From contig JAJFUB010000013.1 in the NCBI GenBank assembly GCA_021372615.1, positions 1-64,000 on the forward strand: DNA of 64,000 nucleotides, given 5' to 3'. A program made the translations under genes and the position numbers. The notes beneath the pieces were generated by a model that did not search any database, was not told the DNA's origin, and saw only the letters and a list, made by a program, of their open reading frames with translations. Position 1 is the first letter of the stretch; every line of letters starts with the position of its first letter. Source of the stretch: a bacterium (GTDB taxonomy: Bacteria; Armatimonadota; Zipacnadia; Zipacnadales; UBA11051). Positions 1-64,000 of this stretch are shown here, piece by piece.

Positions 1-24
1 GGAAGCCACCCTAACCACGCTCCA

Positions 25-59
25 GGCGGGGTCCCTGTCGGCTTCGCCGACACCCCGCC
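25..59. repeat. Palindromic repeat family A, intergenic copy
   Basis: A hairpin-forming palindrome: outer arms GGCGGGGT and ACCCCGCC, inner arms GTCGGC and GCCGAC, a TTC loop and a short bulge. The reverse complement of positions 25-62 matches positions 54811-54848 at 37 of 38 bases. The second copy lies inside a coding region, so this is a dispersed element and not a simple terminator. It lies upstream of the oxidoreductase promoter. Confidence 0.8.
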
Positions 60-118
60 CTGACCCGCGAGCGCCGTTCTCCCGACAGTACAGGGTCACA
101 CCCGACCTGGATTCCCGG

Positions 119-147
119 TTCCCCTATCCCGCCGTTCGCCCTATAAT
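119..147 (+). promoter_or_regulatory. Candidate sigma70-type promoter of the first oxidoreductase gene
   Basis: A perfect TATAAT at 142-147 is preceded at 17 bp by TTCCCC (119-124), a poor -35. The predicted transcript would start near 154, about 36 nt before the ATG at 190. The -10 stands out in this GC-rich sequence, but the weak -35 keeps confidence moderate. Confidence 0.4.
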
Positions 148-189
148 GCGGTGGCCTCACCTCACACTCAGCAACCCCGGAGCACAACC

Positions 190-1299
190 ATGGCGCTTGA
201 GAAGACCCGCATCGGCATCATCGGCTGCGGCGGCATCATGTATGCGTACGCCACCGCCAAGGACCGTCTGGACATCCTGGACATCGTCGCCTGCGCAGAC
301 CTCCTGCCCGAACGGGCGCGGGCGAAGGCGGAGGAGTTCGGCATCCCCAAGGCGTGCAGCGTGGACGAGCTGCTGGCCGACCCCGACATCGAGATCGTCG
401 TCAACCTGACCATCCCCAGGGTCCATGCCGAGATCTCCCTCGCGGCCCTGCAGGCCGGCAAGCACGCCTACAGCGAGAAGCCGCTGGGCGTCACGCGCGA
501 GCAGGGGCGGGCGATCCTGGCCCTGGCCCAGGAGCAGGGCCTGCGGGTCGGCTGCGCGCCCGACACCTTCCTGGGCGCCGGCGGCCAGACGTGCCGCAAG
601 CTGCTGGACGACGGCTGGATCGGCGAGCCCATCGGCGCCAGCGCCTTCATGATGTGCCACGGGCCCGAGCGCTGGCACGCCGACCCCGACTTCTTCTATC
701 ACCCCGGCGCCGGCCCGCTGTTCGACATGGGGCCGTACTACCTGACGGCGCTGACGAACCTGCTGGGCCCGACCGCCAGCGTGGCCGCCTCCGCCACGAT
801 CTCCTTCCCCGAGCGCGTCATCGGCTCGCAGCCGCACTACGGCGAGGTCATCCGGGTGGACACTCCCACGCACGTCAACGGCCTGCTGCAGTTCGCCGGC
901 GGCGCGGTGGGCACCATCTCCACGAGCTTTGATGTCTGGGCCAGCACGCACGTGCCGATCGAGATCTACGGGACCGAGGGCACGATGGTGGTGCCGGACC
1001 CGAACTCCTTCGGCGGGCCGGTGCGCCTGAGGCGCTGCGAGCACACGGAGTGGACCGAGGTGCCGCTGACGCACGGCTACGCCGAGCAGAACCGCGGCCT
1101 GGGCCTGGCGGACATGGCCTACGCGATCCGCTCGGGCCGGCCGCACCGCGCCAGTGGCGAGCTGGCCTACCACGTCCTGGACATCATGCACACGCTCTAC
1201 GAGGCCTCGGACCAGCGCCAGTATGTGGAAGTCTGCAGCAGCGTCGGGCGCCCGGAGCCCTTCCCGGTGGGCCTGCAGCCGCGCACGCTGGACGCGTAG
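190..1299 (+). CDS. Gfo/Idh/MocA family NAD(P)-dependent oxidoreductase
   Basis: Cytoplasmic sugar or cyclitol dehydrogenase of about 369 aa, normal length for the family. The N-terminus carries a Rossmann nucleotide-binding motif (GIIGCGGI), and the YSEKPLG segment is the family EKP motif that places the catalytic lysine. The C-terminal alpha/beta domain would bind the substrate. The frame is open back to 151, but I chose the ATG at 190 because it starts just before the conserved first strand and follows a TATAAT at 142-147. Substrate is unknown. A second family member lies at 23866-24876, so this region carries at least two sugar-oxidising enzymes. Family assignment is secure, specificity is not. 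Confidence 0.93.
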   Translation: MALEKTRIGIIGCGGIMYAYATAKDRLDILDIVACADLLPERARAKAEEFGIPKACSVDELLADPDIEIVVNLTIPRVHAEISLAALQAGKHAYSEKPLGVTREQGRAILALAQEQGLRVGCAPDTFLGAGGQTCRKLLDDGWIGEPIGASAFMMCHGPERWHADPDFFYHPGAGPLFDMGPYYLTALTNLLGPTASVAASATISFPERVIGSQPHYGEVIRVDTPTHVNGLLQFAGGAVGTISTSFDVWASTHVPIEIYGTEGTMVVPDPNSFGGPVRLRRCEHTEWTEVPLTHGYAEQNRGLGLADMAYAIRSGRPHRASGELAYHVLDIMHTLYEASDQRQYVEVCSSVGRPEPFPVGLQPRTLDA

Positions 1300-1358
1300 C
1301 GAATGCGGAGAGAGGCGGGAGGGGGAGAGGACGGCGTCCTACCCCCTACTACCCCCTA

Positions 1359-1380
1359 CCCCCTCCCTGAAGGGAGGGGG
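1359..1380. repeat. C/G-rich hairpin in intergenic region 1300-1529
   Basis: The 230-nt gap after the oxidoreductase gene holds a run of TACCCCC-like direct repeats (about 1339-1363) that leads into a perfect 9-bp hairpin. Its arms are CCCCCTCCC and GGGAGGGGG, with loop TGAA. There is no T tract, so it is a weak terminator candidate at best and may be another dispersed repeat. The rest of the gap holds the candidate M16 promoter. Confidence 0.5.
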
Positions 1381-1435
1381 GGACGGCACGGCCACGGCGA
1401 CGTTGCCGTTACCCTCGACCCTTGACCCTGAACCC

Positions 1436-1465
1436 TTGACCCCCCGGCGGCAACTGTGCGACAAT
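1436..1465 (+). promoter_or_regulatory. Candidate promoter of the M16 peptidase gene
   Basis: TTGACC at 1436-1441 and GACAAT at 1460-1465 are separated by 18 bp and lie about 65 bp upstream of the ATG at 1530. A second TTGACC occurs 14 bp further upstream at 1422. The -35 matches at five of six positions, the -10 at four. Confidence 0.35.
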
Positions 1466-1529
1466 GCGGGCGGACCCCACCGCCGTACGGGGTCTGTCCC
1501 CATTTCTATGGTAGAGGCTGCTGACGGAC

Positions 1530-4127
1530 ATGCGCAGAGCACTGTGGCTGTCACTGTGGCTGTGTCTGGCGACGTGGGCGCTGGCCGCGCCCCGGCAGGA
1601 AGTGCTCGACAACGGGCTGACCGTGGTGCTCGATGAAGATCACAGCGCACCGGTCGCCACGGTGCAGCTCTTCGTGGGCACCGGGAGCGTCCGGGAGGGG
1701 GAGTACCTGGGGACCGGCATCAGCCACCTGCTCGAGCACGTCATCAGCGACGGCAGCCAGACGCGGACCCGCGAGCAGATCGAGCAGGAGCAGGCGCGCC
1801 TGGGCAACAACGCCAACGCCTACACCAGCACCGATGTCGTCAGCTACTATGTCATCACCTCGGGGCCGCAGACCCTCGCGGCCCTGGACCACCTGGCCGA
1901 CTTCGTCTTCCACCCGACGTTCCCGGCCGAGGCCGTGCAGACCCAGCAGGGGATCATCGCCCGCGAGATGGCCCGGGGCCAGGACGACCCCGGCCGCGAG
2001 CTGTACTACGAGTTCGCCGGGCTGATGTTCCGCGTCTCGCCGGCCGGCGCGCGGATCATCGGCACCCTCGACCAGTTCCAGCGCCTGACGCGCGACGACC
2101 TGGTCCGGCTCCACCAGCGGTACTACGCCCCCGGCAACATGGTGCTGACAGTCGTCGGTGACTTCGATACCGCCACGGTGCTGGGCCACATCCGCCAGAC
2201 GCTGGCCCCGCTGCCCGAGCGCGTGACCCCACGCGCGGCGCTGCCGTCCGAGCCGCCGCAACTATCGCCCCGCCGCTCCGAGCGCCACCAGGCCGGCCTG
2301 TCACGGGCGTACTTCATGCTCGGCTATCCCACCGTCAGCCTCTTCAGCCCCGACATGTACCCGCTCGATGTCGCGGCCTACGTGCTGACCAACGGTGGCG
2401 CCTCGCGGCTCGTGTCGCAGCTCCGTGATGAGCAGGGCCTCGTGGATGCCGTCAGCAGCGCCTCGGCCACGCCGGCATACGACGCGGGCTACTTCGCCGT
2501 GTCCGCCGAGACGACGCCGGAGAAGGTCGCCGCCGCCGAGCAGGCGATCCTCGCCGCGCTCCAGCGTCTCGGGCGCGAGCCGGTGTCGGCCGCCGAGCTG
2601 GCCCGCGCCAAGCGCCAGAAGGAAGCCGACCTCGTGTTCTCGGGCGTGACGACGCAGGGCCGGGCCGAGCGCTACGGCAACGACCTGCTGACCGCCGGCG
2701 ACCTGCACTTCTCCGAGCGCTACGTCGAGGGCATCCGCCGCGTCACGGCCGCCGACATCCAGCGCGTCGCCCGCCGCTACTTCATCCCCGCCCACTACAA
2801 CTTTGCGCTCCTCGCGCCCCCCGAGGCATCACCGACGGCCGCCACGCCGTCTGCCCAAGCCCCGTCCGCGAGCGCCGCCGCGAGCATCCACGAGGCGAGG
2901 CTGAGCAACGGCCTCCGGCTGCTCGTGCAAGAGAACCACGCCGTACCGGTCGTGAACTTCTTCGCGGCCGCCCCCGGCGGCCTGCGCTACGAGTCCGAGC
3001 GCAACGCCGGCCTCACCAGCCTGATGTCCGCGATGCTCGTGCGGGGCACCAGGACCCGCAGCCGCCTGCAGATCGCCCAGGCGCTCGAGAACGTCGGCGG
3101 GGTGCTGTCGCCGTACTCGGGCCGCAACAGCTTCGGCGTGTCGGCACAGGTCCGCAGCGAGGACCTGCCCCTCGCCCTGACCCTCGCCGCCGACGTGCTG
3201 GCCCACCCGACCTTCCCGGAGGAGGAACTGCAGCAGCAGAAGCAACTGCAGCTTGCCGCCCTCGCGGCGCGGGCCGATGACGTGGACACCTGGGCCAGCG
3301 ACCTGATGCTCCAGACGCTCTTTGCGCAGTACCCGTACCGCACCCCCACTGCTGGAAAAAGAGAGAGTGTCGAGCGCCTGACGCGCCAGGACCTGCTGTC
3401 CTTCCACCAGGCCCTCGTCCGGCCCGAGACGATGGTGCTCGCCATCTTCGGTGACACGACCCCGGCGCAGGCCCAGGCCCTCGCCGAGCGCGCGTTCGGG
3501 CAGATGCAGGGCCATGGCGCCACGCTGCAGCCAGCGCCCGCCGAGCCGCCCCCGGCCGAGCCGCGCGTCCAGACCGTCGCCCGCGCCCAGCAGCAGGCAA
3601 TCATCACCTACGGCTTCCGGGCCGGGACCGTGACCGACGCGAGCCGCTACGCGCGGGATGTGATGACCGCGGTGTTCGCCGGCCTGGGCTACCCGGGCGG
3701 GCGGCTGCACACCGCGCTGCGCGGCGCCCAGCTCGTCTACGCCACGTGGGCGTACGCCGTGCCCGGCCCCGACACCGGCTTCTATGTGATCTACGCGGGC
3801 ACCGCCCCCGAGAAGGCCGCTGCGGCGCAGCAGCGGATCGAGCAGCTCGTCCGCGAGCTACAGGCCCAGCCGCCGACCGCCGAGGAGCTGGCCCTCGCCA
3901 AGACCGTGGCCATCGCCAACCACGCCGTCGGCCTCGAGAGCAGCGGCGACCGCGCGCAGGCGGTGGCTCTCGACGTGCTGTACGGCCTCGGCCCCGGCGA
4001 GATCTTCCGCTATGCCGATGAGATCAACAAGGTGACGGCCGCGCAGGTCCAGGAGCAGGCCCGCACGATCCTCGACTGGCCCCACCGGGTGCAGATCGTC
4101 ACCACACCGCAGCAGGACCGTCCCTGA
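1530..4127 (+). CDS. Two-domain M16 family zinc peptidase, exported
   Basis: An 865-aa pitrilysin/processing-peptidase-like protein with two M16 repeats. Residues 1-20 form a signal peptide ending in ALAA. The first half holds the inverted zinc motif HLLEH at residues 66-70 and the third ligand Glu146, 76 residues on, so it should be catalytic. The second half (from about residue 450) aligns with the fold but has no HxxEH, as in the non-catalytic half of other two-domain M16 proteins. Residues 430-450 form an Ala/Pro/Ser-rich linker. It probably degrades peptides in the periplasm or outside the membrane. The PHI gene follows 27 nt downstream. Confidence 0.93.
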   Translation: MRRALWLSLWLCLATWALAAPRQEVLDNGLTVVLDEDHSAPVATVQLFVGTGSVREGEYLGTGISHLLEHVISDGSQTRTREQIEQEQARLGNNANAYTSTDVVSYYVITSGPQTLAALDHLADFVFHPTFPAEAVQTQQGIIAREMARGQDDPGRELYYEFAGLMFRVSPAGARIIGTLDQFQRLTRDDLVRLHQRYYAPGNMVLTVVGDFDTATVLGHIRQTLAPLPERVTPRAALPSEPPQLSPRRSERHQAGLSRAYFMLGYPTVSLFSPDMYPLDVAAYVLTNGGASRLVSQLRDEQGLVDAVSSASATPAYDAGYFAVSAETTPEKVAAAEQAILAALQRLGREPVSAAELARAKRQKEADLVFSGVTTQGRAERYGNDLLTAGDLHFSERYVEGIRRVTAADIQRVARRYFIPAHYNFALLAPPEASPTAATPSAQAPSASAAASIHEARLSNGLRLLVQENHAVPVVNFFAAAPGGLRYESERNAGLTSLMSAMLVRGTRTRSRLQIAQALENVGGVLSPYSGRNSFGVSAQVRSEDLPLALTLAADVLAHPTFPEEELQQQKQLQLAALAARADDVDTWASDLMLQTLFAQYPYRTPTAGKRESVERLTRQDLLSFHQALVRPETMVLAIFGDTTPAQAQALAERAFGQMQGHGATLQPAPAEPPPAEPRVQTVARAQQQAIITYGFRAGTVTDASRYARDVMTAVFAGLGYPGGRLHTALRGAQLVYATWAYAVPGPDTGFYVIYAGTAPEKAAAAQQRIEQLVRELQAQPPTAEELALAKTVAIANHAVGLESSGDRAQAVALDVLYGLGPGEIFRYADEINKVTAAQVQEQARTILDWPHRVQIVTTPQQDRP

Positions 4128-4154
4128 GCGCCCTGACCTGTGGAGGTTGCCCCC

Positions 4155-4715
4155 ATGCACACCAACGCGACGTTCCCGGCCATCGTGCCCGAAGAGATCC
4201 ATCACGTCATCTCCGCCATCTCGCCCGCGCAGGTCGAGGCCCTGATGCAGGCCATCACCGACGCCGACGGGGTGTTCGTGTGCGGCGCCGGCCGCAGCCT
4301 GCTGATGATGCAGGCCTTCGCCATGCGCCTGGTGCACCTGGGGATGCAGGCCTACGTCGTGGGCGAGACCATCACGCCGGCCATCGGGCCGGGGCATCTG
4401 CTCATCGCCGGCACCGGCTCGGGCCAGACGCGCATCACGCTGGCCATGCTCGAAGCCGCCCAGGCCCGCGAAGCCAAGATCGCCGCCCTGACCGCGCACC
4501 CGCAGTCGCCGATCGGCCTCGCCGCCGACCTGGTGGTCGAGATCCCCACACCCGTGACCGTCGCCCGGGGCGTCGTCCGGGCCAGCGTCCAGCCCCCCGG
4601 CTCATTATTCGAGCAGTGCCTGCTCGTGTTGTGTGATACAATGGTAATGATGTTCATGCAGCGGCTCGGCGTGACGGAAGAGCAGATGCGCGACCGCCAC
4701 ACCAAGCTCGAATAG
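4155..4715 (+). CDS. hxlB: 6-phospho-3-hexuloisomerase (SIS domain)
   Basis: A 186-aa single SIS-domain protein with the size and sequence character of 6-phospho-3-hexuloisomerase. This enzyme interconverts D-arabino-hex-3-ulose 6-phosphate and fructose 6-phosphate in the ribulose monophosphate pathway. Visible features are the VCGAGRS phosphosugar-binding strand-loop near residue 40, the GTGSGQT motif near residue 91 and the C-terminal ERMRDRHTKLE-like tail (here EEQMRDRHTKLE). The ATG at 4155 is chosen over a GTG at 4140 because GGAGG at 4142-4146 sits eight bases upstream. The partner synthase HxlA is not in the window, so this could serve formaldehyde fixation, reverse pentose supply or a related phosphosugar. 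Confidence 0.85.
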   Translation: MHTNATFPAIVPEEIHHVISAISPAQVEALMQAITDADGVFVCGAGRSLLMMQAFAMRLVHLGMQAYVVGETITPAIGPGHLLIAGTGSGQTRITLAMLEAAQAREAKIAALTAHPQSPIGLAADLVVEIPTPVTVARGVVRASVQPPGSLFEQCLLVLCDTMVMMFMQRLGVTEEQMRDRHTKLE

Positions 4716-4794
4716 CCCGCGGGGGATGGGCCCCGGTCACTGCACCGCCATCGCAGCCCTATCCGCAGAAAAAAAAGAGAAGAGCACACCTGTC

Positions 4795-6357
4795 GTGAAG
4801 TGGATCATCTATTCCCTGATTGCCTTGCTGTTGGTCCTCGCCGTAGCCGCCGGAGCCCTGAGCGTCAGCACCAGCCAGTTCCGCAAGAGCGATGTCATTG
4901 CCCAGCACGTCACCATCGCCGGGGTGGACGTGGGCAAGCTCACGAACGCGGAGGCACGGCAGAAGCTCGAGGCCGAGTGGTTGCCGACGCTGCCGCAGAC
5001 CGTGTCGGTAGAGGTGGGGGGAGAGACACGCAAGCTATCCTGTGACAAGCTCGGCCGCCAGCCTCAGATCGAGCAGGCCGTCGCGCAGGCCTGGCGTGTC
5101 GGCCGCGAGGGCGGCCTCATCGCGCAGTTGGCTACTCGCCTGCGCATGATGAGGTCGGCGCTGGACATCCCGGTCAAAATCACGGTGGACGAGACGGACA
5201 TGAGCGCCGAGCTGGTGCGACTGGCGGCGCAGGTGGACCGCGAGCCGGTGGACGCCAGCGTCACGGTCTCGGCCGATGACGACGTGACCGTGGTCCCGGG
5301 CAAGCCCGGGGTGAAGCTGGATCGCAAGGCCTCGGCCGCAACCCTCACCGACGCCCTGACGCAGTTGAGCCAGGAGCCGGTGAAGCTCGCATCCGCCGAG
5401 GCCCAGCCCCGCGTGTCGGCCCAGGACCTGGCACACCTGGAGGTCGTGCTCGGCAGCTACCACACTCCGTACAACTCCGGCAAGGTAGACCGCACGCACA
5501 ACCTCGGCCTCGCCATCCAGGCCATCAACAAGACCATCGTCATGCCCGGCGAGGAGTTCTCGACCGACAAGACCATCGGCCCGCGCATTGCCGAGCGCGG
5601 CTTCCGTGAGGCGCCGATCTTCCAGGACGGTGAGGTCACGCCGGCGACCGGCGGCGGCATCTGTCAGATCGCCACCACCATCTACAACGCCGCGCTCTTT
5701 GCCGGGTTGGATGTCGTCGAGCGCCATCACCACTCCCAGCCCGTCACCTATGCTCCCGCCGGCCGCGATGCTACGGTCTACGCCGGGCAGCTCGACCTGC
5801 GCTTCCGCAACACGACCGGCTTCCCGATCCTCATCCTGGGGTCGGTCGGCGGCGGCGAGGTCAGCCTGAAGATCATCGGCAAGCGCGAGGCCAACCGCAA
5901 GGTGCGGCTGGAGCGGTCAGGCCTGGCGAGCATCCCGTATGACACCAAGGAGATGCCTGACCCCACCCTCGACCTGGGCAAGCGGAAGGTAGACAAGCCG
6001 GGCCGCAAGGGGATCAAGGTGACGGTGACGCGCGTCATCGTCCAGCCGGACGGCAAAGAGAAGCGTGAGACGCTGCACAGCGACGTGTACCGGCCGCAGA
6101 CCGAAGTCATCCACGTCGGCACCAAGCCCACGTTCTACAAGGGCAAAGACGGCAAACCGATCGTCGGTCCCGACGGCAAGCCGGTGCCGGTGAAGCTCGG
6201 CCCGGACGGCAAGCCCCTGCCCTACAAACCGCCCGGCGCCAAGCCGGCCAAGCCGGCGAACGGACACACCGCCGCCAGGGGGGCGGCAGTGAAAAAAACA
6301 GGCGCCAAGCCGGCCGGCACCGCCCGGCCTAAGACGAAGACCGGAGCCCGATCATGA
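4795..6357 (+). CDS. VanW family protein with peptidoglycan-binding-like domains
   Basis: A membrane-anchored cell-surface protein of about 520 aa. One transmembrane helix follows directly after MKWIIYSL. Two PG_binding_4-like repeats come next, then the VanW domain with its conserved GGGICQIATTIYNAAL segment, a G5-like stretch and a Lys/Pro/Gly-rich tail. VanW proteins are associated with the cell wall and have no settled biochemical role. The frame is open from an ATG at 4726, but a GTG at 4795 has an AGAGAAGAG Shine-Dalgarno at about 4777-4785 and begins exactly at the membrane anchor, so I prefer it. The 3' end overlaps the next gene by four bases (ATGA), which suggests translational coupling. 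Confidence 0.9.
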   Translation: MKWIIYSLIALLLVLAVAAGALSVSTSQFRKSDVIAQHVTIAGVDVGKLTNAEARQKLEAEWLPTLPQTVSVEVGGETRKLSCDKLGRQPQIEQAVAQAWRVGREGGLIAQLATRLRMMRSALDIPVKITVDETDMSAELVRLAAQVDREPVDASVTVSADDDVTVVPGKPGVKLDRKASAATLTDALTQLSQEPVKLASAEAQPRVSAQDLAHLEVVLGSYHTPYNSGKVDRTHNLGLAIQAINKTIVMPGEEFSTDKTIGPRIAERGFREAPIFQDGEVTPATGGGICQIATTIYNAALFAGLDVVERHHHSQPVTYAPAGRDATVYAGQLDLRFRNTTGFPILILGSVGGGEVSLKIIGKREANRKVRLERSGLASIPYDTKEMPDPTLDLGKRKVDKPGRKGIKVTVTRVIVQPDGKEKRETLHSDVYRPQTEVIHVGTKPTFYKGKDGKPIVGPDGKPVPVKLGPDGKPLPYKPPGAKPAKPANGHTAARGAAVKKTGAKPAGTARPKTKTGARS

Positions 6358-7370
6358 AAGCAGCCAGGATGTTTGCGGTGCGTGACGTGCGCGTCGTGGA
6401 GAGCCCCACGCCGGAGCCGGCCCCGACTGAAGTGCTCCTGCGCGTGAGGGCCTGCGCCATCTGCGCCTCGGACCTGCACATGTACGAAGAGGGGCACAGC
6501 AGCGGCGTCTACCCCTCCGGCCCCATCATCCTGGGCCACGAGTTTTCCGGCGAGGTCGCTGCCTGCGGCGCGGACATGACCGACTGGCAGATCGGGGAGC
6601 GCGTCGCCTGCGAGCCCAGTTGGCACTGCAGCCACTGCGACATGTGCGAGCGCGGCCTGACCAACCTGTGCCGCCACATCATCTTCCCCAGCTACCCCGA
6701 CCGCGACGGGGCCATGGCCGAGTACATCGCGGTCCCCGGGTTCTCGCTGGCGAAGCTGCCCGGCAACGTGGACTTCATCGGCGGCGCGCTGGCCGAGCCG
6801 CTGGGGGTGGCCCTGCACGCTGTGCGCCTCTCCGGCCTGCAGCCGGGCATGAAGATCGCCATCCTGGGGGCCGGCGCGATCGGCCTGTCCATTCTGCAGA
6901 CCTGCCAGGCCTTCGGCGCCGGGGAGATCTTCGTCGCCGAGCCCCGTGAGGGGCGCCGCGCCGCCCCGGCACGCCTGGGAGCCAGGGTCGCGGCCAGCGC
7001 CGAAGAGCTGAAGCCGTTCTGGGAAGGCTCCCCCGAGCCCGACGTGGTGTTCGAGGCCGCCGGCGGGGATCACAGCTTCGCCGAGGCACTGGACCTCGCC
7101 CGTCCCGAGGGCAAGGTCATGGTGCTGGGCATCCCCTCGCTCGACCTGCAGCAGTACTCGGCCAAGATCCCCCGCCGCAAGGAGGTGACCGTCGTGTTCT
7201 GCCGCCGGTCGCGCAACACGCTGCACGAGTGCCTCGCGATGCTCAGCGACGGTCGGCTCAAGAGCGAGGCTTTCCCGACGCGGAACTACACGCTTGACCA
7301 GTCGTCCGAGGCCCTGGAGGACTCGATCCGCCGCGAGGGCGCCGTCGTCCGGGCCATCGTCTGCCCGTAG
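6354..7370 (+). CDS. Zinc-dependent medium-chain dehydrogenase
   Basis: A 338-aa MDR-superfamily alcohol/polyol dehydrogenase like sorbitol or threonine dehydrogenase. Catalytic zinc ligands are Cys37 and His62-Glu63 (GHEF). The structural zinc site is complete: Cys92, Cys95, Cys98 and Cys106. The Rossmann motif is ILGAGAIGLS near residue 170. The start ATG overlaps the stop of the VanW gene by four bases, so the two are probably co-translated although no functional link is obvious. The likely role is NAD(P)-linked oxidation of a sugar or polyol. Specificity cannot be read from the sequence. Confidence 0.92.
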   Translation: MKAARMFAVRDVRVVESPTPEPAPTEVLLRVRACAICASDLHMYEEGHSSGVYPSGPIILGHEFSGEVAACGADMTDWQIGERVACEPSWHCSHCDMCERGLTNLCRHIIFPSYPDRDGAMAEYIAVPGFSLAKLPGNVDFIGGALAEPLGVALHAVRLSGLQPGMKIAILGAGAIGLSILQTCQAFGAGEIFVAEPREGRRAAPARLGARVAASAEELKPFWEGSPEPDVVFEAAGGDHSFAEALDLARPEGKVMVLGIPSLDLQQYSAKIPRRKEVTVVFCRRSRNTLHECLAMLSDGRLKSEAFPTRNYTLDQSSEALEDSIRREGAVVRAIVCP

Positions 7371-7382
7371 GGTCCTTCCCCG

Positions 7383-10300
7383 CTACGGCAGCTTGATTGC
7401 CGCCACCTGCCCGTTGCTCTCCGTCACCACCGCCTGGCTTCCGACGATGGCGAGGCTCTCGGCGCGGGCCGGCAGCGGATGCAGCGACTGCACCTTGCCG
7501 TCCTTGCCCAGCACCGCGACCCCGGCCGCTCCGCAGCAGGCGACCAGCCTCGCACCGACCACCAGGGCCAGGTCGCTGCAGCCATCGGGCAAGCCGGTGC
7601 GCCAGACGATCTTCCCCTCGCCACTGACGGCGAAGACGCTGGCGCTCTCGGCGGCGCAGATCAGCTCTTGCTTCCCGTCGCCGTTGACATCCAGCGGCAG
7701 CATCCGCGTCACCTTGTCCCCCAGGTTCAGGTCCCACAGCCGCTGTCCGGCCGCGTCGTAGGCGTAGAGCAGCCCGCCATCCACGCCGGCGAACACCTCG
7801 GGCTTGCCGTCGCCCGTGACGTCCGCGGCGGCGACGGCCGTCATCTCGGGACCAATGGCCCCACCCCGCCACAGGCGCTTGCCGTCGTGCTCAATCACAT
7901 TGAGCGTGTAGTACACATCTCCCGCCACGATCTCATCCTTGCCGTCCCCATCCAGGTCGGCAGCCGTCCCGACCGTTGCCGAGTGTGCGTAGATCACGTG
8001 CCCCCAGAGTTGCTTCGCGGTCGCGTCGTAGGCGAAGTACTGCCAGCTCTCCACGCCGCAGATGACCTCCGGGCGCCCGTCGCCGTTGACATCGCCGGGG
8101 AAGACGGTCATCACATCACTGTCAATACCGCGGAAGCGCGGCGGCCGCGCCGTCCACAGCAGCTTGCCGTCACTCGACAGCAGGCCCACTGTCTGCGCGT
8201 CCTGCCCGAACATGACCTCAGCCCGCCCATCGCCGTTCACATCGGCGCAGGCCAGGCTGTTGATCCGCGCGCGCTCCTTGCTTGCGTACTCCCAGACTGT
8301 CCGGCCGCCGGCGTCCAGCGCCCGGCACTGCCCGCCCTCGCCCCCGATGACCGCCTCGCTTGCGCCGTCACCGTTGAGGTCGCCGGCCGCCAGTGCCGTG
8401 ACGCGAGGGCACTGACCGGTACGCAGACCGCGCACCTCCACCTCCGCTACGTAGACGGAGCTTTGCTCATTGGCCGGGGAGATCGTCAGGCGTAGCTGTT
8501 GCGCCTGCTGCCCGACGGGCAGCTCGAAGATCGTGTTGACGTTGCCGCCCCACGACTGCGTGCCCGTCTCGGCAAAAGCCCCCGGCATGGGGCGGATGTC
8601 CTTCCGGAAGCCGTCGCTGCTCAGCTCCAGCTTGCGGTCCTTGACCGCCCACGTCTCGTTCATGTGCCACTCGCGCAGCACCACGCTCCGCACCCGGGTG
8701 TCCTCCACGAACGCGATGTTGATGACCGCGGTCTGCCCCGCGGGCCACATGACCGAGCCCGCCGAGCTGCTGTACTGCCCGTCGCACAGCTTGCTCACAG
8801 GCCCGCGGGCGGCGGTCGGCTCGGGGCTCGAGGTCACTTCGGCCACCGGCAGCGCAGTCGGTAGCGGGTCAAAGCCGGGGGCTTCCCACGCCGGCGCCGC
8901 GGCCGCTTGCGGCCGCCCGGTCGTCGCCCCGGCCGCCGCCATCGCCGGCAGCGCCCGCGTCTGCTCGATGACTCGGAGCAGTTCCGGCAGCATCGGCGCG
9001 GCCGGGATCGTGACGGCGTGCCTCCCGGCGGCCTGATGGATGCTCACAGGCGCCGCCGCGCCAAGCTGGACCGTCACTGTCACATCGCCGGTGCTGACAA
9101 GACAGCCAGTGCCGTCCTTGAGCAGCAGCTCCAGCGACACCGGCGCCGAGGCCGTGATCTTCGCGGTCCCGGCGGTGAGGCTCGTCGCGCCGAACAGCCG
9201 GATGGCGTCCTGGCCGAGCACCAGGGCCGCGCCCCGGAACGTCAGCCCGGGCAGCTCCGCATCGCCCAGGCACGCCACCTCGGCGCTGCCGGCACGCTCG
9301 ATGACGACCACGCCGGGCCGGACCTGCCGCGCCTGCGTCTCCTGCCACTGCTTCGCGTCCCCTGAAGTGATGACATTGATGAAGCGGTGCGACTGACCGG
9401 CGCGGAGGGGCAGGCCGATCTGCTCGGAGAAACGGCTGACCGGCATGTTGCCGCTCTGCTTGAGGTTCTCGAGCCGTGCTGGCTCGCCCGTTACATTGCA
9501 GACTGCCAGCCGCATCGGCGGGCTGCTGAGCAGAAGCGAGTTGTCTCGCACGCTCGCCTCCCCCCACGGTCGCCAGCAGCAGCGCAGGGCATAGTCGCCC
9601 GCCGTGAGAGCCTTGATCTCGTCGGCCACCAGCAGGTACTCGTTCGGCCGCCAGAGCATCGTGCGGGTCCAGTCGGCCCCGTTGTACTGGGTGAGGGTCG
9701 TTTGCGTACAGCCGGCGTTCGTGAGCATCTCGGCCCGGTCGAGTCGCGTCACAGCCGGCGTCAACTCCGCCTGTCCGTCGCGAATGATGACCATGCTGCT
9801 GTGGTACTTGGGGCTGTTCTTGATGTACTCGCCGTCGCACAGCAGCGGCAGCCCGCCGCGCGCGTAGCGCAGGATGGCATTGGCATCGAAGTGCATGTGA
9901 TTGCCCCGACCGAAGCCATCCAGCAGCAGGTACTCATCGTTCCTGTCCCAGCCCGCGCGCAGGGAGAGCTTGTTGAAGGTCAGTTCGTAGGGCACGTTGG
10001 GGGCGGTGCGGTACTGCGCACCGACGGCGCAGTCGTCATAGTTGGGCCTGGGGAGGGGGCTTGCGACAATGCCGACCTGATCTCTGGGCTCGCGCGGCTC
10101 CAGGCGGACCGCGTAGCCCTGACGCAGCGGGTGCTGCGCGCCGCCGCTGGTGTGCTGCGCCCCCCACACGAACTCAGGGTCACGGGCATACCAGGCGGCC
10201 AGTTGCATGACGTCACCCAGCCCGCCCGAACCCATCTCCCCGGAGTTGTCGCCGAACGCCACCTCGTAGCCGGCGTTATCCATGACCTGCAGGGCGTCCA

Positions 10301-11606
10301 GCGCTGCCCGCCGCATGTGGCCTTCGGTGAAGAACGCCATGTCGCCCTGGGACAGGGAGTAGAGGGCGCAGTGCATTATCGGCAGCCACTGGTACGAGGC
10401 AGCATCCTCCATGGGCTTGCTGGTGTGCTTGAGGCCGTTGAAGACCCCGTGCGCGGCCTTGATCCAGTCCTCGGCCCACGCTGCGTGGTAGTGGCGCTGC
10501 ATGTACTGCCCGGCGAACAGCAGGCCGAGAGCAGGGAAGGTGTTGTGGTTGTGGACGATGCGCGTGTTGGTGAGCCACTTCTCGCGCACGTCGGGCCGAT
10601 CATGCCCCTGGTACAGGACGCACTCCAGGCCCAGGCGCACGACGAGGTTGGTGTAGTCGAGGCGCTCCTGGTCCTTGAAGAGCCCGCTCTCTTCCAGCAG
10701 ATCCCACAGAATGGCGATCTGGAACGTCCAGGCATCGCGGAAGTCGTTGTCGTAGCGCCTCATGCCGTCCTGGTTGATGGTCTTGTCGGTGCGGTAGTAC
10801 TCCAGCAGCGCGGCCATGGCGCCCTTGTAGGCTTCACCCCACCCCGGGTCGCCACTGCGCTGGAAGTTCAGGCCGGCACGGACCACCGCGGAGGCTCCAC
10901 TGCGGCCCTCCCCGGGGCTCATGAAGCTCTTGCGGATGCTGGCCACCTGGTCCGGGACGCTCTGTGCAGCCAGCACCGGGACCCCCTGGTCGAGGCGGTC
11001 CTGCGGGTCGAACTTCAGGTCAAGCAGGCGCCCCAGCGTCAGCGCGCCCTGCCGCCCCTTTGCCTTCGCGAGGGCGGCGAAGGCCTCGGCGGCTCTCTGC
11101 GTCCCCTCGGGGAAGCTGCCGCCTACGAGGATTGCGTTCTGTCCCGTCCCGAAGGGGTCGTGTACCGAGCGGATCTCGTAACCGGTCCGCCCGGTGAAGC
11201 CCTGGTCGAGGCATACGAAGAAGTTGTGGTACAGCCGGGCGACATGCCGGTTGTTGTCCAGATGGCCCAGGAGGATGACCGGCTGCCTGAGGAAGTCCTC
11301 GCGCGCCAACTGCTGGTCGGTGAGGAGGGGCACGGTCACGCCGGTGGCAGCGGTGATGGCCTGCTGTACGGTCACAGCGGCCTGGCGCCAGGCCGGATCG
11401 TCGGCATGGCAGATGACCGCCTTCGCCTGGCCATCCACCACGATCGGCGTGTCCAGACCCAGGGGTCTGAGCTGCCCGGGCTTCACTTCCATGCTCTGGA
11501 GGAGGGCCTGTTGCTGGGCCAACTCCTCGGGTGCGGCTGCGCATGCCACCCCCGCGGCAAGCAGGGCCACTGCGACCGTCAACGTCCAGCCATGTCGGAG
11601 CATCAT
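7383..11606 (-). CDS. Secreted heparinase II/III-like protein with FG-GAP repeats
   Basis: A 1407-aa exported multi-domain protein with a signal peptide ending near CAAAPEE. Residues 50-200 resemble the N-terminal GH67/GH20-type alpha/beta domain. Residues 200-560 are an alpha-toroid, followed by a heparinase II/III-like beta-sandwich in which GNHMHFDANAILRY and YHSSMVIIRDG are visible. A discoidin-like beta domain lies near residues 950-1080. The C-terminus carries six D(L/V)(N/D/T)GDGxx(E) calcium-binding FG-GAP/VCBS motifs in a propeller-like array. The family cleaves acidic polysaccharides by beta-elimination, but the substrate here is unknown. It lies on the minus strand downstream of the papain-like gene, separated by 120 nt that contain a strong hairpin. 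Confidence 0.82.
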   Translation of the reverse strand: MMLRHGWTLTVAVALLAAGVACAAAPEELAQQQALLQSMEVKPGQLRPLGLDTPIVVDGQAKAVICHADDPAWRQAAVTVQQAITAATGVTVPLLTDQQLAREDFLRQPVILLGHLDNNRHVARLYHNFFVCLDQGFTGRTGYEIRSVHDPFGTGQNAILVGGSFPEGTQRAAEAFAALAKAKGRQGALTLGRLLDLKFDPQDRLDQGVPVLAAQSVPDQVASIRKSFMSPGEGRSGASAVVRAGLNFQRSGDPGWGEAYKGAMAALLEYYRTDKTINQDGMRRYDNDFRDAWTFQIAILWDLLEESGLFKDQERLDYTNLVVRLGLECVLYQGHDRPDVREKWLTNTRIVHNHNTFPALGLLFAGQYMQRHYHAAWAEDWIKAAHGVFNGLKHTSKPMEDAASYQWLPIMHCALYSLSQGDMAFFTEGHMRRAALDALQVMDNAGYEVAFGDNSGEMGSGGLGDVMQLAAWYARDPEFVWGAQHTSGGAQHPLRQGYAVRLEPREPRDQVGIVASPLPRPNYDDCAVGAQYRTAPNVPYELTFNKLSLRAGWDRNDEYLLLDGFGRGNHMHFDANAILRYARGGLPLLCDGEYIKNSPKYHSSMVIIRDGQAELTPAVTRLDRAEMLTNAGCTQTTLTQYNGADWTRTMLWRPNEYLLVADEIKALTAGDYALRCCWRPWGEASVRDNSLLLSSPPMRLAVCNVTGEPARLENLKQSGNMPVSRFSEQIGLPLRAGQSHRFINVITSGDAKQWQETQARQVRPGVVVIERAGSAEVACLGDAELPGLTFRGAALVLGQDAIRLFGATSLTAGTAKITASAPVSLELLLKDGTGCLVSTGDVTVTVQLGAAAPVSIHQAAGRHAVTIPAAPMLPELLRVIEQTRALPAMAAAGATTGRPQAAAAPAWEAPGFDPLPTALPVAEVTSSPEPTAARGPVSKLCDGQYSSSAGSVMWPAGQTAVINIAFVEDTRVRSVVLREWHMNETWAVKDRKLELSSDGFRKDIRPMPGAFAETGTQSWGGNVNTIFELPVGQQAQQLRLTISPANEQSSVYVAEVEVRGLRTGQCPRVTALAAGDLNGDGASEAVIGGEGGQCRALDAGGRTVWEYASKERARINSLACADVNGDGRAEVMFGQDAQTVGLLSSDGKLLWTARPPRFRGIDSDVMTVFPGDVNGDGRPEVICGVESWQYFAYDATAKQLWGHVIYAHSATVGTAADLDGDGKDEIVAGDVYYTLNVIEHDGKRLWRGGAIGPEMTAVAAADVTGDGKPEVFAGVDGGLLYAYDAAGQRLWDLNLGDKVTRMLPLDVNGDGKQELICAAESASVFAVSGEGKIVWRTGLPDGCSDLALVVGARLVACCGAAGVAVLGKDGKVQSLHPLPARAESLAIVGSQAVVTESNGQVAAIKLP

Positions 11607-11659
11607 CTCACCTCAGCGTGTTGCTTCGACGGCCGGGGGCCAGCAGCCTGCAGAACGCA

Positions 11660-11692
11660 CTTCGCCGGAGACATGGCCTGTCTCCGGCGAAG
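11660..11692. terminator. Perfect 14-bp hairpin between two minus-strand genes
   Basis: Arms CTTCGCCGGAGACA and TGTCTCCGGCGAAG flank the 5-nt loop TGGCC. It lies 35 nt past the stop of the secreted papain-like gene. There is no T tract on either strand, so it is a terminator or mRNA-stabilising hairpin of uncertain strength. Confidence 0.5.
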
Positions 11693-11726
11693 CTTCCGTG
11701 GGCGCTGGGGTCAGTCCCCTGCGGCG

Positions 11727-13745
11727 TTACTGGTTGATGCGGCGCTGCTGAATCTGCTGGTTGTTGAGGAAGCGCAGGTTCAGGTTCAGGCTGGTGCCGG
11801 GCAGGTTGTTCCAGTCACCAGGCGCGAGCTGGGCGCGGCTGTTGGCCTGCGTAGCGATGCCGCGGAACAGCGCCTGGCCGACCTGACCGTTGGCGAAGGT
11901 CTCGACGCGCAGGTCGAAGAGGCCCGCAGTGCCGGTCTGGACCTGCAACTGGTTGTCGTCAATGATACTCACCTGGGCTGCTCCGGCGCCCAGGTTCAGG
12001 CCCTGCAGATTGTACACGCGCTCGGCAGCCTGCACGTGGATGACGTGGATCTGCGACGGCTGCAGGGCGGGCGGGCTCGGCAGCTCGAGGCTACGGGTCG
12101 GGGTGAGGATGCGGTTGAGCCTCAGTTGGCCCTGGCCGGCAAACTCGGCACGGAAGACGCTGCCGGGTTGGAAGAAGCTGAGCCGCTTGGACCCGCCACC
12201 CGCGACGGTGAAGGTGAGGTTCTTGTTGGTGGCGTTGCTGAAGATGAAGATGGCCGGGCCGGTGTACTCCTGGCCGGCGGCCTGTACGGGAACGTAGCGC
12301 ATCGAGTTGGGGATGCGCGTGTTGGGGTCGGCGTTCTCCGCCCCGTCCGCTCCGTAGAACTGGTGGCCGCCCTCATCCTCGATCTGCTGGACGCTGCCGC
12401 CCTCGACGACGGCCACGACCGTGCCGGTGGCCGAGGCTCCCGGCCCGCCGGCTGCCGTCGGCAGGTGCGGCGGCCTCATGCACTCATTGTAGGACATGCA
12501 GACCATCTTGTTGGCGGTGCCGTAGCTGTTGGCGTGGAAGCTGCTGTTGTTCCAGTCCACGTAGGCTGTGCTCTTGTCCGGCCCGCCGGTTTCGTTCTCA
12601 GCATACGGTTCGTTGTTGTCGTACCAGATGATGCGGTGCTGAGAACCCGAGATCGCCGTGCTGTAGGGCACGACCGCGTGGCCCCAGTGACCGACGTACC
12701 AGAATCCCACGACCGGCCGGTTGATCGCCTCGTAGACGAGACTGTTGATGCGGTCCCAGGCCTCCTTGTGGTCCTGGTTGTTCCACAGGTCGTTGATGGT
12801 CACAGCCATCTCGGCGCTGAGTTGCCCGCCTTGGTCCTCCTGCACCGACTCCTTGGTCTCGTTGCACCAGTCATAGAACCAACAGAACGGCTGCGGGTGT
12901 GAGGTGAACCAGGTGCGGTGGTAGGTGGTCATGTTGCCGTTGCGCAGGCGCAGGCTGGAGTTGCTCATGCCGTAGCAGTTGCCGCCGCCGCCCACGCCCT
13001 TGTAGGCCGAGTCATACCAGCTCTGCGCAGCGGGTCGGTGGGTGCCGTTGGAGTACTCCACCGCCGACTGACCGAAGAAGTCGCGGTACAGGTGCCAGGG
13101 GATGGTGGGCGCGCCGAAGTTGGCGAACTTCCAGCCGTATATGCCCCGGTAGCCACGCGTTGCGCAGCAGCGGTAGCTATAGGCGCTGCTCTCGTTGGTC
13201 GCCGAGCGTCGCACCCTCACCTCATGACTGGTGGCCAGAGGCGTGCCCGCGGGGATCTGGAAGCACAGCGAGTTGGGGAAGAACTCCACGTCTGGTCCGT
13301 AGTAAGTTGTGGCCCGCTCGACACCATCCCACAGCACCTTGTCGGCGGCCTGCAAAGAAGTCCCCATCACGACGACCCACGTGTTGGGCGGAGCGCCGTA
13401 GGTGGGCCAGCATGAGGTGATGCGCGGTTTCAGGACGAACACCGTGCCCGGACGCAAGAGCACGGCCTTGTAGGCCGGGGAGTAGAACTGCGCCCCGTAC
13501 TGCTGGTCCATGGCCGTCAACAGTACATGCTGCAGGTCGGCGGGCAGAGCCTGGAACTGCTTCAGGGCCACATCCTGCTTGTCCGGCGCGAGTTTCTGCC
13601 GGACCAGCAGGTTCTTGAAGGTGTCCCCCAAGGACAGGGGCTTCATGAGCAACTGGGCGCGGGGCTGCAGTACCGGCGGCGCGGCCCAGGCCACAGCCGT
13701 TGCCGCGACGACGAGCGCCAACGTCAATGCACATCGCCTTGCCAT
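11727..13745 (-). CDS. Secreted protein with candidate papain-like Cys-His-Asp/Asn triad
   Basis: A 672-aa exported protein of no family I can name. The start at 13745 is fixed by AGGAGGT (plus-strand 13754-13760) eight bases upstream, and it gives a clean signal peptide (residues 1-22). A glycine-rich GGGGNCYGMS motif places Cys257 at the start of a helix. His356 lies in VGHWGHAVVPY and Asp376-Asn377 in IIWYDNNEP. The order and spacing match papain-fold or C39-like cysteine peptidases and transglutaminases. The region before residue 250 reads as an IPT/TIG-like beta domain, and the C-terminal 250 residues are all beta. Function is inferred only from this motif order. It could be a peptidase, an amidase or an inactive binding protein. 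Confidence 0.7.
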   Translation of the reverse strand: MARRCALTLALVVAATAVAWAAPPVLQPRAQLLMKPLSLGDTFKNLLVRQKLAPDKQDVALKQFQALPADLQHVLLTAMDQQYGAQFYSPAYKAVLLRPGTVFVLKPRITSCWPTYGAPPNTWVVVMGTSLQAADKVLWDGVERATTYYGPDVEFFPNSLCFQIPAGTPLATSHEVRVRRSATNESSAYSYRCCATRGYRGIYGWKFANFGAPTIPWHLYRDFFGQSAVEYSNGTHRPAAQSWYDSAYKGVGGGGNCYGMSNSSLRLRNGNMTTYHRTWFTSHPQPFCWFYDWCNETKESVQEDQGGQLSAEMAVTINDLWNNQDHKEAWDRINSLVYEAINRPVVGFWYVGHWGHAVVPYSTAISGSQHRIIWYDNNEPYAENETGGPDKSTAYVDWNNSSFHANSYGTANKMVCMSYNECMRPPHLPTAAGGPGASATGTVVAVVEGGSVQQIEDEGGHQFYGADGAENADPNTRIPNSMRYVPVQAAGQEYTGPAIFIFSNATNKNLTFTVAGGGSKRLSFFQPGSVFRAEFAGQGQLRLNRILTPTRSLELPSPPALQPSQIHVIHVQAAERVYNLQGLNLGAGAAQVSIIDDNQLQVQTGTAGLFDLRVETFANGQVGQALFRGIATQANSRAQLAPGDWNNLPGTSLNLNLRFLNNQQIQQRRINQ

Positions 13746-13794
13746 CTTCCTACACCTCCTGGAGGTCTGCGTAGTCACAACATGACAGTCAGTA

Positions 13795-13822
13795 TTGCAT
13801 CATTGTACCACCATTCTACATT
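13795..13822 (+). promoter_or_regulatory. AT-rich divergent promoter region (weak boxes)
   Basis: The 164-nt gap between the divergent genes at 13745 (-) and 13910 (+) is noticeably AT-rich at 13778-13860. On the plus strand TTGCAT (13795-13800) and TACATT (13817-13822) are spaced 16 bp. Both boxes are weak matches, so the region is more reliable than the exact elements. Confidence 0.25.
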
Positions 13823-13909
13823 CCCTGCGCCTCCGGCAACCTCTTCTTTTGCTCATAGGATTGGGGCCGTCCATGGCGAAATACCCCCTATCCTCCGGAG
13901 GTTACGCCA

Positions 13910-16771
13910 ATGCGGTACGCAACGACTGTCTGTCTACTGCTCTGGGCCGCCACCTGCCAGGCGCAGACCCGTCCGCTCGTTACCATCAGCTTCGACCAGG
14001 ACCTCAACGGCGCCACTGCGGCTGGAGTGCTCGCCGGGACCGCCGAGGGCAAGCCTGTGCTGGCCGCCGGCAAGATCGGTCAGGCACTGAAGTCCGGGCC
14101 CGCGACAGGGTATGTGGACTACCCGGCGGACCTGCTCAAGCGTGAGGCTGGAACGGTGGAGATGTGGGTCTGTCCCCTGGACTGGGTGCCCTCCGAGCAC
14201 GCCTTCCACGTCTTCTTCGACACGCGCGGCGAGGGCGCGCTGTATCTGTACAAGTACCTCGACGGCAACAATCTGCTCATGCTGACCTGTGAGAATGCCA
14301 ACGGTCCGTACTTCTCGACGGCACGCAGCCTCACCTGGACGCCCGGCGAGTGGCACCATATCGCCGGCACGTGGTCGGCCCATGGCGTACGCGTGTACGT
14401 CGACGGCCAACCGGCGACGACCTTGCCCGCCCAGGGCGCGCTGCCCCTCAAGCTCGGCCCCACCTTCCGCATTGGCGACCATCCCTGGCACATCGAGCGC
14501 CAGACCAACTCCCTGATTGACGAGGTGCGGATCTACGACCGGGCGCTGTCCCCGGCGCACATCGCGGCCCATGTGCAAGGCAACTACGACTTCGTCGCTC
14601 CGTTGGCAGCGGGGCAGACGCTGCTGAACTACGAACTTGACCCACTCAAGGGTGAGGTCACAGCAAACCTCTCCACCGGCGGCGCGGACGTGCCCGACGA
14701 CCAGGTGCGGGCGAAGATGGCCGTCGTGCCCAAGGGCCAGCCGCTCGGCGACGTCGCCGAGCGGAAGCTCACAGGCGGGGAAGTGGCAGCCACGCTGCCC
14801 CTCGATGTCTCCAAGCCCGGCCAGTTCGAGGTGGTGGTCCAGGTTCTGCAGCAGGGGAAGCAGGCCTTCGAACTGCGGCGCGACCTGATCGTGCCGGACA
14901 TGACAGCCTGGCGCGGCAACAAGCTGGGGCTCGAGGACAAGGTCATCCCGCCGTGGACGCCGGTGAAGGTGAACGGCAAGGTGGTGTCGGTATGGGGGAG
15001 AGAGTATGACTTCGACTACGGTAACGGCGTCAGGCAGATCACGTCGGGCGGCGTGCCCCTTCTGGCGGAGCCACTGTCGATCGAGACCTTCACGGGGAAC
15101 GCGAACAGCGGTCTCTTTGGCGGGAGGACAGTGATCGTCAATGCGACCGGCACTGAGGCCACCGTAGATGGCAACCTGCCCCTGCCGCAGATGAAGATGC
15201 ACACCGCTGTGAGCTATGACGGTCTCGCCCGTATCGAGCTGTCCGGGAAGCCGGTTGAACCCCTCCAGACGCTGACGATAGACATCCCCGTCCGCCCCGA
15301 GGTCGCCATGTACCGCCACCGCTACGGCTCTGGCTGGGACACCAGCAAGCAGACCGGCCTGCTGCCCGAGGGGCAGGGCGTCGTGGACCACGACAGGTTC
15401 ATCCCATACTACTGGCTGGGCAACAACGACCGGGGGCTGTTCTGGTTCTGCGAGAGCGACGAGATGTGGCCGAACGGCCAGTCGCCCGACGCCGTGCAGA
15501 TCATCCGCGAGGCGGGCAAGGTCACGCTGCGCCTGAACCTCCTCGCGAAGGGGCAGAAGCTGCCGGACAACTGGAAGTTCGTCTTCGGCCTCCAGGCCAC
15601 GCCGGTCAAGCCGCTACCGAAGGACTGGCGCAAGTGGCGGCTGCAGCCGGGCCGCAACGGCAACGTCGCCATCATGTGGCCGAGCCCCGCCAAGGACTCC
15701 ATCCGGTACTTCGGCTACCCCGAAGCCACCGACCCGGCCCCGCACGCCGAGCGGATCGCCAAGCTGCACGAGGGGGGCGTCAAGGCCGTGCCATACCTGT
15801 GTCTGAGCTTCCTGTCGGGGGCCTGCCCCGAGTGGCCGTTCTTCAGCAAGGTCTGGGGCATGGGTCCGGTGGATGCCTCCTCGTCGGATGTGGCGGCCTA
15901 TGGTGTTGGCTTCGCCATGGTCTCTCCCGTGGCGAAGGACTACGCGGACTTCATCGTCTGGAAGAACAGGCAGTTCATAGACCGGTATGGCATTGACGGG
16001 CTCTACCACGACAACACCCACCCGTACAGCTCCACCAATCTGGACGCCGGCTGCGGGTATGTGCGCGATGGGAAGGTACACCCGACGTTCCCCATCCTCG
16101 GCTACCGGGATTTGTACCGGCGCATGTACGCGGTGCTCAAGCAGTCGCCCCGCGAGACCTTCAGCATGGCGCACATGTCCGGCAAGGTCACGATCCCGAT
16201 CCTGGCCTACGAGGACAGCTATCTCGACGGCGAGCATTTCCGGAGCCGTGTGAAGGACAGCTACATGGACATGTTCGGCCTCGACACGTTCCGGGCCGAG
16301 TACATGGGCCGGCAGTGGGGGATCGTGCCCTACTTCCTGCCCGAGTTCGACGCGGAACACGCCAAGCAGGTCGAGCCGACGCGCGGCCTGATGGCCTTGC
16401 TGATGCTGCATGACACAGCGGTCTGGCCGATCTGGTGCAACGCGACGGTGGCCAATGAGGCCCTGGCCGCCCTGGATGAGTTCGGCTATGTGGGTGCTGA
16501 CTTCGTCGGCTACTTTGATGACCCGAGCCCGGCGGCGACGGACATGAAGGACGTCTATGTCAGCGCCTACCGCAAGGGCGGACGAACATTGCTGATCGTG
16601 GGGAACGTGAGCCGCGAGGACCGCCAGGGACAGGTCACGCTGAACGCCAGGTGCGTGGGCGCACCGAGGCAAGCGCTGGACTGGCCGAGCAAGCAGTCGC
16701 TGCCCCTGGCGGCGGGCAAGCTCGATCTATCGGTGTCAAGGCTGGGATACCGCATGGTGTGCCTGGAGTAG
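13910..16771 (+). CDS. Secreted LamG / DUF6067-type glycoside hydrolase-like protein
   Basis: A 953-aa exported protein. The start ATG at 13910 follows CCGGAGGT, and the signal peptide ends near residue 18 (CQAQT). Residues 20-230 are a LamG/concanavalin A-like sandwich with the typical GTVEMWV, WHHIAGTW and LIDEVRIYDRAL segments. Residues 240-560 form beta-rich domains containing NNDRGLFWFCESDEMW, characteristic of DUF6067. Residues 580-860 form a TIM-barrel-like domain with GIDGLYHDNTHPY, where Asp residues could be catalytic. It probably acts on an extracellular polysaccharide. It is divergent from the papain-like gene and is followed by the zinc-ribbon and DUF4091 genes on the same strand. 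Confidence 0.83.
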   Translation: MRYATTVCLLLWAATCQAQTRPLVTISFDQDLNGATAAGVLAGTAEGKPVLAAGKIGQALKSGPATGYVDYPADLLKREAGTVEMWVCPLDWVPSEHAFHVFFDTRGEGALYLYKYLDGNNLLMLTCENANGPYFSTARSLTWTPGEWHHIAGTWSAHGVRVYVDGQPATTLPAQGALPLKLGPTFRIGDHPWHIERQTNSLIDEVRIYDRALSPAHIAAHVQGNYDFVAPLAAGQTLLNYELDPLKGEVTANLSTGGADVPDDQVRAKMAVVPKGQPLGDVAERKLTGGEVAATLPLDVSKPGQFEVVVQVLQQGKQAFELRRDLIVPDMTAWRGNKLGLEDKVIPPWTPVKVNGKVVSVWGREYDFDYGNGVRQITSGGVPLLAEPLSIETFTGNANSGLFGGRTVIVNATGTEATVDGNLPLPQMKMHTAVSYDGLARIELSGKPVEPLQTLTIDIPVRPEVAMYRHRYGSGWDTSKQTGLLPEGQGVVDHDRFIPYYWLGNNDRGLFWFCESDEMWPNGQSPDAVQIIREAGKVTLRLNLLAKGQKLPDNWKFVFGLQATPVKPLPKDWRKWRLQPGRNGNVAIMWPSPAKDSIRYFGYPEATDPAPHAERIAKLHEGGVKAVPYLCLSFLSGACPEWPFFSKVWGMGPVDASSSDVAAYGVGFAMVSPVAKDYADFIVWKNRQFIDRYGIDGLYHDNTHPYSSTNLDAGCGYVRDGKVHPTFPILGYRDLYRRMYAVLKQSPRETFSMAHMSGKVTIPILAYEDSYLDGEHFRSRVKDSYMDMFGLDTFRAEYMGRQWGIVPYFLPEFDAEHAKQVEPTRGLMALLMLHDTAVWPIWCNATVANEALAALDEFGYVGADFVGYFDDPSPAATDMKDVYVSAYRKGGRTLLIVGNVSREDRQGQVTLNARCVGAPRQALDWPSKQSLPLAAGKLDLSVSRLGYRMVCLE

Positions 16772-16909
16772 GCACGTCCCCCCCAAGGCCCGTAGGAGGC
16801 CTCTGGCGGAGTACCGGCGAAGATATGTTGGGTTAGCGGGTGATGATGGCGACGGTGCATGCCTGAACGGCCAAGCCATGGGACCGGCTACACGGCAAAG
16901 GAGCGGTCT

Positions 16910-17743
16910 ATGCAGTGCCCAAAGTGCGGCGTTGAGAATGATGAGAAGCTCAGGTTCTGCCGAGCATGCGGCGGCGCCCTGGCAGCAAACCTGCCGGCTG
17001 AGCCGGCGCCAATGGCCGCCACGGAGCCGCTGCCGGTCGTGACGCCCCCCGCGGCCCCACCGCCTGCCGCGCCGCCGCCTGCTCCCCCGACACCGGCGAT
17101 ACCGCCAGTGGCTGCCCCGCCGCCGGTCTACACACCCCCTCCGGCGCAGACAGCGCCGCGCAGCAACACGCCGCTCATCATCGGCCTGGTGATCGGGGCG
17201 GTACTCCTCGTGCTCATCGCCGCTGTGGGCATCGCCGGCTTCTATGCCTGGAAGACCATGGGCAGCCGCGTCAGCACAACCGTCACCACGGCAACGCAGA
17301 ACCTGCCCGATGATAGGTCCGGTACGACGACCTCCTCCGGAGCGGAGGAGGGCGACAAGGAGGCGTCCGCCGAGGACGGGACGGGTGAGTCCGGCGCCCA
17401 GCCGGTCTCCTCGACCGATCCGGTCGCCGAGGCTACCGTGGTGCTCGAGAAGTACCTCGCCGCCGACTTGGGGAACGACGGGCAGGAGATGAAGAAGTAC
17501 CTGGGAGGCCAGGCGGCAGCGCGCTTCAACCCCGACGTGGTTGGCCAGGAGGACCTGACGGTCCACAGCAAGCAGATCACGGCCCACAATGTCCGCGATG
17601 ACAACACGATCGAGTTCACTGTGTCCGTCGAGTGGTCGCCGTCGGACAGCAGCGCAGTGAAGACCGAGACGCAGAGCTACGTGTTGAAGCGAACCGAGCG
17701 GGGGTGGCTCATCTTCAGCACGCCGGAGTTCCCTGAAGGGTAG
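16910..17743 (+). CDS. Zinc-ribbon, proline-rich, single-pass membrane protein
   Basis: A 277-aa protein with a cytoplasmic N-terminal zinc ribbon (Cys3, Cys6, Cys17, Cys20). A Pro/Ala-rich linker covers residues 25-85 and one transmembrane helix residues 88-115. An acidic Ser/Thr-rich stalk leads to a small C-terminal domain (about residues 165-277) resembling DUF4878-type fold-scaffold domains. The upstream frame is open to 16859, but ATG 16910 has AAAGGAG at 16897-16903 and begins at the zinc ribbon. Such proteins are common and have no known enzymatic role, so a sensing or envelope function is only a guess. The DUF4091 gene starts 53 nt later. Confidence 0.85.
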   Translation: MQCPKCGVENDEKLRFCRACGGALAANLPAEPAPMAATEPLPVVTPPAAPPPAAPPPAPPTPAIPPVAAPPPVYTPPPAQTAPRSNTPLIIGLVIGAVLLVLIAAVGIAGFYAWKTMGSRVSTTVTTATQNLPDDRSGTTTSSGAEEGDKEASAEDGTGESGAQPVSSTDPVAEATVVLEKYLAADLGNDGQEMKKYLGGQAAARFNPDVVGQEDLTVHSKQITAHNVRDDNTIEFTVSVEWSPSDSSAVKTETQSYVLKRTERGWLIFSTPEFPEG

Positions 17744-17796
17744 CCTGCCAGGACTTGAGCGTCCCCGTCCACACGGCTTCTCGGGAGGCCCACATC

Positions 17797-20268
17797 ATGC
17801 AGCCCACAGCACTCGTCGTAATCCTGCTGCTGTTCGTGCTGAGCGTGGTTCACGCCGGCACGCCTCTGTTCAGCTTCGAGAACGATGACGAGATCACCGT
17901 GTGGCGCGCTCGGTCCCCCCAGCAGGACACGCTGGCGCGCGTGCCGGAGTTCGCCAGCGCCGGGCGAACCGCCATGCGCTTCCACACTCCGCAGTGGAGA
18001 GAGGGCATGGAGCAGTGGCCCGCCTTCGAGGCCAAGCCCCCCGTGCAGGACTGGCGCGCCTTCGACCGCCTCATCATTGACGTGACGAATCCCGGGCCGC
18101 GCGAGTTCTTCAGTGTGTTCATCTCCGACAGCAAGGTTCCGTTTCGCGAGGGGCTGTCGTTCGGGTTAACACTGCCCGAACGTGGCTTCAAGCGCTATGT
18201 CGTGCCGCTCAGCTTCCCTGAGAAGGTCAACAAGGGCGATATCGCCATCCTGCACTTCTTCAGCCAGCGCCCAACCAGCGAGATGGCGCTGTACCTGGAC
18301 AACCTGGTGCTGCTCAAGCCTGGCGAACAGGCACCGGCGCTACCGGCAACCTTCCTGTCGCAGATCGCTCAGCTGGCGATGGGCAACCTCGACGTGCTTG
18401 AGCAGCAGATCAGCCAGCATCACGAAGCCCTGCGGGCGCGCTGCCGGACGGAGCAGCAGCGCGCCGGACTGCAGCTCCGCATCGGCGGGTTGCAGCGTGA
18501 CGTGAAGGCGGCGCGCGAGGCAGCCACCTCGCCAGACCTGACCACCGAACGCCTGGCAGAGCTGCAGGCGGAACTGCCCCGGCTGCCCCAGCGCCTGCAA
18601 CGCGTGGAGGCCATGCTGCAGTTCGAGTTGGCCTTCGACGAGACCGGGCTACCCAGCGACAGGCTCCTCGTGGGCTTCGCCAGCTCCATGGAGAAGGTCC
18701 TGCCGCGTGACGTCTCGTGCCGGCCGGGTGTCAGTCGCCGCGTCCACCTGAGCCTCGCCCGCAACGAGAAGGAGAGCTTTCAGGTCCTGGTGACGCCGCG
18801 CACCGGCACCGTGAAGGGCGTGCAGGTCAGCGTGACTGACCTGCGCACCCCGGGCGGCGCGGTGCTGAGCGCTGAGCATGTCAACTGCGATGTGGTAGGC
18901 TACGTCGAGACGAAGACGCGGCCACCGTACCAGGTCTCGTACGTGGGATGGTGGCCCGACCCGATCCTCGACTTCCTGGGCCCCGTCGAGGTCAAGGAGG
19001 GCGACCTACAGTCCTTCTGGGTCCGCGTGCGGGCCCCCAGGGACCAGGCGCCGGGGCTGTATCGGGGCAAGCTGCAGGTAGCTGCCGAGGGGACGCAGCC
19101 ACTCAGCTTCGACCTCAGCGTCCGCGTCTATCCCTTCGCCCTGCCGGACTGCACGCCGCTGCCGACCGCCATCACCTTCTTCGAGCACCCGGACCAGATG
19201 GGCGGCAAGGGCCGCTGGCCCCAGATGAAGATGGCCTATGCGGACTTCCTGGCGGACTACTACATTGACTATGACAGCCTCTACCGCAGCGGGCCACCGG
19301 ACTTCGAGATTCTGCGGCACCTGCACGACCGGGGGCAGCTCTGCGCCTTCAACCTGGGCAACGTGTTCAATGGCGGCGCGCCGGAGGAGAACTTCGAGCA
19401 GGAGGTCGCCAAGGTCATCGAGCGACTACGGCCCGGATATGAGCAGGCCAAGCAACTGGGTCTGCTCGACCACGCCTACATCTACGGCTTCGACGAGCGC
19501 GGCGCAGATCAGTTCCCGCTGCTGGAGCGCTGTGCCCAGGAACTGCGCAAGGCTTTCCCCGAGGTCGTCCTCATGACGACGAGCTACGATGCCAGCTACG
19601 GGATGGCCTCGGTCGTCAACACCATGGATGCCTGGTGCCCGCTCACGCCCTCCTTCGTCCCGGCCAAGGCGGAGCAGGCGCGGGCGGCGGGCAAGTACGT
19701 CTGGTGGTACATCTGCTGCGGCCCGCACAACCCCTTCGCCAACTGGTTTGTGGAGTATGCCGCCATCGAGTCGCGCCTGCTCATGGGCGCGATGGCCGCC
19801 CGACAGCGGCCCGATGGCTTCCTGTACTACTCGCTGAGCATCTGGAACCAGAACAGGCCCATCCAGAGCGGGCCGTTCACCGACTGGAACCCCGTGAGCT
19901 GGACGACCTACCATGGCGACGGGTCCCTGTTCTGCTCAGGCGTCGACGGCAAGCCGGTTCCCACCATCCGCCTGGAGAACTACCGCGACGGCCAGGAGGA
20001 CTATGCCTACGCCGTCATCCTCGAGCACATCATCAGGGCCTATGAAGCGAGACCGAGTCTGACCGGACAGGAGCGGGAGTGGCTGGCGGAGGCGAAGGCC
20101 GCGCTCCGAGTGCCCGAGAAGCTGATGAAGACCATGAGTGACTACTCGCATGACCCGGCCGTGCTGTACGCTTGGCGCGACCGGGTGGCCGAGGCCATCA
20201 GCGCCTCGGGCATGACGGACATGGACCCGTGGGGCAAGGACTTCGGGGTACGCGGGTTCCGCAGATGA
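17797..20268 (+). CDS. Secreted DUF4091 glycoside hydrolase-like protein
   Basis: An 823-aa exported protein. The ATG at 17797 follows GGGAGG and gives a signal peptide ending in VVHAG. Residues 20-170 form a beta-sandwich carbohydrate-binding-like domain. Residues 180-275 are a Gln/Arg/Leu-rich coiled coil. The C-terminal half is a TIM-barrel-like region ending in the DUF4091 signature around WNPVSWTTYHGDGSLFC and RLENYRDGQEDY. DUF4091 proteins are thought to be glycosidases, with little biochemistry known. The DUF6785 gene follows 78 nt downstream on the same strand, with a 7-bp hairpin between them. The same pairing of glycosidase and DUF6785 recurs at 46504-52832. Confidence 0.88.
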   Translation: MQPTALVVILLLFVLSVVHAGTPLFSFENDDEITVWRARSPQQDTLARVPEFASAGRTAMRFHTPQWREGMEQWPAFEAKPPVQDWRAFDRLIIDVTNPGPREFFSVFISDSKVPFREGLSFGLTLPERGFKRYVVPLSFPEKVNKGDIAILHFFSQRPTSEMALYLDNLVLLKPGEQAPALPATFLSQIAQLAMGNLDVLEQQISQHHEALRARCRTEQQRAGLQLRIGGLQRDVKAAREAATSPDLTTERLAELQAELPRLPQRLQRVEAMLQFELAFDETGLPSDRLLVGFASSMEKVLPRDVSCRPGVSRRVHLSLARNEKESFQVLVTPRTGTVKGVQVSVTDLRTPGGAVLSAEHVNCDVVGYVETKTRPPYQVSYVGWWPDPILDFLGPVEVKEGDLQSFWVRVRAPRDQAPGLYRGKLQVAAEGTQPLSFDLSVRVYPFALPDCTPLPTAITFFEHPDQMGGKGRWPQMKMAYADFLADYYIDYDSLYRSGPPDFEILRHLHDRGQLCAFNLGNVFNGGAPEENFEQEVAKVIERLRPGYEQAKQLGLLDHAYIYGFDERGADQFPLLERCAQELRKAFPEVVLMTTSYDASYGMASVVNTMDAWCPLTPSFVPAKAEQARAAGKYVWWYICCGPHNPFANWFVEYAAIESRLLMGAMAARQRPDGFLYYSLSIWNQNRPIQSGPFTDWNPVSWTTYHGDGSLFCSGVDGKPVPTIRLENYRDGQEDYAYAVILEHIIRAYEARPSLTGQEREWLAEAKAALRVPEKLMKTMSDYSHDPAVLYAWRDRVAEAISASGMTDMDPWGKDFGVRGFRR

Positions 20269-20310
20269 GGTGTGGTGCGGCCAACCACGTTGGCAGTACC
20301 GCCTAGGCCA

Positions 20311-20333
20311 CATGGCCGGTGAGGCTGGCCATG
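20311..20333. other. Intercistronic hairpin between DUF4091 and DUF6785 genes
   Basis: Arms CATGGCC and GGCCATG enclose a 9-nt loop. It lies 42 nt after the DUF4091 stop and 13 nt before the DUF6785 start and has no T tract. It could set relative expression or mRNA stability of the pair. A chance palindrome is possible in GC-rich sequence. Confidence 0.35.
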
Positions 20334-20346
20334 ACAACAGTTGACC

Positions 20347-22389
20347 ATGCAAGACCGCATCATGCATACAACCCATGAGCGCTCGGCGCCGGGGCCCCAC
20401 CCCGGCGCCCGCGGTGTCACGCCGCGCGCTCTGCTCATCGCCTGTCTGCTGCTCCCCCTGAACGCCTACTGGGTCATCCAGATGGAGGTCGTGCGCTACC
20501 AGGGGCACCCCACCACGGTCTCTCTGTTCTACAACTCGGTCTTCATCCTGCTGGTGTTCCTGCTCGTCAACCACCTGCTCGCCAAAGTCTTCCCGCGTTG
20601 CGCCTTGCACCGCAACGAAATGCTGGTCATCTACCTGATGGTCACCATCGCCTCGGCGCTGGGGAGCCATGACCTGATCGAGGTAGTGGCCCCTCAGGTG
20701 GTGACGCCCTTCTACCTGGCCTCGCCTGAGAACAAGTGGGAACAGCTGTTCTTCCAGTACATCCCCAACTTCATCAGCATCCGCGACCCGCGGATCTTCG
20801 AGCCGGCGTTCGAGGGCTACAGCACCTTCTTCACCAAGGAGCGGATGCTGGCCTGGGCCGTACCCGGAGGAAGCTGGGCCATCTTCCTGGCGGTGCTTAG
20901 CACCATCATGCTGGCGATGAACGCCCTGCTGCGCCGGCGCTGGATGGACCTGGAGAGGCTGAACTACCCCATCACACACCTGCCACTGGACCTGAGCGAG
21001 CCCGGCCTGCCGCTACTGCGCAACAAGCTGATGTGGGTGGGCTTCGGCCTGGCCGCGCTGGTGGACATCATCAACGGCGTCCACGAGTTGGTGCCCGCGT
21101 GGCCGCTCATCAAAGTGCGCGTGGTCCACTACGACCAGTACATGGGGACGCTGCTCAAAGGCTACCCCTGGAGGGCTCTGGCGGGTACGCGCATCTCGTT
21201 CTACCCGTTTGCCGTCGGCCTGGGGATGCTGCTGCCGCTGGACCTGGCGTTCTCCTCATGGTTCTTCTACCTGTTCTGGAAGGCACAGCGGCTGGGGGCG
21301 CTGCTGGTCGGGATGGACAAGATCCCGGGCTTCCCGTACGTCGAAGAACAGTCCTCGGCCGCTTACCTGGGGCTGACAGCCTTCGCGCTGTGGATGGCCC
21401 GGCACTACCTGCGGAACATCTGGCAAGACCTGACATCGCGGGGACGGGGGCAGGCGAAGGTGGGCGAGAGGGGCGCCGCCGGGCCGGCGCCGCCCCCGCA
21501 GGGCGCCGCGCCCCTCGACGCTGGGGAGCCCATGGCCTATCCCGTGGCCCTGTGGATCATCGCTGCCGGGTTCGTGTTCCTGCTGCTGTTCGCCCACGCC
21601 CTGGGCATGTGGGCCTGGGTCGCGATCATCTTCTTCGCCATCTACTTCGGCATCTCACTGGCGGTCACCCGCGTGCGGGCCGAACTGGGGCCGCCCGCCC
21701 ACGATCTGCATCGCGGCGGCCCGGACCTGATCCTCACCAACCTCTTCGGCACCGACCGCACGGTACTGGATGCCCAGCAGCTGACGTCCTTGAAGCTCTG
21801 CTTCTGGTTCAACCGCGCGTACCGGGCCCACCCCATGCCGATCCAGCTCGAAGCCTTCAAGATCGCGCAGATGTCGGGCATCAAGCAGTCCTCGATGGCC
21901 TGGGCGCTGACATTGGCGACGTTTGTCGGTGTGTTCTCGGCGTGGACGGCGCAGGTGCACCTGTTCTACAGCTATGGCATGGCGGCGCGGGCGGGGGGCA
22001 CGAGCCGCTACTTCGGCCAGGAGCCCTTCACGGAGCTGGCCTCGTGGCTCAACGCCCCCTTCCACACGCGTTGGCCGCGCATCGGCGCCTATGTCGTGGG
22101 CTTCCTCTTCACGTGGCTGCTGATGACGTTGCGCGTCAACTTCATCTGGTGGCCGTTCCACCCCGTCGGCTACGCAATCTCCAGCAGTTGGTCCATGAAC
22201 TGCCTGTGGCTGCCGATCCTGATCGCCTGGTGCATCAAGTGGGTGATCCTGCGCTACTTCGGCTTCAAGAGCTTCCAGAACGCCATCCCGTTCGCATTGG
22301 GCCTGGTGCTGGGTGAGTTCGTCGTCGGTAGCCTGTGGACGATCATCGGCATCGCGCTGCAGATCAACACGTATAGCTTCTGGGTGTAG
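20347..22389 (+). CDS. DUF6785/DUF6784 polytopic membrane protein
   Basis: A 680-aa integral membrane protein with about a dozen hydrophobic segments, starting after a short hydrophilic tail. Conserved landmarks are LNAYWVI in the first helix, SPENKW after the third, FNRAYRAHPMPIQLEAFK near residue 495 and a C-terminal FHPVGYAISSSW-type segment. All of these recur in the paralogue at 46504-48537. The family resembles oligopeptide-transporter-like permeases, but no substrate is established to my knowledge. The ATG at 20347 is preferred; a TTG at 20341 and an ATG at 20362 are alternatives. Its position right behind a secreted glycosidase suggests uptake of glycan-derived products. Confidence 0.85.
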   Translation: MQDRIMHTTHERSAPGPHPGARGVTPRALLIACLLLPLNAYWVIQMEVVRYQGHPTTVSLFYNSVFILLVFLLVNHLLAKVFPRCALHRNEMLVIYLMVTIASALGSHDLIEVVAPQVVTPFYLASPENKWEQLFFQYIPNFISIRDPRIFEPAFEGYSTFFTKERMLAWAVPGGSWAIFLAVLSTIMLAMNALLRRRWMDLERLNYPITHLPLDLSEPGLPLLRNKLMWVGFGLAALVDIINGVHELVPAWPLIKVRVVHYDQYMGTLLKGYPWRALAGTRISFYPFAVGLGMLLPLDLAFSSWFFYLFWKAQRLGALLVGMDKIPGFPYVEEQSSAAYLGLTAFALWMARHYLRNIWQDLTSRGRGQAKVGERGAAGPAPPPQGAAPLDAGEPMAYPVALWIIAAGFVFLLLFAHALGMWAWVAIIFFAIYFGISLAVTRVRAELGPPAHDLHRGGPDLILTNLFGTDRTVLDAQQLTSLKLCFWFNRAYRAHPMPIQLEAFKIAQMSGIKQSSMAWALTLATFVGVFSAWTAQVHLFYSYGMAARAGGTSRYFGQEPFTELASWLNAPFHTRWPRIGAYVVGFLFTWLLMTLRVNFIWWPFHPVGYAISSSWSMNCLWLPILIAWCIKWVILRYFGFKSFQNAIPFALGLVLGEFVVGSLWTIIGIALQINTYSFWV

Positions 22390-22407
22390 GGCTCAGAGGC
22401 CGCGTGG

Positions 22408-22429
22408 GCGGGCGTGTCCTCACGCCCGC
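22408..22429. terminator. Hairpin between convergent genes
   Basis: Arms GCGGGCGTG and CACGCCCGC (9 bp, perfect) enclose the loop TCCT. It lies between the stop of the DUF6785 gene (22389, +) and the stop of the nitrilase gene (22446, -). The position suits a shared bidirectional terminator, but neither strand has a U tract. Confidence 0.5.
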
Positions 22430-22445
22430 AGCCTGGCCGCATGCG

Positions 22446-23732
22446 CTACCTGTTCTGCGTCAGCATCAGCGGCCCGTACGTCGGCTCCCGCCGCTCCCAC
22501 CAAGCCACCCCACGGAAGGTTGCCCACGTCCACGTCCGCGGCAGGACACTCAGGTCCACGTCCGCGTGCACCAGCCGCTTGTCCGCCGCGAGGGCCAGGA
22601 CGTTGCCATCCGGCCCGAAGATCCCCGTGCCGTTGCCGTTGTTGCGCGAGATGACCATCCAGAGCTGGTTGTCCATGGCCCGTGTGCGCTGGATCGCCAG
22701 CCAGCGGTCCATCTCGAAGTCGCTGTCCATGCCCGTCCAGTAGCGCTGGGCGCGGTGATCGCCCATGATCGGCAGGCAGAGGATCTCAGCGCCCAGGCGG
22801 GCGGGGACGCGGGCCGACTCGAGCGCCGAGGAGTCCATGCAGATGTTCATGGTGATCTTCGCACCGTCCACTTCGTAGACCGGGAAGTCGTGGCCCGGGG
22901 TCACCCCCCACCACACCTCCAGCGGCGAGGCCAGGTGCACTTTGCGGTACTTCCCCACCAGCGCGCCGTCCTTGCCGACCAGCACCGCGCAGTTGTGCAC
23001 CATCTCCCTGTTCCGCTCCCATGCTGAGAAGCACAGGGCCATCCTGGCTTCGCGGGCCAACTCCTGGAAGGGCTCGATGGCCTTGCCGGGGATGGGGATC
23101 GCCTGCCTGGCGATCTCCTCGGGGTTGCTGGGCAGGCCGGCGCTCAGCATCACTTCGGGGAGGCAGAGCAGGTCCACATGCTGCTCGGCGCCGGAACGTG
23201 CGAGAGCGAGGTAGGCCTCGGTGTTGGTCCGGAAGTTGCGCTTGCCGCCCCCGAGCGGCCCGCCGGCGGCGCCCAGCCGCCAGCGTCGCGGTGCCGGTGG
23301 CTTCGCCTCCTGCACGCTCACTTCCGACCAGCGCAGTTCGCCCTGGCCAGCCCAAGCGATCAGCAGCCGCAGCAGCATCCCCTTGGCCCCCGGCGGGCGC
23401 TGGCAGTGGGCCTGGAAGATGAGGTCATCGCCGGACGTCTGCAGCGGTAGCAGCGGCTCCCACTTGACGCCCAGGGGCTCGAAGCCCTCCCACACGACGG
23501 CCGCATGGACATGATCCAGCCCCCAACGCAAGCCCAACAGCTTCACGCGCACTCGCACCGTGACCCATTCCGTCGGCGGCAGGGGGTAGGCCAGTTCCCA
23601 GCCGCCATAGCATCCCTCGCTGCCATTGGAGGTCACGACGAAGCCATCGCCCGCGCGCGTGACACCGGGCATGAGTTGCGGGCGCGGCGACCAGGGGCGA
23701 GCGTCGGTGTAGACCAGGGGCTTGGGGGGCAT
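22446..23732 (-). CDS. Carbon-nitrogen hydrolase (nitrilase superfamily) with N-terminal beta domain
   Basis: A 428-aa cytoplasmic protein. Residues 1-145 form a beta-sandwich resembling a carbohydrate-binding module. Residues 150-428 are the carbon-nitrogen hydrolase domain, with the triad Glu193 (LCLPEV), Lys264 (KYRKVHL) and Cys298 (MNICMD). The long open frame extends to 24212, but ATG 23732 with GGAGG (plus-strand 23742-23746) nine bases upstream is the real start. The upstream part overlaps the divergent oxidoreductase gene. The enzyme should hydrolyse an amide or nitrile. The sugar-binding-like N-terminus hints at an amidated or N-substituted sugar substrate, which is inference. Confidence 0.9.
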   Translation of the reverse strand: MPPKPLVYTDARPWSPRPQLMPGVTRAGDGFVVTSNGSEGCYGGWELAYPLPPTEWVTVRVRVKLLGLRWGLDHVHAAVVWEGFEPLGVKWEPLLPLQTSGDDLIFQAHCQRPPGAKGMLLRLLIAWAGQGELRWSEVSVQEAKPPAPRRWRLGAAGGPLGGGKRNFRTNTEAYLALARSGAEQHVDLLCLPEVMLSAGLPSNPEEIARQAIPIPGKAIEPFQELAREARMALCFSAWERNREMVHNCAVLVGKDGALVGKYRKVHLASPLEVWWGVTPGHDFPVYEVDGAKITMNICMDSSALESARVPARLGAEILCLPIMGDHRAQRYWTGMDSDFEMDRWLAIQRTRAMDNQLWMVISRNNGNGTGIFGPDGNVLALAADKRLVHADVDLSVLPRTWTWATFRGVAWWERREPTYGPLMLTQNR

Positions 23733-23865
23733 GGGACGGTTCCTCCGCGGAGTTTGCTGGCAGTTCCAGTCCGGTCGCGGGCGGACCTCCCGCGCCCGTT
23801 GGGCCGGCAGGAGCCGTCGAGCCACGAGGCGAAGGTGTGCCGGCCAACCGAAGGGAGCATGGGTC

Positions 23866-24876
23866 ATGTCGGAGCGTTGCGTCGTCGTCGGAGCCGGAGG
23901 CATCTCGAACGCCTGGTTCCCGCCGCTGAAGGCCGAAGAAGTCGAGATCGCCGCGGTCGTGGACCTGCAGCCCGAACGGGCGGCTGCGCAGATCGCCAGG
24001 TACGAGCTGGATTGCCCGGCCAGCGATAACCTGAAGGGGACGCTCAAGCGGGTCCGGCCTGACTTCGTGGTGGATCTGACCGTGCCCGAGGCGCACTGCG
24101 CGGTCACGTGCGCCGCCCTCCGTGCCGGCTGCCATGTTGTCAGTGAGAAGCCGATGGCGGCGAGCATGGCCCAGGCGCGGCGGATGGTGAGGACGGCCGA
24201 GGAGACGGGCAAGCTCTACATGGTGAGCCAGTCACGCCGGTGGGACGGGCGGCATGAGCGCGTGCGGCAGACCGTCGCTTCCGGTGAGATCGGGCAGGTC
24301 ACGACCATCAACTGCGACTTCTACCTGGGCGCCCACTTCGGCGGCTTCCGCGACGAGATGCCCAGCCCGCTGATCCTCGACATGGCCATCCACCACTTCG
24401 ACCTGTGCCGCTTCTTCACCAGGCTTGACCCCCTCGCCGTCTATGCCCGCGAGTTCAACCCCGTGGGCTCCTGGTACGCCGGGGACGTGGCGGCGAGCTG
24501 CATCTTCGAGATGACCAGCGGAGTCATCTTCACCTATCGGGGAAGTTGGTGCGCGGAGGGGTGCCATACGAGCTGGAACGGCAACTGGCGCATCATCGGC
24601 GACCAGGGGACGGTGCTGTACGAACAGGACCAGGAGCCGCATGGGCAGGCCGTCGCGGGCAACGAGGGCTTCAATCGTGCCCTGCGTGACCTCGCCCTCG
24701 CCCAGGCGGACGCCCCCGCGGCCGGCATGCACGGCGGCCTGTGCGAGATGCTGCGCTTCCTGCGGACCGGGAAGCAGCCCCAGACCGAGTGTCACGACAA
24801 CATCAAGTCGCTGGCCATGGTCTTCGGGGCGATCGAGAGCAGCAAACGGGGAAGACGGGTGGGGATCGCGGGGTAG
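23866..24876 (+). CDS. Gfo/Idh/MocA family oxidoreductase
   Basis: A 336-aa NAD(P)-dependent dehydrogenase. The N-terminal Rossmann motif reads VVVGAGGIS. The EKP motif appears in VSEKPMA near residue 92, and a candidate catalytic His lies in the DMAIHHFDLCR segment near residue 178, typical of the family. The open frame extends to 23722, but ATG 23866 is preceded by AAGGGAG at 23851-23857 and starts at the first beta strand. It is divergent from the nitrilase-like gene with 133 nt between them, so the two could be co-regulated in breakdown of the same sugar derivative. Confidence 0.93.
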   Translation: MSERCVVVGAGGISNAWFPPLKAEEVEIAAVVDLQPERAAAQIARYELDCPASDNLKGTLKRVRPDFVVDLTVPEAHCAVTCAALRAGCHVVSEKPMAASMAQARRMVRTAEETGKLYMVSQSRRWDGRHERVRQTVASGEIGQVTTINCDFYLGAHFGGFRDEMPSPLILDMAIHHFDLCRFFTRLDPLAVYAREFNPVGSWYAGDVAASCIFEMTSGVIFTYRGSWCAEGCHTSWNGNWRIIGDQGTVLYEQDQEPHGQAVAGNEGFNRALRDLALAQADAPAAGMHGGLCEMLRFLRTGKQPQTECHDNIKSLAMVFGAIESSKRGRRVGIAG

Positions 24877-24891
24877 TCTCAGGGCTTGGCC

Positions 24892-24948
24892 GTGGGAGCG
24901 GTCACCGACCGCGACCGGCAAGCGATCGCGGTCGGTGACCGCTCCCAC
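24892..24948. repeat. Perfect 23-bp-stem palindrome between convergent genes
   Basis: Left arm 24892-24914 and right arm 24926-24948 are exact reverse complements (23 bp) around an 11-nt loop. The arms begin GTGGGAGCGG and end CCGCTCCCAC. It sits 15 nt after the oxidoreductase stop and 4 nt past the end of queC (24953) in a convergent gap, so it may work as a bidirectional terminator. The length and perfection are more typical of a mobile palindromic repeat. The GTGGGAGCG edge resembles the GTAGGAGCG edge of the element at 27359-27385. Confidence 0.75.
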
Positions 24949-24952
24949 ATCT

Positions 24953-25606
24953 CTAACCCTCGGCCTCCGCGAACGCCCGTTGGGAGCGCAGGCAGGACTC
25001 GCACTTGCGGCAGGGCGCTGGACCGGCCCCGTAGCAGCTCCAGACGAAGTCGAGCGGCGCGCCGCTCTCACGGCCCGCCCGGACGATCTCCGGCTTGGTC
25101 ATCGCTACCGTCGGCGACACCACTTGCAGGCCCTTCTGCGTCGAGAAGCTGAAGGCGCGCTCGGCGGCGTGCATGAAGGCCGGGGTGTTGTCGGGGAATG
25201 TCGTCCCCTCCTCGGCGTTGAAGCCCACGATGACCGCCTGACAGTGCAGCGCTTCGGCGAACACCCCCGCGATGTTGAGCAGTAGGCCGTTCCGGTTCGG
25301 CACCCATACCGCCGCGGCCGACTGTACCGCTGCCTTCGTGTCCAGCTCCTCGGGCTTCAACTCCGGCAGCGGGCGCGAGGCATCGGTGAGCGCGTCCTGA
25401 GCCACGGTCTTGAGCCACGGCAGCGGCACGACCTGGTGCGGGGCGCCGAGGGCCGCGGCGATGCGCGCGGCGGCCTCGATCTCGCGTGCCGCGGCGCGTT
25501 GGCCGTAGTCGCAGGTCAGCGCCAACGCGACGGTCATCTCCTGGGCAGCCAGCCACGTAGCGACGGTCGAGTCGAGCCCACCGGAGAGCAGGGCGATGGC
25601 GTTCAT
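24953..25606 (-). CDS. queC: 7-cyano-7-deazaguanine (preQ0) synthase QueC
   Basis: A 217-aa ATP-dependent enzyme that converts 7-carboxy-7-deazaguanine to preQ0 for queuosine biosynthesis. The ATP-pyrophosphatase loop SGGLDS is at residues 8-13. The C-terminal zinc site is complete with Cys191, Cys199, Cys202 and Cys205. Length is normal. The start lies 10 nt after the stop of the DUF4838 gene upstream on the same strand, so the two are probably co-transcribed, which is odd for a tRNA-modification gene. queD lies about 3.6 kb away at 29180-29551. QueE, FolE and QueF are not visible. Confidence 0.95.
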   Translation of the reverse strand: MNAIALLSGGLDSTVATWLAAQEMTVALALTCDYGQRAAAREIEAAARIAAALGAPHQVVPLPWLKTVAQDALTDASRPLPELKPEELDTKAAVQSAAAVWVPNRNGLLLNIAGVFAEALHCQAVIVGFNAEEGTTFPDNTPAFMHAAERAFSFSTQKGLQVVSPTVAMTKPEIVRAGRESGAPLDFVWSCYGAGPAPCRKCESCLRSQRAFAEAEG

Positions 25607-25616
25607 GTCGGCCTCC

Positions 25617-27542
25617 TCATGCCTCGGGCGGCTTGCCGAGGGCCAGCAGTTCCTCGCGGCACAGCCCCAGTATCCCGCCGAAGGTCAGCACGAACTCGAA
25701 CACATCGAAGACGTGCTGCAGGCGCTTCTCGTTGGTGCGCGCCCAGGCGATGACCTCGCGCGCGGCCTCAACCCAGTCCGGCGACCCCGTGTGCTTCGCC
25801 ACGAGCGCCTCGCTCTGCAGGACGCACAACTCGCCGAAGTCCGCCAGCAGACGCCAGGAATGGGCCTGGCAGGCATCGGGCGCGCCCAGGTTGCGCGCGA
25901 TGATCGGGGCCATCCTGTCCACTGCGGACGGAATGGCCTGCCAGTCCTTGAGCGCCTCCTCCGGCTTGGCCTCGCCACGCAGCACTCGTGGGGCGAAGAG
26001 CTTCGAGAGCTGCTTGAGGTACTTCAGCACCAGTTCCCCGTCCGCGCCGAAGCATGCTGCCATGTGATCGCGCGCAATCTCGCCGAAGGACAGCTTGCGG
26101 TTCCACAGCGTCCGCCCAAGCACCGTCATGCCCAGACCCGTGGGGAAGAACAGGCGCTGCACCTGGCAGCTCATGAAGCCATCCAGGCCGATGGCCCGCA
26201 AGCCCTGCACGTCGCGGTGCAGGACGTGCGCCAGCGCCGTCTGCCCCGGGTCCTTGTAGTGGTCCCACATGAAGTGGTAGTCGAAGTCGAAGCCCTCGCC
26301 GCGGAACTGGTCCTGCCAGCCCTTGAGGAAGGCCAGGTTGATCGCCGGGTCGGCGGGGAACTTGAGCTGGTTGCGCTTGTAGGGGGGCAGCTTCGCTGCG
26401 CTCACGCCCGCCTCGGTGAACGAAGTCGAGTACGAGCGCGTGATCGGCGCGAACATCAGGATGAAGCGGTCCTGGTTCTTGAGGCGCTCCTTCAGCGGCG
26501 GCCACAGCAGGTCCACATAGGCCAGGAAGACGATACGCACGGGCGAGCCGGCTGCCGTGAGCTTGTCATCCAGCTCGTTGAGCATCTTCACGTACAGGTC
26601 GGCGGGCCGATGGTCGCGACACAGTGGGCACTCACACTGGTTGTTGCTGCCGTCGGCCAGCCAGAAGTGGATGATGTCCACATCGGGGTTGGCCCCGGCA
26701 TACTCCACGATGGCGTCGGTCACGATGCGCCGTGTCTCGGGGTTGCCGTAGCACAGATTGGTGTTCAGGGCGATGTTGCCCCACAGCTTGCGCTCGCCCC
26801 TGATCTCGGCGAGGTACTGCACGGCGTCCGCGGGGATAGGTCCCTTGTGCTCGAACCACCCCGGCCCCGGGATGCCGAAGGGCTCGCAGGTCCAGCCGTG
26901 TCCGACCAGGTGTAGGTCGAGGCCGCGCCGCTTGATCTCGCGCCGCAGCCTCGTCGTCAGTTCCGCCGCCTGCTCGGTGGTGAACTGCGCACGCGGCCAC
27001 AATGGGTTGGCCTCATGCTCGTACCAGCGCTGGAAGAAGTTGTAGGCCTCGCGGAACTGGATGAAGTAGCCGTTGAACCCCAGCTTCGGGAGCCAGTCCA
27101 CCATGTCCCGCACATGCTCCCAGCTCACCGCGCCCTCGATGCACACGCCGCGGTGGCGGTACGAGGCCGTCTCCTGCAGTCTGACCGGGGGCAGGGCGCG
27201 CAGCGTGGGCAGGGACTCGCCCGTCTTGCCGGGCCGCACCCAGCGGCAGCCCAGTTCGGTCAGGTAGCGGTAGGCGGCGAGGAGGATACTGCGAGGGTTC
27301 GAGCCGGCAATGAGACCGCGCTTGGCGGTGGCTTCTATGGTCACTTCGTCGGCTTCGGGTGCCGGCTGGAAGCCGGCGCTCCTACGGCTGCCCAGCCACA
27401 GGCCGGGGGCCTTGGGGTCATAGGCACGGGCGCTGCGCACGGACCACTCCTGCCCGGTCATCTGCGAGAGGCAGCGGCGCAGTTCACGGGCCGCCAGCTT
27501 CGCCGGTTGGCTCGTGTCAAAGCGGACGATCGTCGGTTGCAT
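25617..27542 (-). CDS. DUF4838 family glycosidase-like protein with palindrome-derived segment
   Basis: A 641-aa protein. Residues 10-125 form the alpha/beta N-terminal domain typical of GH20/GH67-type enzymes, and residues 125-460 a TIM-barrel-like DUF4838 region with FHFW-like IIHFWLADGSNNQCECPLC. No signal peptide is evident, so it may be cytoplasmic, unlike its relative at 33789-36707. ATG 27542 (spacing nine from AAAGGA) is favoured over the ATG at 27551. Residues 53-62 (RRSAGFQPAP) are encoded by a palindromic repeat, see 27359-27385. queC follows after 10 nt. The SSS symporter is divergent on the other side, so transport and hydrolysis may be linked. Confidence 0.85.
   Translation of the reverse strand: MQPTIVRFDTSQPAKLAARELRRCLSQMTGQEWSVRSARAYDPKAPGLWLGSRRSAGFQPAPEADEVTIEATAKRGLIAGSNPRSILLAAYRYLTELGCRWVRPGKTGESLPTLRALPPVRLQETASYRHRGVCIEGAVSWEHVRDMVDWLPKLGFNGYFIQFREAYNFFQRWYEHEANPLWPRAQFTTEQAAELTTRLRREIKRRGLDLHLVGHGWTCEPFGIPGPGWFEHKGPIPADAVQYLAEIRGERKLWGNIALNTNLCYGNPETRRIVTDAIVEYAGANPDVDIIHFWLADGSNNQCECPLCRDHRPADLYVKMLNELDDKLTAAGSPVRIVFLAYVDLLWPPLKERLKNQDRFILMFAPITRSYSTSFTEAGVSAAKLPPYKRNQLKFPADPAINLAFLKGWQDQFRGEGFDFDYHFMWDHYKDPGQTALAHVLHRDVQGLRAIGLDGFMSCQVQRLFFPTGLGMTVLGRTLWNRKLSFGEIARDHMAACFGADGELVLKYLKQLSKLFAPRVLRGEAKPEEALKDWQAIPSAVDRMAPIIARNLGAPDACQAHSWRLLADFGELCVLQSEALVAKHTGSPDWVEAAREVIAWARTNEKRLQHVFDVFEFVLTFGGILGLCREELLALGKPPEA
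27359..27385. repeat. Palindromic repeat family C inside a coding region
   Basis: The core 27361-27377 is a palindrome with arms GCCGGCT and AGCCGGC around GGA, flanked by GCTCCTAC. On the coding (minus) strand it reads GTAGGAGCGCCGGCTT followed by CCAGCCGGC. The host gene frame passes through it and yields RRSAGFQPA. From memory, this sequence and its translation recur in many environmental bacterial genomes; I cannot verify this here. It appears to be an in-frame insertion in the N-terminal domain of the DUF4838 protein. Confidence 0.65.
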
Positions 27543-27637
27543 GGCCGTCATTCCTTTCAGAGACCCGGGAAGGGATTGCCGGCGCTGTCGGGCAATACAG
27601 AGCCAGTCACGCAGCCTGCCGTCGCGGAGGAAGCCCC

Positions 27638-29173
27638 TTGTTCACCACCGCTGACTGGATCGTTGTCATCGCCTTCTTCGCACTGATGGCCTCGCTGGGC
27701 TTCGTCACCCGGCGCTTCATCCATGGGCTGGACGACTACTTCGCCGGGGGGCATAACATCCCCTGGTGGCTCGCGGCCATCTCGCACCACGTGTCTGGGT
27801 ACAGTGCCTTTGCTTTCGTGGGCTACGCCAGCCTGGCCTACAAGGTCGGCTTCAACATCTGGACCGTTTTCGCCCTGCCCGTCTTCCTCGCCATGGTGGC
27901 AGGGGCCTTCATATGGGCGCCGCGCTGGACGCGCCTGAAGGTCATTACGCCCTGCCAGTACCTGGAGGAACGCTTCAACAACCTGGTGCGGCAGGTGGTG
28001 GCCTGGAGCGGCATCGGCGTGAAGTTCGTGGATGAGGGGGCCAAACTGTACTCGCTGGCCAAGATCATCAACGCCTGCACGGGGCTGCCGGTCAAGGGTA
28101 CGATCGTCGCCAGTTGCGCCGTCACGATCCTGTACCTGCTCATGGGAGGGCTGTGGGCCGAGCTGTACAGCGACTTCATCCAGTTCATCGTGCAGTACGG
28201 CATCACGCTGGCGTTGGTGCCGATGGTGCTGGCCGCAGTCGGCGGCTGGCGGGCCATGTGGCGCGATCCGCGCACCCCGGCCTTCAGTCTCCTGAGCAAG
28301 GATTTCCCACTGTCGCGCCTGTCGGTGTTCCTGGTGGTCATCACGCTGAGCTACAACGGCGGCACGTGGGGTCTGGCGCAGCGGTTCTACTCGATGGGCA
28401 AGGCCGCCGAGGCCAAGAAGGCCGCCCTGCTCTCGGCCTTCCTCTATCTGCTCTACCCCATCGCCCTGTACATCCCGGTGTGGGCGGCACCGATCCTCGT
28501 GGGGCAGGTGCAAGACCCTGAGATGGCCTACATCGTGGTCGCCCAGCAGCAGTTGCCGCAGGTCATGCCGGGGCTCCTGGGGCTGCTGGTGGCCGGGATG
28601 TTCGCGGCCACGATGTCTATGGTCAACTCCGACATCAGCGCTCTCGCGGCGGTCTTCACCAAGGACATCTACAGCCGCACCATGGACCGCGTGGCGGGCG
28701 AGAGCAAGCTGCTCAAGGTGGGCTATCTGGCCACAGGGGGCTTCGGCCTGCTGACGATCATCGGGGGCATGGCGACCGAGGGCCTCGGGGGGGCCTTCAA
28801 GGCGATGATGGACTGGTACGCGGCGGTGCTGGGGCCGGTGTCGGTGCCGCTGCTGTTCGGCATGCTCGTCAAGCGCACGACGTGGCGGGGGGCCCTGGCG
28901 TCATGGCTCGGCGGGTTCGCCACCTTCGTGCTGTTCAAGTACTGGCTCACGAACGTGGTCGCCCTGTCGTTGTTCGGCGCCCCGCCGGATGAGGCCCTGG
29001 CCTGGACGTTGACGACGGGAGCCGAACTGCTGGTGACCTTCGCGATCTTCCTGGGCGAAGGCTACCTCGTCCGGCAGACGCCCGAGGAGCAGGCACGCGT
29101 GGCGGGGCTGTTCAAGCGGTTGGAGGGGGGCCTGGAGGCGCAGGCGGGAGACGGTGAGGCGTCCGGCGCGTAG
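27638..29173 (+). CDS. Sodium:solute symporter (SSS family)
   Basis: A 511-aa polytopic permease of the SSS family with about 13 hydrophobic segments. Family features include the early DDYFAGGHNIPWWLAAISHHVSGYSAFAF region with the sodium-site helix break and the MNSDISALAAVFTKDIY-like segment (MSMVNSDISALAA) in the eighth helix. The start is a TTG at 27638, since GGAGGAA lies at 27627-27633 and the protein then begins just before the first helix. The longer frame back to 27359 overlaps the divergent DUF4838 gene and is not used. It probably imports a sugar, uronate or similar solute with Na+. Its convergent neighbour is queD, 6 nt away. Confidence 0.92.
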   Translation: MFTTADWIVVIAFFALMASLGFVTRRFIHGLDDYFAGGHNIPWWLAAISHHVSGYSAFAFVGYASLAYKVGFNIWTVFALPVFLAMVAGAFIWAPRWTRLKVITPCQYLEERFNNLVRQVVAWSGIGVKFVDEGAKLYSLAKIINACTGLPVKGTIVASCAVTILYLLMGGLWAELYSDFIQFIVQYGITLALVPMVLAAVGGWRAMWRDPRTPAFSLLSKDFPLSRLSVFLVVITLSYNGGTWGLAQRFYSMGKAAEAKKAALLSAFLYLLYPIALYIPVWAAPILVGQVQDPEMAYIVVAQQQLPQVMPGLLGLLVAGMFAATMSMVNSDISALAAVFTKDIYSRTMDRVAGESKLLKVGYLATGGFGLLTIIGGMATEGLGGAFKAMMDWYAAVLGPVSVPLLFGMLVKRTTWRGALASWLGGFATFVLFKYWLTNVVALSLFGAPPDEALAWTLTTGAELLVTFAIFLGEGYLVRQTPEEQARVAGLFKRLEGGLEAQAGDGEASGA

Positions 29174-29179
29174 CCGGCC

Positions 29180-29551
29180 TCAGTCCTCCCAGTAGGTCAC
29201 ACTCGACGTGTCGCCCTCCCACAGCCGGACGCGGGCCATCGTGATGCCGGGGAAGGGCAACCTGTCCGCAACCTGACGGTAGATGAACGCCGCCAGGTTC
29301 TCGGAGGTCACGTTCTGCTCGGCAAAGGCAGGTAGTTCGTTGAGGCAGCGGTGGTCCAGTTCGTCCAGCACCCCGTCGCAGATCGCCTTCAGTTCGCCGA
29401 AGTCCAGCAGCATCCCGTTCTGCAGCGGTTGCGGCCCGGCGACCGTGATCTCCACGCGGTAGTTGTGCCCATGCATGCGCGCGCACGGCCCGTCGTAGTC
29501 GCGCAGGTGGTGTGCGGCGGAGAAGGTGCGCTGCACCGTCAGTTCGTACAT
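29180..29551 (-). CDS. queD: 6-carboxy-5,6,7,8-tetrahydropterin synthase QueD
   Basis: A 123-aa member of the PTPS/QueD family, which turns dihydroneopterin triphosphate into 6-carboxytetrahydropterin in preQ0 synthesis. Zinc ligands are His15 (AAHH), His27 and His29 (MHGHNY), and the catalytic Cys23 sits in GPCARMHGHN. ATG 29551 has GGAGG (plus-strand 29557-29561) five bases upstream. An in-frame extension to 29611 is not needed. It follows the LamG/BPL_N gene by 29 nt on the same strand. With queC at 24953 it gives two of the four preQ0 steps within 5 kb, although not in one operon. Confidence 0.94.
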   Translation of the reverse strand: MYELTVQRTFSAAHHLRDYDGPCARMHGHNYRVEITVAGPQPLQNGMLLDFGELKAICDGVLDELDHRCLNELPAFAEQNVTSENLAAFIYRQVADRLPFPGITMARVRLWEGDTSSVTYWED

Positions 29552-29580
29552 TCGGTCCTCCAGATCGCGGTCGGGGCCGC

Positions 29581-30972
29581 TCAGTTGTCGCCGATGATGC
29601 GCGCCGTCCACATCACGGCATTGCGCAACATCGGCCGCGTGTCGGCGGAGCCCTCGGGGTGACCACTGAACACGACCACTCGTCCCTTCCCCAACGCGCG
29701 CACCACAGTGTGTGAGAACGTCGGCAGCGGCGGGTCACCCACGTCGAAGGTCAGGACCGTCTGCTGGTCCTCACTCTTGGGGACGAACAGAGGGCCGCTG
29801 GCGTGGGGGAACAGGATCATCCGGCTGGTGTCATAGCCGTCCGTGAGGGGATGGGGCTGGAGCTTCACCCACACCGGCCCACGCACGTTGAACTTGTAGG
29901 TCGTGCAGTCCACTAGCCCGTACTGGTTGGCTGTCGTGGCGCCCCCGCAGATGCCGACATACCCCCCGCCATCGTTGACGTACTTGAGCAGCGCCTGCTT
30001 GTTGGCGTCCGTCAACCGCAAGCCCCCACCGCCTGGAACGATCAGTGTCTTGTACTGGCTCAGGTCCGTCTTGGCCAGGTCGTCCTCCGAGATGGCCGTC
30101 GGCACGGGCAGATCCAGAGCCTGGTACAGACTGTCCGGCCAGTTGAGCAGCGAGGTGGAGCGCCCATAGATGATGCCGACTCTCGCCGCGAAGAGCTGCT
30201 CCCGCCGGCGAGCGGCTTCGCCATCGTCGGCGGCCACCAGGCCCGCCATCTCCTCCATCTTGCGGATGTGGGGCAAGGCTGCCTTCGCGGCCAGAGCCTT
30301 CACCTGCAGCCGGCTCAGCCAGCGGTTGTAGATCGTCAGTTCGTCGAGATGAGCCTTCGCCCACGGGCCCGTAGCGGGGGACTTGCAGCCAATGCGGATG
30401 GTCGCCGGCTGCTCCATGGCCTGGTACGTGGCCGGGTAACCGGTCTCAATGCCATCGCGGTACAGACCCAGGCCGGCCGGGCTGGCGCCCGCACTGTCCC
30501 AGGTGATGACCAGGTGGCTCCAGGCGTTGCCCGGCCAGCCCCAACCATAGCGCCGGAAGGTCCTGCCGCCGGTGCGGACCGTCACCTGGGCCGACATCTC
30601 CACGTGAGTGAAGGTGACCTCCATGATGGCGGATCCGTCCTGCCGCAGGAACTGCAGGTAGTAGTGATCCTCCATCTCCTTCGGGTCGTGGAGCGGCCTG
30701 ACCAGTAGCTCCAGGGCGCCGGAAGCCAGGTTAAGCGGCGGCAGATTGGTGTACTCCACGCACTGCCCGCTCTCAAAGTCCCCAGCCTGCCCGGCCTTGC
30801 CCTCAACGTATCTGAGCTTGTCGGCACCGGTGACCGACACCGCCCCGGGTGTCGCTGTGGCCGCGCCGTCGAAGGCGACGTGGAACGGCGCCATCAGCGG
30901 CGGCAGGTCCGCCGCAAGTGCCGGCACTGACAGCACGGTGAGGAGCAGGAGAAGTCCCGTGGCGTGGCGCAT
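29581..30972 (-). CDS. Secreted LamG protein with BPL_N/glutamine-amidotransferase-like domain
   Basis: A 463-aa exported protein with a signal peptide ending in ALAAD near residue 22. Residues 25-230 are a LamG-like sandwich (ALELLVRPL, WSHLVITW, HLDELTIYNRWL). Residues 260-463 form a class I amidotransferase-like fold as in the N-terminal domain of biotin-protein-ligase-type proteins. The nucleophile elbow VGICGGA keeps its Cys, but I cannot confirm the His/Glu partners. The frame extends upstream to 31083, but ATG 30972 starts the signal peptide. Its role is probably recognition or processing of an extracellular glycan. queD follows after 29 nt. Confidence 0.8.
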   Translation of the reverse strand: MRHATGLLLLLTVLSVPALAADLPPLMAPFHVAFDGAATATPGAVSVTGADKLRYVEGKAGQAGDFESGQCVEYTNLPPLNLASGALELLVRPLHDPKEMEDHYYLQFLRQDGSAIMEVTFTHVEMSAQVTVRTGGRTFRRYGWGWPGNAWSHLVITWDSAGASPAGLGLYRDGIETGYPATYQAMEQPATIRIGCKSPATGPWAKAHLDELTIYNRWLSRLQVKALAAKAALPHIRKMEEMAGLVAADDGEAARRREQLFAARVGIIYGRSTSLLNWPDSLYQALDLPVPTAISEDDLAKTDLSQYKTLIVPGGGGLRLTDANKQALLKYVNDGGGYVGICGGATTANQYGLVDCTTYKFNVRGPVWVKLQPHPLTDGYDTSRMILFPHASGPLFVPKSEDQQTVLTFDVGDPPLPTFSHTVVRALGKGRVVVFSGHPEGSADTRPMLRNAVMWTARIIGDN

Positions 30973-31052
30973 AGTGACTCCGCAATCTGCCGGCGGGAAG
31001 CGCAGCGGCTTGGGTCGCACGGCGTTCCCGGGACACTCGAGGAGGGATTGTG

Positions 31053-32192
31053 ATGCCGAACCTGTTTGGCCGCACCTGGACACGTAGCGAGCTGATGAAG
31101 CACGTCGGTGACATTGACCAGATCGGCGGCGCGCGCCGTGTGATGCTCGCCGAAGGCAATGAGGCCGGCTGCGAGGCCGTCTTGTTCCGCACCGGCACCG
31201 GACTGACCTTCACCTGTCTGGCCGGACGCGGGTTGGACATTGCGTCGGCGGAGTTCTGTGGCCGCTCGCTCTGCTGGCGCTCGCAGACCGGCGACACCGC
31301 CGCTCCCTTCTTCGAGCCCGATGGTCTCGGCTGGCTGCGCAACTTCTATGGCGGCCTGGTCATTACGTGCGGCATGAGCTACGCCGGCGCCCCGCACCAG
31401 GACACCAGCTCCAGCGAAGGCGAGCCGACCTGGGACCCCGAGACGGGTCAGTGGATTCCCACCGGTAGTCTCGGTCTGCACGGTCGGGTCAGCAACATCC
31501 CCGCCAAGAACCTGTACGTGGATGGCGAGTGGCAGGGCGATGACTACGTCTTCTGGGCACAGGGCAAGATGCGGGAAGGCATTGTGTTCGGCGCGAACCT
31601 GCTGCTCGACCGCAAGGTCAGCGCCAAGCTCGGCGAGAACACGATCTGGATCCACGATGAGGTCACCAACGAGGGCTGGAACCCCCAGGAGCACATGATG
31701 CTGTACCACTGCAACCTGGGCTTCCCGCTGGTGTGGGATGACAGCAAGTACCTCATCAACGCCCGGAGCACTCGCCCCCGCGACGCTGCCGCCGCCCCCT
31801 ACGTGGACAAGTGGGCCGAGTTCCCCGCTCCGACACCAAACCAGGTGGAATGGGTCTACTACCACGACATGGCTACCGATGCGGACGGCAAGACCATGGT
31901 CGGCTTCGCCCGCAAGGGCTCCGGCGACTGCTGTGTGCTGGGGCTGTACATCAAGTACGACAAGAGCCAACTGCCCCACTTCGGCCAGTGGAAGATGCCA
32001 GCGGAGGGGACCTATGTGACGGGCCTGGAGCCGGCTACGTGCCGTGTTGAGGGGCGCGTCAAGGACCGCAACGAGGGGCGCCTGAGGGTGCTGCAGCCCG
32101 GTGAGACGGCCGCCTACGACCTGGAGATTGGCGTTCTGAACACGCTGGACGAGGTGGCAGAGGTCGAGGCGCAGATCGCCGCGATGAAGTAG
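31053..32192 (+). CDS. Aldose 1-epimerase-like protein (DUF4432)
   Basis: A 379-aa cytoplasmic beta-supersandwich protein of the DUF4432 branch of the galactose-mutarotase fold. Visible elements are LAGRGLDIASAEFCG near residue 60, GGLVITCGMSYAG, LHGRVSNIPAKN (a conserved His in the active-site cleft) and WIHDEVTNEGWNPQEHMMLYHCNLGFP. ATG 31053, directly after a GTG at 31050, has GAGGAGGG seven bases upstream. The family binds sugars and probably interconverts anomers or epimers. It is divergent from the secreted LamG/BPL_N gene, so both may serve one glycan. Confidence 0.9.
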   Translation: MPNLFGRTWTRSELMKHVGDIDQIGGARRVMLAEGNEAGCEAVLFRTGTGLTFTCLAGRGLDIASAEFCGRSLCWRSQTGDTAAPFFEPDGLGWLRNFYGGLVITCGMSYAGAPHQDTSSSEGEPTWDPETGQWIPTGSLGLHGRVSNIPAKNLYVDGEWQGDDYVFWAQGKMREGIVFGANLLLDRKVSAKLGENTIWIHDEVTNEGWNPQEHMMLYHCNLGFPLVWDDSKYLINARSTRPRDAAAAPYVDKWAEFPAPTPNQVEWVYYHDMATDADGKTMVGFARKGSGDCCVLGLYIKYDKSQLPHFGQWKMPAEGTYVTGLEPATCRVEGRVKDRNEGRLRVLQPGETAAYDLEIGVLNTLDEVAEVEAQIAAMK

Positions 32193-32263
32193 CGGCAGAG
32201 CGGAACCAGCCGTCGCGTGGCAACGTCCTCTCCCTGCCCCGGCTGCCTGGCTGAACAGGGGTC

Positions 32264-32292
32264 TTGCACTAGATATCACTAGCAGGTAAACT
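32264..32292 (+). promoter_or_regulatory. Candidate promoter of gcvH
   Basis: TTGCAC (32264-32269) and TAAACT (32287-32292) are spaced 17 bp in a locally AT-rich patch of the 174-nt gap before gcvH. The transcript would carry a leader of about 67 nt. I looked for a glycine riboswitch here and saw none. Confidence 0.35.
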
Positions 32293-32366
32293 GCCAAGCG
32301 TTCCGCAGGGGTGCCCGGCGCCCCGGGCGTGGTAGCAGTGCTGGAGATGTCAAGGAGGAAGCACCG

Positions 32367-32801
32367 ATGGAGTCCACTGACGAGCTGAGGTTCCATGAAG
32401 CCCATGCATGGGTGCGGCAGGAAGGCAATGAGCTAGTCATCGGCATCACCGATTACGCGGCTGAGCAACTGGGGGATGTGGTCTTCATCGAACTGCCCGA
32501 GGTGGGGACAACCATCACGGCCGACGATCCCTTCGGCAGCATCGAGTCCCCGAAGGCTGTCGAGGACCTGGTGGCTCCGGTCAGCGGCGAGGTCGTACGC
32601 CGCAACGACGAGGTCGTGGACAGCCCCGAGACCGTCAACGACGACCCTTACGGCGAGGGCTGGCTGATCGCGGTCAAGGCCGACGAGAACACCGATCTCG
32701 ACGCCCTGATGAGCCGCGATGAGTACAATGACGCCCTGGAGGCTCTGGGCGAGGACGACGAGGCCGACGACGACCTGCTCGACGAAGACGAGGAGGAATA
32801 G
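32367..32801 (+). CDS. gcvH: Glycine cleavage system H protein with acidic C-terminal tail
   Basis: A 144-aa lipoyl-carrier protein that shuttles the aminomethyl group in glycine cleavage. The lipoyl lysine is Lys63 in GSIESPKAVEDL. The domain itself fills residues 1-125, and an added tail rich in Asp and Glu (ending DEDEEE) makes it longer than the usual 125-130 residues. The Shine-Dalgarno AAGGAGGAA lies nine bases upstream. No gcvT or gcvP is in the window. The next gene encodes a LipM/LplA-like enzyme whose family uses GcvH as acceptor, so this H protein may act as a lipoyl relay. Confidence 0.93.
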   Translation: MESTDELRFHEAHAWVRQEGNELVIGITDYAAEQLGDVVFIELPEVGTTITADDPFGSIESPKAVEDLVAPVSGEVVRRNDEVVDSPETVNDDPYGEGWLIAVKADENTDLDALMSRDEYNDALEALGEDDEADDDLLDEDEEE

Positions 32802-32863
32802 CGCGCCGGCACAGACCTCCCGGACGCCCCGTGCGGCGTCGTCCGCATGCGCTGGTTCACTCA

Positions 32864-32900
32864 GACGAGGCGGCCGGTTCATCAGATCGGCCGCCTCGTT
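32864..32900. terminator. 12-bp hairpin between gcvH and lipM
   Basis: Arms ACGAGGCGGCCG (32865-32876) and CGGCCGCCTCGT (32888-32899) enclose an 11-nt loop, with a further G-T wobble at the base. The downstream bases TTCATTCCCC are only mildly T-rich. It can act as a partial terminator that sets the ratio of gcvH to lipM. Confidence 0.55.
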
Positions 32901-32921
32901 CATTCCCCTGCCCGATACACC

Positions 32922-33767
32922 ATGAGCAAGCCAAGACACTGGCGATTGATCTACAGCGGGCCTGCTGACGGAGCCCGGAACATGGCCGTGGATGAGGCCA
33001 TGCTCGAGGCTGGCGTGGCGGGGCTCATCCCGCCGACGCTGCGTTTCTACGCCTGGCAGCCGCCGGCGGTGTCGCTCGGGTTCTTCCAGCCCCTCGACGA
33101 CCGCATCAGCCTGACTGAGATCGCCGCGCGCGGCTTCGGCCTGGTCCGGCGCCCCAGCGGCGGGCGCGCCATCCTGCACAAGGACGAACTCACGTACAGC
33201 GTGGTCGTCGCTGACGACCTCATCCCGGACGGCCGCAGCGTCATGGGGTCATACCGGACGCTCTCCCGCGGCATTGAGGCGGGGCTGGGGCTCCTGGGCC
33301 TGGGCGCCGAACTGGCCGACCGGGCCACGCCTGAGCGCATGAAGGCCCAGGGCCTGCCCACCGTGTGCTTCGCCAAGGCGGCCAAGTGCGACATGACCGT
33401 CTCGGGCCGCAAGATCGTCGGCAGCGCCCAGACCCGCCGCCGCGGTGTCATCATGCAGCACGGCTCGGTGCCGATCCATCTCGACCCGGCCGAGCACCTG
33501 GCGGTCATGCCGGGCGAGGGCACGGATGAAGCCAGCCAGCAGCGTCTGCTGCAGAAGGCCTGTGGCGTAGCAGACGCACTGGGGCGGTCGGTCCCATTCG
33601 AGGAGCTGGCGGAGGCTTTGCGGCGGGGCTTCGAGCAGCGCCTCGGCATTGTGTTGGAGCCCGGCGAATTGACGGCGTGGGAACTGGCCAAGGCCGATGA
33701 GCTGTACGCCACCCGCTACGCGACACGCGCGTGGACTGACCATCCCGCCAAGCGCGGGGAGGAGTAG
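32922..33767 (+). CDS. lipM: LipM-like octanoyltransferase / lipoate-protein ligase family protein
   Basis: A 281-aa biotin/lipoate ligase-fold protein. Diagnostic segments are VRRPSGGRAILH (residues 75-86), Cys149 in LPTVCF, and GRKIVGSAQ with Lys164. The cysteine in that position and the absence of a C-terminal lipoate-ligase accessory domain point to the octanoyltransferase LipM rather than LplA. LipM moves an octanoyl group from acyl carrier protein to GcvH. ATG 32922 starts the conserved domain; the frame upstream to 32847 contains the hairpin and is not used. Its place right behind gcvH supports the assignment. LplA-type activity remains possible. Confidence 0.85.
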   Translation: MSKPRHWRLIYSGPADGARNMAVDEAMLEAGVAGLIPPTLRFYAWQPPAVSLGFFQPLDDRISLTEIAARGFGLVRRPSGGRAILHKDELTYSVVVADDLIPDGRSVMGSYRTLSRGIEAGLGLLGLGAELADRATPERMKAQGLPTVCFAKAAKCDMTVSGRKIVGSAQTRRRGVIMQHGSVPIHLDPAEHLAVMPGEGTDEASQQRLLQKACGVADALGRSVPFEELAEALRRGFEQRLGIVLEPGELTAWELAKADELYATRYATRAWTDHPAKRGEE

Positions 33768-33788
33768 CCACCGTCGCCCCCTCACCGC

Positions 33789-36707
33789 CTATTCCGCCAC
33801 GACCTCCACATCGTCAAACCACACCTTCCCCGTCCCGTCCATCACGTTCAGGTACAGGCCCATCGTCGTCCCGGCCGGCTTGATGTGCTCGATCCTCAAC
33901 TCCCGCCACACCCCCTGTGTGCTCAGCCCCTTGACTTCCTTGGTGCCCTCCGCCGCGCCCGTTGCCCAGACACGGACTGTGCCGCGGAAGTCAGCGTCGG
34001 TGAGGTACCACACGCGCAGTGCGTAGCTCTTTCCCGCTTCGACAGGGGTGTCACCACGGTACCATCGGCCCCAGGCCTTCGTACGCGCCCGCTTCTCATC
34101 TTCGGCGCTTCCTAACTCCTGGCACCCGATCAGGCCGGCGGTCTGGCCAGTGCGGTGCTTGCCCGCATCGCGCTCGAAGCGGAACTTCCCGCTCTGGACA
34201 TTCTGGCCCCATGTCGTCGGCTCCGCCTCGAAGCCTCCGTCCTTGACCAGGTTGGCTGCACTGGGAGCGTCGCTGGCACAAAGCCATACCGGCTTCCACA
34301 GGCCTCCGGCCCCGGCATTGTCCTCCACGCACACGGCGAGGACGTTGGGTCCGTCCGCGCGTGCCCGATCCGTAATGTCCACCTCGAAGGACTCGCGCCA
34401 GGAATCGGTGTTGCCCTGGAACGGGTAGGGCCGCTGCAGGATCAGCTCGCTGTTGAGCCAGACCTTGCAGGCCTCGTCCGCCGCGCCGAAGACGAGCCGC
34501 ACCTGCCGAGGCTTGTCGCTCCTCGGCACAGTGAACGTCGTGCGATACCAGGCCAGTCCGTCATAGTCGGCCTTGTGCTCGGCCTTCCACTGCTTGCCGA
34601 TCTCCTGGTTCTCCCACGCGGCGGTCGTGTTGATGGCGTGCCACTTGTCGTCAGCGAAGCCAACGGCGAACCATCTCTCCGCCTCGCCGATCTTCTGCGG
34701 GTCCCACATGAACTTCCACGGGTCGGGCAGGCACTGGCCGGGCTGGGCCATCAGCCGGATCAGGTCGCGGTCCCATGTCAGGCTCTCCGACCACGCGAGG
34801 TAGGCCATGTTAGCAATGAACTCGCCCTCATGCGCGGCGCGGAACTCATCCAGTGCCGCGAGCGCGGCCACGTAGTCATCCAGCTTGCCGGTCTGGCGAT
34901 ACTCACGGAACGCCCGCTGCGTGGCCAGCGTCAGCTCGGCATTGCGCAGGCCGCTGTCCAGGAACGTCACCCGCGTTTCCGCGTCGGCGTCGCCCCTGGC
35001 GGCCATCGTGGCCTTCTCCAGCAAGGCACGCCCCTTCATCATGACGTCGGGCATGAAGATCACGTCGGCATCGCGATAGAGGCGCGACCAGTGCAGGTCC
35101 GCAGCCTCGTAAGCCTTGTCGGTCACGCCGGCCGAGACGCGCGCCCAGTGCTCGAAGTACGCCTGCACCGCCGGAGCGGCCTTGCCAAAGGCGCTGTAGT
35201 ACTCGGCCAGGACCTTCGGGGGCTCCAGGCCCGGATCGTCATGCAGGCGCGCCAGCATGTACAGGTTCGGCCCCTGGGTAGCGTACTGCCCTGTGAGCGA
35301 GTCAAAGTCCGTACCAATGAGGCCGTGCTTCGCGGCGAACTGGAAGTCCTCGCCCAGGGCCTGCGCGATGTTGAGCGGCAGGTTGTGTCCGTCGAGCATG
35401 TAGTTGGGGCGCAGAAACATGCGCGCCCCGGTCGCCGACCAGCCGTTCCACTGCTCGATGAAGGCCTGGCGCTTCTCCGCGGTCCACGGGTACATCAGCG
35501 CCGGGACGACGCCGATGATGATGTGGTCGTTCAGCATTGTTCTGTGCGGGGGCTTGACGTAGTTGGCGTACGCGTAGCCCATCACGATAGCCTCGGGGTC
35601 CACCTTCTGCGCCTCGGCCTGCAGGGCCAGGTACGTGCGGGCGTAGCGATCCGATAGCGAGCCAAGAGCCTCGACCCACTGGGGGTCGCCGGCCTCGAAG
35701 CGCCGTGTGGCCTCCGCTGCACGCTGGTCGAACGGCACCTTGCTGTCCGGGTCGGGCTCATCCAACGCCAGGCACTGCGGGCAGGTGCATCTGCCGGGGG
35801 TGTCATTCTCGCTGGCGTCCACGTGCGGCCGGTCCGGGCTGCGCCTGGCGGCCCAGTCGGCGATCTTCTGGCGGATGAAGCCGGGGTTGCTCACGCACAT
35901 GGAGATGAGGCTGGGCGAGCCGCCGTGGTAGGTCGGGTCGGAGCGCCGTGTGCCGTCGGGCAGCAGGTTGAAGTACTCGGGGTGATCGGCGTGGTACTTG
36001 TCCCACCACTGGGTGTAGGCGTGGGCCATGTCCATGTTGACGCCCATCGCGAACCGATGCCGACGTAACCACTTCCCTTGCTCGTTGAGGAAGACAGAGC
36101 GGTTCTTCTGGTCGGCCCAGCCCTTCGGCCCGGACATGGCGGCGCCACCCTCGCGCCACCGCGCATGCACGAAGGGCGGCGCGAAGGCCTGGTCGGCGAA
36201 GGTGGCGGCGATGTCGGCCTGGCGAGGGATGACTTCGCCCAGAGGGCCCGGCCACAGCCAGCGCACCCCAAGCTGCTTCTCCAGCAGGTCATACACCGCG
36301 AACAGCGTGCCGACGTGCGTGCGGTTGCCGTGCTGTACCCAGAACACGTCGCCCGGGCTGTCGTCGCCGATGAGGTGCAGATTGCCGGCGGCACTCCGCG
36401 CCAGGTAGCCGTTGGGCCTGAGCTGATCGAGCTTCAGGCCGAGCGCCAGCGTCGCCTTGCACGGCCCCAGGAAGAGCAGGCCCGTGCCCGTCCGGCAGTC
36501 GGCCTCCCTCACGATAGGCAATGTGGCGCCGCTGGCTCTGGCTACGTGGTACTGCAACTCCTCCGCCGCAGCCTTGACGACAGGGAGAGCCTCGTCGGGG
36601 ATAACCAGCGTGGCGACGGGTGCTCCGGCGCGCGTGAGCTGCAGGGCGGAATGGGCCGGCGCGATGGCGGCGGTTAGCAGCGATAGCAGTACCATGGTTC
36701 GCAGCAT
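33789..36707 (-). CDS. Secreted DUF4838 protein with C-terminal jelly-roll domains
   Basis: A 972-aa exported protein with a signal peptide ending in AHSAL near residue 21. Residues 22-170 form a GH20/GH67-like alpha/beta domain, and residues 170-640 the DUF4838 barrel with ASENDTPGRCTCPQC, where a Cys pair and acidic residues recur as in its relative at 25617. Residues 660-820 are a beta-galactosidase-type galactose-binding jelly roll (YDGLAWYRTTFTVP, DEACKVWLNSELI). Residues 830-972 form a second CBM-like module starting LVKDGGFE. It probably hydrolyses an extracellular acidic glycan. It starts 25 nt after the DUF1844 gene on the same strand. Confidence 0.85.
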   Translation of the reverse strand: MLRTMVLLSLLTAAIAPAHSALQLTRAGAPVATLVIPDEALPVVKAAAEELQYHVARASGATLPIVREADCRTGTGLLFLGPCKATLALGLKLDQLRPNGYLARSAAGNLHLIGDDSPGDVFWVQHGNRTHVGTLFAVYDLLEKQLGVRWLWPGPLGEVIPRQADIAATFADQAFAPPFVHARWREGGAAMSGPKGWADQKNRSVFLNEQGKWLRRHRFAMGVNMDMAHAYTQWWDKYHADHPEYFNLLPDGTRRSDPTYHGGSPSLISMCVSNPGFIRQKIADWAARRSPDRPHVDASENDTPGRCTCPQCLALDEPDPDSKVPFDQRAAEATRRFEAGDPQWVEALGSLSDRYARTYLALQAEAQKVDPEAIVMGYAYANYVKPPHRTMLNDHIIIGVVPALMYPWTAEKRQAFIEQWNGWSATGARMFLRPNYMLDGHNLPLNIAQALGEDFQFAAKHGLIGTDFDSLTGQYATQGPNLYMLARLHDDPGLEPPKVLAEYYSAFGKAAPAVQAYFEHWARVSAGVTDKAYEAADLHWSRLYRDADVIFMPDVMMKGRALLEKATMAARGDADAETRVTFLDSGLRNAELTLATQRAFREYRQTGKLDDYVAALAALDEFRAAHEGEFIANMAYLAWSESLTWDRDLIRLMAQPGQCLPDPWKFMWDPQKIGEAERWFAVGFADDKWHAINTTAAWENQEIGKQWKAEHKADYDGLAWYRTTFTVPRSDKPRQVRLVFGAADEACKVWLNSELILQRPYPFQGNTDSWRESFEVDITDRARADGPNVLAVCVEDNAGAGGLWKPVWLCASDAPSAANLVKDGGFEAEPTTWGQNVQSGKFRFERDAGKHRTGQTAGLIGCQELGSAEDEKRARTKAWGRWYRGDTPVEAGKSYALRVWYLTDADFRGTVRVWATGAAEGTKEVKGLSTQGVWRELRIEHIKPAGTTMGLYLNVMDGTGKVWFDDVEVVAE

Positions 36708-36731
36708 GGAGGGCTCCGGGGGACACGGCGT

Positions 36732-37160
36732 CTAGGTCCGCTGAATGTAGTTCATCCGCAGCGTCGCCAGGATCTGCTCCACCTCGCGCTTCTCGGCGCC
36801 GCTGAGGCTCTCGCCCAGGGCTGTCTGGATGTAGGCTATGGTGTCAATGGCCAGCCGCGCCTGCGGCAGGTCCATCTTGGTCTCCTTGGCTCCCGGAGCC
36901 AGTTGCAGGCCCAGGTGGACCCACGCCTGCTCAACACACATGCCGAACACCATCCGCAAGATGCCGTGCATGTCAATCTGCACGGCCTCCTCGGCCGGCG
37001 TCTCGGCTGCGGTGTTCTCGGCTCCAGCGTCGCTGTCAGGCGCGGGCGCAGGCCCATCAGGCCCTGTCTCCGGAGCCGCCGCTTCCTCGTTCTGGTGGCC
37101 GATGCGCTTGTCCACCTTGTGGTACGTCTCCTGCTGTTCCTCGTCGCGGTCATCAACCAT
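36732..37160 (-). CDS. DUF1844 domain protein
   Basis: A 142-aa cytoplasmic protein. Residues 1-65 are a charged, disordered-looking stretch rich in Glu, Ala and Pro. Residues 65-142 match DUF1844 (AWVHLGLQLAPG, DLPQARLAIDTIAYIQ, TLRMNYIQ). The ATG at 37160 is preceded by GAGGTGA, and the stop of rtcA lies 5 nt upstream. The family has no known function. In this position it could be a small accessory factor of the RNA-repair cluster, which is inference from spacing only. Confidence 0.87.
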   Translation of the reverse strand: MVDDRDEEQQETYHKVDKRIGHQNEEAAAPETGPDGPAPAPDSDAGAENTAAETPAEEAVQIDMHGILRMVFGMCVEQAWVHLGLQLAPGAKETKMDLPQARLAIDTIAYIQTALGESLSGAEKREVEQILATLRMNYIQRT

Positions 37161-37165
37161 GGTCG

Positions 37166-38236
37166 TCACCTCACTCCGGGCTGCCACCCGAGTCCGGGTA
37201 TGTCCACGCGCACGTTGCGTCCGGCCTCGCCGAAGGCACAGCGCACGCCGGTCAGCTGCTCGATCACGTCGGCATTCGTCTGCAGGTGTCCCGTCAGCCG
37301 CGGCGTCACATACGACGATGGACCGTCGGCCAGGGCGCAGTAAAGCTGCAACTGGTCCGCCAGGCGCTCGTCCACCGTCGCTTCGCTGGCGAGGAAGTCG
37401 CGCAGCTGCCGCCCGGCCTCTGCCCCGACCTCCTCGGCCTTCTTGCCGCGCTCACCGAGTGCGGTGAAGCCCCCGCCGCCGGGCTCGAAGGCTGCCACCG
37501 TCATGCAGGTCGTCCCCGACCCGCCGGACCGTGGCTGCTCCTCGCGTTGCTTCACCGTACCTAACCCCGGCACTTGCGCCGCCGCCGCCTGGTTCTGCCG
37601 CTCGGCAATGTGTCGCGGCAGGTGGTCGGAGACGATGCTGCGGGAGGACAGCCGCCACCCCTGCCCCCGCACCTCCAGCGTCAGCGGTCGCAACGGCCCC
37701 GTCAGTGGCTCCACCCAGGCCTCGATCTCGCCCCCTCCCACCGGGTACCAGCCGGCGCAGTTACGGTGTAGCTCTACTGCCACGCCCATGCGCGCAACCG
37801 TCGGCACGAAGACATCCTGCAGGTATGTGAAGACGGGGCTCCAGGGGACGTCGGTTCCCCCGCGCAGCACTACATGCGAGGCCTGACACGCGAACAGTAA
37901 CGGCGGCAGGATCGCCTGGAGGATCAGTCCCACCGACCCAGCGCTAGGGGCGACATCAGCGACGTCAAACACAAAGCTCCCGCCGGCCAGACCACCTGGC
38001 TGCAGCGCGATGGCCTGCGACCGCAACTCGTCACCTTCCAGGCGGCCCTGGCAGACGGCCGCCACCGCGCGACAGGCTGTCAGGTGCTGCGCAGCCAGAC
38101 CGGGCTTGGGCCGCCCGGCACGGATACTGGCGATTCGCACCGGCTTGCCCAGCACGGCCGCCAGCGATAGGCTGGTGCGCAGCATCTGCCCACCGCCCTC
38201 GCCCCGGGAGCCGTCAATGACCAGTACATCACTCAT
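37166..38236 (-). CDS. rtcA: RNA 3'-terminal phosphate cyclase
   Basis: A 356-aa RtcA/RTC family enzyme that uses ATP to convert RNA 3'-phosphate ends into 2',3'-cyclic phosphates through a covalent AMP-histidine intermediate. Conserved parts include GSRGEGGGQMLRTSLSL at the N-terminus, RAGRPKPGLAAQHL, and HLQTN near residue 320, which holds the catalytic His. It lies between the ACT-like gene (6 nt upstream) and the DUF1844 gene (5 nt downstream). The ligase RtcB is not in the window. Confidence 0.95.
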   Translation of the reverse strand: MSDVLVIDGSRGEGGGQMLRTSLSLAAVLGKPVRIASIRAGRPKPGLAAQHLTACRAVAAVCQGRLEGDELRSQAIALQPGGLAGGSFVFDVADVAPSAGSVGLILQAILPPLLFACQASHVVLRGGTDVPWSPVFTYLQDVFVPTVARMGVAVELHRNCAGWYPVGGGEIEAWVEPLTGPLRPLTLEVRGQGWRLSSRSIVSDHLPRHIAERQNQAAAAQVPGLGTVKQREEQPRSGGSGTTCMTVAAFEPGGGGFTALGERGKKAEEVGAEAGRQLRDFLASEATVDERLADQLQLYCALADGPSSYVTPRLTGHLQTNADVIEQLTGVRCAFGEAGRNVRVDIPGLGWQPGVR

Positions 38237-38242
38237 GGAGCG

Positions 38243-38503
38243 TCAGCAGCAGAACTCCATGCTCTGCACTTCCACGCCCTCGATGGCGGCCAGCTTCTCG
38301 CCCAACTCACGGCACTTGGTCTCGTCCCCGAACATCTCCAGCAGCAGCAGCCCCTTGGCCGAGCAGAAGCTGTCGTCCACATTGTGCAGGCCCAGGCGCG
38401 TCTTGATGTGGCAACCATACTCGGTGAGCAGAGACTGCACCGACGCCGCGCCGGCCATGCGGTCCGTCAGCAACACGCCGTAGATCAGCCGCTTGTCTTT
38501 CAT
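38243..38503 (-). CDS. Small ACT/ferredoxin-like protein (TM1266-like)
   Basis: An 86-aa cytoplasmic protein with a predicted beta-alpha-beta-beta-alpha-beta layout. It vaguely resembles the TM1266 'iron-only hydrogenase system regulator' type of ACT-like proteins. It ends in a CysCys pair and has two further cysteines. ATG 38503 is chosen because GAGAGGT lies seven bases upstream; an ATG at 38506 and a GTG at 38512 are in frame. It is the first gene of the run ACT-like, rtcA, DUF1844. A ligand-sensing or regulatory role is conceivable but unproven, and no hydrogenase genes are nearby. Confidence 0.72.
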   Translation of the reverse strand: MKDKRLIYGVLLTDRMAGAASVQSLLTEYGCHIKTRLGLHNVDDSFCSAKGLLLLEMFGDETKCRELGEKLAAIEGVEVQSMEFCC

Positions 38504-38622
38504 CATCCGCACCTCTCATCCTGTGCTCGGGATGGTACAATAACCAGGCTACACGTCTCACCATAGTTCCCGGCAGGGGGCGGAGATTCCTTGTTCGTCC
38601 CCCTCAGCCAACGAGGTGCATC

Positions 38623-40059
38623 TTGTCCGACCAGTACCGACTTGAGCATGACTTGCTGGGCGCGCGCCAGGTCCCGGCCCAGGCCCTGTACGGCATTCAC
38701 ACGGACCGGGCGCTCGAGAACTTCCCGCTCACCGGCCGTCGCGTCAACCCCGCCCTCGTTCACGCCTATGGGGCCGTGAAGCTGGCATGCGTGCGGACGA
38801 ATGCGGAGTTGGGGTACCTCGAACTGCCCGCCACGACCGAGGCTCTGCAGCAAGCCTGCCACGAGATGATGGAGGGCCTGCTTGATGAGCACGTCGTCGT
38901 GGACGCCCTCCAGGGCGGCGCGGGGACCTCGACCAACATGAACGTGAACGAGGTGCTCGCCAACCGCGCTTTGCAGACCATGGGACTGCCCTTGGGGAGC
39001 TACGAGGTCGTCAGCCCGCTGGATCATGTGAACCTGCACCAGTCCACGAATGACACCTACCCGACGGCGCTGAAGGTCGCGGCGATCAACCTGCTGCGCG
39101 AGTTGGAGCGCGACGTGATCCAGTTGCTCGAGGAGTTCCAGCGGAAGGAGCGCGCCACAGCGGGAGTTGTGAAGGTCGGGCGCACACAGCTGCAGGACGC
39201 GGTGCTCACAACGGTGGGGCGCGAGATGTCCGCTTACGCCGAGGCCTTCGCGCGCGACCGCTGGCGCATCTTCAAATGCGAGGAGCGTCTGCGGGTCGTC
39301 AACCTCGGCGGCACGGCCATCGGCACCGGACTGGCCGCCCCGCGCCGGTACATCTTCCGGGTCATCGAGCACCTGCGCGACATCACCCACCTGGGTCTGG
39401 CACGCGCCGAGAACATGGTCGAGGCCACCCAGAACACCGATGTCTTTGTCGAGGTCAGCGGCATCCTGAAGGCCTGCGCGAGCAATCTGCTCAAGGTCGC
39501 CACCGACCTTCGCCTGCTCTCCAGCGGCCCGGACGCGGGGTTCGGGGATATCCGCATCCCCGCGCGCCAGGCGGGCTCCTCCATCATGCCGGGCAAGGTC
39601 AACCCGGTCATCCCCGAGGCGGTCAGCCAGGCGGCGATGCAGGTGATGGCGAATGACCAGACCATCGCAATGGCGTGCAGCCTGGGCAACCTGGAGCTGA
39701 ACGCCTTCCTGCCGATCATCGCGGATGCCCTGCTCGGCAGCCTGGACCTGCTGCGCCGCGCGTGCGACATCTTCACCCGTCTGTGCGTGAAGGGCATCGA
39801 GCCGAACGAGTCCAGAACGCGGCAGCAGGTCGCCAGCGCCACGGCGACGGTCACGGCGCTCGTGGAGCACATCGGCTACCACAAGGCCCAGGAAGTCGCC
39901 GCTCGCGCCAGCGCGGAGGGTAAGCCCGTCCGCGACGTGGCCGTCGAGATGGGGCTGCTGACGGCGGAGGAGTTCGACGAGTTGACGAGCCCGGAGGCGG
40001 TGACGAGGCTGGGGAGCCCGGAGGGGACGAGTAGGCACGATACCGAATGGGAGGGATGA
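38623..40059 (+). CDS. aspA: Aspartate ammonia-lyase / fumarase superfamily enzyme
   Basis: A 478-aa lyase that interconverts aspartate and fumarate plus ammonia. It matches AspA more than class II fumarase at the N-terminus (RLEHDLLGARQVPAQALYGIHTDRA). It carries STNMNVNEV, the TxxDxxYPTALK region (SPLDHVNLHQSTNDTYPTALK in the protein) and the signature loop GSSIMPGKVNP. The start codon is TTG at 38623 after CGAGGTG. A TACAAT at 38536-38541 may be the -10 of its promoter, but I see no good -35. The next gene begins 3 nt after its stop. FumC-type activity cannot be fully excluded. Confidence 0.9.
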   Translation: MSDQYRLEHDLLGARQVPAQALYGIHTDRALENFPLTGRRVNPALVHAYGAVKLACVRTNAELGYLELPATTEALQQACHEMMEGLLDEHVVVDALQGGAGTSTNMNVNEVLANRALQTMGLPLGSYEVVSPLDHVNLHQSTNDTYPTALKVAAINLLRELERDVIQLLEEFQRKERATAGVVKVGRTQLQDAVLTTVGREMSAYAEAFARDRWRIFKCEERLRVVNLGGTAIGTGLAAPRRYIFRVIEHLRDITHLGLARAENMVEATQNTDVFVEVSGILKACASNLLKVATDLRLLSSGPDAGFGDIRIPARQAGSSIMPGKVNPVIPEAVSQAAMQVMANDQTIAMACSLGNLELNAFLPIIADALLGSLDLLRRACDIFTRLCVKGIEPNESRTRQQVASATATVTALVEHIGYHKAQEVAARASAEGKPVRDVAVEMGLLTAEEFDELTSPEAVTRLGSPEGTSRHDTEWEG

Positions 40060-40062
40060 TGA

Positions 40063-41091
40063 ATGCCAGATATAGGGATTGAGACATACGGATGCGGTGG
40101 CCGTACCAGACAGGTGCTTGGTGATGTCTGCCTCGAAGTCAACGGATGCCAGACCGTCTACCACTGTGCTCTTGGGGACGATCACCGCGCTGATGCGCCG
40201 TCAGTGGACACTGGCTCGCTGGACGCGCTGGTAGAGCAGCTTACTGATGGGGGGCACGTCAAGGTCATCGTCACCGACCTGCCATTTGATGACAACTGGT
40301 TCGCACACCATCGCCGGCGCGCTGCGGTGCTCACGACCGCCGACTGGGATGACTACTACGCGCCTCCGCCGCTGAAGACGTACCTCAAGTACATTCTGGC
40401 GCAGAGCCTGCTTCTGTCGGCCGCCGATCTCGACGAAGACGCAGTGCTCGACCGGCACCCCCATCTCCATCAGACGCATGCATGCTGCTTTGATCTGTGT
40501 GCCTGGAAGACAGACATCCGGTTCGGCCTGCAGTCTGGAGCTTTGTGCCACGAGTGCCGATCACTCCTCCAGCAGATGGGCGCACGGCGCGACGCTATGG
40601 AGGCCGCGGACCAGATCCTCGACCAGGTGCGGTACGAGGCACTCGCACGAGCGCATGCATACGAGCCCCGGTCGGCTTTCGTGGTGATGCCGTTCACCAC
40701 AGCCGGCGACGACAATGAGGAATGCTACAAGTGCGCGATCGCGCCCGCGTTGGAGGACGTTGGCCTGCGGCCGGTCAGGTATGACGAACAGCGCAGGCCC
40801 GGGCGCATCTACGACGGAGTGCTCGACTGCATCGCTCGATGTGGGGTCGTGGTGGCCAAGGTGAACCCGCTCGACAGGGAGCAGTCTGTTCGCCCGAACG
40901 TTGCTCTCGAAGCTGGGCTAGCGTACGGCATGCGCAAACCGACGTTCCTCATATGCCGCACGGACAAGATGGACAAGTTCAAGAAGCGGTGCTCAGACCT
41001 GTCAAACGAGCATCTGGTCGGGTACCGGGTTGGGGCATACGGTGAGTTGCGCGCTGAACTTGTCCAGTGGCTGCGACACTATGCCGGCTAG
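40063..41091 (+). CDS. Cys-rich protein with C-terminal TIR/deoxyribosyltransferase-like domain
   Basis: A 342-aa protein I cannot place in a named family. Residues 1-170 are an unknown domain ending in a Cys/His-rich segment: His136-His139 region, Cys141, Cys142, Cys146, Cys162 and Cys165, a plausible zinc site. Residues 203-342 resemble TIR-like or nucleoside 2-deoxyribosyltransferase-like folds. They start with SAFVVMPF and carry a candidate catalytic Glu283 in PNVALEAGLAYG, with Asp/Asn before it. Such domains often cleave NAD or nucleotides in anti-phage defence, which is only an analogy here. The start has GGGAGGG upstream, 3 nt from the aspA stop. Codon use (CATGCATACG-like stretches) looks less GC-biased than neighbours and suggests recent arrival. 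Confidence 0.7.
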   Translation: MPDIGIETYGCGGRTRQVLGDVCLEVNGCQTVYHCALGDDHRADAPSVDTGSLDALVEQLTDGGHVKVIVTDLPFDDNWFAHHRRRAAVLTTADWDDYYAPPPLKTYLKYILAQSLLLSAADLDEDAVLDRHPHLHQTHACCFDLCAWKTDIRFGLQSGALCHECRSLLQQMGARRDAMEAADQILDQVRYEALARAHAYEPRSAFVVMPFTTAGDDNEECYKCAIAPALEDVGLRPVRYDEQRRPGRIYDGVLDCIARCGVVVAKVNPLDREQSVRPNVALEAGLAYGMRKPTFLICRTDKMDKFKKRCSDLSNEHLVGYRVGAYGELRAELVQWLRHYAG

Positions 41092-41145
41092 AACGCGCCC
41101 GGCGCGCCTGTGCCATCGGCCCCCGCAGGCGGCGACCGACAGTAG

Positions 41146-41174
41146 CCACGGGTGGAGCGCAGCGCAACCCGTGG
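41146..41174. repeat. Palindromic repeat family D in intergenic gap
   Basis: Arms CCACGGGT and ACCCGTGG enclose a GC-rich core with GCGC repeats. It lies in the 189-nt gap between the TIR-like gene (+) and the alpha/beta hydrolase (-), which converge. I recall similar sequences being dispersed in environmental bacterial genomes; only one copy is seen here. It could double as a terminator. No other feature is evident in the gap. Confidence 0.5.
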
Positions 41175-41280
41175 ATTCTGGCTCCCTATTCCTCTGCTCT
41201 CGCGTGTCGTGGCGCCTGTCCGCGTCCGTTCCGGGCAGCGGCCAGAATGCAGTCTCTGTGCATATTGGCCGGGCCGCCGC

Positions 41281-42069
41281 TCAGGCCTCCCACCCCGCCA
41301 ATCTCAGCATCTCCGCCACCGGCACAAACAGTGGGGAGTCGTGATCGCCCCCGGGCACTTCCCAGTATGTGAAGCGCGGCTGGTGCTGCAGCGCGGCAGC
41401 TTCCTCGCGGACCTTGTCCACCGGGATCAACGCGTCGCACTCGCCGCTCGCCAGCAGGAACGGCATCGTCAGCCGGTCGGTGCGGGCGATGACCGAATGG
41501 GCTGCATAAACCTCCGGCACTTCCTCCGGCGTGCCCCCGTAGGCCGTGATGATTGCCTGCGCGAGGTCCTGGAGCACGGGCAGATCGCTCTGCCGCGCGA
41601 AGTCCAGCCGGTCCGCGAGATCACATGCGCCCAGCGCCACGAGCCCTCGCACGCGCTCGGGGTGGCGGACGGCGAAGATCTGGGCGCTCGACGCCCCGCC
41701 TGAGCCACCCAGGAAGATGAACCCCGCCCGTGGGGAGAAGCGCGCCTCGATCTCGTCCAGCAAGTCCGCCGTGTCCACCACCGTCTTGGGGCACATGTAC
41801 GTCGTGCCGCGCAGGTTGGGTGTCAGGAGGCCCATGCCTTCTTCCAGGAAGACCGGCAGGAAGTGGTCGCGGATGTCCCGGCGGGTGTAGAGCTGATCCC
41901 CGGTCGAGAAGGAGCCGTGCAGGTAGACCAGGACGGGCTTGCCCGGGTCGCCGGGACGGAACAGTGCCCAGTCGTGCAGGCCGTCCACGTCGCTGGTGAA
42001 GCTCAGCCGCGTCGTGCCCTGAGGGAACACCTCGCCGTCGCCGATGTCCACAATGTCCGTGACCTTCAT
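41281..42069 (-). CDS. Alpha/beta hydrolase (esterase-like)
   Basis: A 262-aa alpha/beta-hydrolase-fold protein without a signal peptide. The nucleophile elbow GGSGGAS places Ser123, Asp212 lies in GECDALIP and His243 in GGDHDSP. The LHGSF segment near residue 50 would form the oxyanion hole. Sequence and length fit a prolyl-oligopeptidase-like or carbohydrate-esterase-like enzyme. Substrate is unknown. It is divergent from the PQQ-propeller gene across a 197-nt gap that contains an inverted repeat. Confidence 0.9.
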   Translation of the reverse strand: MKVTDIVDIGDGEVFPQGTTRLSFTSDVDGLHDWALFRPGDPGKPVLVYLHGSFSTGDQLYTRRDIRDHFLPVFLEEGMGLLTPNLRGTTYMCPKTVVDTADLLDEIEARFSPRAGFIFLGGSGGASSAQIFAVRHPERVRGLVALGACDLADRLDFARQSDLPVLQDLAQAIITAYGGTPEEVPEVYAAHSVIARTDRLTMPFLLASGECDALIPVDKVREEAAALQHQPRFTYWEVPGGDHDSPLFVPVAEMLRLAGWEA

Positions 42070-42207
42070 GCTCAGTACACGCTCCTATCGTGCGGTTCGC
42101 CGCCGTCAGCCCGAGCCCTGCCCGCCATCGGAGGGTCGGGGCCAGGGCGTCGCTTCAGATCGCGCTTGCCTAGATGCGGCGCAACGTGTAACTTGTATTC
42201 ACTCTGT

Positions 42208-42240
42208 GACGTGGCGCCGGTCCGCACACGGCGCCACGTC
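42208..42240. other. 12-bp inverted repeat in divergent intergenic region
   Basis: Arms GACGTGGCGCCG and CGGCGCCACGTC enclose a 9-nt loop, 26 nt before the PQQ-propeller start. TTGCCT (42166) and TAACTT (42189) upstream, spaced 17 bp, are a very weak promoter candidate that would place this hairpin in the 5' leader. It could be an operator or an mRNA hairpin. Confidence 0.4.
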
Positions 42241-42266
42241 GCTGCTATCTTGGATCGGAGCACCAC

Positions 42267-43586
42267 ATGCGCCAAGGCTTGCCGGGTTACTGCCGCCGCT
42301 CCCTCGCCATCCTGCTGGTCCTGGGTGGGGCTCTTCCGCTATCGGCGGCTGACTGGCCCGGCTTTCAGGGCCCGGGGCGGCGGAACGTCTGGGACGAGAC
42401 GGGCATCATGCGCCAGTTCCCGGCCGAGGGGCTGAAGGCGGTGTGGCGCACGCCGATCGGCCCTGGCTACGGCGGGGCGGCCGTGGCCGGGGGGCGTGTG
42501 TTCGTGGGCGACTACCTGAAGCGCGAGGGGGGCGGCGTTGAGCGCGTGGTGTGCCTCGACGAGCAGACCGGGCAGATCCTGTGGGCCTATGAGAACCCCC
42601 GGGCCGATTACACCAAGATCGCCTACAACAGCGGCCCCCGCTCCACACCAACGGTGGACGGCGACCGGGTGTACTTCGTGGGTGCGGGCGGCGATCTGTA
42701 CTGCTTGAGGACCGAGACGGGGGTCCCGCTGTGGCAGGTGAACCTGCCGGCCCAGTTCCAGGCCAAGATCGCGCCCTGGGGGTATGCCGGCAGCCCGCTG
42801 GTGCAGGGCAACCTTGTCATCACCGGGGCGGGCGCACCGCAAGCCCGGCTCGTGGGGCTGGACAAGATGACCGGGCAGGAGGTCTGGCGGGCGCTTCCCA
42901 CGTCCAGCGACCTGGGCTACGGCTCACCGATCATCGTCCGGACCGGCGGTGTGGACCAACTCATCAGCTACACACCCGGCGAAGTCGCCTCGCTCGACCC
43001 ACAGACGGGGAAGGTGTACTGGCAGATCCCGTTCCCGGGGGTGCAGTGCTGCATGACCCCGGCGTTCGACGCAAGCCGCCTCCTGGTCAGCAACTTCTAC
43101 ACCGGCTCAGCGCTCATCACACTTGCTCCCGACCAGCCCGCAGCGGTGCTCGCGTGGAAGTTCGGCGGGCAGAACGAGGTCAAGACCGAGGGGCTCCATG
43201 CCCTGATGTGCTCCCCCGTGTTCAGCGGCAACTACTTCTACGGGGTCTGCAGCTACGGACAGTTCCGCTGCCTCAATGCCCAGGATGGGCAGCGTGTGTG
43301 GGAGACGCTCGACGTCACCCGCGAGAACCGGCGCTGGGCCAATGCGTTCATCGTGCGCAACGGCGACGTGTTCTTCGTCAACAACGACCGCGGTGAACTG
43401 ATCATCGCCGACCTGCAACCAGACCACTACCGCGAGCTGAGTCGGATGCAGCTGATCAAGCCAACGTCCGGCGGGGCCGGAGCACGAGAGCTGGGCAAGG
43501 TGAACTGGGTGCCCCCGGCCTATGCCAACCGGCATATCGTCATCCGCAATGACGAAGAGATCATCCGCGTGTCACTGGCGCAATAG
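42267..43586 (+). CDS. Exported PQQ-like beta-propeller protein
   Basis: A 439-aa secreted protein with a signal peptide ending in PLSAADW near residue 28. The rest is an eight-bladed PQQ/BamB-type propeller with repeated G(K/Q)xxWxx strands (TGQILWAYENP, TGVPLWQVNLP, TGQEVWRALP, TGKVYWQIPFP, DGQRVWETLD). No PQQ-binding cysteine pair typical of quinoprotein dehydrogenases is evident, so it is probably a binding or scaffold protein like BamB. It is followed on the same strand by the large GATase/LamG-like gene after 59 nt. Confidence 0.88.
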   Translation: MRQGLPGYCRRSLAILLVLGGALPLSAADWPGFQGPGRRNVWDETGIMRQFPAEGLKAVWRTPIGPGYGGAAVAGGRVFVGDYLKREGGGVERVVCLDEQTGQILWAYENPRADYTKIAYNSGPRSTPTVDGDRVYFVGAGGDLYCLRTETGVPLWQVNLPAQFQAKIAPWGYAGSPLVQGNLVITGAGAPQARLVGLDKMTGQEVWRALPTSSDLGYGSPIIVRTGGVDQLISYTPGEVASLDPQTGKVYWQIPFPGVQCCMTPAFDASRLLVSNFYTGSALITLAPDQPAAVLAWKFGGQNEVKTEGLHALMCSPVFSGNYFYGVCSYGQFRCLNAQDGQRVWETLDVTRENRRWANAFIVRNGDVFFVNNDRGELIIADLQPDHYRELSRMQLIKPTSGGAGARELGKVNWVPPAYANRHIVIRNDEEIIRVSLAQ

Positions 43587-43645
43587 CGGAAACACTCGTG
43601 CCCCCGACGACACTAACAAGAACCGCTACGACCCGGTGTCACTGC

Positions 43646-46489
43646 ATGGAACGCCCATCCCTGCCGACCGCTGTCGCGTGTCTCCTGCTGCTCGCCTGGG
43701 CGCTGAGCAGCGCCGCGGCTGCCCCTTCGTCCTTCCCCGCACCCGAGCCACTGCACATTGGCGTGGCCGGCGACTACCCGGACGGGCTGGACGGCGTGCT
43801 GGCAGTACGGGGGCTGCCGCATGAGCGCATCTTCCCATGGGAGTTGGCTGACCCGGCGGTGCTGAAGCAGTACGACCTGCTACTGCTGTCGTCGCCGGTC
43901 GCGACGCGCGGGGACCTAGATCCGGCTCTGCGTGGCTGGGTAGCGGCCGGCGGGCGAGCGTACATCGAGGTCTGGGCGGGGATGCGGGGCCCCTGCCCCT
44001 TCGCGGACCTCGTCTTTGTCGGCGGGAATACGCCGCTGCAGGCGGACACGCTCCTCTCAGCCGCGGAGAGCCCCATCCTCGCCGGGCTGGACCGCGCGCT
44101 GCCGATCAACACGTTCCATCTGCAGGGCACGTTTCTCCGGCCGTTGCGACCCGAGGCGAAGGTGCTGGCGCAGTTCTGCCCTGACGGCGGCGGCACGCCG
44201 TACCCGTACGGGGTGGCGGCCATCGCCCTGCCGTACGGGCAAGGCGAGATCGTCTATTCGGGCTCACCTTTGTCGTTCTGTTGCTTCCATCGGGGCCCAA
44301 CCACCGAGCCATTCCTCATGAACATCATCGGCTATCTGGCTCGTGGCCGCGCCGTCGCCCGTCTGACGACGGGCGCGCCCGAGCCTGAGGAAGCGACCGG
44401 GGCGCCGCCGCCGACGGGAATGATGCCGGGGCAGAGCGCCGAGAGCGCCGCCAAGCCTCCGCCCGGACTGGTGCTGGTGGAGGCGGAGGCAGAAGACCCC
44501 TACAATGTGGGGCTCACGATCAAGCCCCCACCGCGTCCGAGTGACCAGCCGGCGGCCATCGTCCTCGACGCGCACTACAGCCCTCGGGGCCAGCTCCAGC
44601 GGCCGGCGCTCTGGTTGGTGCTGACCAGAGAAGGCCTAACGCTGCGGGCCGGGGCGACGGCGAAGTCACCCGCGTTGGCTTCAGCGAGGTGGCAGCCCCC
44701 CGCCCAGGCCACGCCACTGCTGATTCGGCGACGCGCTGGCAGTGTAGCGGTGACGGTGGGCGAGAACGAACTGCTGCGAGCGACGACGACCGTGGCCCCA
44801 GGCGGGGCCATCGCTGCCGCCAGTGGCTGCGTCAGTCTGATGCAGGCCCACTACCAGCCCGTGGCGCCGCCCGACTTCGCCGATGACTTCATGCGTGACC
44901 CCGGAGACCCCAGCCCCTGGACCACGGTGAGCGGACAGTGGCGGGTCGTTGGCCTGGGCAATGAGGAGCAGTCCGTCAATGGCTTCTACCTGCAGGGCAC
45001 CGGGGCAACCGAGGCGCTGACGGCGACAGGCGACAGCTGGTGGGAGAACTACGCGGCCAGCGTGGCGGCCCGGCTCGACGGTGACGGGGCGGCCGGGTTG
45101 TGCGCGCTACGGCAGGACAACGGTGACTACGTGGCCTTCACCGCGGACTCGTCGCGGCAGGCTTCGGCGGCACTGAAGCTCGTGCAGGTGCGCGGGCAAA
45201 AGGAGACGGTGCTGGCCCAGAAGGCCGGGGGCATCGCGCCCGGGCAATGGGTGCGGCTCACGATCCGCGTGCAGGGGGACAGGACCGAGGGCCTACTCGA
45301 CGGTCAACCGGTGCTGCGGGCCTCGCACCGTGAAGTGCGCGGCGGGGGGATCGGGCTGCTCATGCGCGGCGGCGGCGCGCGCTTCGATGACGCGATGGTG
45401 CAGGCGGCCACGGAGGCGCTGACATCGCCACGGCATGAGGGGTCGCCGGCCGCAGATGTGCCGCCCTCGTTGGGGCCGCAGGATGCGCTGACATGGGCCA
45501 ATGCGGCAGCGGCCTGGACGGCCTCGGCAGAACGGCCGTCGCTGCTCTGGCATGAGGGGCAGTTTGGCACCCTCACGTGCTCGCTGCGCCTGGAGCCGGT
45601 ATCGGAGCCCGCGTTGCGGCGTCTGATCCTGGCGCCATCGTCGGCAGCCCCGGAGGCGGAGTGGCTGACCCTCACAGCGGAGGCGCTGCCCGGCACCAGG
45701 CAGGTGCAGGTGGTGCTGCAAGCTCCCGGCCAAGCGGCGGCGGAGAAGCACGTGGAGGCGGCAGAGACCGGGCGCCTGGTCCTGTCCCGAGAAGGCGAGC
45801 GGATCACCGTCACGTGGAACAAGCAGCCGCTGCTACGCACGACTTGCGCAGCCCCGCTGCCCTGTGTTGGCCTGGAAGTCATGGGGCCACCCCTGCCGGT
45901 GGAGGGCGTGCGCGTCACCGGCCCGCAGGTGCGAGACTACATGTTCGGCGTCGCGCCGGTGGACTGGCAGGTGTCAGCCGGCACGTGGGAGGTCGCCTCA
46001 CGCTGGGCATGCGACAACCGCTGGTCATGGTTCGCCGGTTGGGGCTACGGCGACTTCGCGACGTGGAACAAGCACCGTATAGACGGCGATGTGGCGATGG
46101 AGTACACGATGGGGATAAAAATGCAGGCGCCGGGCGGGTCCGAGACCACGCGCTGCCGCGACCTGAATGCGGTTCTGTGCGGTGACATGACCAACCCACG
46201 TACCGGCTATAGCTTCATCGTGGGGGGCGATGGCGGCGTCAAGACACAACTGCTCCGCAACGGTGCGGTTGTGGCGGAGGCGCCCGACATGCGCGTGCCG
46301 GGTGGCTACGGCATCCATCACGAGTGGTTCCGGGTGCGTGTGGCGCGCATCGGGCACCGGGTGGAGATGGACTTCGAGGGCCGCCCCGTATTCCGCTACA
46401 ACGACCCCGAGCCGCTGCTTGGTGGCTTCGTGGGCCTGTGGAGCCGTGACAACGGCATCCTCGTGCCGCGGGTGACGATCTACCAGTAG
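43646..46489 (+). CDS. Large secreted protein: amidotransferase-like domain plus LamG/DUF1080-like domains
   Basis: A 947-aa exported protein with a signal peptide ending in AAAAPS near residue 26. Residues 30-250 form a class I amidotransferase/beta-galactosidase-trimerisation-like alpha/beta domain without an obvious catalytic Cys. Residues 290-420, 420-610, 630-780 and 790-947 are beta sandwiches. At least three look like the DUF1080/LamG-type concanavalin fold (FADDFMRDPGD, GQWVRLTIRVQGDRTEGLLDGQPV, HHEWFRVRVARIGHRVEMDFEGRPVFRY). ATG 43646 is chosen because it starts the signal peptide; an ATG at 43598 is in frame. It probably binds or trims polysaccharide. Convergent with the DUF6785 gene (14-nt gap). 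Confidence 0.78.
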   Translation: MERPSLPTAVACLLLLAWALSSAAAAPSSFPAPEPLHIGVAGDYPDGLDGVLAVRGLPHERIFPWELADPAVLKQYDLLLLSSPVATRGDLDPALRGWVAAGGRAYIEVWAGMRGPCPFADLVFVGGNTPLQADTLLSAAESPILAGLDRALPINTFHLQGTFLRPLRPEAKVLAQFCPDGGGTPYPYGVAAIALPYGQGEIVYSGSPLSFCCFHRGPTTEPFLMNIIGYLARGRAVARLTTGAPEPEEATGAPPPTGMMPGQSAESAAKPPPGLVLVEAEAEDPYNVGLTIKPPPRPSDQPAAIVLDAHYSPRGQLQRPALWLVLTREGLTLRAGATAKSPALASARWQPPAQATPLLIRRRAGSVAVTVGENELLRATTTVAPGGAIAAASGCVSLMQAHYQPVAPPDFADDFMRDPGDPSPWTTVSGQWRVVGLGNEEQSVNGFYLQGTGATEALTATGDSWWENYAASVAARLDGDGAAGLCALRQDNGDYVAFTADSSRQASAALKLVQVRGQKETVLAQKAGGIAPGQWVRLTIRVQGDRTEGLLDGQPVLRASHREVRGGGIGLLMRGGGARFDDAMVQAATEALTSPRHEGSPAADVPPSLGPQDALTWANAAAAWTASAERPSLLWHEGQFGTLTCSLRLEPVSEPALRRLILAPSSAAPEAEWLTLTAEALPGTRQVQVVLQAPGQAAAEKHVEAAETGRLVLSREGERITVTWNKQPLLRTTCAAPLPCVGLEVMGPPLPVEGVRVTGPQVRDYMFGVAPVDWQVSAGTWEVASRWACDNRWSWFAGWGYGDFATWNKHRIDGDVAMEYTMGIKMQAPGGSETTRCRDLNAVLCGDMTNPRTGYSFIVGGDGGVKTQLLRNGAVVAEAPDMRVPGGYGIHHEWFRVRVARIGHRVEMDFEGRPVFRYNDPEPLLGGFVGLWSRDNGILVPRVTIYQ

Positions 46490-46503
46490 CCCGGTCCGCT
46501 GTC

Positions 46504-48537
46504 TCAGATGAAGTTCTTGTATGTCCTGATGTGCGCCAGCGGCCCGATGGCCCCCCACAGCGAGCCCAACACGTAGTCCCCCAGCAGCAGCCCCAGGAAG
46601 AAGCGGAAGGCGTGCTGGTGGCCATGTCGGCCGCCATAGCGCAGCACCACGACCTTCACCAACCAGCCTACCAGGAACGAGTTCCAGAAGTAGTTCATCG
46701 CGAAGCTGTTGGCCAGCGCGTAGCCGGCCGGGTGCAGCGGCAGCGGGGTGTTGAAGTGCACCCAGCGCAGGCCCCAAAAGAGGAAGCCGCCAACGCCCAT
46801 CGCTACGACCGACGCGCCCTTCGGCCCCGGCATCGCGTTGAGCCAGCCCGCCAGCCGCGTGTAGCTTTCGTTGCCCACCCACGACTTGAAGGCCATGCAC
46901 TTGGCCTGCGCCCCCTCGCGGAAGGTGATCTGGGCGTTGGCCCAGTAGGCCATGAGGAGCCCCAGGACGGCGGCGATGATGAGAGTCCGCACCAGGGCGC
47001 GGAGGTCCAGCCCGGACAGATCCGCCATCTTCATGCTCTCGAGCTGGAAGGGCATCGGGTGGCTGCGGTAGCCGCGGTTGAACCAGTAGACAACGGAGAG
47101 GGCGGTGAGTTGATGCGCCCCCAGAGCCCGCGCGCCGAAGGCGGATACGAGGATGCGCTGGGGGTTGATGTAGTAGATCTCGTGCGGGGTGCCCAGCTCC
47201 GCACGGACCCGCGTGATGGCGATGGAGAGCAGGAAGAAGACTGCCATGAAGGCGAGCATCACGCCAAGGTTCATTCCTGCGAACATGAAGAAGGCACCAA
47301 GCGCGACCAGGCAGACGCTGCCGCCGATGATCCCGGCGCGGTACTGCCGCGCTTCCGCGTCGTCCTGGCTCCAGGCAGCTTGCCAGACACGCGCCAGGTG
47401 CGGGCGGCTCGTGGCCAGCGCCCCCAGGGCCAGCGCCAGCCACGCTCCTGAGGCCTGGTCGGCCACGTAGGGGAAGCCCTCAGGCGGCGCGGCGCGCAGG
47501 CCGATGGTGCCGGCCACGATGAACTGCAGTTGGCTGACCAGGAAGAAGAACCAGCAGGAGAACGACAGATCGGACGGTAGGAAGAAGGCCAGGGCCACCG
47601 CAAACGGGTACAGCCCGTAGTTGAAGCGGTACAACCACGTCCAGGGCACCTCGCGGAAGGGCGGCCAGACGAGCTTGATGAGCGGCACGGCCGGCACGGC
47701 CTCATTGAGCACATGCAGGCCGTTAAGGACGTCAATGAGTGCAGCCGCCGCGAAGCCGCCCCAGAGCAGACGGTCGGCGAAGAGCGTCCCCCCCGTCGTC
47801 GTTGTCTCGCGCGCCATCTCCACCGGGAGGACGACCAGCGGGTAGGTCAGGCGCTCGTGGTTGATCCACTGGCGGCGGATGAGCACGTTGAAGGCCAGCA
47901 TGGCGCCCATCATCGCGCAGAGCATCAGGCCCCAGCCCAGCAGCGGGCCCAGGAACGGCCCGATGGCACGCGGGTCCAGGAAGCTGGCCTCCCCCTCGTA
48001 GAACAGGCGCAGAGCCGTCGGGTCGGAGACGACGAGACCGCGCGGAAGGTACTCGTGGAAGAGCAAAGCCCACTTGTTCTCGGGTGTGGCTGACCAGTAG
48101 GCGTGGCCGATGGCGCCGAAGAGGTTCTGCACGAGGTCGTGTGCCGCCAGCGTCTCAGCCACGACCATGCAGCAGTAGATCGTGAGCAACTCGACGGGCG
48201 TGAGCGCCAGCCCCCGGCCGCAACGGCGCACCAGCAGGTTCAGCAAGGCCACCACGAAGAGCAGGAAGATCGGGGTAATGAACAGAGGCAGACACGAGCC
48301 ATCCATGATACCCCACCGCGCCTCGGCGAGCACCACCCAGTAGGCGTTCAGCGCCGCCAGCGCCAGCCCAATCACCAGCGCGCGAGGCGTGGCCCTGGTG
48401 GCGCGATCTGCCGCGCGCGCCTGGCTGTCGGGCGCCTCAGGCGTGGTCAGCCGCTCTGCTGCGAGCTTCGGGCCCTGTGTCAGTACCCCTTCACCTCCCA
48501 CGGCCGTGTCGCCGCCTGCTCGACGAGAGCCGTCCAC
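46504..48537 (-). CDS. DUF6785/DUF6784 polytopic membrane protein (second copy)
   Basis: A membrane protein of up to 677 aa, paralogous to 20347-22389. Shared landmarks are PRALVIGLALAALNAYWVV, TPENKWALLF, YWFNRGYRSHPMPFQLESMK and the C-terminal LHPAGYALANSFAMNYFW followed by three helices. About a dozen hydrophobic segments are visible. The start is uncertain: GTG 48537 or GTG 48501, both inside the last 58 bases of the upstream glycosidase gene, so the two frames overlap and should be translationally coupled. A transport function fits its family resemblance to OPT-like permeases, but no substrate is known. The neighbouring secreted glycosidase suggests glycan products. Confidence 0.82.
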   Translation of the reverse strand: MDGSRRAGGDTAVGGEGVLTQGPKLAAERLTTPEAPDSQARAADRATRATPRALVIGLALAALNAYWVVLAEARWGIMDGSCLPLFITPIFLLFVVALLNLLVRRCGRGLALTPVELLTIYCCMVVAETLAAHDLVQNLFGAIGHAYWSATPENKWALLFHEYLPRGLVVSDPTALRLFYEGEASFLDPRAIGPFLGPLLGWGLMLCAMMGAMLAFNVLIRRQWINHERLTYPLVVLPVEMARETTTTGGTLFADRLLWGGFAAAALIDVLNGLHVLNEAVPAVPLIKLVWPPFREVPWTWLYRFNYGLYPFAVALAFFLPSDLSFSCWFFFLVSQLQFIVAGTIGLRAAPPEGFPYVADQASGAWLALALGALATSRPHLARVWQAAWSQDDAEARQYRAGIIGGSVCLVALGAFFMFAGMNLGVMLAFMAVFFLLSIAITRVRAELGTPHEIYYINPQRILVSAFGARALGAHQLTALSVVYWFNRGYRSHPMPFQLESMKMADLSGLDLRALVRTLIIAAVLGLLMAYWANAQITFREGAQAKCMAFKSWVGNESYTRLAGWLNAMPGPKGASVVAMGVGGFLFWGLRWVHFNTPLPLHPAGYALANSFAMNYFWNSFLVGWLVKVVVLRYGGRHGHQHAFRFFLGLLLGDYVLGSLWGAIGPLAHIRTYKNFI

Positions 48538-51500
48538 TTACTCACTTCCGCCTTCTCGCAGACCAGGATGAGGCAGGTCATCGTGTCCTCGTCCAGGACG
48601 ACGGCCTGTGCTCCGGGGCGCGTCTCCAGCGTGTGCCACTTGCCGTTCTCGAGGTCTCCCAGCACCAGCACGGGTTCCCGCAGCGTGCTGTCTGCCAGTC
48701 GTGGGAGCTTGCCCGCCGACAGTGGCGCCACCAGCAGCGCTCGGGCCTGCGGGACCGGCCTGCGGTCCAGTGACAGGATCATCACATGCGCGTCAGACGC
48801 CTGAGATGGCGGCATGGACACGGCGACAGCCTGCCCTGCCACATCGGTAGCCCTGAAGGCCGGGTAGCGAATGCTGTCCCCCGGCAGCGGCGCCAGCGGG
48901 TACTTGAGCATGAACGTTCCGCCGCCCTGCAGTGGCTGGCTAATCGTGTGGCACTCACACTGGGCGGGCAGGAGTTCCCCAGGCGAAGTGTTCGGAGCTG
49001 GCAGGACGGAGGCGTACAGCGCCGCCAGCGTCGTCTTGCCTTCAGAAGTAGCGTCCAGCTCCAGCGGATCCGCGCAGTACGTCACCTCACCCGCGCCGAC
49101 CTTGTTGCGGTAGACACCGACGCCCAGCACCCGTGCCGTAGTCGGTCTCGCCTCGAGGCAGGGGCGTAGGTCCACGTCCTGCCCGTTGGGCGTCGCCCGC
49201 TGTGCTTCCGGCCCTCGCTGAGGGGGCGCCGCCAACTCCCTCACGTGTTCCACGCCGCACAGCTCCGTCAGCCGCGCCGCTCGCGTGCGCTTGCGGTCCC
49301 AGTTGTACGAGAGATCGCCCGTCACCAGGAGCTTGCCCCCCTGGCGCACCCACTGCAGCACGCGCTGGTATGTCTGGTCGTCCGGGCAGTACGGCGCGGG
49401 CCAGATGAGCAGCTTCGTCGCCGGCGTGAGTGCATCCGCGTTCTGCTCATTGAGCACGTTGAAGTTGGCGCTGAGGCCGAGCAGCGTGCGGAAGCTGCTG
49501 AAGACGGCGGTCACCGCGAGTTGGCTCTGGTTCCCCAGACGCAGGCTGTCCGGCTGTAGCACGGTCACCTCGGCGGGGACATACTTCGGACGCAGGAAGC
49601 GCCAGACGAGGCTCAGGTTGCGGTGCCAGTAGGCCACGTCCTTGGGCACACGGCCGTTGGGGTAGAAGACACCCCAGGGAAAGCAGTTCTCCGAGGCGTC
49701 GCGGAGGCACCAGTTCTGCACCTTGCTCGCGCCCATGGCCAGCCCGTAGCAGGCGACGGCCATGAACAGCTCCTTCTGCTGCTCCTCGGTGCGCACGATG
49801 TGGTAGCCTCCGGCACCGTTCTCGACGCTCCAGGCCGGGTGGGTCTTCACGCCATACTCACCCAGCGAGACGGACTTGCCACGCACGCGCAGGTCATTGA
49901 GGCGCAGGTGCAGGGGTAGGTACTCGATGTCCTCGTTCGGCAGGCGGAAGTACCCGATGTTCGACAGATCCTGATCGCCAATGGAGAGGATCAGGTCCAG
50001 GCCGCCGTAGGGCTGCTGGTAGTACTCCGAGGTGATGGGGTGGTCCGTGTCTCGCGCTCTGATCGCCTGGACGTGGCGCTGCACCCAGCGGCGGGTCAGC
50101 CCGACCTCGAAGCGCGCGACATCGGCCGCCCGCGTACTGGCCCACCCGGCGGCCGGGGGTGGGGGATAGGCGAGCTTGCCCCACTCGCCATACATTTCGT
50201 CGCCCCAGGAGGCCTTCAGGGTCCCGGCGGAGCCGTACTTGTCGCCAAGCCATCCATTCCACAGCGCCGTCAGGTTCTCGGTGTCCTTACGGGTGAGCTG
50301 GAAGTCGCCGTTGAGGTAGTAGAGGAGCCCGGGGTACGGTCTCATGTGCTCGGCATAGGCCTGGCACTCGTTCGCCTGTTGCTCCAAGGCTTTGTCGCCA
50401 ATAGCGACGTCGTGGCCGCAGAGCTGGCACGGCATGAACACCAGGCCCTCGCGCTGGCACGACTGCGCCATGGCCTCGAACTGCCGCCAGTCCGCTTCGC
50501 TGTACGTCCAGCCGGGGTTGACGAACTGCAGGTTCTCGTAGAGGTTGAAGCCGAAGTCCCGGGCCGCCACGTGGTCCAGGTGCCATGTCCACGGGTTCTC
50601 ACAGGCGCTCCGGTAGCTGTTGGAGTACGTGTCGCTGCCGAACACGAAGAGCGGCTGGCCACCCAGGTGTAGGTAGTTGTCGTGGAAGCGCAGCTCCGGC
50701 CCCTTCGCAATGGCCTGCGGCGACTGGACCATGAAGCCGCTCGCCATCGCGTCGAGCGGCTGTCGGTCTTGCAGCAGCCTCACCCGCACCTGGTAGAGGT
50801 CGCTCGCGAACTCCTTGGGCGACCAGGTCCCCTCGACGACCTCGCTGCCTCCGGCGGGCACTGTCACGCGCCAGGCCGCGGCACCGTCGGGCGTCCTGCC
50901 ACCATCCCTGTAGATCAGGACATTGACATCGCACGTCTGCGGCGACGTGCCCTGGTTCTGCACCGCCACCTGGTACTTGACCGGCTCGCCTTGCCTGTAG
51001 AGCGCAAGGTCGGTCTTGAGGTTGCGCAGGAACAGACCGCGCGCGATGAAGCGCGCAGTGTTGACCAACCCAGTGTCCAGCCACGGCGACGTGCCATCGA
51101 ACAGGTCACGGTTCTCTACCCCAAAGAACGCCCACATGGAGCCGGAGAAGTAACCGTTGTAGTGCAGCATCAAGGCGCCCGCAGCTCCGCGCGGGCGGCC
51201 GAAGCGGTCCCGCCCCTCGAGCAGCTCCACCCAGCGTGCGTTGTCATAGCCCTGAACGCCGGCCGCGGCCCAGCCCGACAGCGGGGCTGTCAGCGAGCCA
51301 CCGGTGGGGAAGAGGTACTGCTCCGCGCCGGGCTGCAGCCTTGCCACTCGGCGCAGCGGGAACGACGCGTCGAAGGCGCCGATCTGCGAGGGGGCCACGC
51401 CAAGGCCGTCACCGGGACGGCCGGTGGCCGTGCTCATCGGTGTGGGCTTGGCGTCCCCCAGCACCGAAAGGCGCAGGTTGTCGAACCAGGCGGTGCCGGA

Positions 51501-52832
51501 GGCCTGGTACAGGCCCATCTTGAGGTGCAGGCGAGTGGTGCCGGGGGCGGGGTTGAAGTCGTGGGTGTACTGTTTCCAGGGAGTGGTCCCGCGGGCCACG
51601 CCGAAGTCGCGCCACTGCACTAGCTTGTCGCCGGCATATTCGTACACCGCGAGGTAGGCCATGCCGGTGCCGGTGACGCTGTCGCTGCGCATCCAGCCGC
51701 TCACGCGGCAGGCTCCCCCCTTGGGCGGAGGCATGTCGAGGTACCAGCGTTGCTCGTGGCGCCTGTCGGCCGGCACGACCACCCGGGCGCAGGCATGACC
51801 CTCCTGCGGCTGTTCACTGACGATTGTGCAACTCGTGCCGTCGCGCCGCCAGGTGGCATCGAGTGCGGTGCCGCCGATGGGGGCGGCATCGGTCGCGCGC
51901 TCGAAGCCGCCGTCGGGCAAGACGGTGTGCTTCAAGGCCTCCTCGACCTGCGCGGCCAGGACGTCCTTCTCCTCCACCCAACGCCCATCTTGCTGCAGCA
52001 GCAGACGGTTGAAGGCGTAGCCGCCAGTGGAGATGAAGCTGCCGCCCAGGTGCAGGTAGTCAATCAGTGCCCGGCGGGCGACTGCCGGGAAGGAGGCACC
52101 GCACGGTAGGGCGACGAGAGCGTAGTGCCGGGGCTGCAGCCGTCGCCGGTCAGCCATCTCAGCCGCCGACAGATACTCGACGCGCAGCCCCGCCTGCCCC
52201 AGCAGCTTTCCGAGGCGCTCGGGGCTGGAGGCAGCGCCCGTGGCAGGCAGGCCCGGCTCCCGCAGGATGGCCGCGGTGGGCTCAGCCGGCCTGCCGCCCA
52301 GGGACGACTGCGCGACCTCCTCGATGGCCATCGCCCGGTTCCCCGGCACCAGCGTCCAGTTGTCGAACCAGGCGGTGCCAGAGGCGTTGTAGACGCCGCA
52401 GCGCAGGCTGATCGTCGCCGCCTGTGGCGCCAGCGCGAACGTCCACGCGAAGCGCCGCCAGTCCTGCGTGCCGGTGACCTGTCCGAAGTCGTGGTAGGCC
52501 GCCAGGTTACCCGCAGCGTCTAGCTGGTAGACCGCCACATAGGCATACCCGGGGCCGCCGGTAGGCACGACGTTCTCGGCGCGGACGTCGCACGCGACTG
52601 AGAACGTACCGCTGAGGCCGTCGGTGGGGATCTCCTGGCTGGCGCTGCGGCCGCCGGGGACCTCCAGGCACATGCCGCCCCCGGCTCGGGGCACCCGCCG
52701 CGCCCCGGCCGACAGGGACCACAGGGGGGCGCCCTCGAAGTCGCCGTTGAGCACCAGCGACTCGGGTTTGTCCTGCGCGAGCAGCAGGCCGGCAGCCATC
52801 AACAGCAGAATAGGGATAGCAAAGTGTCGCAT
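48480..52832 (-). CDS. Large secreted GH42/GH5-like glycosidase with carbohydrate-binding modules
   Basis: A 1450-aa exported protein. ATG 52832 follows GGAGGG and gives the signal peptide MRHFAIPILLLMAAGLLLAQ; the frame open to 53771 overlaps the divergent GH2 gene and is not used. Two related CBM-like sandwiches occur near residues 25-150 and 310-470 (each starts NGDFE or DGGFE and ends in TAWFDN(W/L)). An alpha/beta domain lies between them. The catalytic barrel spans about 680-1010, then a beta-galactosidase-type alpha/beta domain with TELCGVEHV. The likely nucleophile is Glu in SVSLGEYGVKTH. At the position of the acid/base Asn-Glu I read YYLNGDFQL, so that Glu may be missing. The substrate is probably a beta-galactan or similar. 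Confidence 0.82.
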   Translation of the reverse strand: MRHFAIPILLLMAAGLLLAQDKPESLVLNGDFEGAPLWSLSAGARRVPRAGGGMCLEVPGGRSASQEIPTDGLSGTFSVACDVRAENVVPTGGPGYAYVAVYQLDAAGNLAAYHDFGQVTGTQDWRRFAWTFALAPQAATISLRCGVYNASGTAWFDNWTLVPGNRAMAIEEVAQSSLGGRPAEPTAAILREPGLPATGAASSPERLGKLLGQAGLRVEYLSAAEMADRRRLQPRHYALVALPCGASFPAVARRALIDYLHLGGSFISTGGYAFNRLLLQQDGRWVEEKDVLAAQVEEALKHTVLPDGGFERATDAAPIGGTALDATWRRDGTSCTIVSEQPQEGHACARVVVPADRRHEQRWYLDMPPPKGGACRVSGWMRSDSVTGTGMAYLAVYEYAGDKLVQWRDFGVARGTTPWKQYTHDFNPAPGTTRLHLKMGLYQASGTAWFDNLRLSVLGDAKPTPMSTATGRPGDGLGVAPSQIGAFDASFPLRRVARLQPGAEQYLFPTGGSLTAPLSGWAAAGVQGYDNARWVELLEGRDRFGRPRGAAGALMLHYNGYFSGSMWAFFGVENRDLFDGTSPWLDTGLVNTARFIARGLFLRNLKTDLALYRQGEPVKYQVAVQNQGTSPQTCDVNVLIYRDGGRTPDGAAAWRVTVPAGGSEVVEGTWSPKEFASDLYQVRVRLLQDRQPLDAMASGFMVQSPQAIAKGPELRFHDNYLHLGGQPLFVFGSDTYSNSYRSACENPWTWHLDHVAARDFGFNLYENLQFVNPGWTYSEADWRQFEAMAQSCQREGLVFMPCQLCGHDVAIGDKALEQQANECQAYAEHMRPYPGLLYYLNGDFQLTRKDTENLTALWNGWLGDKYGSAGTLKASWGDEMYGEWGKLAYPPPPAAGWASTRAADVARFEVGLTRRWVQRHVQAIRARDTDHPITSEYYQQPYGGLDLILSIGDQDLSNIGYFRLPNEDIEYLPLHLRLNDLRVRGKSVSLGEYGVKTHPAWSVENGAGGYHIVRTEEQQKELFMAVACYGLAMGASKVQNWCLRDASENCFPWGVFYPNGRVPKDVAYWHRNLSLVWRFLRPKYVPAEVTVLQPDSLRLGNQSQLAVTAVFSSFRTLLGLSANFNVLNEQNADALTPATKLLIWPAPYCPDDQTYQRVLQWVRQGGKLLVTGDLSYNWDRKRTRAARLTELCGVEHVRELAAPPQRGPEAQRATPNGQDVDLRPCLEARPTTARVLGVGVYRNKVGAGEVTYCADPLELDATSEGKTTLAALYASVLPAPNTSPGELLPAQCECHTISQPLQGGGTFMLKYPLAPLPGDSIRYPAFRATDVAGQAVAVSMPPSQASDAHVMILSLDRRPVPQARALLVAPLSAGKLPRLADSTLREPVLVLGDLENGKWHTLETRPGAQAVVLDEDTMTCLILVCEKAEVSKWTALVEQAATRPWEVKGY

Positions 52833-52910
52833 CTTCGTCCCTCCGGGTCGCTGAGCTGGTGCTAGCCGGCTATTCGCCGCCGCTCGCCGGAGGCCTCCGA
52901 GGAGGAACCC

Positions 52911-55900
52911 ATGCGTACCACGGCACTCGTCCTCGCGTCTCTCGTCACGCTCTCCGCCAGCATCTGCGCGCAGCCGCGCCAGTCGCTGGACCTGGGTGGG
53001 GAGTGGGAGTTCGTCAAGGTCAAGAACCTTGCCGATGGCCCGCCGGCCGAAGGGTGGGCGAAGAAGACGGTCCCCGGCGTGATTGGCGGCGTGGACTACG
53101 AGCGCGCCTGGTTCCGCCGCGACTTCACCATCCCCGCTGCGATGCAGGGCAGCCGCATCACGATCCACTTCGGGGGCGTGAAGTGGAACAGCGTCGTGCG
53201 CGTGAACGGCCGGCAGGTCGGTGGGCACTATGGCGGCTACGAGCCCTTCACAGTGGACATCACGGACGTCGCTCGGGTCGGTGAAGCCAACCGTCTCGAG
53301 CTGGGCTGCCATGACTGGACCGGGGTGTTCGTTGACCATGAGACGGACTTCTCGGTGCTCAAGCAGCGCCCGGCCGATCCGCGCGACCTGCCCCGCGACA
53401 AGATACTCTCTCCCGTCGGCGGTCGCGTCTCCGACTACGGGCCCTGGGATCGCATCACGCTGCAGTCTCACCCCGCCATCTACGTCAGAGACCTGTTCAT
53501 CAAGCCTTCGGTGCGGCAGAAGAAGCTGACGGTGGAGTACGTACTGGCCAATGAGACGGCGGCGGCGACGACGGTGTCGCTGACTGCTGCCGCCGAGGGC
53601 TACACCGGGCTTGGCCCGCCGAGGCAGATCGGGGTTCCCGCAGGAGGTGAAGCCAAGGCCACAGTCGAGGCCGCTTGGGCTGACCCGCATCTGTGGTCGC
53701 CCGAGGACCCGTTCCGCTATGGCCTCATGACAGCCCTCTACCAGGACGGGAAACGCGTGGATGAGTTGCACACCCGCTTCGGCTTCCGCGAGTTCTGGGT
53801 CGAGGGTCCGCGCTTCTATCTCAACGGCTCACGCATCAACCTGCTCGCGACCTCGTGGTGGCCCGAGATCGGCGTGACGGCTGACTATGTGCGGCAGCGA
53901 CTGCAGGCCATCAAGCGTGCGAACTGCGTGGTCTTCCGCACCCACACCCAGCCGTGGCCGGAGGTCTGGTACGAGGTGGCCGATGAGGTCGGCCTGCTGA
54001 TGATCCCCGAAGGCCCGGTCTGGAACGACCGGGAGACGTACCGCATCAACGACCCGAAGTTCTGGGAGAACTACGCCACGGCGCTCAGGGCGATGGCGGA
54101 CCGCGACAAGAACAAGCCCTCGGTCATCATGTACAGCCTCGAGAATGAGTTCTACGGTGGGCGACTGAAGCAAGGGACGCCGGCGGCGCAGGAGCTGGCG
54201 CGCATGGGCCAACTGATGAAGCAGTGGGACCCGACGCGGCCGATCTACTACGAGTCCGATGGCGACCCGGGCGGCGTGGCGGACGCCGTCGGTCTGCACT
54301 ACCCACATGAGTACCCGGACTACACGCAGTGGCCCAACACTGCCTACTGGATGGACCAGCCACTGCTCAACAAGTTCTTTGCCCCGACCGATGAAGCCGC
54401 GAAGAACTGGGTGTGGGACCGCACGAAGCCCGTCTACATCGGCGAGTTCCTCTGGATCCCGTCGTCCGACCCGTCGTGGGATACGGTCTTCCACGGGGAT
54501 GAAGCCTACCTCGACTACCATCGCTATCATGTGCAGGCCAAGGCCGACTCGTGGCGCATGGCAATCCAGGCCTATCGGCACTATGAGGTCGGCGGCATCT
54601 CGCCCTGGACGATGGTGGAGGGTGGGGCGCTGGACGACAGCAACGCCATGTACGTCGCCCAGCAGTACGCCATGCAGCACTTGGCGGCCTACGTGCGCGA
54701 GTACGACCACAGCTTCTACAGCGAGGAGAAGGTCACGCGCACGGCCGACGTGTACAACGACATTCTGCAGTCGTCGAAGCTGACGGTCCAGTGGGCGCTC
54801 GTGGACGCCGCAGGGCGGGGTGTCGGCGAAGCCGACAGGAACCCCGCCGGGACGGTCCTCGACATGAAGCCCGGCGAGCGGAAGGAGATCACCTTCACCG
54901 TCCCACTGCCACAAGTGACGGAGCGCCGGCAGGTCGCCCTGCGTCTGCGCATCGAGCGCGAAGGCAAGGTCGTCTTCGAGGACACGAAGCCATGGTCCGT
55001 CTTCCCGCCGCTGAAGCTGCAGGCCACCGTACCGGTAGGGCTCTATGACCCGCCCGGGAAGCTGGCTCCGAAGCTACAGCGGGCCGGCCTGACCACAGAG
55101 AGCGTGGCCAATCTCGGCCGTGTGCCGCCGGGCGTGAAGCTGCTGATCGTGGCGCCCGGGGCGCTGCAGCAGGCCGAGCCGAAGCCGCCCCGGATCGGCG
55201 AGAAGCGGGAAGGATCGGGGCGCCTGCTGGACTATGTGCGCGGCGGCGGTCGGGTGCTCGCGTTGGAGCAGATGGACTACCCCCCTGGCGTGACGCCGGC
55301 GGCCCTGTCGGAGCATGCCTCGACCATGACCTTCCCCCAGGTGCCCAACCACCCGCTGCTGAGAGGGGTGCGGCCGGATGACCTCAAGTGGTGGCGGCCT
55401 GACAACCTCGTGAGCATGGCTGAGATCGTCCGCCCGACGCAGGGCGGCGCGCGGGCCATCGTCGTCTCCGGCAGCCGCACCGGCCTATCCCACGCACCGC
55501 TGCTGGAGTTGACGCTCGGGCGAGGCACGCTGGTGATGTCGCAGTTGCGGATCGGCGAACGGCTGGGCGTGGAGCCGGTTGCAGGGATCATCCTGCAGAA
55601 CGCGCTGGACTACCTCGCCGATGTCAACCCGAGTACGGTAGCAACTGCGCTATACTGCCAGGACCAGCAGACGCGCGAGGCTCTCCAGGGGCTGGGTCTG
55701 CAGGCGACGGACATCACCGCGGCGCCATCCCAGTCCGACTGGCCCGTGATCGCGCTGCTGGTCGCTTGCCACCCGATCACGGGGCTCGAGCCCTGCCTGC
55801 CACAACTGCAGGCGCTGCTGCAGCGCGGCGGGACGATCCTGCTGCACGGTCTGGAGCCGGGAGAACTGCACGAGTTGAGGAGCCTGCTGCCCACGGAAGT

Positions 55901-57032
55901 GAAGCTCGCGACCTACCATGGCGCTGCAACGAGACTGCCGGGGGCCGGGCCTCTTTCGGACTTCTTCGCCAACGAGGACCTCTACTGGCTGGGCCGGTCC
56001 ACGGCTGTGCACTCATGGGCGACACGGCCGCGCGCGACCGACATGACAAGTGCAGTGGTGTCGCGCGGGTCAGTGGGCAAGACAGCTACGGAGTACAGCC
56101 ACACAGCGATGACCGTGGCCGGGGCCTATGCCGCGGACCGCCCCGAAGGTGCCGTTCTACCCAGCGGCGGCAGCACGGCGACAGCGCATGTGGATATCCC
56201 GACGGACGGCGCTTACGTCCTCGGTGTTGTGGCAGGCGGCAGCATCGCGGCGGGCGAGTGGCCGGCTGGCAGTGTGCTCGTGGACGGCCAGACCGTCGGC
56301 GAGTTCGCCTGCCAGAAGGGAGAGTTCGACACCTATGCCCTTCCCGCCGACCTGAAGGCCGGGAAGCGCGAGGTGACGATCCGCTTCACCAACGACATGT
56401 ACGATGAGGCCAACAAGCAGGACCGCAATCTGCTCGTGAAGGCGTTGCTGGTTGCTCCGGACGACCGGGCTCGTGAAGTCACGTTCCTGACGTCGCCGCC
56501 GGCGCTGGCGGTGGTCAAGGCAGGGCCAGGGAGGGTCGTGCTCGACTGCATCAACTGGGATAGGACGCAGAGCAACACTGAGAAGGCCACGCGGTACGTC
56601 GCCGGTCTACTGACGGGGCTGGGAGCACCCTTCGAGCCGGTGGGGGCGGGGACGGTTCTGGACCTGAACAGCTTCACGCCACAGCCGGATCTGCCATGGT
56701 TCCGGCATGAGGGTGGCGGTCTGTACATGGGGGCCGCCGGCTACGTACGGGGTGACATCGAGTGCGCACGCAGCGGGCTATACGTGATGAGGGTGACGGC
56801 CCGTGGGACGCCGGCGGCGGGCCAGTTCCCGATCGTCGCGGTGGAGATGGACGGTCAGGAGGTCGGCAAGGTCGAACTGAAGAGCGACGGCTGGCGCACC
56901 TACCGACTGCCGATCAAGCTGGCCGAGGGCAAGCACGAGCTGAAGCTGACGTTCACCAACGACATCTACGAGCCACCCGAGGACACCAACCTGTGGATCG
57001 GGCGGGTGGAGGTGGGGGAAGGGCAGGACTGA
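52911..57032 (+). CDS. Large secreted GH2-like glycosidase with two C-terminal CBM modules
   Basis: A 1373-aa exported protein. ATG 52911 follows GAGGAGGAA, and the signal peptide ends in SICAQP near residue 21. Residues 25-330 form the GH2 sugar-binding and sandwich domains. Residues 330-600 are the TIM barrel with acid/base Glu413 (SLENEFYGG) and nucleophile Glu512 (YIGEFLW). Residues 610-720 are a beta domain that contains a palindrome-encoded insert at 635-646 (54814-54848). Residues 730-1030 are an amidotransferase-like region. Two related modules near 1060-1185 and 1260-1372 each carry a calcium-type xylan-binding signature (FTND, then D/N-rich loop, NL). The substrate is probably a beta-galactoside, glucuronide or xylan-type glycan. 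Confidence 0.87.
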   Translation: MRTTALVLASLVTLSASICAQPRQSLDLGGEWEFVKVKNLADGPPAEGWAKKTVPGVIGGVDYERAWFRRDFTIPAAMQGSRITIHFGGVKWNSVVRVNGRQVGGHYGGYEPFTVDITDVARVGEANRLELGCHDWTGVFVDHETDFSVLKQRPADPRDLPRDKILSPVGGRVSDYGPWDRITLQSHPAIYVRDLFIKPSVRQKKLTVEYVLANETAAATTVSLTAAAEGYTGLGPPRQIGVPAGGEAKATVEAAWADPHLWSPEDPFRYGLMTALYQDGKRVDELHTRFGFREFWVEGPRFYLNGSRINLLATSWWPEIGVTADYVRQRLQAIKRANCVVFRTHTQPWPEVWYEVADEVGLLMIPEGPVWNDRETYRINDPKFWENYATALRAMADRDKNKPSVIMYSLENEFYGGRLKQGTPAAQELARMGQLMKQWDPTRPIYYESDGDPGGVADAVGLHYPHEYPDYTQWPNTAYWMDQPLLNKFFAPTDEAAKNWVWDRTKPVYIGEFLWIPSSDPSWDTVFHGDEAYLDYHRYHVQAKADSWRMAIQAYRHYEVGGISPWTMVEGGALDDSNAMYVAQQYAMQHLAAYVREYDHSFYSEEKVTRTADVYNDILQSSKLTVQWALVDAAGRGVGEADRNPAGTVLDMKPGERKEITFTVPLPQVTERRQVALRLRIEREGKVVFEDTKPWSVFPPLKLQATVPVGLYDPPGKLAPKLQRAGLTTESVANLGRVPPGVKLLIVAPGALQQAEPKPPRIGEKREGSGRLLDYVRGGGRVLALEQMDYPPGVTPAALSEHASTMTFPQVPNHPLLRGVRPDDLKWWRPDNLVSMAEIVRPTQGGARAIVVSGSRTGLSHAPLLELTLGRGTLVMSQLRIGERLGVEPVAGIILQNALDYLADVNPSTVATALYCQDQQTREALQGLGLQATDITAAPSQSDWPVIALLVACHPITGLEPCLPQLQALLQRGGTILLHGLEPGELHELRSLLPTEVKLATYHGAATRLPGAGPLSDFFANEDLYWLGRSTAVHSWATRPRATDMTSAVVSRGSVGKTATEYSHTAMTVAGAYAADRPEGAVLPSGGSTATAHVDIPTDGAYVLGVVAGGSIAAGEWPAGSVLVDGQTVGEFACQKGEFDTYALPADLKAGKREVTIRFTNDMYDEANKQDRNLLVKALLVAPDDRAREVTFLTSPPALAVVKAGPGRVVLDCINWDRTQSNTEKATRYVAGLLTGLGAPFEPVGAGTVLDLNSFTPQPDLPWFRHEGGGLYMGAAGYVRGDIECARSGLYVMRVTARGTPAAGQFPIVAVEMDGQEVGKVELKSDGWRTYRLPIKLAEGKHELKLTFTNDIYEPPEDTNLWIGRVEVGEGQD
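54814..54848. repeat. Palindromic repeat family A inside the GH2 coding region
   Basis: This copy equals the reverse complement of positions 25-59 except for one base (29 identical bases from 54811, one mismatch, eight identical bases). The palindrome has outer arms GGCGGGGT and ACCCCGCC and inner arms GTCGGC and GCCGAC around GAA. The 35 bases keep the reading frame and encode about RGVGEADRNPA between two beta strands, an exposed loop. It therefore appears as an in-frame insertion tolerated by the enzyme. Confidence 0.85.
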
Positions 57033-57094
57033 AGAGAGAAGAGCGAAGAGCGAAAAGTGAGGACGGCAGGGCAGAATCCTGTCTCTTCCCTCTT

Positions 57095-60000
57095 CTATCT
57101 TCCATCTCCGGTCTCTGCCTTCCACACCACCGCCCAGTCATTCTCGGTTGTGCCGAGGTCGAGCCTGCCGTTGCCGGCAAGCTCGACGCGCTTCTCCTCG
57201 CCTGTATCCAGGTCCGTGGCTGTTGCGGTCACCTTGACTTCGGGGAGGGCGAACGTCAGGACCAGGGGAGCAGGCTTGCGGTCACGCAGGAACATGTCGC
57301 ACCTGTTGGGCACAGCCCACTCACGGATGCCGGCGAAGTTGCGGATGTAGGCGAGGCCCTGCCCGGTCTGGTCTTGCATCGTCGCGACCTGCCAGCCGGG
57401 GCCCGACGTGCATGGTCCCGCGCCCGGCACCGGCTTGAACTCCTTGAGCGTTGCGGTTGCGGGGTAGCCTGTCGGTTCCATGGTGAAGTCGAAGCTCTCG
57501 CCTCGGCTGCGGTAGTGCTGCGCCAGCCTCCCCATCATCCAGTAGTCTGCCTGGCCCTGGGGTGTGCGGTAGTACTTATCGTCGGTCCAGGGATGGTCCA
57601 CGACGATTCCCGCACTGGCCGGCTGGCGCTGCCAGTGGCTCAGGTCCAGCGTGGCCATGGCCTTGCCGGCTAGACGGAACTGTTCCACCTCGAACCCACG
57701 GGCGTTCCAGAAGAAGCAACCGGGGTTGCCATTCACGAGGCTGTACCAGATGAGGTCACGCATGATGTAACGACGATCGGCATCGCGCTCCTTGGGGTAG
57801 TACCCGAACTCGTCCCCCGCGGTCTCACCGAACATGCACAGGCCAGCCATCCGCCCGTAGGTCGTTAGCACATCAGCCGCCGCCCCGAAGTCGGTCTCGG
57901 CAGAGGTGGAGCCACGGTGCGGGTACAGGTGGTAGGTATAGAAGTCCACCCCGGCGTTCTTGGTCCACCACAGCGGGTCCGCAGTGTTGAGGCCACCGCC
58001 GCCATGGCTGGCGCATATGGGAGTAACCGAGTCGGCCACACGGATTACCCTCGCCATGTGCTGGGCCCACGACTGCGGGCAGTCCACCATCTCGTTCTCG
58101 AACTCCCACGCGAAGAGCTGCGGGTTGTCTTTGAGCAGGCCGACGAGCTGGCGGGTGTACTGGTCCTGGCAGGCCATCACGTCCGGGTCGGTGTACTTCT
58201 CGCCGATGACGCCGATGAGCTTGCGGTCGCGGATGAAACGGCGCTGATAGGGTGGGAGAGCATCCAGGTCCTCGCCCTCGTACTGCGGCAGGCAGAACGT
58301 CTCCAGGGCGCGCTGGTTGTAGTACGCTGGTTTGGTGTAGTCCTCGTGGATCGTTAGCATGAAGCGGATATCATGCTGGCGGGCGAGGTCCATGTAGCGG
58401 AGGACCTTGGCGAACAACGGCATGTTGACCCGACCGATGATGTCCATCGGTTCCATGCCCTGCTTCGTGTGCGCGCGCAGCATAAAGCGCAACCCCGTGA
58501 CGCCCTGGGAAGCCAGGAAGTCCAGCCAGTGGCTGAGTTCCTCCTCGGTCGCGTCCACGAAGGAGACCAGCTTGCGTCCCTCTTCGCCGCCCTCGGGCAG
58601 CCCCACCCAGTTGGCGTAGAAGCCGCCGAGAGGCAGCCAGACAGGGCCGCCCTTCCCCTCGAGGAAGTAGCCGTGAGCGCCGACCACGATGGGATCGGTG
58701 CGCGCCTTGCCGGGTAGCAGGCAGATGGCCGCCGACTCGCCCGTGAGGCCCTGGTCGTCGGTGACGCGGACGCGGTACACCCAGCGCAGGCGCTCGTCGC
58801 CCCGCCAGGAGGCGAAGGCCTTGCCGGTGGTGTCGAGGGAGGTGGTGAGGTCCGCCAGTCTGGCGGACTGGTCGGTACTCCAGGTGAGCTTCCGCTTACC
58901 GGGCACGGGGTTGTCGAACTCGTCCACGAGCTGGGCCGAGACCCTGAGCGGGAGCTTGTCAGGCTTCAGCGCGACGACCTGCGTGGGCGCGACGCGGTAG
59001 TGGTGCGGCGGGCCAGCCTTCGTGCTGACGACGAGCTCGGCCGGCGGCACGCCGCCGTGCGACATGCCGAAGGCGTCGCCCTCGTAGAACTCACGCCAGG
59101 CGTACAGCGTGTCGGCGATGTCGGTGGCGTGCCGGTTGGCCGTGTAGCGCACGGTCAGCTTCCCGGCGGCGTCGGTGAGGCCGCGGCGAGACTGGGGCGT
59201 GATCGCCAGCGAAGGATGAGAGGCGGCAGCGTCAATCATGCCGCCGCGCACATCTGTTAGCCCGACCTCAATCGGCTGGCCACTCACGGGCCTGCCGGCG
59301 CGATCCTTGACGGTGACTGTCACGTCCTGGCTGGAGCCAGCCACGACCCTTAGGTAGGGCCAGGCCGGCAGCCTCATCGTGATCTGCTCGGGCGCACCGG
59401 ACGGGTGGCCGATCGTCTCGACGGCGTTCTGTTCCGTCACCGTCACCGCCAGCAGACGCACCCAGTCAATCTCGATGTGGGCGTCCTGCACGCCCTGGGT
59501 GGGGTCAATGCGGAAGGCCGACAGCACGCCGCGCCAGCGAGCATCATGGCGCAGGTCAATCCGCACGCGCTGCCAGCCTGAGCCGCTGACGACGAAGTTG
59601 TATGACAGCAGACTACTGCTGTTGCCTACCCGGCCGTATAGCTCCCACTTGGCCGAGGGCACGCTCTGCCGGACCTTCATCTCCAGGACGGGGAACTGGT
59701 CGAGGTCAATGGCGACCTTCTGGTGGGTGGCGTCCACCTGACCCCACATGTCGCCCCAGATGAACCAGGGGTCTTGCGCGACGTCGAAGCTGAGGATGCC
59801 TTTCTCCACCTTGCGGTTGCGCAGGAATTCGGGCTTGTTGCCCCACTGGTCAATGCCGCAGACACTGCCGTCCTCGAAGTCCCAGGGTTTGCCGTACGTG
59901 AGGGTGGCATAGTCAGGAACAGGCGGCGGCGCCGGTGTGTCGGTGGCTGGCGCGACGAGGCGCTGTGACGCCAGCGGCTGGGGGAAGGCATAGGTCGCAG

Positions 60001-61054
60001 TGCGGAAGTATAGCCAGAACCGCCGGGCGCTGCCGGCCGGGATGACACCGGGCGCCCGCCACTGCACGAGATCGTCCTCGACGCGCGCCGGCAAGACGGG
60101 GTGGGCGGGGTCGGCGGGGTCGGCGGAGACGTTGTCACCGACGACGCGCACGGAGGTCATGTCTACGGCGCCGGCCTGCCCCAGACCCGACAGGTCCGGT
60201 TTGAGGTGGCACTCCACGAAGACATCGCGGCGCTCAGCCTCGGTCGGCATCAGGAAGGCTTCCACCCGGTATGGCCACGCGGCGTTCCACCAGTCGGGAA
60301 CGCTGCGGGCGGCGGGTGTCTGGGAAGCCACGTCGTACGGAAGCGCGCGCGACTGCTGCACGCCTGCGGCAATCTCCTCGGCTGTCAGCGCCCGGCTGTA
60401 GATGAACACGTCATCCAGGTCGGCCTCACCATAGTCGGGCGAGCCGTCCTGATCGCGGCCGAGGGCCATCACCTCGTCCGTCGGCCCGACATCAATCCGC
60501 TTTCCGGTCAGTGCACCAGCCGGAATGCCGTCCAGGTACAGGTGCAGCTCCGCGTTCGCCTGCCCCGAACTGATGTTACTCCACGTCACTGCTACATGGT
60601 GCCACTCGTCGGCCTGCCACGCACGGATGGAGCCGCCGATGCCGACAGACCCGCCAGGCGTCTGCAGGTAGACCGAGAAGTAGCACTGCCCGCCGGCGCA
60701 GTGCACATTGAAGCGGTTGTGGGCCCATGACTCGGGTTGGTCGCGTCGGCCGTAGAGGCAGAAGACGTAGTGGCCTGTGGGGTCGGTGCCGCTCCAGTGC
60801 GGGCGCAGCCAGCAGGCCAGCGTCCCGGCGCGCGGATCGAAGTTCCCGGGGACGGCGAGGAGGCAGTCACTGGTCAGGCTCACCGCCCCGCCCCTGAGGC
60901 CAGGGGCGAATGTCAGCAGCCCCCCCTGCTGAAGGCCGCTACCGCGGGCGAAGGCGGGATCGGCCGTGCCGTCGAAGGGGGCATGGAGCAGCAGGTCGGG
61001 CGGTTGGGCCCACGCGGTGGCGCATAGCAGCACGGCAAGCAGAGCGATACGCAT
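57095..61054 (-). CDS. Large secreted GH5-like glycosidase with LamG, DUF2341 and Ig-like domains
   Basis: A 1319-aa exported protein. ATG 61054 starts a clean signal peptide (ATAWAQPP); the frame to 61144 is longer but unneeded. Residues 20-240 are a LamG domain (GTLACWLRPHW, WHHVAVTW, DLDDVFIYSRAL). Residues 250-390 form a DUF2341-like domain (WWNAAWPYRVEA). Residues 420-570 are a galactose-binding-like sandwich. Two Big_1/invasin-like Ig domains (about 590-790) precede the catalytic TIM barrel (about 800-1200), with acid/base Glu in FAWEFENEM and nucleophile Glu in CMFGETAGD. A small beta domain closes the protein. Mannanase- or cellulase-type activity is plausible. A purine-rich 62-nt gap separates it from the convergent GH2 gene. 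Confidence 0.85.
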   Translation of the reverse strand: MRIALLAVLLCATAWAQPPDLLLHAPFDGTADPAFARGSGLQQGGLLTFAPGLRGGAVSLTSDCLLAVPGNFDPRAGTLACWLRPHWSGTDPTGHYVFCLYGRRDQPESWAHNRFNVHCAGGQCYFSVYLQTPGGSVGIGGSIRAWQADEWHHVAVTWSNISSGQANAELHLYLDGIPAGALTGKRIDVGPTDEVMALGRDQDGSPDYGEADLDDVFIYSRALTAEEIAAGVQQSRALPYDVASQTPAARSVPDWWNAAWPYRVEAFLMPTEAERRDVFVECHLKPDLSGLGQAGAVDMTSVRVVGDNVSADPADPAHPVLPARVEDDLVQWRAPGVIPAGSARRFWLYFRTATYAFPQPLASQRLVAPATDTPAPPPVPDYATLTYGKPWDFEDGSVCGIDQWGNKPEFLRNRKVEKGILSFDVAQDPWFIWGDMWGQVDATHQKVAIDLDQFPVLEMKVRQSVPSAKWELYGRVGNSSSLLSYNFVVSGSGWQRVRIDLRHDARWRGVLSAFRIDPTQGVQDAHIEIDWVRLLAVTVTEQNAVETIGHPSGAPEQITMRLPAWPYLRVVAGSSQDVTVTVKDRAGRPVSGQPIEVGLTDVRGGMIDAAASHPSLAITPQSRRGLTDAAGKLTVRYTANRHATDIADTLYAWREFYEGDAFGMSHGGVPPAELVVSTKAGPPHHYRVAPTQVVALKPDKLPLRVSAQLVDEFDNPVPGKRKLTWSTDQSARLADLTTSLDTTGKAFASWRGDERLRWVYRVRVTDDQGLTGESAAICLLPGKARTDPIVVGAHGYFLEGKGGPVWLPLGGFYANWVGLPEGGEEGRKLVSFVDATEEELSHWLDFLASQGVTGLRFMLRAHTKQGMEPMDIIGRVNMPLFAKVLRYMDLARQHDIRFMLTIHEDYTKPAYYNQRALETFCLPQYEGEDLDALPPYQRRFIRDRKLIGVIGEKYTDPDVMACQDQYTRQLVGLLKDNPQLFAWEFENEMVDCPQSWAQHMARVIRVADSVTPICASHGGGGLNTADPLWWTKNAGVDFYTYHLYPHRGSTSAETDFGAAADVLTTYGRMAGLCMFGETAGDEFGYYPKERDADRRYIMRDLIWYSLVNGNPGCFFWNARGFEVEQFRLAGKAMATLDLSHWQRQPASAGIVVDHPWTDDKYYRTPQGQADYWMMGRLAQHYRSRGESFDFTMEPTGYPATATLKEFKPVPGAGPCTSGPGWQVATMQDQTGQGLAYIRNFAGIREWAVPNRCDMFLRDRKPAPLVLTFALPEVKVTATATDLDTGEEKRVELAGNGRLDLGTTENDWAVVWKAETGDGR

Positions 61055-61375
61055 GGCAGGACCCCGTCTGAGGAGGGCGCCACCGGGAGAGGGACAGCGT
61101 GCGTCCATGCCCGGCACGTCGCCGACCCCGCAGCTAGTCTGCACATCGGTGCGCTGGGCCAGGGTTCTGGTCGCCTGACGGTTGTATGCCTCTGGTCAGG
61201 AACCGGGTCCGGGCGCTACAATACGACCTGCGCTCCGGTTCGTCCCCTGGACCGCAACTCTATTCGCCGCGGCAGGGCCTTACGCCTTGTCCCGCGAGGG
61301 CTGACCTGCGGCGCCGGCTAGGGCGAGACCGTGCTGCAACTCTCGCCGGAACGGAATACTGCCTTCAGGACCACC
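61055..61375. other. Divergent intergenic region (321 nt)
   Basis: This gap separates the GH5-like gene (-) from the MFS gene (+). Besides the candidate plus-strand promoter at 61193-61222 I see no RNA gene, no long hairpin and no convincing ORF. A GTG at 61331 is in frame with the MFS gene but has no ribosome-binding site. The rest is unremarkable GC-rich sequence. Confidence 0.5.
61193..61222 (+). promoter_or_regulatory. Candidate promoter of the MFS transporter gene
   Basis: TGGTCA (61193-61198) and TACAAT (61217-61222) are 18 bp apart, about 154 bp before the ATG at 61376. The -10 matches at five of six positions, the -35 at four. Confidence 0.35.
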
Positions 61376-62623
61376 ATGATTGCGCGCCTACGTCAGGCCA
61401 GCCCCCAACTGCTGCTCTACTTCCTCGGTGTTGCCTTCGCCGGCGTCGCCTCGACCTGCTTCAACGCCTCGTACAACAACTTCCTCGATGATGTCTTCCA
61501 CATCGGGGCTGATGCGCGCGGCGTGCTGGAGTTCCCGAGAGAACTCCCCGGTTTCCTGGTGGCGCTGATGACCGGCGCCCTGGCCTTCCTGCCCGAGACC
61601 CGGGTGGCCGCGGTCTCGATGCTGGTCACCTTCGCCGGGATGATCGGCCTGGGCGGGGTGGACCTCAACCCGACCGCGCGTCATGCCTGGGAGTGGATGA
61701 TCTTCTATACGCTCCTGTGGGCGGCGGGTAGCCACCTGGTCATGCCGGTGCAGTCGTCCATCGGCATGAGCCTGGCGCCTCCGTCACGGCATGGGCGGCG
61801 GCTGGGGCAGGTGTCCGCCGTCGGGGCGGCAGCGAGCATCCTGGGCTCGGTGTTTGTCTGGGCTGTCAGCGCCAACCGCACGGGCCCGCCGTACTGGCTG
61901 ATCTTCGGTGCCGGCGGCGTTGTGGCCCTCGCCTCTGGCTTCACGTTCCTGAGCATGCGCGGCATCGGCCGACAGACCGCCCGGCCCCGCCTCGTCCACA
62001 ACCGGCGCTACGGGCTGTACTACGTGCTGAGCCTGCTGTTTGGAGCCCGCAAGCAGCTCTTCATCACATTCGGCCCGTGGGTGCTCATCAAGGTGTTCGG
62101 GCAGAAGGTGCCGACCTTCGCCAAGCTGGGCATCGTCAATGCTGTGCTGACAATGTTCACCAATCCGGCCATTGGCACGCTGATAGACAAGTGGGGCGAG
62201 CGCCGGACGCTGGTGCTTGAAGGCCTACTGCTTGTACTGGTGTGCGCGGGTTACGGTGTGGCTCACCTGGTGGGGCCATGGGGCCTGTACCTGGCCTTCG
62301 CCTGCTTCGTCCTGGATCAGGTGATGTTCGGGTTCGGCAACGCCCGGACGACGTACCTGGCCAAGATCGCCGAGAGGCCCGAGGACGTGACCGCGAGCCT
62401 TAGCCTGGGCATCAGTCTAGATCACGCGGTCTCGATGTCGCTGCCGACGCTCGGCGGGCTGGTGTGGGTCAGATACGGGCACATGTGGGTGTTTGTGGGC
62501 GGAGCGGTGCTGTCGCTGGTCTACGCCCTGTGCGCAACGTTCGTCCGCGTGCCGAGCAAGGCGGCCGCTGCGAGCAGCGCGGGTGAGACGCGGGCGGATG
62601 AACCGGCGGCGCCAGCATCTTGA
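61376..62623 (+). CDS. Major facilitator superfamily transporter
   Basis: A 415-aa polytopic membrane protein with about 12 hydrophobic segments and the MFS-like inter-helix loop IGTLIDKWGERRTLVLEG between helices 8 and 9 (a D-x-x-G-x-R-R variant). It resembles sugar- or multidrug-type MFS proteins. ATG 61376 is preferred over a GTG at 61331 because it starts just before the first helix and has AGGA upstream. The stop codon overlaps the -35 box of the leuA leader promoter at 62620, so leuA transcription starts right at the end of this gene. A link to leucine transport is possible but unsupported. Confidence 0.88.
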   Translation: MIARLRQASPQLLLYFLGVAFAGVASTCFNASYNNFLDDVFHIGADARGVLEFPRELPGFLVALMTGALAFLPETRVAAVSMLVTFAGMIGLGGVDLNPTARHAWEWMIFYTLLWAAGSHLVMPVQSSIGMSLAPPSRHGRRLGQVSAVGAAASILGSVFVWAVSANRTGPPYWLIFGAGGVVALASGFTFLSMRGIGRQTARPRLVHNRRYGLYYVLSLLFGARKQLFITFGPWVLIKVFGQKVPTFAKLGIVNAVLTMFTNPAIGTLIDKWGERRTLVLEGLLLVLVCAGYGVAHLVGPWGLYLAFACFVLDQVMFGFGNARTTYLAKIAERPEDVTASLSLGISLDHAVSMSLPTLGGLVWVRYGHMWVFVGGAVLSLVYALCATFVRVPSKAAAASSAGETRADEPAAPAS

Positions 62624-62648
62624 CACTGTGCCCGCCCGTTTCTATACT
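62620..62648 (+). promoter_or_regulatory. Sigma70-type promoter of the leuA T-box transcript
   Basis: TTGACA (62620-62625) and TATACT (62643-62648) are exactly 17 bp apart, the best housekeeping promoter match in the window. The -35 overlaps the stop codon of the MFS gene. Transcription should start near 62655 and run into the T-box leader. Confidence 0.85.
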
Positions 62649-62654
62649 GCCTAC

Positions 62655-62992
62655 AAACCAGTGTCCAAAGACCACGAAAGGGAATAGTAGGCGGAGAGCG
62701 CGATAGGCGCATGAGTCATGCGTAGAGAGACCGTCCCGCGGGCCTTGAGCCCCAGGCTGGAAGACGGTTATCGCAGCACCGCTGAAGCTCGCCCTGGAGT
62801 CGCGATCTGAACGGGCCGCAGGCCCTAGTAGGTGAGACGGTGGCTCCCGCCGTTATCGGGGAGAGGGCATCGCCGACATAGCGGCCGTGCCTGCCAGAGT
62901 GGGCGGCCCTCCGGGCCGCCAAGAAGAGTGGTACCGCGCAGCGCGCACTCGCGCCTTGCGTCTCTTCACTGAGGCGCAGGGCGTTTTTGTTT
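62655..62992 (+). ncRNA. T-box leader (leucine-type) of leuA
   Basis: A complete transcription-regulating T-box riboswitch that senses uncharged tRNA. It contains an AGTA motif at 62686-62689, an AGAGAGA segment in Stem I, and CTGAAG followed by CTC at 62788-62790, a candidate Leu specifier codon. Stem III has 8-bp arms GGCGGCCC and GGGCCGCC at 62902-62920. The T-box core AGAGTGGTACCGCG is at 62925-62938. The TGGT would pair with an ACCA tRNA end, and discriminator A fits tRNA-Leu. An antiterminator can form from AAGAG (62924-62928) with CTCTT (62962-62966), which excludes the terminator. The gene downstream makes leucine, in agreement with the specifier. Confidence 0.9.
62952..62992 (+). terminator. 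T-box intrinsic terminator
   Basis: Arms 62952-62964 (CGCCTTGCGTCTC) and 62971-62983 (GAGGCGCAGGGCG) form a 13-bp stem with two G-U pairs and a 6-nt loop TTCACT. TTTTTGTTT follows directly. The left arm shares bases with the antiterminator partner, so charged tRNA favours termination and uncharged tRNA favours readthrough into leuA. Confidence 0.9.
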
Positions 62993-63015
62993 GGGTGTAT
63001 TGGGAGGTGATGGTC

Positions 63016-63066
63016 ATGGTTCGTGTCCTCGCGGGCCGTGGTCTTGCAGGTGACGTGACCGCCTAG
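63016..63066 (+). CDS. Possible 16-aa leader ORF between T-box and leuA
   Basis: ATG 63016 follows GGGAGG (63002-63007) at eight bases and opens a 16-codon frame, MVRVLAGRGLAGDVTA, ending in TAG at 63064-63066. It contains two Leu codons. Behind it come two hairpins: GGCGCGA with TCGCGCC (about 63068-63085) and GGCGCC with GGCGCC (about 63091-63108), then the leuA ribosome-binding site. It could be a leader peptide adding a second control layer, or a chance ORF. No in-frame connection to leuA exists. Confidence 0.3.
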   Translation: MVRVLAGRGLAGDVTA

Positions 63067-63128
63067 CGGCGCGATTGGTCGCGCCCCCGGGCGCCAGGCA
63101 TGGCGCCATTACACACAAGGAGCCAACC

Positions 63129-64000
63129 ATGTCACGCAAGATCACCATATTCGACACGACGCTGCGCGATGGCGAGCAGTCGCCGGGCGCCAGCATGAAC
63201 CTGAACGAGAAGGTGGCAATTGCCCACCAACTCGCCCTGCTGAACGTAGACGTCATCGAGGCGGGCTTCCCGTACTCCTCGCCGATGGACTTCAAGGCCG
63301 TTGAGACCATTGCCAACGAGGTCCAGGGCCCGACCATCTGCGGACTGTGCCGCACCAAGGAAGAGGACATTGAGGCGGCCTACAACGCCATCAAGGCCGC
63401 GCCGAAGCACCGCGTCCACATGTTCGTGGGCACCTCGCCGCTGCACCTGGAGAAGAAGCTGAAGAAGACCGCGGCGGAAGTGCTGGACATGGCCGTCCGC
63501 AGCGTCCGGTTCGCCAGGGAGCGCTGTGATGACGTGGAGTTCTCGGCCGAGGACGCGATGCGCACCGACCTGGTGTACCTGAAGGACGTCGTGACCGCGG
63601 TCATCGAGGCAGGCGCCACGACCGTCAACATCCCGGACACCGTCGGCTACAGCGTCCCGTGGGTGACGGAGGACACGATCCGCTACCTGTTCGAGAACGT
63701 GCCCAACATCAGTGACGCGGTCATCAGCGTCCACGAGCACAACGATCTGGGGCTGGCGGTGGCGAACTCACTGGCTGCCGTGCGGGTTGGCGCGGGGCAG
63801 GTCGAGTGCACCATCAATGGCATTGGCGAGCGCGCAGGCAACTGTTCGCTCGAAGAAGTCGTGATGGCGATCAAGACACGTTCCGACGTGATTGACGCCC
63901 ACACCGACATCCGCACCCAGCACATCGTGAAGACCTCGCGGCTGGTGTCCAACTACAGCAGCTTCGTGGTGCAGCCGAACAAGGCAATCGTCGGCGCGAA
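63129..64000 (+). CDS. leuA: 2-isopropylmalate synthase (truncated by window end)
   Basis: The first 290 codons of a DRE-TIM metallolyase that condenses 2-ketoisovalerate and acetyl-CoA, the committed step of leucine synthesis. The start ATG 63129 has AAGGAG at 63117-63122. Visible signatures are [17 protein letters not shown] at residue 8, the metal-binding HEHND ([15 protein letters not shown]) near residue 204 and NGIGERAGN, all typical of LeuA. The C-terminal regulatory LeuA dimer domain lies beyond the window. Homocitrate or citramalate synthase is an alternative in this family, but the leucine-type T-box in front supports LeuA. Confidence 0.95.

Follow-up and report, generated by a model that had tools for sequence, protein, structure and literature searches.

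The window analysed here, a stretch of 64,000 nucleotides, contains a gene at 40063–41091 that encodes a protein of 342 amino acids. This gene had been called in the initial annotation, and chance can be set aside as its origin, since P0003 is a full-length homologue that is 40% identical. It lies immediately downstream of aspA, and the spacing of 3 nt between the end of aspA and the ATG, already noted at that stage, was confirmed. The features discussed below are the following:

38623–40059, forward strand: aspA, encoding an aspartase/fumarase-type lyase (Pfam Lyase_1, 2.4e-80; FumaraseC_C, 4.9e-20)
40050–40055, forward strand: Shine-Dalgarno-like GGAGGG, which overlaps aspA at its end and precedes the ATG of the target gene by 7 nt
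40063–41091, forward strand: target gene (P0001), predicted pseudo-archaemetzincin joined to a TIR/NDT-like domain, 342 aa (open reading frame; full-length homologue L003, the same protein as P0003)
40063–40632, forward strand: N-terminal domain, residues 1–190, predicted degenerate archaemetzincin fold lacking HExxH (profile homology; model of the relative L033)
40462–40557, forward strand: retained putative metal-site motif H134-X6-C141-X2-D144-X17-C162-X2-C165; in alignment, H134 takes the place of the third zinc-binding His of archaemetzincins, and C141, C162 and C165 that of three of their four zinc-finger Cys
40669–41088, forward strand: C-terminal TIR/nucleoside-deoxyribosyltransferase (NDT)-like putative effector domain, residues 203–342 (PF05014 and PF10137; DNPH1, NDT and Cap12 structures)
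40909–40911, forward strand: codon of Glu283, the predicted catalytic Glu, invariant in 9 of 9 aligned C-terminal domains

We regard aspA as an upstream neighbour that lies outside the system, with which the target gene is possibly co-transcribed; a search for a promoter or terminator consensus gave neither. The target protein is present in one copy in its own genome. Its codon use had been described as foreign-looking, and the third-position GC content (GC3) agrees: at 0.737 it is lower in the target than in aspA (0.902) and than in any of 22 ORFs of the window that show a normal coding pattern (range 0.823–0.953). Of 29 window ORFs, 7 were left out of this comparison as antisense shadows, their GC1 being higher than their GC3, and this filter also removes rows with low GC3.

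The N-terminal domain defines a small family of nine proteins (the target P0001, P0002, P0003, L021, L022, L032, L033, L038 and L039). No curated model in Pfam, PADLOC, NCBIfam or PHROGs matches it in the target, and no model of Pfam, NCBIfam or PADLOC covers it in the members scanned. A Peptidase_S13 match to residues 46–106 (Pfam, 1.4e-3) fell below the cut-off and was rejected. One relative, P0003, comes from another family of the same phylum (40% identity, residues 26–334, E 7.8e-53), and a scan of genome contigs revealed the Oscillospiraceae protein P0002, which is 36% identical to target residues 68–186. A profile of these proteins reached L021 and L022, and a search with L033 led to plasmid proteins of Candidatus Tenderia and Vibrio campbellii. 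L032 and L033 themselves, which are encoded on viral contigs, were reached by a DNA pattern requiring His, Gly, Cys, Asp, Cys and Cys, while the other seven members came by profile or BLAST. This pattern gave seven loci on viral contigs, of which two are real (L032 and L033) and the other five were rejected after translation; further DNA patterns yielded no additional members on these contigs, and protein-based viral scans returned either none or only the known two.

Several members carry a hydrophobic C-terminal tail, and this membrane-tail group (A6) aligns with the group of the target (A1) over 142 columns (hhalign 97.1%, E 5.2e-11), the two profiles having no rows in common. Both the homology of the N-terminal domain across the nine proteins and the borders of the domains are established. 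The initial annotation had placed the end of the domain at a cluster of five cysteines; these residues are indeed present (Cys141, 142, 146, 162 and 165), but the conserved region of the family continues beyond them, to about residue 190.

The domain is sparsely distributed. It was found in 4 of 291 genomes of the phylum of the target, in 2 of 72,556 plasmid records and in none of 50,697 phage records. The phylum of P0002 gave one accepted match in 348 genomes and one in 279 (the latter count leaving out a match in G554, 7e-4), which in both cases is the genome of P0002 itself. Three other candidates were discarded: one in G096 (L023, 2.4e-4) has no supporting ORF, contains an internal TAG and was absent from two later phylum searches; one in G341 (L026, 1.5e-4) is not encoded by any listed ORF; and an Agrobacterium match (H3, query 143–346), first taken as a relative, belongs to a protein without the Cys domain.

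An identity for this domain was proposed from its motif ahead of the structure search. The pattern H-X5/6-C-X2-D-X17-C-X2-C occurs in 9 of 9 members, although in L032 and L033 this is by construction because the search pattern demanded it, and HExxH occurs in none of the nine. The available text of PMC3427221 gives the archaemetzincin signature as HEXXHXXGXXHCX4CXMX17CXXC. In a profile alignment with archaemetzincins of the same phylum (19 of 20 loci, L062 being left out), His134 corresponds to the third zinc-binding His, and Cys141, Cys162 and Cys165 to three of the zinc-finger Cys; the first His of HExxH falls on Leu118, the Glu on a gap and the second His on Ser119, and the position of the Met-turn Met is occupied by Phe143. 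Cys142 and Cys146 are extra and lie outside the predicted structural metal site formed by the other three Cys. The alignment covers 166 colinear columns with a score of 26.6 and an hhalign probability of only 9%, so the kinship with archaemetzincins is not proven by sequence alone. Shuffling the columns 200 times gave a mean score of 12.2, a 95th percentile of 16.8 and a best score that was also 26.6, and the best of 60 unrelated real fragments scored 24.2 (a decoy maximum of 286.4 was taken to be the target itself among the window fragments).

The structure search points in the same direction. The model of the target built from its single sequence was of no use (pLDDT 39.8), and the fold of the N-terminal domain, which the initial annotation could not match, was examined on an AlphaFold model of the L033 domain built from four sequences (pLDDT 73.2, pTM 0.74), which is about 18% identical to that of the target. 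The best solved matches of this model are archaemetzincins. They occupy Foldseek ranks 1–3 in the PDB (2x7m, E 1.0e-5, probability 1.00; 3zvs, 4.8e-3, 0.97; 4axq, 5.4e-3, 0.96), followed by ADAM and venom metzincins, and VIA-align ranks 1–4 (Z 8.7, 8.2, 8.0 and 7.8; rmsd 3.9–4.1 over 147–155 residues), followed by other metzincins, the top Z of 8.7 being close to the level that the tool labels common. No match below E 0.001 was obtained in a viral structure library, and sequence searches of the PDB were uninformative, both with the N-terminal profile and with the complete target. Likewise, PF07998 does not match the target at E up to 10, nor anything in its genome (G000). This model matches in 24 of 151 genomes of the phylum of the window, that of the window itself not being among them. 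Six weak PF07998 places, considered as further pseudo-archaemetzincins, were rejected as zincins, since all six keep HExxH.

The marginal score by sequence and the small number of sequences behind the model would fit an unrelated zinc-binding fold that resembles archaemetzincins by chance. We consider this very unlikely, as fold search and motif converge on archaemetzincins ahead of other metzincins. Given this agreement, the N-terminal domain is taken as a degenerate archaemetzincin and, with three of the four finger Cys kept and the Met absent, as a degenerate relative of M54 rather than a member. Its description as a pseudo-archaemetzincin, in predicted fold as in loss of the active site, appears well supported, and it probably does not act as a protease. 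No published description of the domain or of its fusion was found in a literature search that was thin on subscription papers.

The invariant His, Cys and Asp of the family could also be read as a metal or redox sensor, in which the effector would be switched on, with no protein ligand, when the His/Cys3 site is oxidised or loses its metal. The available text of PMC3427221 discusses oxidation of the Cys4 site as a possible regulation of archaemetzincins; however, it concludes that this site has a structural role and reports unstable Cys mutants, and ordinary archaemetzincins retain the site as well. Such a switch seems highly improbable to us, and we return to a pseudo-archaemetzincin that may bind a protein.

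The C-terminal half had been annotated as TIR/deoxyribosyltransferase-like with Glu283 as candidate catalytic residue, and this assignment is borne out. Residues 203–342 match PF05014 (Nuc_deoxyrib_tr; 6.3e-5, 21.7 bits, gathering score 28.8) and PF10137 (the Cap12/Pycsar TIR; 3.7e-4, 18.4 bits, gathering score 24.7), both below gathering score. VVMPF lies at residues 207–211, and PNVALEAGLAYG contains Glu283, within the E-x-G motif of TIR/NDT-like glycosidases. Nine C-terminal domains, out of 17 sequences at hand (the target, L003 and L004–L018), were aligned, and Phe206, Asp241, Ile249, Glu283, Gly285 and Asp312 are invariant among them. The profile of these nine sequences finds the solved structures of DNPH1/Rcl (5.9e-7), NDT (6.3e-5), a CMP N-glycosidase (0.0031) and Cap12 (0.005). 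The profile matches and the expected catalytic Glu place the domain in the wider TIR/NDT class, and they support a glycosidase-type domain with Glu283 as candidate catalytic residue. Its substrate would be either NAD+ or a (deoxy)nucleotide. P0001 and P0003 have Lys in place of the Asp that many relatives show in the 'aDl' strand, and may therefore differ from them in substrate or even in activity. A search with the whole protein matched 16 of 291 genomes of the phylum, by the C-terminal half only except in the target and P0003. By eye, the TIR/NDT-like domain of L004–L018, all of this phylum, is joined to many different N-termini, such as pentapeptide-like repeats (L007), a macro/aminopeptidase-N-like part (L016) and zinc-ribbon-like parts (L009 and L014).

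According to Pfam, the seven genes near the target encode DUF1844, RtcA, a TM1266-like protein, AspA, an alpha/beta hydrolase, a PQQ-repeat protein and a large protein with weak hydrolase/lectin-type matches; among these seven there is no defence gene, and no cyclic-nucleotide sensor domain, CD-NTase or cyclase. The gene for RtcA (RNA 3'-terminal phosphate cyclase; 37166–38236 of the window, reverse strand) lies two genes upstream of aspA, and no RtcB was detected beside it among the genes scanned there with Pfam.

This setting favours the main rival to a sensor-effector, a house regulator whose pseudo-archaemetzincin would bind a cellular partner and whose C-terminal domain would hydrolyse a modified or damaged nucleotide, as DNPH1 does. 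The position 3 nt behind aspA among housekeeping neighbours would suit it, as would the order of the structural matches, with DNPH1/Rcl and NDT ahead of Cap12, and the regulatory action of the inactive archaemetzincin CarG (PMC3427221, available text). Against it stand the patchy occurrence of the N-terminal domain in the phylum, the low GC3 of the gene and its absence from the aspA loci of three genomes (G258, G274 and G275), where synteny around aspA is limited to the TM1266-like gene of G258 and an empty site could not be demonstrated. The relatives on prophage-like and plasmid DNA and the swapping of fusion partners, both described below, also argue against it. Overall, a house regulator appears rather unlikely, and the sensor-effector remains the reading that we develop.

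The domain is joined to TIR/NDT-like domains in P0001 and P0003, to a Cap12-type TIR in P0002 (PF10137, 2.2e-29), to a hydrophobic C-terminal stretch that by eye looks membrane-spanning in L021, L032, L033, L038 and L039, and in L022 to a metallo-beta-lactamase (5.1e-9) together with an N-terminal part that looks receiver-like. These partners, at least four, suggest by their architecture the pattern of an interchangeable sensor. L022 (L022:751–3150; G274:C113, window order) is an unusual fusion of 799 aa, in the order receiver-like part, pseudo-archaemetzincin and metallo-beta-lactamase.

The surroundings of the relatives had been named as a possible link to defence, and here the picture is divided: the neighbours of the target itself are housekeeping genes, while relatives occur in prophage-like contigs, on plasmids and in one restriction/toxin-antitoxin cluster. 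L032 is on a contig that resembles filamentous phage and encodes a Phage_CRI replication protein, and L033 lies behind the apparent lysis end (by eye) of a tailed prophage, adjoining an HNH gene. The copies on mobilizable plasmids are near an integrase and transposases, or near a group II intron and a death-on-curing toxin. L022 adjoins an IS1380-like transposase and P0003, at a contig end, is near a transposase-like fragment (both by eye). P0002 is encoded between permease genes (by eye), with genes for a PIN protein, an EcoRI-type methylase and GmrSD/HNH nearby. At this last locus (L002:8915–15189), a possible insertion hotspot, the PIN-type toxin-antitoxin, the methylase and GmrSD/HNH break an apparent oligopeptide ABC transporter operon. 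The accessory block around the membrane-tail protein L032 (L032:7006–10231) includes three neighbours without a Pfam match.

An inactive protease fold combined with exchangeable enzymes of toxic type suggests recognition followed by activation. The initial annotation had proposed a stand-alone sensor-effector; the anatomy fits, with a degenerate archaemetzincin and at least four partners, and the protein is tied to defence only indirectly, the gene's own neighbours being housekeeping. As it now stands, the proposal is that a dead protease detects a protein linked to infection and turns on the attached NADase or nucleotide hydrolase, and we see the chances of this as about evenly balanced. Ligand sensing, oligomerisation, substrate and defence role are what we infer for the target protein, as follows. 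Having lost HExxH, the pseudo-archaemetzincin (residues 1–190) would bind a protein instead of cutting it, its structural metal site being kept. The protease-derived cleft and the metal-supported C-terminal subdomain would recognise a phage-derived or damage-linked protein, and this binding would cause oligomerisation or release the C-terminal domain from inhibition. The activated domain would then hydrolyse NAD+ or a related nucleotide by means of Glu283 and stop the growth of the infected cell. More broadly, and still tentatively, the dead archaemetzincin may be an infection-sensing module that bacterial immunity reuses with at least four effectors, of which prophages would carry the membrane type, perhaps as a means of superinfection exclusion.

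Defence systems commonly use TIR-type NADases as effectors. How they recognise infection is mostly obscure, which is why the identity of the putative sensor half matters, and this identity is the new element here.

Among known systems, Thoeris ThsB differs from the target, which has no adjacent ThsA-type SIR2/SLOG gene among its seven neighbours. Cap12/Pycsar TIR effectors share a TIR/NDT-like domain with a catalytic Glu, and the sister protein P0002 has a true PF10137 domain; the target, however, lacks a cyclic-nucleotide-binding domain, its N-terminal domain being archaemetzincin-like. In PADLOC, the single-gene candidate system PDC-S35 (nucleotide-binding/TIR) is matched by P0002 (1.8e-54) but not by the target at E up to 10. 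The match of P0002 starts at residue 119 and is read as mainly TIR because a related Agrobacterium plasmid protein (P0004) lacks the Cys domain.

Archaemetzincins (MEROPS M54, PF07998; 2x7m, 3zvs, 3lmc) share with the target the predicted fold, as modelled for L033 and colinear over the whole domain, and the third zinc-binding His with three of the four zinc-finger Cys. In contrast, the target lacks HExxH, the Met-turn Met, the Cys beside the third His and a match to PF07998, it is fused to a putative effector, and the M54 zinc finger C-X4-C-X-M-X17-C-X2-C is incomplete in it. Unlike the target, CarG of Myxococcus xanthus has, to our knowledge, no TIR-like domain. In the available text of PMC3427221, CarG is an inactive archaemetzincin, part of a transcriptional regulator. 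As predicted for the target, it has an archaemetzincin fold devoid of proteolysis within a larger regulator; it differs in its role in transcription and in that its HExxH is altered at the Glu alone. Swarozyc is, like the target as proposed here, a single protein with a TIR-like NADase and an auxiliary sensing domain, which binds the phage portal and turns the NADase on; it belongs to another TIR-like family (DUF4062), and the available text of PMC13174449 mentions no archaemetzincin-like sensor. By analogy, CarG may serve as a precedent for the inactive-fold half of the target protein, and Swarozyc for its activation half.
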